The position numbers and the translations under genes were made by a program. Positions 1-28,264 of a DNA stretch of 28,264 bases are shown in pieces (the first letter of the stretch is position 1; each line of letters opens with the position of its first letter). Location of the stretch: positions 1 through 28,264 of the IMG/VR virus record IMGVR_UViG_3300029309_000267. The stretch is one strand, 5' to 3'. This stretch comes from a virus. The notes under the pieces were generated by a model. The model did no database searches. It saw only the letters and a program-made list of their open reading frames with translations, and had not been told where the DNA came from.

Positions 1-101
1 TTAGTTTGTAAGTAATGTACAGCACTTAGGACAAATCCTAATCTGCTATGTACCTTATCTATATCTCTGTAAGCACACTTCAATTCGGCCTGTGCTTTGG
101 C
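1..101. repeat. Terminal direct repeat, left copy (circular contig joint)
   Basis: Bases 1-101 match 28164-28264 in the same orientation with one mismatch (G at 99, A at 28262). The match lies inside coding sequence and the difference is a synonymous alanine codon change in the minus-strand gene that crosses it. This is what an assembler leaves when a circular or circularly permuted genome is cut at an arbitrary point, so the unit length is about 28,163 bp. A genuine short physical terminal repeat is possible but less likely inside a gene. Confidence 0.9.
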
Positions 102-104
102 CAT
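1..104 (-). CDS. Small tail-module protein of 39 residues, N-terminal part (crosses the circle joint)
   Basis: Reading leftward from ATG at 104-102, preceded by a GAGGTGG ribosome site, the frame begins MAKAQAELK and runs out of the window at position 1. Through the terminal repeat it continues at 28163 and stops at TAA 28150-28148, giving 39 residues ending LQTKDTKE. It lies between the 77-residue gene at 112-345 and the tail chaperone gene at 28143, and its last codons contain the AAGGAG ribosome site of that chaperone, so the two are translationally linked. The sequence is mildly basic with a short hydrophobic centre. I do not recognise the family; position suggests a tail-assembly accessory role. 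Confidence 0.6.
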   Translation of the reverse strand, partial: MAKAQAELKCAYRDIDKVHSRLGFVLSAVHYLQT

Positions 105-111
105 TTCCACC

Positions 112-345
112 TCAAGACTCTTCAGAATCTCCTTCTCCGTGTGGTTCTGCCATATCTTCATGTTTTTCTACCTTTACATCTTTGTGTTTCTTTGACTTGC
201 TGTCTGGTAATTCAATGCCATGTTTTTTAGCATATTCATCCATATCAACTTCAACCATTTCACCGTCTACTTCTACACGAATCATACGTGTTTCCTTAGT
301 CCAGTTACCATGTTCATCAAAGTTCCTTAAAAATTTGTGTTCCAT
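112..345 (-). CDS. Acidic 77-residue protein of the tail block
   Basis: ATG at 345 is preceded by AAGGAG at good spacing. The product is short and strongly charged: acidic stretches in the first half, a Lys/His-rich centre (KSKKHKDVKVEKHED) and an acidic end (GEGDSEES). There is no signal peptide, membrane segment or recognisable fold. It follows the major tail protein across a hairpin at 361-388 and precedes the 39-residue gene and the tail chaperones, the interval where siphoviruses often keep small tail-assembly genes. Function unknown. Confidence 0.7.
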   Translation of the reverse strand: MEHKFLRNFDEHGNWTKETRMIRVEVDGEMVEVDMDEYAKKHGIELPDSKSKKHKDVKVEKHEDMAEPHGEGDSEES

Positions 346-360
346 ACCTGCTCCTTAAAA

Positions 361-388
361 GTACTCCCCCAAACTAATGGGGGGTACT
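361..388 (-). terminator. Hairpin after the major tail gene, possible attenuator
   Basis: The arms GTACTCCCC and GGGGGGTAC pair over nine positions (one G-T wobble) around a roughly ten-base loop. On the minus strand the stem is followed by ACTTTTA, a short T tract, so it can act as a weak intrinsic terminator just after the highly expressed major tail gene. An AATAAATA octamer lies immediately upstream on the same strand, so the stem could instead form the 5' end of a new transcript. Confidence 0.55.
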
Positions 389-392
389 ATAC

Positions 393-400
393 TATTTATT
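393..400 (-). promoter_or_regulatory. AATAAATA, weaker match to the late-promoter-like octamer
   Basis: The minus strand reads AATAAATA one base after the stop codon of the major tail gene. It is one base away from the GATAAATA octamer found at eight gene junctions here and fits the NATAAATA late-promoter form described for T4-like cyanophages. A start 6-8 bases downstream would put the hairpin at 361-388 at the transcript 5' end, about 40 bases before the ATG at 345. AATAAATA also occurs once inside a gene (453-460, other strand), so this single site is weak evidence. Confidence 0.35.
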
Positions 401-401
401 G

Positions 402-878
402 CTAGACTGTTGCTTTGGTCAGATCACCATCAACCTCAATAGTTACAGGGGTAATAAATACCGCCGCATCTTGAGAGGCAGTTGGAGCCAAGCCACTTAA
501 AAAGCCTGATCCTTTTAGATATGTGGATCCAGAACCTGTGCCTTCAAAAGCCACACTAAAGAAGACTGTTGTCTTGTCGTTCTGTGTTCCAAATAATCCA
601 TCATTAGCAATTTTATTAGTCGTATTGGATGCGCCAAAGAATACATCTTCATCTACTAAACAGTTCAATGAGATCTGGTTAGTTGATGGAGTAGTAAATG
701 CTTTTTCACTTGATGAGTCTAGAGTTTTATATCTAACTACACCTGTGGAAGCATTAACTGTGATGTCTTGCATAAATGGAACTTCAAGTCCATTTGATAC
801 TCCTGGTACAGCCAATGGTGCTGTATTACCTAATGTAAGGACTGCTTTTTGTCCTGCTGTTACGTTCATTACTGCCAT
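402..878 (-). CDS. Major tail protein (tail tube)
   Basis: ATG at 878 follows AGGAGA. The 158-residue product is beta-rich, low in cysteine and rich in Thr, Ser, Ala and Gly. It opens with MAVMNVTAGQKAVLTLGN and has an internal segment on an epitope-like target (VPGVSNGLEVPF), typical of TP901-1-like or lambda V-like tube subunits. It sits directly after the tail-completion gene and before the tail chaperones and tape measure, the conserved siphovirus position for the tube protein. The hairpin just downstream would favour high expression of this gene over later ones. The call rests on gene order and composition rather than a diagnostic motif. Confidence 0.7.
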   Translation of the reverse strand: MAVMNVTAGQKAVLTLGNTAPLAVPGVSNGLEVPFMQDITVNASTGVVRYKTLDSSSEKAFTTPSTNQISLNCLVDEDVFFGASNTTNKIANDGLFGTQNDKTTVFFSVAFEGTGSGSTYLKGSGFLSGLAPTASQDAAVFITPVTIEVDGDLTKATV

Positions 879-893
879 TGGTTTCTCCTATTG

Positions 894-1286
894 TTATACA
901 GTTAAAAATCTGAAATCAAAATTATATGTAATATAATCTAGAGTGATTTCAGTATCAACCTCACATTCTTTAATGTAAGGTCCACTTACTCCTAGTCTTT
1001 CTGCTACTACAGTATCAACTATTGTGTCGATATCTGCGGGTTGATTTTTGGCGTCTACTGTCAAAAATGCTGTTACAGTGGTCTCCGTTTGTGTTACATC
1101 ATTGCCATCAAGTGTGCTGTAAAGTTCGGTAACATCTTTGTTATCCTGATCTACGTACACATGCTTTTTGTTTTTGATGTACAACGGTTCACCACCTGAG
1201 TTAAAAGGCAGTTCACTGCTAACCGACACATTACTTGTGGATAAGTTAGCAGTTAAACCTGTGACTAAAGTATCTCTAATCGCCAT
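894..1286 (-). CDS. Tail completion or terminator protein
   Basis: The ATG at 1286 overlaps the stop of the upstream connector gene (TAATG), so translation is coupled. The product has 130 residues. The order (connector, this protein, major tail protein) and size fit the tail-terminator family (lambda gpU, HK97 gp10-type or SPP1 gp17-type), which caps the tail and joins it to the head. Predicted strands and helices alternate as in those alpha/beta folds, and the end ITYNFDFRFLTV looks like a beta strand pair. No catalytic motif is visible. Assignment to a named family is inference from synteny. Confidence 0.6.
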   Translation of the reverse strand: MAIRDTLVTGLTANLSTSNVSVSSELPFNSGGEPLYIKNKKHVYVDQDNKDVTELYSTLDGNDVTQTETTVTAFLTVDAKNQPADIDTIVDTVVAERLGVSGPYIKECEVDTEITLDYITYNFDFRFLTV

Positions 1287-1846
1287 TATCTAACTCTTGT
1301 AATGTTACTTCTACCTCTGGTCCTACGTGTTTGACGGAATCTTATCATTTTTTCGCCGTCACTCACAGTACCGTCACCTGACTGATCGTACCAATCAAAT
1401 ATATCCAGCAGTTCTCTGAATAAATCTTCAAACTTGCCTTCATAATATTGGATCTTCTGTACTTCAGCACTTTCTGGATTACCAAAATCGGCAATCTTGG
1501 GTAACAAGTATTCTTTCAATGTGTAATAAGCACACATGTCTGTGAAGTCACTTTTACGTCCTATGATATTTTCAGGTACAAAAGGTGGTATATTGTTTAT
1601 ATCACTATAACCAACACCTGCTGAACCTAAATATTCTCTCCATCTAGCACTAGCACGAATCTTTTCATTGATTCTGTTAGTGGCTTTTTGTGTAAGATCT
1701 TCGAGATAATTGTTTAAATTACCAGGGGCATCAGGAACATCTGTAAAGTTAATCTCATTGGCTTCAAATAGCCTTTGATCTTTGTCCTTTACGTCAACTG
1801 CTTCTGCGTAACTAATTACTGTTGATCCTGATAGTATAAATGCCAT
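1286..1846 (-). CDS. Head-tail connector (adaptor) protein with an EF-hand-like loop
   Basis: ATG at 1846 is preceded by TAGGAG, which overlaps the end of the capsid gene. The 186-residue protein is mainly helical and lies directly after the major capsid gene, where head-completion adaptors (gp6/gp15-like) occur. Residues 154-165 read DQSGDGTVSDGE, with acidic or oxygen side chains at positions 1, 3, 5, 9 and 12, Gly at 6 and Val at 8: a textbook EF-hand calcium loop. The tail of the protein is very basic (RQTRRTRGR), suitable for contact with DNA or the portal. The calcium role is inferred only from the loop. Confidence 0.65.
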   Translation of the reverse strand: MAFILSGSTVISYAEAVDVKDKDQRLFEANEINFTDVPDAPGNLNNYLEDLTQKATNRINEKIRASARWREYLGSAGVGYSDINNIPPFVPENIIGRKSDFTDMCAYYTLKEYLLPKIADFGNPESAEVQKIQYYEGKFEDLFRELLDIFDWYDQSGDGTVSDGEKMIRFRQTRRTRGRSNITRVR

Positions 1847-1859
1847 TACTCAACTCCTA

Positions 1860-2807
1860 TTACGCAGATGCTATGCCTGAAGGTAAGTTGTTACTTCTAA
1901 CGAATCTGAGCCCTACTGCTTGTCCGATTAGTCCTTCTAACAATGCTTGGTTTGCCAAGTCTTGTGAAATACCTGCGATTGCTCCGCCGGCAATACCACC
2001 TACACCGTTAAGTTCACTAGCAAGTTTAAGTTCTTGTGCTGGTGTTATAACTGCATAGTAGAATCCACCTACGTCTGCTGGGGCATTTTGTGCCCTCAGA
2101 TTAGCAACTGATTGTGAGAACTGTGCCAACGATGCTGTGGATGATCCCACACCACTTTGTGTAGCAACTGCTCTAATAAAGTTACTTCTGATCTGAGAAA
2201 ATCCATTTCTTAATGTAGCCACAAAGTCGTGGTTGTCATTTTGGATATCGTTGAACATCTTGACTGATGGATCTCTCTTGATCGCATATCCCATTGCTTC
2301 ATTACTGAAAACAACGGCTAAATCTGCGGTTGTAATTTCTGTGTTAGCATTACCATCGTTAGAAACGTTGATACCTGACATATCTGTTAGTGCTGATGTA
2401 CCGCCTGAAAGCATTACTCTCATACCTTCTACGTCTGTTGCTTGTGCAATAGATCTTGAAAGTCTTGTAACTAATGCGTTTCTGACTGTGTCCATGCCAC
2501 CGTCTTCAAGTGCTTCTTCAGAGATTGTTGAACCTGCTGATTTTTTGTTTACAGATAGTGTTACTGATGTTGGATTGAAATCAAACCCTGAATTAATTAG
2601 GTCTGCGTTATCCGATACACTCGTGTTACCATCTGGGTAGACGTTAGTCAATGGAATCTTCATTTGATTACCGATTGCGCCACTTAGGTTATATGAGTTT
2701 ACAATTAATGAAGGATTTGGAAGTAAGACCGCATCATCATAATATGGAATAAGGTCTGCCACTACGTCCGCATATAGTTCATTAATTTGTGCTGTTGTTG
2801 TTGCCAT
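1860..2807 (-). CDS. Major capsid protein
   Basis: ATG at 2807 has AGGAGA upstream. The 315-residue product follows a scaffold-like gene and precedes the connector, the standard head order. It begins MATTTAQINELYADVVADL and contains an extended acidic/Gly segment, a central helix (SEEALEDGGMDTVRNALVTR) and a C-terminal region rich in Ala and Gly, consistent with an HK97-fold subunit. No prohead protease gene is visible nearby, so maturation may not need cleavage. I cannot place it in a named capsid family from memory. Confidence 0.8.
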   Translation of the reverse strand: MATTTAQINELYADVVADLIPYYDDAVLLPNPSLIVNSYNLSGAIGNQMKIPLTNVYPDGNTSVSDNADLINSGFDFNPTSVTLSVNKKSAGSTISEEALEDGGMDTVRNALVTRLSRSIAQATDVEGMRVMLSGGTSALTDMSGINVSNDGNANTEITTADLAVVFSNEAMGYAIKRDPSVKMFNDIQNDNHDFVATLRNGFSQIRSNFIRAVATQSGVGSSTASLAQFSQSVANLRAQNAPADVGGFYYAVITPAQELKLASELNGVGGIAGGAIAGISQDLANQALLEGLIGQAVGLRFVRSNNLPSGIASA

Positions 2808-2828
2808 AATTTTTCTCCTATATGGTTA

Positions 2829-3695
2829 TTATCTGAGTGTCCTAGAGTTACCTATATCTCTATGACTTCTCATTTTATCTATATTCTTACGGATCATAGA
2901 ATCTGTTATTTGATTCCTGTTTAATGATCTGTTAGTGTTTCGCAAATTGACAAATGCTGATCTGTACTCGGGATCTGACTTCATTCGACTTTCATCGACT
3001 CCTGTTGTTTTCCCTGAATCAACTTTTGCTGAATCCACGTCATAAGTGTCAACACCTTTTTTGGCAAATGGCAAACCTAGACTTTTACCAACTACTTCTA
3101 CAGCAGTTTTATAGTCTGGCTGTTCACCATCAGTGGTAAGATAATCCTCACCATTCTTGATAGCAAATGTTTGCCCTTCAACTTGAAACATATCTCTGGC
3201 TTTCATCAAGTCTACCACAGCATCTTTTTGCTCTGGCTTCCATGTAGTAGGCATGCTTTCCTTTAGTGTACTAATATGCTCTCTTACAGCATAGTCTGTT
3301 TTGACTTTGCTTAACTCCTTTTGAAGTTCTTCAACTGTTTGCTCCCTTTTTTGAACAGCACTTTTTAGTGCTTCAACGTCTAGAGAATTACTCTCTGGAG
3401 AGGCTGATCTCAGTTGGTTTACTACCTGTTTTACTTGTCCAAAGTTATCAACTTCCAAGTCTTGAAGTATTCTACTTTCTACATCCTTCTTGGCATTTAC
3501 AGCAATCCTATCAGTTTCTTCACGTGTGTAAACACGTTTGCCATCTACATAGAATTTGCCTTCTTTGTGCTCTAGAGAAGGGCCTTTTGGTGCTTCTACT
3601 TCTTTTTCAGATTTTTGGTCTTGTACCTCAGTTTCTGTTACTGGTTGCACTGTTTCACCTGCAACTGGTGTATTTACATCTAGTCCTTCTGACAT
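2829..3695 (-). CDS. Capsid scaffolding protein
   Basis: ATG at 3695 follows AAAGGAG. The 288-residue product is highly charged and hydrophilic: an acidic, Pro-containing N-terminal third, a coiled-coil-like segment at about residues 108-150 (AVQKREQTVEELQKELSKVK) and a basic C-terminal end (residues 255-288) rich in Arg and Asn, the part that usually binds the capsid shell. It has no cysteine and lies between portal and capsid genes, which is diagnostic for scaffolds. I see no serine-protease motif, so a fused protease is unlikely. Confidence 0.8.
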   Translation of the reverse strand: MSEGLDVNTPVAGETVQPVTETEVQDQKSEKEVEAPKGPSLEHKEGKFYVDGKRVYTREETDRIAVNAKKDVESRILQDLEVDNFGQVKQVVNQLRSASPESNSLDVEALKSAVQKREQTVEELQKELSKVKTDYAVREHISTLKESMPTTWKPEQKDAVVDLMKARDMFQVEGQTFAIKNGEDYLTTDGEQPDYKTAVEVVGKSLGLPFAKKGVDTYDVDSAKVDSGKTTGVDESRMKSDPEYRSAFVNLRNTNRSLNRNQITDSMIRKNIDKMRSHRDIGNSRTLR

Positions 3696-3738
3696 TGTTT
3701 TCTCCTTTTAGTCCCTGAGTGGGGTTATATTCAAGATA

Positions 3739-5478
3739 TTATAGACCATTTTGACTGCTAGTACTATTAAGCAGTTCTTCTAATCTATTGCGTACCTTGT
3801 CACGCATTACTTCTTTTATTCCTGGGGCATTGATACTGTTTCTTTCTTCATAATCAACACCTGGGTTGTTCTTTTCTAGTTGTAGTTCATATTCACCATG
3901 AGATTTGAATGGCATGTGTATAACTGTGCCATCTTCTAATGTATGAGTATGTGTACCACTACCTCCTAGTTCTCTTGCCCTTGCTTCTGCTTCTGCAGAT
4001 GTGGCAAATTCTTCTGCTACAAATTCTGTAACTGTACTTGTAACAGCACTAGGTCTTTCTAAGAATACACTTTCATATTTTTCATATGCATCTATCAATT
4101 GTGTCATTTCATGTATTTCATGCTCTAGTGCTCTCTTGTTGTATTGTCTGTTGTAACTAATTTTGAAGTCTTCTGGTTTCATTTGGTTTGTCCAATCAAA
4201 ATACATATCGAACAATTTGCTTTCTGCGTTTTCTAAATTAGTTGCTTTCTTTCTGATCAGTGCCGCAAGTTTGTCATCAAATACTTCTATTTGATTGCCA
4301 CTACGAGCACTTCTAATTAGATCTTCACTACGCAACATGGATATTTGCGTGAGTTTGTTTATTTTGCTGTCTATCAATTCTCTTATTTCTGATATTGCAT
4401 CTAATGGTGGTGATGCAAATTGATACACAAAGTTCTGTTGGTCGCCAGTTAATCCGCCCTGGACTCTGATTACTGCTCCAGGTTCTGCTCCTACTTGCCC
4501 ATCATTAAGGCTGTCTGTGGTTTCATCTACTACTAATGTTGGATGGGCACCATATGTTATTGCTGAATATATTTCAGCACTATCACCATATATGCTACGT
4601 TGTATTTGTGCTACATCAAATATTATTGTACTACCAATATTGCTGTGTACTTTTACATTTTGATATAGTGTAACTATTGGTATATATCCTAGTTCATTTA
4701 CTTGTCTTATTCTAAATGTGCTTTCACCTACACTTTCTAGGTTTGCGTCATCTACTGGAGGTAAATAATCTTCATCTTCGCCTACAAAAATTGTGTCTAT
4801 AAATTCTGGTGTAAGCACTCTATAAACAGCATGTTGTTCATTGTCTTCTAGTTTGATAACCATATCATCTAGTTTGAGATTGCCGTCTATGTCATATTTG
4901 TAACTCCAATTGGTTACATCTTCTGGGGTGTGTATTTTAAACTTGGGTATATCACTGCCTGTTGGTTTGTAACAACCTATGTGTAATACACCATATACTG
5001 TTGTGAGTATATCTACTTGGCTCATGAACTCTGCTAGTGTAGAGCCTTCTCCATCTACATCCTCCATGAACTGTTCCATTTCTGGTTGTTCGCCTGTGTT
5101 ACGTTGTGGAGGATTACGAAACAGTATAGCATTATATTCACTTGCTATAAGTTTTACATAATTGTACACAGGTGTATTATCTATTTTCTCACTGTAAAAA
5201 CTACCACCCAAATAGTCCTGTCCTTTTGTTACTTCATTTTTTGTGAGACCATGTTCTACTTTGGCTTTTGTTTTTGCCACATATGAACCGTCTTCACTTC
5301 TTTCATATGTGTTTATGGTTTCACTAGGTGTATTGAGATCTACTTGATATGCTCTTAGATATTGAGCATCTTTGTATTCTGGTCCTGAGTGATATGAATT
5401 GATTGCTAAACGCCAGTCATCATAATACTTGTCGTATAATGAATGCGTGCCAGTTATATAGTCTATGTATTCTGACAA
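3739..5478 (-). CDS. Portal protein
   Basis: The 579-residue frame opens with a TTG start at 5478-5476, since no ATG occurs in-frame nearby and GGAG sits at the right distance. Portals form the twelve-subunit ring through which DNA is packaged. Length, the position before scaffold and capsid, the early Tyr-rich helical region, and the central segment (QRSIYGDSAEIYSAITYGAH) followed by long helices fit the SPP1/podovirus-like portal group. Around residues 500-525 there is a His-rich stretch, SGTHTHTLEDGTVIHMP, in the C-terminal crown/barrel part. The late-promoter-like octamer at 5513-5520 lies 35 bases upstream. Confidence 0.85.
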   Translation of the reverse strand: MSEYIDYITGTHSLYDKYYDDWRLAINSYHSGPEYKDAQYLRAYQVDLNTPSETINTYERSEDGSYVAKTKAKVEHGLTKNEVTKGQDYLGGSFYSEKIDNTPVYNYVKLIASEYNAILFRNPPQRNTGEQPEMEQFMEDVDGEGSTLAEFMSQVDILTTVYGVLHIGCYKPTGSDIPKFKIHTPEDVTNWSYKYDIDGNLKLDDMVIKLEDNEQHAVYRVLTPEFIDTIFVGEDEDYLPPVDDANLESVGESTFRIRQVNELGYIPIVTLYQNVKVHSNIGSTIIFDVAQIQRSIYGDSAEIYSAITYGAHPTLVVDETTDSLNDGQVGAEPGAVIRVQGGLTGDQQNFVYQFASPPLDAISEIRELIDSKINKLTQISMLRSEDLIRSARSGNQIEVFDDKLAALIRKKATNLENAESKLFDMYFDWTNQMKPEDFKISYNRQYNKRALEHEIHEMTQLIDAYEKYESVFLERPSAVTSTVTEFVAEEFATSAEAEARARELGGSGTHTHTLEDGTVIHMPFKSHGEYELQLEKNNPGVDYEERNSINAPGIKEVMRDKVRNRLEELLNSTSSQNGL

Positions 5479-5512
5479 TTTTTCTCCGTAAATTTATAGA
5501 TGTTCAACAAAG

Positions 5513-5520
5513 TATTTATC
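5513..5520 (-). promoter_or_regulatory. GATAAATA late-promoter-like octamer before the portal gene
   Basis: The minus strand reads GATAAATAC, about 28-35 bases ahead of the portal TTG start, leaving room for a short leader with the GGAG ribosome site. It is the same octamer found at eight junctions. This copy alone also has a -35-like TTGTCA 17 bases upstream, so a sigma-70 reading is possible here. It would drive the head operon (portal, scaffold, capsid, connector). Confidence 0.6.
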
Positions 5521-5560
5521 AAATGTCTGCATAATATTGACAAATCGTGTGCAAAAAAGG

Positions 5561-5589
5561 TTGACTTGTGTGTGTAAATAGTGTATAAT
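5561..5589 (+). promoter_or_regulatory. Strong sigma-70 promoter for the rightward module
   Basis: TTGACT at 5561-5566 and TATAAT at 5584-5589 are separated by exactly 17 bases, one mismatch from the ideal sigma-70 promoter. Transcription would start near 5596 and reach the ATG at 5621 through a leader with AGGAAA. It lies back to back with the leftward portal start, so this 141-base gap is a divergent control region. A second TTGACA at 5537-5542 lacks a matching -10 box. Confidence 0.8.
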
Positions 5590-5620
5590 ATTGCTTTACA
5601 ACTATATAGGAAAAACAAAA

Positions 5621-5812
5621 ATGTGGCAAATAATTACAGAACCAACAAAACAATGGCTAATTAGTAAACAGTATTGGAGTGACTATGAATGTGCAACTGC
5701 ATACTGTGAAAGTCTAAATCGTGCATTACCCAATGTTTTCTTTGGTGTTAGAAGAAGAAGTGATAAATATTTACCTAATACGGAGAAACATGAGCAAGGA
5801 CAAAATACTTAA
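5621..5812 (+). CDS. Unknown 63-residue protein, first gene of the rightward module
   Basis: I prefer the ATG at 5621 (MWQIITEPTK) over an upstream ATG at 5591, because AGGAAA lies ahead of 5621 and the 5591 codon would fall too near the predicted transcript start. The product is rich in aromatic residues and cysteine, followed by a basic centre (GVRRRSDKY). No known domain is seen. Its 3' end overlaps the next gene, and a GATAAATA octamer sits inside its last codons. As the first gene behind a strong host-type promoter it is probably made early. Confidence 0.6.
   Translation: MWQIITEPTKQWLISKQYWSDYECATAYCESLNRALPNVFFGVRRRSDKYLPNTEKHEQGQNT
5762..5769 (+). promoter_or_regulatory. GATAAATA late-promoter-like octamer before the helix-turn-helix gene
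   Basis: The plus strand reads GATAAATA inside the end of the 63-residue gene, 20 bases ahead of the ATG at 5790, with GGAG between them. Orientation matches the gene it precedes. No -35 box lies 17 bases upstream (TCTTTG at 5739). It could let the regulator gene be re-expressed late. Confidence 0.45.
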
Positions 5813-6227
5813 AAGCAACCAAACAGTGAGAGTAGACTTCAAAAAGAAATGGGGTATTCGTTGCAACGACATTGCAGAAGCAGAAGGTGTTACACCAGAA
5901 GCCATTCGTATGCGTGTTAAACTGTTTGGTAACCCATGGCAAAGAGCCAAAAAGCCAAGCAAATTTGAAAAGAAATACGGCAAAACCATATTGCAAATAG
6001 CACAAGAACTAGGAGTACACCCTGTTACTATTGCAAGAAGAGAAAATTTATACGGTGATGTATATCATGTATCGCCACAGAAAAAAGACGGCACAGTCAA
6101 ACACACTTGGAATAAAGGCATAAATCTTTCTGGCAAACACTGGAGTGAAAATCCAAAAAGTGGTTTTTATGGAGATAGGTGTGCTAGGCCATGGAAAATG
6201 AACAAAGATGACATCCCTAGATCCTAA
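5790..6227 (+). CDS. DNA-binding protein with two tandem helix-turn-helix units
   Basis: I place the start at ATG 5790 (MSKDKILKSN), preceded by CGGAGAAAC. The 145-residue product is basic and has two similar helix-turn-helix units: residues 20-45 (WGIRCNDIAEAEGVTPEAIR) and 63-88 (YGKTILQIAQELGVHPVTIA). Each has the phi-x-x-IA-x-x-x-GV pattern of a recognition unit, as in homeodomain-like regulators. The C-terminal 40 residues are rich in Trp, Gly, Lys and Cys and could form another nucleic-acid-binding module. The likely role is regulator of the divergent 5.5 kb switch or of the 12.5 kb control region; a replication-initiator role cannot be excluded. Confidence 0.65.
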   Translation: MSKDKILKSNQTVRVDFKKKWGIRCNDIAEAEGVTPEAIRMRVKLFGNPWQRAKKPSKFEKKYGKTILQIAQELGVHPVTIARRENLYGDVYHVSPQKKDGTVKHTWNKGINLSGKHWSENPKSGFYGDRCARPWKMNKDDIPRS

Positions 6228-6852
6228 CTTACACATAATTGCAGGTGACACACAACAAATTGCCCGTAACCTTAACAGACTACAAGATCAAGAAGAAAAC
6301 ATATCTGCTGTAAGAAATGAATTTATAGGCAAACCAGAAGTATGTCACACATTGGCATCACACATAGTGAGACTACGCAGAAAACCCAAAGACACAGAAC
6401 AACGTGAATTGTTTATGCATTTACTAGACAACTATGTAGATGTTCTATTAGAACACTATGATATACGTTGGTTGCTGAGCATTTGTGACACCTTAGTGGA
6501 CATAGGTGACCCTATCACAAGTGCTACAGCAATGAACATAGTACAATGTATAAACAGATGTAACATAGACAGCACAATACTTGTAAATGTAGTAGACGGT
6601 AGATTAAATGAAAACAGATTGGCACAAGAAATAAAAGTGCCTACTTGGGGTGGTATGATCACAGCAGATATACCCTCAGGTGATATGATATACAACATGA
6701 TGAATAGATTAGATAGTGTTGTAAGCAAACATGATTTACTTTGGAAAATATGGTGTGAAATAAAAAATAGAAGTAGACAGGACCAAAACATTGTGTTGAA
6801 CCATTTGTGTTCAGCAAGTAGAATTAGATACCAAAGGAGTTTCTTTCCATGA
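6208..6852 (+). CDS. Unknown 214-residue helical protein
   Basis: The ATG at 6208 lies inside the end of the preceding gene (20-base overlap), so it probably relies on coupled translation; no clear ribosome site is present. The protein appears almost wholly helical, with regular Leu/Ile spacing (FMHLLDNYVDVLLEHYDIRW) and five cysteines, and has no signal peptide or membrane span. It ends with ATGA shared with the glycosyltransferase start. I do not recognise the family. Coupling to the sugar genes suggests a partner role for them, but a replication or host-takeover protein is equally possible. Confidence 0.65.
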   Translation: MTSLDPNLHIIAGDTQQIARNLNRLQDQEENISAVRNEFIGKPEVCHTLASHIVRLRRKPKDTEQRELFMHLLDNYVDVLLEHYDIRWLLSICDTLVDIGDPITSATAMNIVQCINRCNIDSTILVNVVDGRLNENRLAQEIKVPTWGGMITADIPSGDMIYNMMNRLDSVVSKHDLLWKIWCEIKNRSRQDQNIVLNHLCSASRIRYQRSFFP

Positions 6853-7556
6853 TAGATATAGTATGCTTCAGTTGGGGTCCTAAGTTTGATCCTGAATATG
6901 TAAACAATTTATACCATAGTGTAAAACGTAACACAACTGTAGAACACAGATTTATCTGTTACACAGACAGACCCAAAGGCATAGAGTGTGAAACAAGACC
7001 ATTTCTAGTAGACTTGCCTGTGTGGTGGTATATCATAGGCCTTACAAATCCAGAACATGAACATCATAACAAAGTTGTATATATGGACCTGGATACTATA
7101 ATCACAGGTAATATCGATGATATACTTAACATGGATGTACCATTTGCTACAATAAGTGATTTTGGTTGGCCCAGTGGCTTACAAACTGCTTGGATTATGT
7201 GGGATAAAACTGTACGTGATAATGTGTGGAAATACTTCACAAGCAAATACCAACCCAGTGAATATGCAGATTTAGATTGTGATTACACACAATGGGGTGG
7301 TACTAATCAGTTTTTAGAAGAGTGTATGGGTGTGGTTAGAATAAACAGGAATCCTGTACCAGCAATACAAGACGCACCGCCTGTGATACGTTTACAAAAC
7401 AAATTTCCAGGCACATGTGTAAGTTACAAAGTAAATCAATTACATGCTATACAGCAGTTAGACAAACACATAAAGATGGTATTCTTTCATGGCAAACCTA
7501 TGCCACATGAAGTAAGAAACATAGAATGGATGAAACAACATTGGAGAACAGAATGA
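6849..7556 (+). CDS. Glycosyltransferase (GT-A type, DxD motif)
   Basis: ATG 6849 overlaps the previous stop (ATGA), with AAAGGAG upstream inside that gene. The 235-residue product starts MIDIVCFSWG and has the GT8-like core: VVYMDLDTIITGNIDDIL at residues 77-94, where D80-L-D82 is the metal/nucleotide-sugar DxD motif. A late FHGKP motif near residue 213 resembles the metal-binding His of that fold. It should transfer a sugar from an NDP-sugar to an unknown acceptor: host surface glycan, virion protein or DNA. The next gene makes or alters NDP-sugars, supporting a two-step pathway. No membrane segment is present, so it is probably cytosolic. Confidence 0.8.
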   Translation: MIDIVCFSWGPKFDPEYVNNLYHSVKRNTTVEHRFICYTDRPKGIECETRPFLVDLPVWWYIIGLTNPEHEHHNKVVYMDLDTIITGNIDDILNMDVPFATISDFGWPSGLQTAWIMWDKTVRDNVWKYFTSKYQPSEYADLDCDYTQWGGTNQFLEECMGVVRINRNPVPAIQDAPPVIRLQNKFPGTCVSYKVNQLHAIQQLDKHIKMVFFHGKPMPHEVRNIEWMKQHWRTE

Positions 7557-8467
7557 AGATATTGATAACAGGTGGAGCAGGATTTATAGGCTCATATGTA
7601 GTAGAAAAATGTATTCAAAGAGGGCATGAGCCGATAATATTTGATCATTACAACAGACAAGAACAATATCCTTGTCCTGTTATACTAGGTGATGTACGTG
7701 ATGAAGTTGCTGTAACAGAAGCAATGGCACATGTAGATGCTTGGATACATTTGGCCGCAGTATTGGGCACACAAGAAACTATTGATAATCCAAGACCTGC
7801 CGCACAAAGTAACTTAATGGGTGGACTTAACATGTTAGCCGCCGCAAAACAATACAACTTACCAGGCACATATATTGGTGTAGGTAACCATTGGATGAAC
7901 AATCCTTATTCAATAACCAAAACAATGATAGAACGTTTTGTAAACATGTACAATAAAGAACACAACACCAAAGTAAACATAGTGCGAGCCATGAATGCTT
8001 ACGGTCCAAGACAAAGACCTGTGCCACCATGGGGGGACAGCAAAGTAAGAAAGATTACTCCCTCGTTTATATGTAGGGCACTAGAAGGCTTAGACATAGA
8101 AGTATATGGCGATGGCAAACAGATATCAGATATGTGTTGGGTAGGAGATGTAGCACATGCCTTAGTTGTAGCAACAGAAAAAGCCGCAAAAGACATAGTG
8201 TTTCCAGAACCTGTAGAAGTAGGACCTTCACATAGCAAACAAGTAGGTGAAATAGCACACTTGATTGTACACTTAACAGAGAGTAACAGTAAAGTAGTAA
8301 ACTTGCCAATGCGTCCAGGAGAAATACCAGGTGCCACAGTAAGTGCTGATGTAAACACACTAAAACATGTAGACATGACAGAAGCCAGTCTTATGCCAGT
8401 AAGTAAGGGCATGGAGATCACTATAGAATATTACAAGGAACTGTTAGATGCGAACAAAAAGGCCTAG
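7553..8467 (+). CDS. NAD-dependent nucleotide-sugar epimerase/dehydratase
   Basis: I take ATG 7553 (MKILITGGAGFIGS), which overlaps the previous stop and has GGAGA upstream; 304 residues. The Rossmann dinucleotide motif GGAGFIG occupies residues 7-13, a DVRD-type adenine-site segment lies at 47-50, LAAV at 68-71, and the catalytic YxxxK is Y119-K123 (PYSITK). The usual catalytic Ser/Thr of the family, about 20-25 residues before the Tyr, is not evident: that strand reads YIGVGNHW. The family converts NDP-hexoses (4-epimerisation, 4,6-dehydration or 4-keto reduction). The exact reaction cannot be assigned. It likely supplies the neighbouring glycosyltransferase. Confidence 0.85.
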   Translation: MKILITGGAGFIGSYVVEKCIQRGHEPIIFDHYNRQEQYPCPVILGDVRDEVAVTEAMAHVDAWIHLAAVLGTQETIDNPRPAAQSNLMGGLNMLAAAKQYNLPGTYIGVGNHWMNNPYSITKTMIERFVNMYNKEHNTKVNIVRAMNAYGPRQRPVPPWGDSKVRKITPSFICRALEGLDIEVYGDGKQISDMCWVGDVAHALVVATEKAAKDIVFPEPVEVGPSHSKQVGEIAHLIVHLTESNSKVVNLPMRPGEIPGATVSADVNTLKHVDMTEASLMPVSKGMEITIEYYKELLDANKKA

Positions 8468-8606
8468 AAAGTATGCAGTTATAAACAATAACGTGGTGCC
8501 TAAACCTGTGACTAAAAGTTATGAAAAGTTTTTAAAAGCCACATTGCCTGTGCGTGAAACACACAGTAAACTGCGTAACACAATCAAGCCCAAGCATGAA
8601 GAATAA
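8448..8606 (+). CDS. Basic 52-residue protein overlapping the epimerase gene
   Basis: ATG 8448 lies inside the last seven codons of the epimerase in another frame, and the frame stays open to TAA 8604-8606, where the next gene already starts. The product (MRTKRPRKYAVINNN onward) is strongly basic with two Lys/Arg clusters and no hydrophobic segment. It fills the otherwise empty gap between the epimerase and the 80-residue gene, which supports its reality in this tightly packed module. Function unknown; nucleic-acid binding is a guess from charge. Confidence 0.55.
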   Translation: MRTKRPRKYAVINNNVVPKPVTKSYEKFLKATLPVRETHSKLRNTIKPKHEE

Positions 8607-8838
8607 CGACTCACCTGATCCTAACATACAGTTTAAGAGACACTTTGTTAAAGTAGTTGAAAATTATCTCGAAGATCCCACAAACAAGAAACAGGCTAAA
8701 TTAGCCAAAATAGTTACTCAAAGTATAGAACTAGATCCTGACTTGTTGTTGTGGTTTAATGCTATGTTCAAGTGGAGTAATGTAAGACCAATGGGTCTAC
8801 ATGTACAGTTTAGACATAATCCTAAAATACCTTCCTAG
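8596..8838 (+). CDS. Unknown 80-residue protein, last gene of the rightward module
   Basis: I choose ATG 8596 (MKNNDSPDPNIQFK), which overlaps the previous gene by 11 bases; an in-frame ATG at 8554 would lie deep inside that gene. The product is helical in its first 55 residues (LAKIVTQSIELDPDLLLWF) and basic at the end. Its stop overlaps by 17 bases the end of a leftward gene, so the two operons converge here without an obvious terminator. No family recognised. Confidence 0.6.
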   Translation: MKNNDSPDPNIQFKRHFVKVVENYLEDPTNKKQAKLAKIVTQSIELDPDLLLWFNAMFKWSNVRPMGLHVQFRHNPKIPS

Positions 8839-8998
8839 AATTAATTTCACTGCCATATCCAATTAAAATACATAATACAGTAAGTGGTATAAACCATGGG
8901 TGTATTAAGTTTAACATATGACCCCATAACAAACTTATGCCTGTTAGTGTAAATGTATTCATGGGTAACATGTTTGGTTTTTCTGGTGTTATCTTCAT
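8822..8998 (-). CDS. Small membrane protein, possible holin
   Basis: ATG 8998 is preceded by AGGAGAAG, and its ATGA overlaps the upstream stop. The 58-residue product has a polar N-terminus (MKITPEKPNM), a hydrophobic region at residues 15-49 that divides at LIHPWFIP into two short membrane helices, and a polar C-terminal tail. Size and topology fit class II or III holins, and there is no better holin candidate apart from 14043-14276. No endolysin neighbours it, so lysis function is only an inference. Confidence 0.6.
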   Translation of the reverse strand: MKITPEKPNMLPMNTFTLTGISLLWGHMLNLIHPWFIPLTVLCILIGYGSEINSRKVF

Positions 8999-9198
8999 AT
9001 CTTCTCCTCTTTGATTAGTTCTGCTTTTAGGCCACCGTAATGACCCATTGTGTCTCTCAATGCCAACACAATATCTGTTTCTGTGCCTGTGTAAGTGTAA
9101 TCTTTTGTGAAACAAAAGTCACTGTTTGGTTTGCATTGTCGATACGTTATTGTGTATGTTCTACTCAGTTGTGAAACTGGTGCTTGATTGTTTTCCAT
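8995..9198 (-). CDS. Unknown 67-residue protein
   Basis: ATG 9198 lies within the end of the upstream gene (37-base overlap), and the stop overlaps the next ATG (ATGA), so it belongs to a coupled chain. The product opens MENNQAPVSQLSRTYTITYR and carries two cysteines in QCKPNSDFCF, followed by Tyr/Thr-rich strands and an acidic-basic tail (LKAELIKEEKI). It looks like a small beta domain. No family recognised. Confidence 0.6.
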   Translation of the reverse strand: MENNQAPVSQLSRTYTITYRQCKPNSDFCFTKDYTYTGTETDIVLALRDTMGHYGGLKAELIKEEKI

Positions 9199-9445
9199 CT
9201 TTATTAAGTATGCTCATGCTTTTTCTTGCTGGTAATAATTCACTTGACATAGGCTGGCTCATGCGTAAATTATCTGTGATATCTATAGTATCCATTTCAC
9301 CTAATATGTTTATGCCTGCTCTTTCTAACAATGGTGCTATCATTAACATTTGGTCTAGTGCTGAATACTTTGGTCCTGTGTACTTCTTGTTCTTGCGTTT
9401 TAGTGCTTTGCGAAATCTTTTTTGTGCTAATTTATTTTGATTCAT
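9161..9445 (-). CDS. Unknown 94-residue protein with a basic N-terminus
   Basis: I take ATG 9445 (MNQNKLAQKRFRKALKRKNK), which overlaps the previous gene by 14 bases; the longer in-frame start at 9508 would lie within that gene. Residues 5-25 are almost all Lys/Arg, suggesting nucleic-acid contact, followed by a helical region (ALDQMLMIAPLLERAGINIL) and a Ser/Thr-rich tail. It sits two genes downstream of the large terminase subunit in the same direction. Function unknown. Confidence 0.6.
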   Translation of the reverse strand: MNQNKLAQKRFRKALKRKNKKYTGPKYSALDQMLMIAPLLERAGINILGEMDTIDITDNLRMSQPMSSELLPARKSMSILNKDGKQSSTSFTTE

Positions 9446-9644
9446 CTTTGTTTTTGTTGCCCCATATTCTATCCCAACCATCTTTGTATTCTTGTGAATT
9501 GTCTGCACTCACAATACCACTGCCTGGTTTGAAACCTTCTGACTTATCACGTTCACCACGTAAGAAAGGATTTTTGGCAATGATCTTTTCATTCTTAATC
9601 CATTGTGCTGAACCTTTTTTGGGTGTTTTTCCTGTGAATGCCAT
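9432..9644 (-). CDS. Unknown 70-residue protein after terminase, possibly leaderless
   Basis: The only usable ATG is at 9644, ten bases after the terminase stop, and no Shine-Dalgarno sequence precedes it. Instead the GATAAATA octamer at 9652-9659 ends eight bases before the A of the ATG, so a transcript starting there would be nearly leaderless. The product (MAFTGKTPKKGSAQWIKNEK onward) is basic, rich in Lys, Asp and Gly, with no hydrophobic segment. It resembles the small hydrophilic proteins found beside packaging genes, but I recognise no family. Confidence 0.6.
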   Translation of the reverse strand: MAFTGKTPKKGSAQWIKNEKIIAKNPFLRGERDKSEGFKPGSGIVSADNSQEYKDGWDRIWGNKNKDESK

Positions 9645-9651
9645 ATACTAG

Positions 9652-9659
9652 TATTTATC
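9652..9659 (-). promoter_or_regulatory. GATAAATA octamer overlapping the large-terminase stop codon
   Basis: The minus strand reads GATAAATAC with the TAA stop of the terminase gene embedded in it. It points toward the small genes at 9644-8822. No -35 box lies at the right distance (AAGGCG). The downstream ATG falls about where transcription would begin. Confidence 0.45.
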
Positions 9660-10893
9660 TCGGCATAAAGCCTGAACGCCTTCTTGTTGGTGTTTTTACA
9701 TCAAATCTCTGTTGTGTTAATGGGAACAGTTGCCACACACAATACTTTAGTGCATCAAACATGTGATCGTATCCACTAGTTTTGTCTGGTATCCTACTGC
9801 CTTCTTTGTAACTGAACTTGTTTAAACTGTCCAGTGTGTGTTTGCATTTAGGGTCAATGTGTAATTTTATTTCACCACTGGTACTGCGTAATCTACTGTT
9901 TACTGCGGCAATGGCATCCTTTACTGGCGGATTTATTTTGGGTGTGCGTACTTTAAAACCTGCATTGTGCAGTATGAGATGATCTGTTAAGCCTCCTGCA
10001 CTGGTCTTTCTTTGATTACCTGATGCATCAGGATACACAAATATCTGGCGACCCACACCATATCTCAGTTGTATCTCTTTGCACATGTCATTTGTGCTGG
10101 CACCCATCAGCATGATTTCATCTATCACGTGCAAATGATCCTTCATCTGCAACATCACACATGCAGAGAAGTTGTCTGTGTTAAAGTCCATGCCTATGTG
10201 TAATGCATTACTGGATGATAATTCTGGTGCTGTTGCAATGTTCTCTTTGTCAAATGCATAAGCAATAATACCTCTGGCATCTTCAAATGTGGCATTGTAC
10301 TCTTGATTGAATGTTCTTTCATCCAAGTCTCTTTTGGCGGCTTCTATTTCTTCTGGAGGTACTTGCCCACCATTCAGTGTGGTGTATGTGTGACTGCTCC
10401 AATCATCTAATGCACCAGCATTGTTGTATATCTCCCAGAAGTGATTACGACCAAATGGTGTACCAATGAATAGAGCATGTCCACCTGTGTCCGATAAAGT
10501 GGGTCTCAATACACTATAATAAGTTTCTGGATCCATTGAAGCAAACTCATCAAATACTATGAAGTTCCATTTGGTACCACGCAATGCTTCTCTGTTGTCT
10601 GAACTACGCAATGCTATAACACTACCATTTACCAGTGTTATTTCCAAGTCCGAATGATTTATTTTCTTTACCCAATGCTTTTCACTTAAGAACTGTATAA
10701 GGTCATTGAGTATGACATTTTTTGCTTGACGATATGTGGTTGCAATATACAACACTCGTCTATTGGGATATCTGGCAAATTTAGCCAATTCATTGATGGC
10801 TAGATATGTTTTACCAAATCGTCTACCTGCAACCACCACACGGAAACGTGCAGGATCTAGACTTATGGTGTTTTGTGGTTTTGTGAGTTTCAT
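9655..10893 (-). CDS. terL: Terminase large subunit (ATPase and nuclease)
   Basis: The 412-residue protein carries Walker A at 22-29 (AGRRFGKT), Walker B at 111-116 (FIVFDE, with D115 and E116), and the coupling motif at 142-148 (FIGTPFG). The RNase H-like nuclease half has acidic residues at D236 (GMDFN), D289 (YPDASGNQR) and D376/D380 (GYDHMFDALKY), as in the Terminase_6 group. It drives DNA into the procapsid through the portal and cuts concatemers. The start overlaps a possible 29-codon frame (ATGA), whose AAGGAGG is the only ribosome site nearby. The short N-terminal arm before Walker A is normal for compact marine phages. Confidence 0.95.
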   Translation of the reverse strand: MKLTKPQNTISLDPARFRVVVAGRRFGKTYLAINELAKFARYPNRRVLYIATTYRQAKNVILNDLIQFLSEKHWVKKINHSDLEITLVNGSVIALRSSDNREALRGTKWNFIVFDEFASMDPETYYSVLRPTLSDTGGHALFIGTPFGRNHFWEIYNNAGALDDWSSHTYTTLNGGQVPPEEIEAAKRDLDERTFNQEYNATFEDARGIIAYAFDKENIATAPELSSSNALHIGMDFNTDNFSACVMLQMKDHLHVIDEIMLMGASTNDMCKEIQLRYGVGRQIFVYPDASGNQRKTSAGGLTDHLILHNAGFKVRTPKINPPVKDAIAAVNSRLRSTSGEIKLHIDPKCKHTLDSLNKFSYKEGSRIPDKTSGYDHMFDALKYCVWQLFPLTQQRFDVKTPTRRRSGFMPR

Positions 10894-10979
10894 GTCGTAT
10901 AAAGTGCTGAGTTAGGTGGCTTAGTATCTGTACTAAAGTGCATTATGTGAACAGGCAGTATCACAATCACACACAACAA
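10890..10979 (-). CDS. Possible TTG-start microprotein coupled to terminase
   Basis: A strong AAAGGAGGA at 10994-10986 sits six bases before TTG 10979-10977, and the frame runs 29 codons to a TGA that overlaps the terminase ATG (ATGA). The peptide would be hydrophobic at its N-terminus (LLCVIVILPVHIMHF) and polar afterwards, like a tiny single-span membrane peptide. The terminase gene has no ribosome site of its own, so this leader frame would explain its translation by coupling. A non-standard start and short length keep confidence low. Confidence 0.4.
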   Translation of the reverse strand: MLCVIVILPVHIMHFSTDTKPPNSALYTT

Positions 10980-11078
10980 ACAGTTTCCTCCTTTGAGATT
11001 AAATTGTTTATTAACACATGTGTTACCGCCTTGAGTTTAACCGGAACTCTGGAGATCATCATTCCTAACCCAGCATTT

Positions 11079-11540
11079 TTATTTATCTTCTTCACTGTCT
11101 GTCCATGGTAACACTTGATCACTTTGTTTGGTAACAGGTGACTCTGCTTGTCCTAATATGTTCTTGCCCAGCCATATCAACATCACACGATCACCTTTCA
11201 TTGCAAGGTCTAATTGTGCTCTACGCAACTTCTGTTTCGTTTCGGTTGTGGCCTTTTCGTATATATCTGCGAAATTGTCTCGCAATGTGCCTACTGGTAC
11301 ACCAAACCAGTCTGATAGTTCACGCCAACTACTGTGTAGTGCGGCTAATTTGTAAAATTCTTCTTCTGGCACAACTGTTTTTGCACGGCCAACAACACGT
11401 CCTCTAACGGTTTTTTCGCCATACTTTATGTTCTTTACTTGATATCTTTTGCTGTATTTCTCGTGTGCTTTAGAACCTTCACTTTGTGTTTGTTCACTTA
11501 GTGGTTGTTTGTCTGAAAAATCTTCATACTCAGTTGACAT
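11079..11540 (-). CDS. terS: Terminase small subunit
   Basis: ATG 11540 follows ACAGGAGAA. In the 153-residue product, residues 60-95 form a helix-turn-helix (FYKLAALHSSWRELSDWFGV then PVGTLRDNF). The following segment DLAMKGDRVMLIWLGKNILG at about 110-130 is the helical hairpin with the L-G-K-x-x-L-G signature found in many small terminases. An acidic N-terminal tail and a C-terminal tail (LPWTDSEEDK) that may contact the large subunit complete it. It recognises the packaging site and loads the large subunit, which lies just downstream. A GATAAATA octamer at 11587-11594 precedes it. Confidence 0.85.
   Translation of the reverse strand: MSTEYEDFSDKQPLSEQTQSEGSKAHEKYSKRYQVKNIKYGEKTVRGRVVGRAKTVVPEEEFYKLAALHSSWRELSDWFGVPVGTLRDNFADIYEKATTETKQKLRRAQLDLAMKGDRVMLIWLGKNILGQAESPVTKQSDQVLPWTDSEEDK
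11080..11087 (-). promoter_or_regulatory. GATAAATA octamer at the end of the small terminase gene
   Basis: The minus strand reads GATAAATA across the last Asp-Lys codons and stop of the small terminase gene. It points into the 100-base gap before the TTG microprotein and large terminase. No -35 box is evident. It could supply separate large-terminase transcription. Confidence 0.4.
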
Positions 11541-11586
11541 TGCGTTCTCCTGTAAATCACTGTCGTCGTCAGTGTAACGTAGAAAG

Positions 11587-11594
11587 TATTTATC
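11587..11594 (-). promoter_or_regulatory. GATAAATA late-promoter-like octamer before the terminase genes
   Basis: The minus strand reads GATAAATAC between the stop of the cysteine-rich gene (11598) and the small terminase ATG (11540), leaving a leader of about 40 bases with AGGAGA. Nothing like TTGACA lies 17 bases upstream (TCATCG). This site separates the early-type gene at 11825 from the packaging genes. Confidence 0.6.
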
Positions 11595-11597
11595 TCT

Positions 11598-11825
11598 TTA
11601 AACTGGTTTATCGATGATTTCTGCCATCTCTGTGGTGATTTCTGCTAGTGGAATGTGTTGCAGTATGGGTAATTCATGTTTGTTTATCCAATCAATCCAT
11701 GCTAATCTGCCTTTGCGATCTCTACATGTACTACAACACAATGCAGGTTGCCCTGATGAATTAGTTCTACCCCAATTGATTAAGGGTTCACAGTTGTCAT
11801 GCTTGTTGATTATTGTTTTTTGCAT
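11598..11825 (-). CDS. Cysteine-rich 75-residue protein, possible zinc-binding early protein
   Basis: ATG 11825 starts MQKTIINKHDNCEPL. Cysteines at 12, 30, 31 and 34 (NCEPL and CCSTC), with His9, could hold one zinc ion; the rest is helical (LAWIDWINKHELP). A perfect sigma-70 promoter ends six bases before the ATG, so the transcript would start at or next to the A of the ATG: a leaderless message, consistent with the absence of any ribosome site. Host-type promoter plus small zinc-binding product is a pattern of early host-takeover proteins, but the function is unknown. Confidence 0.7.
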   Translation of the reverse strand: MQKTIINKHDNCEPLINWGRTNSSGQPALCCSTCRDRKGRLAWIDWINKHELPILQHIPLAEITTEMAEIIDKPV

Positions 11826-11831
11826 ATTCTT

Positions 11832-11860
11832 ATTATACTATACCTCTAGCAGAATGTCAA
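11832..11860 (-). promoter_or_regulatory. Perfect consensus sigma-70 promoter (leftward)
   Basis: On the minus strand TTGACA (11860-11855) and TATAAT (11837-11832) are separated by exactly 17 bases, a full consensus match. Transcription would start at about 11826-11825, at the ATG of the 75-residue gene. It probably also feeds the terminase genes early, unless the downstream octamer takes over. Confidence 0.85.
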
Positions 11861-11906
11861 GTCATAGTTGTCCTTAACTTGAACCTTTATACCTTACAGT
11901 GGTATT

Positions 11907-11924
11907 AAAAAGGTCTAAAGACCT
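11907..11924 (-). terminator. Small intrinsic terminator upstream of the leftward early promoter
   Basis: AGGTCTAAAGACCT (11911-11924) is a compact hairpin; on the minus strand it is followed by TTTTT. It would shield the sigma-70 promoter at 11832-11860 from transcripts arriving from the control region. The stem is only five to six pairs, so strength is uncertain. Confidence 0.5.
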
Positions 11925-12308
11925 AATAACTTCAAAGATATCATTCACTTCGTTCATTTCATCTTTTTCGTTATTGTTTTACTTCGTCTCATCCCCCCTT
12001 GATGTTATAACCATGAGACCTCAAATGTAGTTTCTGCCAAATAAAAAAATGACTCACTACTTTTGAAGTCTGCATATAATACCATGCCTACTGAACATCA
12101 ATTTTACTGCAGAAGGTTGACTATGTATAACTGCTAACCGTATGTACGGAAATTGCCCTCTAACCAATCTAAGTAACACATTGTTCAGGCTATGTTACTA
12201 TCTCTGACCGCACCGCCTTTTAGGTCAAGTCATCTCAGTGCTTTTTAGGGTTCTGTATTAGTTTTGTATTAGCCATGTTTGCCTATCACATTTACTTATC
12301 ATCTGACC

Positions 12309-12345
12309 AAAAAAATCCCCCTTAAAAGATGAGTTAAAAGGGGGA
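12309..12345 (-). terminator. Strong intrinsic terminator (leftward)
   Basis: On the minus strand TCCCCCTT pairs with AAGGGGGA (eight pairs, 14-base loop), followed by seven T. There is no T run on the other side, so it acts only on leftward transcripts: the candidate RNA starting near 12460, and any read-through from the small-gene operon ending at 13038. Confidence 0.85.
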
Positions 12346-12460
12346 CCTAATTATACGATATTTAGGAAATCACGACATTTCGACTCGAACGAGTCTCTTT
12401 GTGCGATAGATAGGAACTAGTAATTGATTTTGGCAAATACGGCTACTTGAATTCCTATCC
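12309..12460 (-). ncRNA. Candidate structured small RNA of about 150 nt
   Basis: The minus strand has a GATAAATA octamer (12474-12467), a predicted start near 12460 and a strong terminator ending at 12309, with no reading frame between. The RNA would begin GGATAGGAA, which pairs perfectly with TTCCTATC (12459-12452 with 12416-12409) and ties its 5' end into a closing stem. Two hairpins then lie back to back: GACTCG/CGAGTC at 12382-12395 and GAAAT/ATTTC at 12366-12381. The terminator stem at 12316-12345 follows. Promoter, 5' stem, internal hairpins and terminator together make a coherent non-coding RNA unit. Function unknown; no known RNA family recognised. Confidence 0.55.
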
Positions 12461-12466
12461 AATAAT

Positions 12467-12474
12467 TATTTATC
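12467..12474 (-). promoter_or_regulatory. GATAAATA octamer before the candidate small RNA
   Basis: The minus strand reads GATAAATA with no -35 box (TGTCTC at the expected place). It points leftward, away from the rightward octamer at 12583, and the only downstream unit before a terminator is the structured non-coding segment. Confidence 0.5.
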
Positions 12475-12552
12475 AAAAAGATAAACTTCATGAGACAATC
12501 ATGAGTAAATAATATTGGCTTGTCCTAACGCCTACTTTAGATGTAAAGTATT

Positions 12553-12583
12553 CAGAATATCCTGGTAATACTGGGATATTCTG
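12553..12583. repeat. Ten-base perfect inverted repeat abutting the rightward octamer
   Basis: CAGAATATCC (12553-12562) and GGATATTCTG (12574-12583) are perfect reverse complements around 11 bases. The final G of the right arm is the first base of the GATAAATA octamer, so a protein bound here, or the stem in RNA, would directly affect that promoter. A smaller dyad, ACTTTA/TAAAGT, lies at 12534-12549. Neither has a T run, so operator is more likely than terminator. Confidence 0.75.
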
Positions 12584-12590
12584 ATAAATA
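12583..12590 (+). promoter_or_regulatory. GATAAATA late-promoter-like octamer before the lone rightward gene
   Basis: The plus strand reads GATAAATATTATAG, about 30 bases before ATG 12621, with AAAGGAAA between. There is no -35 box (TCCTGG). Orientation agrees with the only rightward gene in this half of the genome. Confidence 0.55.
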
Positions 12591-12620
12591 TTATAGTACG
12601 ACATTAAAAAGGAAATAAAC

Positions 12621-13037
12621 ATGTATCAAATAAAATATACCAAACTATCAGGCACAAGAAACAGTGAAATAAACACTATATTCTGCAGAATAAACCGAGA
12701 TGACAAGCAGTTACTCATAAACATATTGCAAGATGCACTTTATGTTATAGGTGAAGCACAACATGAATTCACAGAAGTAGATACCTTTGTGACCAAACAA
12801 TTCAAGTGTTTTGGCAAGGGCAAATACAATAAAAAAGCACAATACTTGGGTGTTAATGCCATAATCAGTGGTATGCTGAAACAACACAAAAAAACCAAAG
12901 ACAAAGACTTCACGATACATCAGATCAAAAATCTAGAACATTTGTTTGGTGCTTTTGACAAAATCAACGGTGTTTTGGTTGCAAACAAATGGCCAGAAAC
13001 CATATATGCACCTGATATTGAATTTGTGGAAATTTAA
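12621..13037 (+). CDS. Unknown 138-residue basic protein
   Basis: ATG 12621 follows AAAAAGGAAA. The product is basic, with alternating strands and helices, two cysteines (FCRINRD and FKCFGKGKY) and a Lys-rich centre (MLKQHKKTKDKDF). It has no signal or membrane segment. It is transcribed alone, opposite to its neighbours, from the control region; its stop directly abuts the stop of the leftward gene at 13038 with no terminator between them. A regulator or replication-related role would suit the location, but no domain is recognised. Confidence 0.7.
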   Translation: MYQIKYTKLSGTRNSEINTIFCRINRDDKQLLINILQDALYVIGEAQHEFTEVDTFVTKQFKCFGKGKYNKKAQYLGVNAIISGMLKQHKKTKDKDFTIHQIKNLEHLFGAFDKINGVLVANKWPETIYAPDIEFVEI

Positions 13038-13373
13038 TTACTTTTTGTTGTTATATCGAACTGTTTGCACTTTGTTCCATGCTTTGTGCCTGTTACATCT
13101 ACTGTAATACTGATATTCAATTTTGTTTGCGTCTAGTATGAAATTATCCCAATAATACAGTCTTTTAATGTACTTGTCTCGCACATACTTGCGTTTGTGT
13201 GTGTTATAAACAGTCAAGAAGTGCTCTAGTACCTCTTTGCCTTCTCCCGTTGCACACAGACGGTCTATGTGCGTCCTAACCTGGTATACAATGTGGTTCT
13301 TGATACTTAATGTGTTGATTATGTCTTCAACTTGTTCGATTAATTTATTTTGATAATTTGTTAATTTGTTCAT
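13038..13373 (-). CDS. Unknown 111-residue basic protein
   Basis: ATG 13373 overlaps the previous gene by 29 bases. The product is rich in Lys, Arg, Tyr and Asn, starts with a helix (MNKLTNYQNKLIEQVEDIIN) and has a basic Tyr-rich second half (KRKYVRDKYIKRLYYWDNF) with three His and two Cys. This recalls small nucleic-acid-binding proteins, but no HNH or zinc-finger spacing is met. It is the last gene of the leftward chain that begins near 20.6 kb. Confidence 0.6.
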   Translation of the reverse strand: MNKLTNYQNKLIEQVEDIINTLSIKNHIVYQVRTHIDRLCATGEGKEVLEHFLTVYNTHKRKYVRDKYIKRLYYWDNFILDANKIEYQYYSRCNRHKAWNKVQTVRYNNKK

Positions 13374-13662
13374 CTACCCAACTTTTTATTCCAGGATATC
13401 CCCACAATGCCATTGCCAAGATGACGCCGCCATCCGTCATGCTTTTACCTTGTGCTACTGCCCTTCTATAGTTAGGTTCATGTCTTGCTATAAAACTTTT
13501 TATGCGTTTGATTGTGTCTAGTGATAGGTTGTCTGCATTGGCAAGTTGATTTGCCCTTGCTACACCTACAGGTGTTCCTGCTCTTTTGCTTTTTGGTAAT
13601 TCTTTGCGAATAGCCAGTGCTCTTCTGGCTTTGTCTTGTGCTGTTTTTGGAGGTACTGGCAT
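13345..13662 (-). CDS. Conserved-type phage protein, 105 residues
   Basis: ATG 13662 coincides with the stop region of the previous gene. The sequence carries GTPVGVARANQLANADNLSL followed by DTIKRIKSFIARHEPNYR and a final WGYPGIKSWV. From memory, this VARANQLAN / LDTIKRMxSFxARHE / LWGG pattern recurs as a small domain in cyanophages and other phages, sometimes fused to larger virion-associated proteins; I cannot give a verified family name. It forms a block with the next two genes, whose products carry similar short signatures. Confidence 0.65.
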   Translation of the reverse strand: MPVPPKTAQDKARRALAIRKELPKSKRAGTPVGVARANQLANADNLSLDTIKRIKSFIARHEPNYRRAVAQGKSMTDGGVILAMALWGYPGIKSWVDEQINKLSK

Positions 13663-13877
13663 TATCTCAAGTCCTTGTCATGTTTACGACTACCTCGTAT
13701 AAAACTGTTTACTCTGGCCATTGCCCATTGTGTCATGCCTACACCAGGTCTTGAACCTGTCAACCATGCGGCTTCTCCACGTTCAAACACTTTCTTGAGT
13801 GTGCCGTAAGGTATGCCACTTTCTTTTGCTTTTTTACGCAATGACTTTTCTACTGCTTTATTTTGTCTTCTTGCCAA
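13662..13877 (-). CDS. Small conserved-type phage protein (GTLKKVFERG motif), 71 residues
   Basis: ATG 13877 overlaps the upstream gene by 20 bases. The product starts MARRQNKAVEKSLRKKAKES and then carries GIPYGTLKKVFERGEAAWLT and GVGMTQWAMARVNSFIRG. This GTLKKVxxRGxxAW plus WAxARVNSF pattern is, from memory, a widespread uncharacterised motif in viruses of marine microbes (close to what Pfam calls DUF5824, not verified). The basic N-terminus suggests binding to nucleic acid or to the DNA-filled capsid. Function unknown. Confidence 0.65.
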   Translation of the reverse strand: MARRQNKAVEKSLRKKAKESGIPYGTLKKVFERGEAAWLTGSRPGVGMTQWAMARVNSFIRGSRKHDKDLR

Positions 13878-14043
13878 GTCTCATCCTCTCATCTATCATG
13901 CTTTGTGGTACTTTTTTGCCTGCTTTGGCTAATGCTTTCATACGTTTAGTAATACTTGCTAATTGACTACGTTTTGTACCTTTTGTACCACTAAGATACT
14001 TCTTTGGTAGTCCTGTTTTTTTGTCTTTTGGTGGTCTTCTCAT
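13858..14043 (-). CDS. Small basic protein (KKYLSGTKGTKRSQ motif), 61 residues
   Basis: ATG 14043 overlaps the previous gene by one base. The product is one-third Lys/Arg, contains GLPKKYLSGTKGTKRSQLAS and ends in a helix (QSMIDERMRLGKKTK). Proteins with a KYLSGL.G..RA.R pattern often lie beside the other two small motifs in marine phage genomes (recollection, not searched). The three genes 13345-14043 look like one functional set, possibly fragments of a larger protein in relatives. Confidence 0.6.
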   Translation of the reverse strand: MRRPPKDKKTGLPKKYLSGTKGTKRSQLASITKRMKALAKAGKKVPQSMIDERMRLGKKTK

Positions 14044-14276
14044 TATAACATTCCTCCTATAATAGAGGCTAATAGTGTAACAAGTGTGGTTATTGTACCA
14101 CCCATAATCATGACTATGCGATTGTCTAGGCGATCTAATCTTTCCTGAAAGAATGTCCTGTTTTCTTTTACAGCACTCCTAAGGTCATCTATATCCTCCA
14201 TCATATGGGTCAGATGATTGTTTTTGATCTGCTCAATCTCTTTTGCTAATTCTTTTGTTGTTACTCTATTAGCCAT
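14043..14276 (-). CDS. Coiled-coil protein with C-terminal membrane helix
   Basis: ATG 14276 overlaps the previous gene by eight bases. Residues 1-50 form a charged coiled coil (LAKEIEQIKNNHLTHMMED onward), and residues 53-77 are hydrophobic (IVMIMGGTITTLVTLLASII), a single C-terminal membrane span. This plan matches XhlA/haemolysin-type lysis accessory proteins and tail-anchored holin partners. No endolysin is adjacent. It is, with 8822-8998, one of two candidate lysis-membrane proteins. Confidence 0.7.
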   Translation of the reverse strand: MANRVTTKELAKEIEQIKNNHLTHMMEDIDDLRSAVKENRTFFQERLDRLDNRIVMIMGGTITTLVTLLASIIGGML

Positions 14277-14643
14277 TATATCCTATTGCTTCTCTCAATT
14301 GTTCTAACTTATCTCTGTCTTGCTGTATCAAACAAGGAACATGTGTACTATCACCACCTTCATCTGGATGACTCCATAACCATTCACTGTGGTCATACTT
14401 TTTATTTAACATATCACACATATCTGACAGTTGTTTTGCTGTCTTATTTTTCATTACATAGACAAATGCTTCCATCTTACTTTGTATAAATGTTGCGGCA
14501 ATAGTATTTAAACTGCCTTCATCATTGTCCCAAATAATAATAGAATCCATAAGTTTATAACTCCACGGGCATACTTTACGAATTTTTGCAAAGTATTTTA
14601 CCCAGGTACTATCCTCTTTTGCTACCTTTCCTTTTACGTCCAC
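14269..14643 (-). CDS. Unknown 124-residue protein with probable GTG start
   Basis: The frame is open from GTG 14643, inside the preceding small basic gene, with no good ribosome site; the first ATG (14550) would remove a segment that looks like normal protein (STWVKYFAKIRKVCPWSYK). I therefore take the GTG, with caution. The product is helical, with four Cys and a Trp-rich, acidic portion (SEWLWSHPDEGGDSTHVPC). No motif of an endolysin or nuclease is seen. It is coupled to the membrane protein gene that follows. Confidence 0.55.
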   Translation of the reverse strand: MDVKGKVAKEDSTWVKYFAKIRKVCPWSYKLMDSIIIWDNDEGSLNTIAATFIQSKMEAFVYVMKNKTAKQLSDMCDMLNKKYDHSEWLWSHPDEGGDSTHVPCLIQQDRDKLEQLREAIGYNG

Positions 14644-14719
14644 GTTTTTGTTTTTGTTTTTTCAATATGGCTTCTTGTAAGGCTTTGGGTAATTTTTTCT
14701 GTTTAGGTGTCAGTGCCAT
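14609..14719 (-). CDS. Highly basic 36-residue protein
   Basis: ATG 14719 overlaps the previous stop as TAATG, so translation is coupled. The product (MALTPKQKKLPKALQEAILK, then KKQKQKRGRKRKGSKRG) has a short helix followed by an almost pure Lys/Arg/Gly tail. Small proteins beginning LTxKQKKLPKxLQxAI are familiar from marine phages, from memory. Its charge suggests DNA or RNA binding or neutralisation of packaged DNA. Confidence 0.6.
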   Translation of the reverse strand: MALTPKQKKLPKALQEAILKKQKQKRGRKRKGSKRG

Positions 14720-14811
14720 TATCCTCTTTTACTCCTTCTTTTGCCGCCACGTTGTGTTTTTCTTTTCTTCTTTTTCATTCCGCCTCTTTGAGACCGTTTC
14801 ATTCCTGCCAT
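14719..14811 (-). CDS. Protamine-like 30-residue protein
   Basis: ATG 14811 follows AAGGAG at ideal distance. The 30-residue product is more than half Lys/Arg with Gly spacers (MAGMKRSQRGGMKKKKRKTQ, then RGGKRRSKRG), has no acidic residue, and is followed by another polybasic gene. The ribosome site and the coupled TAATG junction support it despite its length. It could condense DNA in the capsid or be a nucleic-acid chaperone. Confidence 0.6.
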   Translation of the reverse strand: MAGMKRSQRGGMKKKKRKTQRGGKRRSKRG

Positions 14812-14822
14812 TTTATTTCTCC

Positions 14823-15071
14823 TTAATTTTCAGCATCACTGGGATTATCTGGTAATCCTAAATCTGTTACTTTATCATGTTCTTTTTCTGTGTATGTAGG
14901 CAAACCAGTTAAGTCACATGTGGGTTTGATAAATGCCCATTTGCTGTTTACACATTCTACTGCTATGGCCCATGTGTTTGTTCCATTGCTGTCTGGTAAA
15001 CCTAATCTACTGTCAATAGTTGCCATTGCTGTATTGGCATCTGCTTGTGAATCAAAATATAACCAAATCAT
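14823..15071 (-). CDS. Unknown 82-residue protein after the LamG-like gene
   Basis: I take ATG 15071 (MIWLYFDSQADANTAMATID), whose ATGA overlaps the stop of the upstream gene; a longer in-frame start at 15137 would lie inside that gene. The product looks like a small alpha/beta domain (strand, helix DANTAMATIDSRLG, strand WAIAVECV), followed by an acidic tail. Its position after fibre-type genes suggests a fibre or virion accessory protein. Confidence 0.65.
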   Translation of the reverse strand: MIWLYFDSQADANTAMATIDSRLGLPDSNGTNTWAIAVECVNSKWAFIKPTCDLTGLPTYTEKEHDKVTDLGLPDNPSDAEN

Positions 15072-15904
15072 ACTGTAGGCCTCGCATTTTTGTAAGGATG
15101 ATCTGCTGGTAAACTGCCATTTAGACCATGTTCCCAAGCCATATAACCTTCTAACAGTTGCCTATTTGTGTCACTGCTATCTTCAATACATACAAGTTCA
15201 TACATTTTTGCGTTAGCAAACATAAATTGATTTGTACCACCACCTGGTCCACCACCTAGATAACTAAAATCGTCATCTAGATCTAGTGTACTGGTGCCTG
15301 AACCACTTGATCTACTTCCAAGATCTGCGCCGTTTAGAAACATCTTACTTCCGTGGTAAGGATCACCTGCCCCCATACTGCTTGATACCATTTTCTTAAC
15401 ACCTGTACCACCATTACCAAACGCACTGAAGCCATTGTTGAATCTGTTATTTAGACCAACACTTCCTGAACCTGCTGCCACACTAAAGGCACCGTGTGCT
15501 CCACTACCACCACCAGGTGGTCCAGCAACTTGGAAAAATTTGTCTGCTACACCACTAAATTGACTGGTATATGCTACAATGTCTACTACAGCAACCATAC
15601 ATATAGCATCACTGCCATTGAAACTAAATCTACTGTCTGCTTGTAAAAAATCATCACTACCATCAAACAATACATGTTTGTCTGTGCTGTCAAATGTAGG
15701 TTGTTTACTTGAGGTTGACTGAGTGAAATCTTGTTGTCCTGTACCGTTTGCTTTATTGTTCCAACTGGTTACATTTGTACCACTTGCAGTTATTTCACTT
15801 GATTCTGCTTTCATCCATATTTGCGTGGTTATCTCATTAGGTTGCCAATCAGCACCACCACCACTTGCTGGTTTGAAAAATCCTTGTCTAGCACTAAATG
15901 GCAT
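15068..15904 (-). CDS. LamG/concanavalin-like virion protein, probable receptor or glycan binding
   Basis: ATG 15904 follows TAGGAG. The 278-residue product begins MPFSARQGFFKPASGGG, then enters a jelly-roll region: WMKAESSEITASGTNVTSWN, VLFDGSDDFLQ, Gly-rich loops and a late LLEGYMAWEHGL. The order W.kA...V..W.d.....F.G.ddyL ... Y.aWk.gL is typical of LamG/ConA-like domains in fibre proteins that bind sugars. It lies just after the long fibre and a 46-residue gene. It is probably a secondary fibre or head decoration with glycan-binding activity; the exact location on the virion is unknown. Confidence 0.7.
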   Translation of the reverse strand: MPFSARQGFFKPASGGGADWQPNEITTQIWMKAESSEITASGTNVTSWNNKANGTGQQDFTQSTSSKQPTFDSTDKHVLFDGSDDFLQADSRFSFNGSDAICMVAVVDIVAYTSQFSGVADKFFQVAGPPGGGSGAHGAFSVAAGSGSVGLNNRFNNGFSAFGNGGTGVKKMVSSSMGAGDPYHGSKMFLNGADLGSRSSGSGTSTLDLDDDFSYLGGGPGGGTNQFMFANAKMYELVCIEDSSDTNRQLLEGYMAWEHGLNGSLPADHPYKNARPTV

Positions 15905-15912
15905 CTATACTC

Positions 15913-16053
15913 CTATAAGTATGGTGTTATTTCTGCTATAAATTGATCAGCACTTGCTTTATCTGTGATAAAACCATTATCTACCATACCATTGGCACGA
16001 AGTTCTGGTACTCCTGCATTTATTAGATATTGTTTTAATTCATCATTGCTCAT
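15913..16053 (-). CDS. Small 46-residue protein between fibre genes
   Basis: ATG 16053 is preceded by TAGGAGTAATTT, and the frame stops at TAG 15915-15913, whose bases begin the TAGGAG ribosome site of the next gene. The product (MSNDELKQYLINAGVPELRA, then NGMVDNGFITDKASADQFIA and EITPYL) is an amphipathic helical protein. It fills the gap between the long fibre and the LamG-like gene. Function unknown; perhaps a fibre-associated chaperone. Confidence 0.6.
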   Translation of the reverse strand: MSNDELKQYLINAGVPELRANGMVDNGFITDKASADQFIAEITPYL

Positions 16054-16062
16054 AAATTACTC

Positions 16063-19000
16063 CTATGCGTATGCTTTAGTTAAACTTGCGTAATATGTTG
16101 TACCATCAAAGAATACACTGATAACATCTATACTACCACCTGCTGTACTTAGAGTTTTATCACCACCAGCAAACTTCATACTACTGGTTAGTGCGTGTGA
16201 CCCTGTACCGTCTTGTGTTATAATGATTGTCATTGATGTACCTGCTACAGCATTGGCAATAGTGTTTATTGTTATACCACCTGTTGCTGTCAGTGTATAT
16301 ATACTACCATTAGTGGCATTTAAGGCACTACTTTGGTCACCACTTACACTACCTAAGTCTACTTTTGTTTCATTAAATGCTTTTAGTACTGTTGTAGCAC
16401 CTTGTATTGTACCACCTGTTTGAATACCTGTACTGCTGATGTTTGCCCATTCTGTAGTTGTTTTTATTGCATTGTATCCACCTACAATGTTACCGCCACT
16501 GAAAGCATTTGCTGATTGATAAAAACTGACTTTGTTAGTGCCCATAACACTGGTTTCACCGTTGTTACTTGCTAAGAACAAGTGTGCTTCATTGGCATCT
16601 GTATCAATTCCTACTTTTTGTTTTGGTGTGCTTACAAAATATGCATCTGTTCCTGTGTTTGCAGTCCAGTCTTCACTGGCTGTAAAGTATACACCACCTG
16701 GCAACATACTTCTTGTTCTTGGAAATGGATTTGTTTTACTACTACCATATACTCCAAATACACCTAAGCCTTGATTGTCTCTAGGATAATATTCTGCAAC
16801 ATTTAGATCAACATTACCTTGGCTACTGTTTAACAGTATTCTAGGTCCACCAGCACTGGATTCTTCTGGGTTACTACCAGTAGGATCTTGAATGGTTTGA
16901 TCTGTAAACTGTATAAACCTTAATCCTGGAGTGATTGGCGGTGATTGTGCGGCACCTGTGTCATTACCTGGTGTGTCTGTGCCATTCCATACTGTTGTTA
17001 TACCAAAACTAGGCCAGTGGTTATATCCAAATCCACTGTCATCATATTGTGCATTATTACCAATCAATACAACATTACTGAAACTTGTTGACCCTCTTGT
17101 GCTTCTTAATTTTGTTTTTTTGTATCTTCTTTGTGCTGTACTGTAGAATGATGAATTAAATCCAGTTAGTGTTACATTCGCACCTGTAACTCCTGAAGCA
17201 CTACCTGTATTAAATTCTGTAGTACTGTTTGTACCTGTTTCATTGATATAATAATCATTTCTACTTACAGGTATAGCATTTGTTATTTGATTATCACTGG
17301 CACTAAATGAACCACCTATTAATAATCTTCTTTTGGTAGTGCTGTTTTCTATGGTATGAAATAATCCTCTGTCCCATAAGTCATTACCTGTCCACACATA
17401 ATCAATTGGTGACACTTCGTCAACAATGACATTTGCACTACCACCTGTTGTACTGCTTTGTAGTGCTATTGTTCTGTGATCTTCACTTAGTGGATATGTA
17501 ATTGGTCTATTTTGATTACCATTACCACTACTGGTGAGACCAAAGTTTGCAAATACCATTCCATTGCCATAATAATCTGCTAGATCTCGTGAACCTGAAC
17601 CTCCACCATTGAATGCGGCTTCTGAAAATATACCTGATATTTGCACAACATTACTGCCTGCTGTAAAGACCACTGTACCTGATCCAGTTGCAGTACATAC
17701 CATGCCTGTGACAGGACTACCTGTTGTGCTTGTAGATGTACTCAAACCATTAAATGGTGTTAAACTTTTCATAGCAAAGCCTTTTGCATCTACTTCCATT
17801 CCGCCTGTGTTTACAGAGTCTATTTCTCTGTTTAAACTGACAAAACCTGTGCTGTTGTCTACAATTAAGGCTAAATTACCACTGCTTTCACTGGTTATTG
17901 CTTTTATACTGCTTAAACTGTTACTTAAACTAAATGCATTGCCTGTGCTTGTAAAGTTACTGTCTGGTGTTACTTGTATGCTAGTATTACTTGTTGAACC
18001 AACAAATATTTTGCCAGTGGTTAAAGCAGATACACTACCAGTAGGTCCTTGTGGTCCTGTAGGTCCTGTACTACCGCCTGGTCCTTGTGCGCCAAGTTCA
18101 CCTTTTTGTCCTTTGTCTCCAGCACTACCTTGAGAACCTTGTGGACCTTGAGCACCTTGTGGTCCTTGAGCACCTTGTGGGCCCTGTGGTCCATTTGCTC
18201 CAACTTCTCCTTTTTGTCCCTTATCTCCTGCTGTTCCTTGTGGTCCTTGTGGGCCAGTAGAGCCTACTTCACCTTTTTGTCCTTTTGCTCCATCTGATCC
18301 ATTGCTACCAGCAGTTCCTTGTGGTCCTTGAGCACCCTGTGGACCTACTTCTCCTTTTGAACCTTTATCTCCCGCAACACCTTGAGGACCTGTAGGTCCT
18401 GTTCCACCTGATGCAAATGATATAAAGCCATTACCATCTGTGACCATGAACTGTCCGTTAGTACCATCTGTTTTTGGTAAAGTATATTTGTCATGTATTC
18501 TCACATTACCTTCACTGAGTAATATGTTTGCTCTACCTGATGTATTACTACCGTCACTTGGTAAATCTGTTAAGAATAAACCTGTTATGCTGTTACTTTG
18601 AGGATTGCTATGACTGTAAACTATATCTGTTTTTAATCTTGCAAAGCCATCACTAAATGCATTCGAAGTACCTACTCTTTCAGCATTGTAAATATCATGT
18701 GTTGTAATGTTACTGGTATTTTGCATATTACCAGATTCCACAAATATTGCACCTGCTGTATCATTCATACCTTGATGTTTGGATTTGCCATCAGGTGAAG
18801 TATCATTACCTTTTATAGATGTTAGTTCTACTACTGGTACATTTTCAACTGTAGTTATTACTGAATCTGATGTAGTACTAACTACACTACTTGTATTTGC
18901 CGCAACATATCCATTTGCTAGAAGTGCCGCAATGTTACCACCTGTTACAGATCCTGTAATTTTTGTTTTGTTTAATGTTAATTGACCACTACTTCTTTTA

Positions 19001-20049
19001 TCTCTGGTAAAACTACTTCCACCTTGATCTGGTGCGGCATCCATTGTGATATGTGTATTACCTGCATACTGATAGGTATTTCCACTGTCTGACATATTGA
19101 GGCCAAACATCCATGCTGTACCATATTGTCTTCTAAAGCCTGCATTTTGATTGTCTGTGGGTAATCTATTAAGAGTTAAACCACCAGACATAAATCTATC
19201 GCCACCAAAACGAGTACCACCATAACCGTCAGGATCACCATGGTCACCTGCAACTAAACCAAATCTATTTGGATCATCATTGTAAGGTAATGCTGGTAAA
19301 AAATTATCATCGCCCCAACCTATATTCTTTCTTGTACTGTCATTTGCAAAAATTATTTTGTTAGTATTATCAAGTAAAAATGCTTGGAATTGTCCTTTCT
19401 CGAACATTTCAGGTAATTTACCAACTAAATTATAAGTTGGTGCACGTCTAATAAATTGATATTCTGCGTCTGGTATTTTGCCAAAAGTATCTGTTGAAAA
19501 ATCTTGTGTGTTATCCATGCGTTGAATAACCATTCTTTCAGCATTAGGTCCACTAGGTCCTACACCAGTTCTTGCAATATTACCTGTGGGATTTTTGAAT
19601 TCTGTTCTTGAGACACCTACTTCTAATCTATTTGCATCACCAAATGCCTTATCATTAGCACTGGTATTTGCGGCCATATCTCTGTCTACAACTGTTATAC
19701 TTGTAAAACTACCGTTTAGATTACCTGTTCTTGCTTCATTTGTTACTTTTGATGTGATACCATCACCAAATAATTCACCTGTTGTGATAATATTTGATGT
19801 AATACCTGCCGCCAATGCTGGATTTACAGTATTAGTCATTAATGTTGTGCTATCAAGACCAAAAACACCTGTACTTTGATTATATGTTATAGGTAAGGTA
19901 TTACTTAATGCACTTCTAATGTCTGCATTACCTACTGCGGTTGATTCTCCGACTGTAACTGTGGTTGGAGTAGAACTAACTGTAACTAAATTATTACTCT
20001 GGTTAACACTTATTGTGGAAGTATTTGCTGAAACTGTTATATTTGCCAT
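16063..20049 (-). CDS. Long tail fibre with collagen-like repeats
   Basis: ATG 20049 follows ATAGGAGACC. The 1328-residue product starts MANITVSANTSTISVNQSNN, is rich in Ser, Thr, Asn and Gly, and has a collagen-like Gly-X-Y stretch at about residues 547-670 (for example GPQGAQGPQGTAG and GDKGQKGEVG), a rigid triple-helical rod. Residues 670-1330 form beta-rich repeats and end with a segment (GGSIDVISVFFDGTTYYASL) often seen at the C-terminus of marine phage fibres. It should bind the host receptor; the distal part is expected to be trimeric. A putative fibre chaperone is encoded at 20637-21029. Confidence 0.85.
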   Translation of the reverse strand: MANITVSANTSTISVNQSNNLVTVSSTPTTVTVGESTAVGNADIRSALSNTLPITYNQSTGVFGLDSTTLMTNTVNPALAAGITSNIITTGELFGDGITSKVTNEARTGNLNGSFTSITVVDRDMAANTSANDKAFGDANRLEVGVSRTEFKNPTGNIARTGVGPSGPNAERMVIQRMDNTQDFSTDTFGKIPDAEYQFIRRAPTYNLVGKLPEMFEKGQFQAFLLDNTNKIIFANDSTRKNIGWGDDNFLPALPYNDDPNRFGLVAGDHGDPDGYGGTRFGGDRFMSGGLTLNRLPTDNQNAGFRRQYGTAWMFGLNMSDSGNTYQYAGNTHITMDAAPDQGGSSFTRDKRSSGQLTLNKTKITGSVTGGNIAALLANGYVAANTSSVVSTTSDSVITTVENVPVVELTSIKGNDTSPDGKSKHQGMNDTAGAIFVESGNMQNTSNITTHDIYNAERVGTSNAFSDGFARLKTDIVYSHSNPQSNSITGLFLTDLPSDGSNTSGRANILLSEGNVRIHDKYTLPKTDGTNGQFMVTDGNGFISFASGGTGPTGPQGVAGDKGSKGEVGPQGAQGPQGTAGSNGSDGAKGQKGEVGSTGPQGPQGTAGDKGQKGEVGANGPQGPQGAQGPQGAQGPQGSQGSAGDKGQKGELGAQGPGGSTGPTGPQGPTGSVSALTTGKIFVGSTSNTSIQVTPDSNFTSTGNAFSLSNSLSSIKAITSESSGNLALIVDNSTGFVSLNREIDSVNTGGMEVDAKGFAMKSLTPFNGLSTSTSTTGSPVTGMVCTATGSGTVVFTAGSNVVQISGIFSEAAFNGGGSGSRDLADYYGNGMVFANFGLTSSGNGNQNRPITYPLSEDHRTIALQSSTTGGSANVIVDEVSPIDYVWTGNDLWDRGLFHTIENSTTKRRLLIGGSFSASDNQITNAIPVSRNDYYINETGTNSTTEFNTGSASGVTGANVTLTGFNSSFYSTAQRRYKKTKLRSTRGSTSFSNVVLIGNNAQYDDSGFGYNHWPSFGITTVWNGTDTPGNDTGAAQSPPITPGLRFIQFTDQTIQDPTGSNPEESSAGGPRILLNSSQGNVDLNVAEYYPRDNQGLGVFGVYGSSKTNPFPRTRSMLPGGVYFTASEDWTANTGTDAYFVSTPKQKVGIDTDANEAHLFLASNNGETSVMGTNKVSFYQSANAFSGGNIVGGYNAIKTTTEWANISSTGIQTGGTIQGATTVLKAFNETKVDLGSVSGDQSSALNATNGSIYTLTATGGITINTIANAVAGTSMTIIITQDGTGSHALTSSMKFAGGDKTLSTAGGSIDVISVFFDGTTYYASLTKAYA
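18040..18410 (-). repeat. Collagen-like coding repeat in the fibre gene
   Basis: The coding strand repeats nine-base units for Gly-Pro-Gln, Gly-Ala-Gln and Gly-Glu-Lys triplets over about 370 bases. Blocks such as GDKGQKGEVG recur three to four times with near-identical codons, so unequal recombination could change rod length. The opposite strand therefore shows long spurious open frames. Confidence 0.85.
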
Positions 20050-20058
20050 TAAGGTCTC

Positions 20059-20565
20059 CTATGTTGTTGTCAGTGTTGTGAATCCTGCTGACGTACTAGG
20101 TTTGCCTAAAGTTGAATCTGGTGAATATCTATGTATCAATGCCCATCTATGTTCATCAACTACTGCTGGTGTTACTCCTGTATTAGTCCATCTGACCCCA
20201 ACTACTGTTATTGGTGTTTCACCTCTACTATCAGGTAATACATTACCTGTGTATAAATTGCCTGGTATTGTAATGTTTACTGTACCTGCGGCATTGCTTA
20301 ATCTGTTTATATTACTAGAGGCTATTTCTGCGTTAGCAAAGAAACCTGTAACTGTTGAATCAGTAAAATTTGGATCACCTGATGTTCTGTCGTATGTCAA
20401 ACTGTTTACTACTAATGTTTGGGCACTTAGTTCGAAATTGTATTGTGATATATCCGTACCATAATTGTACGTGAATGTTGATGCTGTGTCTTTGAATACT
20501 TCTAATACTTGTACATTGTCAGCACCACCTAAGTATTTAGAAAAGGATAAAAGTCTTCCACTCAT
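20059..20565 (-). CDS. Unknown virion protein of 168 residues before the fibre gene
   Basis: ATG 20565 follows TCAGGAGTAG. The product (MSGRLLSFSKYLGGADNVQV onward) is beta-rich, with Ser/Thr/Asn/Gly composition like the fibre and an end reading TSAGFTTLTTT. Its place, first behind a GATAAATA octamer and ten bases before the fibre gene, suggests a fibre connector or tail-tip adaptor. The leader holds a hairpin (CCTATAG with CTGTAGG, one wobble, about 20590-20613). No family recognised. Confidence 0.65.
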   Translation of the reverse strand: MSGRLLSFSKYLGGADNVQVLEVFKDTASTFTYNYGTDISQYNFELSAQTLVVNSLTYDRTSGDPNFTDSTVTGFFANAEIASSNINRLSNAAGTVNITIPGNLYTGNVLPDSRGETPITVVGVRWTNTGVTPAVVDEHRWALIHRYSPDSTLGKPSTSAGFTTLTTT

Positions 20566-20629
20566 ATGTTCTACTCCTGAAGGGTATTCCTACAGCACTG
20601 AGGCACTATAGGCATTTTTGTTACTTGTA

Positions 20630-20637
20630 TATTTATC
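20630..20637 (-). promoter_or_regulatory. GATAAATA octamer at the head of the fibre block, with an adjoining dyad
   Basis: The minus strand reads GATAAATA directly after the stop of the fibre-chaperone gene. One base upstream ends a perfect eight-base dyad, AACTTGGC/GCCAAGTT with a seven-base loop (20640-20662). No -35 box is found (ACTTGG). A transcript would carry a leader of about 58 bases into the gene at 20565. The dyad could terminate the tail operon or bind a regulator. Confidence 0.55.
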
Positions 20638-21029
20638 TAACTTGGCGGAGTTGGCCAAGTTACATCTTCTTTTTCGGCTGGGTTTGGGTATGTGTTTGTG
20701 ATATCACGTAGTGCTTGTCTGTAAGTTTGCCATTCTGTTTTTTTACTGTCTGATAATGGTGAATCTGGCGCCTGTGTCCAGTCACATGCACTAAGCATTA
20801 TGTCTCTGCGTTGTCGCATCCAACCATGAACAGGCACTAAGTCTTGGTTATGTAAAATTACTGGAGGATCTTGTGTGATATCTACTTTACAATGTTCATG
20901 ATGACATTTGCCTGCCATGTATGTTGTACCTGGATTCACACTGCATATTTTTTGCACTCTTGCTTCTGAGCCTATGAAATTATTAAATGCTATTCTGCCG
21001 TTTGAAGTATAATAAACAATCCAATTCAT
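20637..21029 (-). CDS. Tail-fibre assembly chaperone (Phage_tail_APC type)
   Basis: ATG 21029 overlaps the upstream stop as TAATG. The 130-residue product ends with the signature RRDIMLSACDWTQAPDSPLS followed by WQTYRQALRDI and VTWPTPP, which matches the phage tail assembly chaperone family (R..LL...DWT..PD.PL...K..W..YRQALRDI...P...WP..P). The N-terminal part has a CHHEHC cluster that may bind metal. Family members help fold or attach fibres; here the fibre gene lies just downstream. Confidence 0.8.
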   Translation of the reverse strand: MNWIVYYTSNGRIAFNNFIGSEARVQKICSVNPGTTYMAGKCHHEHCKVDITQDPPVILHNQDLVPVHGWMRQRRDIMLSACDWTQAPDSPLSDSKKTEWQTYRQALRDITNTYPNPAEKEDVTWPTPPS

Positions 21030-23410
21030 TATTCTATCTCTCCTTTGTTTATACGCAACATGTCATATTTCAAGTTTGTGAAACCTACTGTATTAGGCGA
21101 ACCACCTACATTTGCCAGTGTGTTAAAGCCTTCCAACTTAATTGTTGCACTGATCATATCGTCTGTTACTTCAAACTCACCCTGTGAATTAATCACACTA
21201 GGTATACTATCAAAATTCAAATAATTTTGTCCATTACTAACATGATTTACTATTGTATTATTGTTGGCAAAATCAACATCAATACCAAATCTCAAACCAT
21301 AGTCTGCTATACCACTTCCAGGCAATTGTCCTAATGGTGTTGCATTTGTAAGTACAGTATATTTGCCATTTTCAATATTTGCCAAGTCAATTGGTACTCT
21401 AGGTGTTATTTCCCTTAAAACTGCTGTATTGGCTGTTAAATTTACGTTGGCGGCAGGTGCTGTATCAACTTGTCCACCTGCGGCAAAATTACCTAATCCA
21501 AATCTATCAATACCGCCACTGTATCCATCACTGTTATACACCATGGCATTACCTGTGATATTTTGTGTGCTGTTTGTTGTTGGATTTAGTACACCTCCTG
21601 CTAATACACCTGCTACTCTAAAACTGAGATCATTTTCTGGTGTTCTACCTCGTAAAGTATCTCCTGACACAACAATAGTGTCTGCGTTAGCATAATTTGT
21701 ACCTTGCTGTCCTGGTATAACATATACAGCATCATACACAGGTGGTGTAGCATCTACATTTGCTCTAGCAATAAATTTAGCACCACTACCTGATCCTGTT
21801 GTGCTTGTTTGTGATATATTAAAGTAAAAATTACCCAATATACCAGGTGGTACTATTGGAGGCGGTATGATTGGTGGTATTACAACATTGGCATTACCCG
21901 CATCATTAGGTGGTGTTTGATTAACAGAAACGTTACCATATATGTTGCTGTTGTACTGTATCATTGTTAATTCTGTTGTAAGAGCACTGGTTTCATCTTC
22001 TGATTCTTTTATACGCATTACACGATACTCTTTGTTGCTTAATCCATACACATCATTTGTGACTTTTACTACATCACCTACATCTACTTGTAATGTACTG
22101 TGATCTCCATTAAATTGTAAAACTTGGTTGTTTCTTGTTTGACTTAGATCTATATTTGCTAGTGCTTTTGCTTGTATGTTGTTGTTGATCATGTCAATAC
22201 GATAATCTAACTTGTTATCAGGCTCGTTTGTCATTCTATTTGATGCGGCAGTTTCTATGAATACAGTATTGCTTTGATCTTTACGTTGATGATCAGCAAA
22301 TTCTACTTGTATTTGATTGAACATATCGAATAAACTGGTATTTTGCAGTTTTATACTGCTGATAATGTTGTCATCATTTAGTACAAAAGCATTAGCAGTA
22401 TCTTCTGTGTGGTTCATCTTGACTTTGAACTTACCTTGTTTGCCATCAAACATAAAATAAGCACTTGAGGCAATGCAAATTTTGTCTATGTTTGTTTTTA
22501 CAAAGTCAAATGTGCTTAACACACCGTCAATTGTGTATCTTTTGCGTGTTACACTACTACCACCTACATTTGTGAAAGGTACAAGTTCATTGGATATGCT
22601 TTTCATAGAAGTAGCACCACTGCCTGTCAAACTATCTGTGTCTATGTCTGCTGTTTTCAATCCACAACCATATCTACTGTTTGTCAAGTAATCTTGTAGT
22701 ACATCTCCTGGATTATTCAATGTATTTTGTACTTCTATACTTAATGCGCCTAGTCCTGTTAATTGATCTTCTGAACTGTAATCTACTTCTATCATTACAA
22801 AAACCAGATCACTCATGGTGTATTGACTTGGTGTAGTCCAATGTGGCATCATTGTTGTGGCATCTACGGCTGTAACACCTCCGCCTGGTACAGGAAATAT
22901 TTGATTACTACTTGATGTGCTACCTGCGTATGCTCTTACACGGATTTTACCATTCCAATCTGTATTGGTTGTTGCGTTTTTGTCAAATTTACTTACAACT
23001 TTGTGTGCGTTAGCACCTGTGCCAAAGTTTAATCTAGCATCATTCCAATATATTTCTCCTATTGAGAATGTGCCTGTGGTTGTTTTTTCACTTAACACAA
23101 TACAATAGTGCATTGTGTCATTTTTGTTTGATATGTTTACGTCTAATATGGGTCCACTGGTATATACATCACCATAAATTATAGGTATTTTGTTATCTGT
23201 GCCAGGAGGCAACTGTATTCTTACACCTGGGTCTCCCATAGCACCAAGATCTGGTTTGAGATATGTACCTAATTGTTTTGCTGTGCCTATAGCAATACCG
23301 GCTGTTACAACACCAGCAATAATACTTGCCGCAGTACCTGTTATACCTATTGCTCCAAGTCCTCCAACAATGGCACTAAAAACTGCTGTTATGGCTGATA
23401 TAATACCCAT
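21029..23410 (-). CDS. Central tail hub / host-specificity protein (gpJ-like)
   Basis: ATG 23410 overlaps the previous stop (TAATG). The 793-residue product opens with a hydrophobic Ala/Gly/Ile segment (residues 1-45), as in gpJ-like hubs, then shows the tail-hub core: IPIIYGDVYTSGPILDVNIS at about 74-93 and DYLTNSRYGCGL at about 235-246, a hallmark of tip attachment proteins. A proline-rich linker (VVIPPIIPPPIVPPGI, about 503-518) leads to beta-rich C-terminal domains. It closes the tail tube, carries fibres, and with the tape measure forms the DNA exit. The order (tip proteins, GNAT protein, hub) resembles lambda M-L-K-I-J. Confidence 0.8.
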   Translation of the reverse strand: MGIISAITAVFSAIVGGLGAIGITGTAASIIAGVVTAGIAIGTAKQLGTYLKPDLGAMGDPGVRIQLPPGTDNKIPIIYGDVYTSGPILDVNISNKNDTMHYCIVLSEKTTTGTFSIGEIYWNDARLNFGTGANAHKVVSKFDKNATTNTDWNGKIRVRAYAGSTSSSNQIFPVPGGGVTAVDATTMMPHWTTPSQYTMSDLVFVMIEVDYSSEDQLTGLGALSIEVQNTLNNPGDVLQDYLTNSRYGCGLKTADIDTDSLTGSGATSMKSISNELVPFTNVGGSSVTRKRYTIDGVLSTFDFVKTNIDKICIASSAYFMFDGKQGKFKVKMNHTEDTANAFVLNDDNIISSIKLQNTSLFDMFNQIQVEFADHQRKDQSNTVFIETAASNRMTNEPDNKLDYRIDMINNNIQAKALANIDLSQTRNNQVLQFNGDHSTLQVDVGDVVKVTNDVYGLSNKEYRVMRIKESEDETSALTTELTMIQYNSNIYGNVSVNQTPPNDAGNANVVIPPIIPPPIVPPGILGNFYFNISQTSTTGSGSGAKFIARANVDATPPVYDAVYVIPGQQGTNYANADTIVVSGDTLRGRTPENDLSFRVAGVLAGGVLNPTTNSTQNITGNAMVYNSDGYSGGIDRFGLGNFAAGGQVDTAPAANVNLTANTAVLREITPRVPIDLANIENGKYTVLTNATPLGQLPGSGIADYGLRFGIDVDFANNNTIVNHVSNGQNYLNFDSIPSVINSQGEFEVTDDMISATIKLEGFNTLANVGGSPNTVGFTNLKYDMLRINKGEIE

Positions 23411-23865
23411 TATGCTGTCCTCATGTAAATGCTTTCTATTTTATCCATACCACGTTTTTCTAAATTTATATTTGGTGATTGTTCTAACATAGTCATTGTG
23501 TATCCTACTATACAACCTGCTTGTAGTAATTGTTCACAGTGGTTTTGATAATCTATAAATAATCTACCACCAGCACTTGTACTTCTATATTCTGGATCTA
23601 CCCACCATGCTAGTTCTCTCATTGTTAATCTATCTGTTAACCAAACATCTTCGACTGGTGCGGCCATCAAAAATCCTACTATGTCTTCTTCATGTTCTGC
23701 TACTAATAAAACACCTGCCATTCTTACATAATCAAAACGTTTGTATATGTGATTTATATTGTATTCTGGATCATGATAATATTCTACTGGTGCCGCATTG
23801 GCGAAGTCCTTGAACAGCATTGCAATACGGTAAAAATCTTTTCTTTGTGCTTTGCGTACTTCCAT
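23410..23865 (-). CDS. GNAT-family acetyltransferase in the tail-tip operon
   Basis: ATG 23865 overlaps the stop of the previous gene (TAATG). The 151-residue product has the GNAT order: N-terminal MEVRKAQRKDFYRIAMLFKD, strands ending VLLVAEHEEDIVGFLMA (49-67), then motif A at 84-102 (ELAWWVDPEYRSTSAGGRL), where the acetyl-CoA pyrophosphate loop normally reads Q/RxxGxG/A; here RSTSAGGRL. A C-terminal helix-strand follows. It could acetylate a protein or small molecule; being coupled between tip genes suggests a virion target or structural reuse of the fold. In lambda this slot holds peptidase gpK, which is missing here. Confidence 0.75.
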   Translation of the reverse strand: MEVRKAQRKDFYRIAMLFKDFANAAPVEYYHDPEYNINHIYKRFDYVRMAGVLLVAEHEEDIVGFLMAAPVEDVWLTDRLTMRELAWWVDPEYRSTSAGGRLFIDYQNHCEQLLQAGCIVGYTMTMLEQSPNINLEKRGMDKIESIYMRTA

Positions 23866-24536
23866 TATCTTTGTTCCCTTCTACGTCTGTCGTCACGGCC
23901 ACCACCGCCACCACCACCACCACCGCCGCCACCGCCGCCTACACCTGTACCTGGTTTGTATTCCATACCAAAGTCAAACTGTAAGTTTTGTAAGTCGGGC
24001 ACACGGTCAAATGCTTTGTCTGTGGCGTCAAATCTATCTCTATCTGTGGGATCTGTTTTTTGTCCTGATATTTTTGTTTCTAACAATGTGTTTAAACTTG
24101 CTACACTAAATGTTATACCTGTTGTGTTGAATCCTTCTGGTAAGTTAGTATCTTCTTGTAGTTGAAAGTTTGATATTACACCTTTAAAACGTGTAAACAC
24201 TTGTCCTGATATGATTTCACTGTTACTGGTGTGGAAGAATCCACGTTTTAGTGTAACATTACCACCTAATATAGGTGCTTCTAACACTCTTGTTATGTAA
24301 TTTGTTTCTGAAGGAATACCACTTACTGATATGGTAATATCACCTTCTGTTGCTCTGATTTCATCTGTAAAGTCTGTGACATTTAGCAATATACCTAATT
24401 CATTGTATGTATCTGAACCTATTGTTACAGGTGTGTAAGCATTACTGATATGAAATACATTACCACCTACTTCTAGGTCAATAAACATTGCATGACTTAT
24501 GTCTGCTTGTTGTACACTGGTTATTGTTGTTGCCAT
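23865..24536 (-). CDS. Tail-tip protein with polyglycine tail
   Basis: ATG 24536 overlaps the previous stop (TAATG). The 223-residue product is beta-rich (MATTITSVQQADISHAMFID, then SDTYNELGILLNVTDFTDEI, then VTLKRGFF) and resembles minor tail proteins of the DUF2163/gpL-like position. Near the C-terminus it has 14 glycines in a row (about residues 200-213), followed by a basic, acidic mixture (RDDRRRREQR). The glycine run is encoded by GGC/GGT triplets and may act as a flexible tether to the hub. Function inferred from order. Confidence 0.7.
   Translation of the reverse strand: MATTITSVQQADISHAMFIDLEVGGNVFHISNAYTPVTIGSDTYNELGILLNVTDFTDEIRATEGDITISVSGIPSETNYITRVLEAPILGGNVTLKRGFFHTSNSEIISGQVFTRFKGVISNFQLQEDTNLPEGFNTTGITFSVASLNTLLETKISGQKTDPTDRDRFDATDKAFDRVPDLQNLQFDFGMEYKPGTGVGGGGGGGGGGGGGGRDDRRRREQR
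23898..23939 (-). repeat. Polyglycine trinucleotide run
   Basis: Fourteen consecutive glycine codons, a mix of GGC and GGT, in the tail-tip gene. Slippage would change its length by whole codons without breaking the frame. Confidence 0.9.
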
Positions 24537-25186
24537 TACTCAATTATCTCTATCAAACTAAAAGCACTATCAAATGCTAACAGATCATGCGGATACACAC
24601 GATATTCTGGCTTATCTAACATTTTGACCCTAAAAGTCACAGCAGAACCTACTACAATACCTTTACCACTTACAGTATAACTGTCTTGTGCTATAAAAGG
24701 TCTGTGTATAGGTACAGTAACACTACTGCTATTCCATGCTACATCACTGGTTACTCTATAAGGATATCTATAACTGCTACCTAATTGTATAAAGTCACCT
24801 TTCTTGAATGCGTTAGCAGGTGTGCCTGACACACTACTGGTATTCAAAACAATACTACTACCACTTGCACTGGTTACAGTTATTTGTCCAATTTGACTGG
24901 CATTTGCGGCACCTTTGAATGCTGTGATATAACTTAAATTTGTATTTGTTGTACCTATATCTATGCTTTCTTCTGTGGTTATATCTAGTCTATCTATTTC
25001 TTCAATTAGGTCTCTGTTTTCACTGAAACGTAAAGCATCATGCATGCCTACTTCAAAGTTAAAAGGTTGACTTGTAGGTCTTGTGCTGGTAAGCACTCTA
25101 CCACTTCTTGATAGTGTTTGTCCAGCAGTTTTTGTTCTGCCAAACTTTATGTATGTTGCGTTATCTATTATTGTTTGTATTGACAT
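24536..25186 (-). CDS. Distal tail / minor tail protein
   Basis: ATG 25186 overlaps the tape-measure stop (TAATG). The 216-residue product is rich in Ser, Thr and Ile strands, with segments such as FKKGDFIQLGSSYRYPYRV and AVTFRVKMLDKPEYRVYPHD, which look like barrel domains of distal tail proteins (lambda gpM/Dit position). It directly follows the tape measure, where the first baseplate component is encoded in siphoviruses. Assigned by order and composition. Confidence 0.65.
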   Translation of the reverse strand: MSIQTIIDNATYIKFGRTKTAGQTLSRSGRVLTSTRPTSQPFNFEVGMHDALRFSENRDLIEEIDRLDITTEESIDIGTTNTNLSYITAFKGAANASQIGQITVTSASGSSIVLNTSSVSGTPANAFKKGDFIQLGSSYRYPYRVTSDVAWNSSSVTVPIHRPFIAQDSYTVSGKGIVVGSAVTFRVKMLDKPEYRVYPHDLLAFDSAFSLIEIIE

Positions 25187-27306
25187 TATTGTGGTAACCT
25201 CCTTCTACCTGCTTCTGTGACAGCAAATATAAACTCAGGGTCTTTTGCTACTAAGGCCTGAAAACTTTGGGCATCTACTGCCTGTATATTGTAATTAACA
25301 GTTGTGCCACCACCCATACCTAATGCTTCGTTTGGTACTATACCACCACTTTGTCCTGGTACAAATAGTTCTGGTCCACGTTCACCTACAATGTATGGTC
25401 GGTTTGCCATTACTGGTCCACCGTCTGCTTTGAATAATCCAAACAGTCCACCACCTGTAAGTCCACTTACGGCACCACCTGCACCAAAACTTACACCAAA
25501 TAAACTTCCTAGTATTGGCTGTATTATTGCTAAACGTAATGCGTCTGCTATAAGTTGTACAACTAATTTTTTAAAGAAACTTTGGAATGCTTTTGCGGCA
25601 CTTTCTCCTTCTACTAATGCTGTTGCCAAGTCTTCACTTAGTGCCTTTTGTGCTTGGCCAAATGTTTCTAAGAAACTTCTTAAACCTTCTTGCTCAGCAA
25701 ATGCTTCATCAATTTGATCAATAAGTGGTATAATTTCTTCTACTGTTAGACCTAACTCTTTAAATTGTTCTTCGATTAATTTTACTGCTCTGTTATATTC
25801 ATCTTGTGTAATTAAGTTTTCTTCGAATGCTACTTTAATAACATCAACAGCATCAGCAAATCTCAATAATGTTTCTATGTTACCGCCTATAGCAGTATCA
25901 ATGATTTGACTACCTTGTGAAAATTTTTCAAACATTACAAGCAAAGGATTTATTCCTAAGATCGATGATAATTTATTACCAAAATCTGTAAGACCTGTGT
26001 CTGTAAATAATGTTAAGGCATCTCCTGCCGTACCTAAATTAATTTTTGTATTTCTACCAAATTCCTTACTGGCTTCATCTATTCTATCTAGTTCTGCTCT
26101 TATCTCAGCACCACCTGTTTCAAAGTCTGTTACCAATTGGTTAACAGCATCTCTGGCTGTGGTTACAGGAATAAATGTACCGAGTCCTTCTGATACATCA
26201 TCTATGGCAGACATACCTTCTGTTCTTACACGGTTTGCGGCATCGTTTATGTTTAAAAAGAACTCTTCTACACTGGTATCATCACTAACTAATGCTATTA
26301 GTTTACCTAGTCCTATACCAACAAAACTAATTGCTTCTATAATACCAGCAAATGCTTTTACAACTACATCTGCTACTACTTTAATCTGTTCTCCAAAGTT
26401 TTGTTTTATGCCTTGTGCAATACTTTTGGCTGTTGCGCCTATGCTTAAAATAATATCTACTACTGTTGCCGCACCCTTTAAAAATGCTTTGAATCCGTCT
26501 AGTGCGTTTGTGCCTATGGCTTTTGCAAACGCCATTATTTCTTCTTTGTTTTCTCTAAAACGTTCTACAAGTGTGTTTAAAAAAGCAGTTGCTTCTGGTC
26601 TAAATGCGTCACCTATTGCTTTTTGAAATAGTGTTAAGGCATCTCCTGCCTGAGAAGTAGCACCTGAAAATGATGTGTTTAATGTTTGTGCTGAACCTTC
26701 AATACTGTCACCAAATTCTCTAATCTTTTCTATTGTTTCTTCTATGCTGACTTTTACGCCTGCTTCAAATCCTGCGGCTGCCAATACACCTTTTTCTCTG
26801 AATACATCGGCGGCACCTGCACCAGCACTAAATGATCTTTGTAATTGTCCTGCGGCTACTTCAAATGGTATGCCAAAGTTTGCGGCTATATCTGCCGCCA
26901 ATTTGATGTTGTCTTCTAGTTCGCCAATGTTGTCACTGACTGTTGCTAATGCTGGGGCGGCTCCTGATAGTTCTTCAAAAGCAAAGGGTAATTCTTCTGC
27001 GGCTTCTGTTATAACTCTTAGTGCGGCCGCACCTCCTTCAGCACTACCAATAATGTTTGTTAGTGTTATTTGTACATCTTCAAACTGTGAACTTACTCTG
27101 AGTGAACTTGACAAGCCATCTACTGCAGATTTTACAGCAATAAATCCTGCGGCTAATGGTGCCAATCTTGCGGCTAAACCTATTACTGTGCCTGTTGCTA
27201 CTTTACCACTTGACCCAAAATTTTGTAAAGAACCTTTTGCTTTACCTAGTTTGCTGTTAAAGTCTTTACTGTTTAAGGTTAAGGTTACTTCAATATTCTT
27301 TGCCAT
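25186..27306 (-). CDS. Tail tape measure protein
   Basis: ATG 27306 follows the upstream stop by one base. The 706-residue product begins MAKNIEVTLTLNSKDFNSKL and has the typical early segment SQFEDVQITLTNIIGSAEGG, long Ala-rich helices and hydrophobic stretches. A C-terminal lambda gpH-type region at about 626-651 (ADGGPVMANRPYIVGERGPE and FVPG) completes it. It sets tail length and helps DNA and tip insertion. At about 0.15 nm per residue the tail would be near 105 nm, that is a siphovirus of moderate tail length. It follows the chaperone pair G/GT as expected. Confidence 0.9.
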   Translation of the reverse strand: MAKNIEVTLTLNSKDFNSKLGKAKGSLQNFGSSGKVATGTVIGLAARLAPLAAGFIAVKSAVDGLSSSLRVSSQFEDVQITLTNIIGSAEGGAAALRVITEAAEELPFAFEELSGAAPALATVSDNIGELEDNIKLAADIAANFGIPFEVAAGQLQRSFSAGAGAADVFREKGVLAAAGFEAGVKVSIEETIEKIREFGDSIEGSAQTLNTSFSGATSQAGDALTLFQKAIGDAFRPEATAFLNTLVERFRENKEEIMAFAKAIGTNALDGFKAFLKGAATVVDIILSIGATAKSIAQGIKQNFGEQIKVVADVVVKAFAGIIEAISFVGIGLGKLIALVSDDTSVEEFFLNINDAANRVRTEGMSAIDDVSEGLGTFIPVTTARDAVNQLVTDFETGGAEIRAELDRIDEASKEFGRNTKINLGTAGDALTLFTDTGLTDFGNKLSSILGINPLLVMFEKFSQGSQIIDTAIGGNIETLLRFADAVDVIKVAFEENLITQDEYNRAVKLIEEQFKELGLTVEEIIPLIDQIDEAFAEQEGLRSFLETFGQAQKALSEDLATALVEGESAAKAFQSFFKKLVVQLIADALRLAIIQPILGSLFGVSFGAGGAVSGLTGGGLFGLFKADGGPVMANRPYIVGERGPELFVPGQSGGIVPNEALGMGGGTTVNYNIQAVDAQSFQALVAKDPEFIFAVTEAGRRRLPQ

Positions 27307-27606
27307 TTAACTTCCTATCTTTCTAACTTGATCTGAGATCAACTTATCTATTTCTTCTGTTGCTGGCTCAGTGAAACCATATGGAGCCTGCTGACTCCAT
27401 CCTGTGTCTAGTCTGTCTGCGTAAGGATATCTTGATCCTATAACTGATTTGTTTTTTTCTAATCTTGTTTTACTTCTTGCGTTACCTGATTTTACGGGTG
27501 TTCTGCTTTTGAGATAAGGATATGTTTTTTCCATAACGAATTGAGGCATATCTTCCAATTCCTTGAACATTTCTTTTACTTCTCTATCATTTACTCTTAT
27601 GCCCAT
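27307..27606 (-). CDS. HK97 gp10-like neck or tail-completion protein
   Basis: ATG 27606 overlaps the previous gene by 20 bases. The 99-residue product carries the signature TPVKSGNARSKTRL followed by YPYADRLDTGWSQQAPYGFT, as in HK97 gp10-type proteins (TPV.sGnLr.s ... Ya..vE.G), which sit at the head-tail junction. Their genes normally lie with the connector block near the capsid; here it is between the chaperones and the tape measure. Confidence 0.65.
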   Translation of the reverse strand: MGIRVNDREVKEMFKELEDMPQFVMEKTYPYLKSRTPVKSGNARSKTRLEKNKSVIGSRYPYADRLDTGWSQQAPYGFTEPATEEIDKLISDQVRKIGS

Positions 27607-27850
27607 AATATTCTTCTGCTAATGCGTCTACCTGTGCTCTATTATAGAATTCAGGAGGCAACGGTTTATTTTGTTGCTTGTAACTATTTACTACTTCTGT
27701 CATTACAGCAACATCAAACACCATCATATCAAACGTATCACCATTTGCTAAGATACTGCTTGGCAACGATCCATACCTTTTGGCCATTGCGTCAATCATT
27801 AAAATATAGTTAGTTACTGGCGATTCTTCTTCAATACTATGGGTTGTTAC
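27587..27850 (-). CDS. T extension of the tail chaperone, read by -1 frameshift
   Basis: From codon GTA at 27850 the -1 frame runs without a stop for 87 codons into TGA at 27589-27587. It begins VTTHSIEEESPVTNYIL and goes on to MIDAMAKRYGSLPSSI and a C-terminal helix (FYNRAQVDALAEEYYGHKSK). Joined to the 98-residue G protein it gives a fusion of 185 residues, the exact plan of lambda gpG/gpGT. An internal ATG (27799) could in principle give a shorter protein. The T part in lambda binds the tape measure and recruits tail tube subunits. Confidence 0.75.
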   Translation of the reverse strand, partial: VTTHSIEEESPVTNYILMIDAMAKRYGSLPSSILANGDTFDMMVFDVAVMTEVVNSYKQQNKPLPPEFYNRAQVDALAEEYYGHKSK

Positions 27851-28143
27851 TTTCCCAATGTATCGCCAGCCACCTTAATACATTCTGTTACAACATCCAT
27901 AGGTAATTGCAAGCCATCTTTCATGACTTGTTCACCTTCTTTGTTTAGTATTACTGTTTGTAGAATATGTATTATACTACCTGGATCATTTTGATCAAAG
28001 TTTGCCAATTTGGCAAACACATCTAGTGGTTGTCTATCATACATGTAGAATTCAAGTTCGTCTCCGTACTTTTCTACTATATCTTTGTTATCGATTGTTA
28101 ATTTTACTAACTGTGGTTGTTGTGCTAGTTGACCTAACTCCAT
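27847..28143 (-). CDS. Tail assembly chaperone G
   Basis: I take ATG 28143 (MELGQLAQQ), preceded by AAGGAG at seven bases; an upstream in-frame ATG at 28188 lies inside the 39-residue gene. The 98-residue product is alpha/beta with an acidic centre (YGDELEFYMYDRQPL) and a helical end (ITECIK-type VVTECIKVAGDTLGK). It lies upstream of the tape measure and carries the lambda-like slip site at its end. It should coat and keep the tape measure soluble during tail building. Confidence 0.8.
   Translation of the reverse strand: MELGQLAQQPQLVKLTIDNKDIVEKYGDELEFYMYDRQPLDVFAKLANFDQNDPGSIIHILQTVILNKEGEQVMKDGLQLPMDVVTECIKVAGDTLGK
27850..27856 (-). promoter_or_regulatory. Programmed -1 ribosomal frameshift site GGGAAAG
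   Basis: The minus strand reads G GGA AAG immediately before the TAA stop of the chaperone gene, in the correct phase (codons TTG-GGA-AAG-TAA). It is the same heptamer that lambda uses to make gpGT. After slippage the frame passes directly into the open T frame. The stop codon right behind the slip site would favour pausing. Confidence 0.8.
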
Positions 28144-28147
28144 ATCT

Positions 28148-28264
28148 TTACTCCTTTGTATCTTTAGTTTGTAAGTAATGTACAGCACTTAGGACAAATC
28201 CTAATCTGCTATGTACCTTATCTATATCTCTGTAAGCACACTTCAATTCGGCCTGTGCTTTAGC
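28148..28264 (-). CDS. Small 39-residue protein, C-terminal part (same gene as 1-104)
   Basis: This is the right-end copy of the gene that begins at 104. From 28264 leftward the frame reads AKAQAELK and onward, stopping at TAA 28150-28148. Only the start ATG is missing, because the window ends. The single mismatch in the terminal repeat changes GCC to GCT, both alanine, which supports real selection on the reading frame. Four bases separate its stop from the ATG of the next gene. Confidence 0.6.
   Translation of the reverse strand, partial: AKAQAELKCAYRDIDKVHSRLGFVLSAVHYLQTKDTKE
28164..28264. repeat. Terminal direct repeat, right copy
   Basis: Second copy of the 101-base end repeat, aligned base for base with positions 1-101 apart from position 28262. 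Joining the copies restores one intact 39-codon gene and removes any apparent truncation at either window edge. Confidence 0.9.

Follow-up and report, generated by a model that had tools for sequence, protein, structure and literature searches.

A predicted structured late RNA gene beside the terminase genes of an uncultured marine phage lineage

Introduction

T4-type late promoters consist of a single box of 8 bp, which precedes the transcription start by about one helical turn, without any upstream element (PMC2988020); the box reads TATAAATA, or NATAAATA in marine T4-like cyanophages (cyanomyoviruses; PMC2984593). The octamer examined here, GATAAATA, resembles these promoters in standing as a single box before genes, with a start predicted about 6 nt downstream, in lacking conservation at −35 and in being used on both strands. 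Unlike them, it has a G as its first base in nearly all cases, and it belongs to a phage of probably about 27 kb in which a gp55-like sigma factor went undetected.

Phage-encoded intergenic small RNAs are, as a general kind, short and non-coding, with their own promoter and an intrinsic terminator. The predicted RNA that we describe below, RNA-A, shares these traits, and differs from that kind in having a stem that begins at the +1, a fast sequence turnover, a unit that can be inverted and no relative by sequence or in Rfam. The packaging RNA of phi29 (Phage_pRNA) is, like RNA-A, a structured phage RNA beside packaging genes; in contrast to it, RNA-A has no Rfam match, occurs in a phage with small and large terminase genes and displays nothing that points to a role in packaging.

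Results

The phage lineage and its genome

We analysed the linear IMG/VR virus record IMGVR_UViG_3300029309_000267, of 28,264 bases (hereafter, the window), which contains large terminase, portal, capsid and tail genes. By their large terminase (TerL), the closest cultured phages are Pelagibacter phages, with only 43–46% identity; the lineage comprises uncultured marine phages, with no close isolate found. The relatives used for comparison were contigs with similar large terminases, plus further contigs recruited via conserved patterns. The sequence of one of them, L008 (47,908 bases), is periodic, with a repeat length of 27,352 bases, as deduced from the same octamers recurring 27,352 bases apart and from its last 200 bases being present twice; because of this period, the genome size in the lineage of the window is probably around 27 kb.

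No replication gene or sigma factor appeared among the scanned proteins of the window, and the Sigma70_r2 domain had no match in ten contigs. Genomes of about 27–30 kb (the window, G001 and G003) carry T4-type late octamers without a replication gene or sigma factor having been found in them. Two scans of a genome collection for a prophage or a host gave zero hits, and searches for tRNA and tmRNA genes gave none.

Several other features of the window deserve mention. The plus strand encodes, at 12621–13037, a divergent conserved protein of 138 amino acids with a confident predicted fold; its relatives are all uncharacterised viral proteins, which provide no function. A perfect sigma-70 promoter, TTGACA-17-TATAAT, lies at 11860–11832 on the minus strand, upstream of a small ORF that precedes the small terminase gene (TerS). 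In addition, the element TACTTTACATCTAAAGTAGGCGTTAGGACAAGCC (12502–12547) recurs in part elsewhere, at positions 11336 of L003, 10257 of L008, 5302 of L012 and 6947 of L007.

A candidate T4-type late promoter

In the window alone, DATAAATA is not above chance (11 seen vs 8.1 expected), and the significance of the octamer comes from its position and conservation instead of from this count. Across seven contigs of the lineage, GATAAATA occurs 54 times, against a mean of 17.3 for permuted octamers. It was found between genes 37 times (3.2 for permuted octamers), and 5–70 nt before an ATG 25 times (1.9; the largest of 120 permutations gave 8). The seven contigs are related, so these counts are not independent, with sites recurring upstream of the same genes. 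A −35 element is absent, since the columns upstream of the box stay at or below 0.4 bit over 50 sites. Because it is an 8-bp box placed before genes, with no conservation at −35, GATAAATA fits a T4-type late promoter of the lineage, and this motif backs the proposal in the preliminary description of the locus that RNA-A has an octamer promoter of its own. The host or a helper could supply a gp55-type sigma factor for these octamers; dependence of the lineage on a helper phage is possible.

In pelagiphages HTVC111P, 026P, 202P and 112P (TerL identity 43–46%), GATAAATA was found 0 times before an ATG in the 52.8 kb examined. In these four phages, and in phage DSL-LC06, the annotated genes directly upstream of TerL are tightly packed.

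RNA-A in the window

The preliminary description had placed on the minus strand an octamer at 12474–12467, a start near 12460 coinciding with a perfect 8-bp long-range stem, two side-by-side hairpins and a GC-rich terminator with seven T, all without a reading frame. Most of this held on re-examination. The octamer GATAAATA is present at 12467–12474, with a predicted +1 at 12461, and is conserved as GATAAATAATTATTG in L002, L003 and L015. The 5′ arm of the closing stem (P1) opens at that very base, and the stem (GATAGGAA/TTCCTATC) is real and even longer than proposed, extending to 12 pairs, including G-U, between 12461–12450 and 12418–12407. Within P1, at 12430–12440, lies the hairpin-loop motif GUAUUUGCCAA, which corresponds to AAUGUUGCC(A)AA, UUAUUGCCUAA or UAGCC in relatives; the loop of the window has drifted to UAUUUGCC. 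As for the two hairpins, the one at 12382–12395 (GACTC-GTTC-GAGTC) is present, shows one double compensatory pair and is about 40 nt larger in L002 and L015, whereas that at 12366–12381 can be drawn but falls outside the minimum free energy (MFE) fold and is not conserved. The pre-terminator element CCTAAATATCGTA (12354–12366), conserved in the sequence of relatives, is followed by the intrinsic terminator at 12344–12309, which a terminator scan recovered as CCCCC...GGGGG at 12344–12317, with the conserved loop ACUCAUC, and seven T at 12315–12309. The predicted RNA would thus span about 153 nt (12309–12461, minus strand), and the only ORFs within it are unsupported ones of 24–30 codons with TTG starts.

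The fold of RNA-A (152 nt) has an MFE of −44.1 kcal/mol, vs −27.1 ± 3.7 for shuffled sequences (z −4.55, 0/200 as stable). The body alone, with the terminator removed, remains ahead of 150 of 150 shuffles in stability (z −3.4), compared with a z of −1.1 for its antisense, which 22/150 shuffles equalled or surpassed. No Rfam family reached its gathering score in the window and seven relatives, phage pRNA, 6S and GOLLD included among the covariance models that gave no match, and nothing credible appeared with E values up to 5; the best weak match on RNA-A was NsiR1, with 17.7 bits vs a cut-off of 39.

Conservation of RNA-A among relatives

We aligned the window, L002 and L015 by sequence only, with no structural input. 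In this alignment, P1 keeps 10 of 10 pairs, with 30/30 cells paired, three double compensatory changes and no breaks. The preliminary description had named a lack of compensatory changes in relatives as its refutation, and RNA-A passes that test. When the partner is slid by 1–3 columns, paired cells fall to 37–57%. The control by alignment shuffling is modest (21/500), with three sequences only, and the case for P1 is for this reason built on the alignment together with the wider set of relatives.

The plan of promoter, stem and terminator is found in L002, L003, L004, L008, L010, L096 and L133/L136, and in inverted orientation in L131 and L005; RNA-A was not recognised in L128, L130, L135 and L138, all of which have the larger RNA described below (RNA-B). 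The architecture extends to relatives with TerL identity down to about 59%. In distant relatives the body cannot be aligned by sequence, yet the order of parts is kept, from the octamer and a stem opening at the predicted +1 to a hairpin whose loop is of the UUGCC type and, last, a GC-rich terminator; the terminator hairpin is common to L002, L003, L004, L008, L010, L015 and L131. In each of the 12 units examined, which are partly non-independent, the first base of the best 5′ helix is the predicted +1; shuffle tests of P1 in single units give weak results for several relatives (L010, L005, G009 and G003). The sense body is more stable than 150/150 shuffles in 11 of 12 units, and the sense fold is better than the antisense in most units.

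Octamer sites other than that of RNA-A are mostly without a strong helix at the +1. Octamers in the TerS-TerL spacer of some relatives (G001 9999, G004 2061 and G009 10744) are followed by a helix of 10–11 bp from near the +1, perhaps a further structured leader.

The domain closed by P1 is 68–73% identical between the window and L002/L015, a figure close to the 72–75% of third codon positions in neighbouring genes (window vs L002), and the terminator segment is 90–95% identical. With the P1 region changing at about the synonymous-site rate and the terminator segment held, the body of RNA-A drifts while its pairing is kept. Comparison with relatives, which represent a small number of independent lineages, supports the closing stem, the promoter motif, the terminator and the independence of the unit and, with them, a single predicted small-RNA transcription unit of about 150 nt, as first proposed.

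A second, larger candidate RNA downstream

Directly 3′ of RNA-A we found a second candidate RNA, RNA-B, which was not mentioned in the preliminary description. Its putative promoter, the octamer GATAAGTA, lies at 12293–12300 on the minus strand, with a predicted +1 at 12287, and is kept as GATAAGTA in L001, L003, L008, L010 and L015. RNA-B would span about 383 nt (11905–12287, minus strand), opens with a micro-ORF, AUGGCUAAUAC..., has no long reading frame and ends with the terminator hairpin AGGTCTTTAGACCT (11911–11924), which is invariant in 13/13 contigs of the close group. Among the window, L002 and L015, RNA-B is 93% identical, vs 86% for TerL and 72–75% for third codon positions. In all relatives with contigs that extend that far, its place is upstream of the small terminase gene (for instance, 4119–4480 in L003 and 4908–5270 in L008). 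RNA-B had no match in Rfam.

The long RNA that relatives have at this site contains a pseudoknot. Its two sides covary across four versions: AACAGAA/UUCUGUU, UUAGCA/UGCUAA, AUCAACA/UGUUGAU and CUGACA/UGUCAG. Over four helices in the relatives there are 33 double-change cells, vs 12.6 in shuffles (0/500 as high) and 12 at most in slid versions; the helices were picked by eye from the sequences, and these controls are therefore the fair comparison. The core of RNA-B in the window differs from the pseudoknot form of the relatives, although the 5′ element, the promoter and the terminator are common to both, and its fold surpasses shuffles by a small margin only (z −2.1).

The AGGTCTTTAGACCT hairpin and the segment preceding it (11905–11957 in the window) also occur in many marine phage contigs (L077, L084, L085, L098, L123 and others), several of which have a TTGACA/TATAAT-like promoter ahead of the segment.

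The position of both RNAs raises the question of whether RNA-A is transcribed on its own account. RNA-A and RNA-B are adjoining and collinear in most relatives, and conservation within RNA-A is highest in the terminator and its loop, as would be expected if the RNA-A segment were an attenuated 5′ leader of the RNA-B/terminase transcript and its terminator a conditional stop. Nevertheless, RNA-B has its own octamer directly after that terminator, and TerS has a further one about 46–50 nt upstream. Moreover, L131 and L005 carry an intact RNA-A unit (octamer, stem and T-run terminator) on the strand opposite to that of RNA-B and the terminase genes, and due to this inversion we consider RNA-A a unit of its own and a leader very unlikely.

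Packaging sites are often upstream of the small terminase gene, and this is where the RNA-A unit is located. The conserved parts could accordingly be DNA elements (promoters, a terminator, perhaps a packaging site), with an incidental fold. However, the compensatory changes in P1 and in the RNA-B pseudoknot are unexpected for DNA sites, and most units fold better in sense than in antisense; we regard this explanation, too, as very unlikely.

What RNA-A may do

That RNA-A is a real structured late RNA gene is, from the comparisons above, very probable. Our preferred explanation, which on a blended judgement we regard as somewhat probable, is a free-standing late small RNA gene whose product is a base-pairing regulator. 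The octamer would start transcription at about 12461, the first base of the RNA would enter P1, hiding the 5′ end from decay enzymes, and the intrinsic terminator would set the 3′ end, resulting in a presumably stable RNA of about 150 nt. The working part is likely the hairpin with the exposed UUGCC-type loop, held open by P1, and the RNA would most likely pair in trans with late mRNAs. Base pairing as the mode of action is, by itself, a tentative proposal of fairly low probability.

The obvious complement of the loop would be AUGGCAA-type start codons, which capsid and tail-fibre genes have. The start of the capsid gene matches the loop AAUGUUGCC over 7–8 nt in G001, G002 and G009, and the capsid gene is the best, or among the best, in loop complementarity in three genomes; in the window, the best match is the tail-fibre gene and not the capsid gene. 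The loop is no better against AUGGCAA starts than any UUGCC loop, with 2–4 such genes per genome. Because these starts are common, the pairing is suggestive as a lead only, at about chance level. The loop could also pair with the 5′ end of RNA-B, as UUGCC/GGCAA and, in L004, UAGCC/GGCUA, a single co-change that is likewise suggestive.

Searches for a conserved antisense target in the phage, by longest complementary run and by RNAduplex, retrieved no consistent best gene across relatives; the RNAduplex search gave unrealistic duplexes with long loops. The longest complementary runs, of 9–11 nt, are about what we estimate for chance, and L005 alone stands out, with 13 nt. This lack of a consistent target would suit a protein-binding or decoy RNA, the main rival to a base-pairing regulator, in which selection acts on shape and not on sequence, and which would target RNA polymerase, an RNase or else a factor of the host or of a competitor. 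Such a role would also agree with the persistence of the fold, the +1 stem and the terminator in an RNA whose body sequence is replaced about as fast as synonymous sites. Conversely, the UUGCC loop and CCTAAATATCGTA are kept as sequence in several lineages, and RNA-A resembles neither 6S nor another Rfam family; we regard this rival as rather unlikely.

The phage encodes a capsid and carries T4-type late promoters, whereas neither replication genes nor a sigma factor could be detected in it. We also considered that RNA-A and RNA-B together make up a module of late RNAs, possibly switched on by, and acting on, a T4-like helper phage. We deem this unlikely.

Discussion

Our results describe a predicted late RNA gene that is supported by comparison and stands beside the terminase genes of uncultured marine phages. 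RNA-A keeps its architecture while its sequence changes about as fast as synonymous sites, and directly behind it lies a larger RNA that is pseudoknotted in relatives. The lineage appears to use a T4-type late octamer and a T4-type sigma factor was not found, which poses the question of who transcribes these genes; the candidates are the host, a helper phage and some factor of the phage that went unrecognised.
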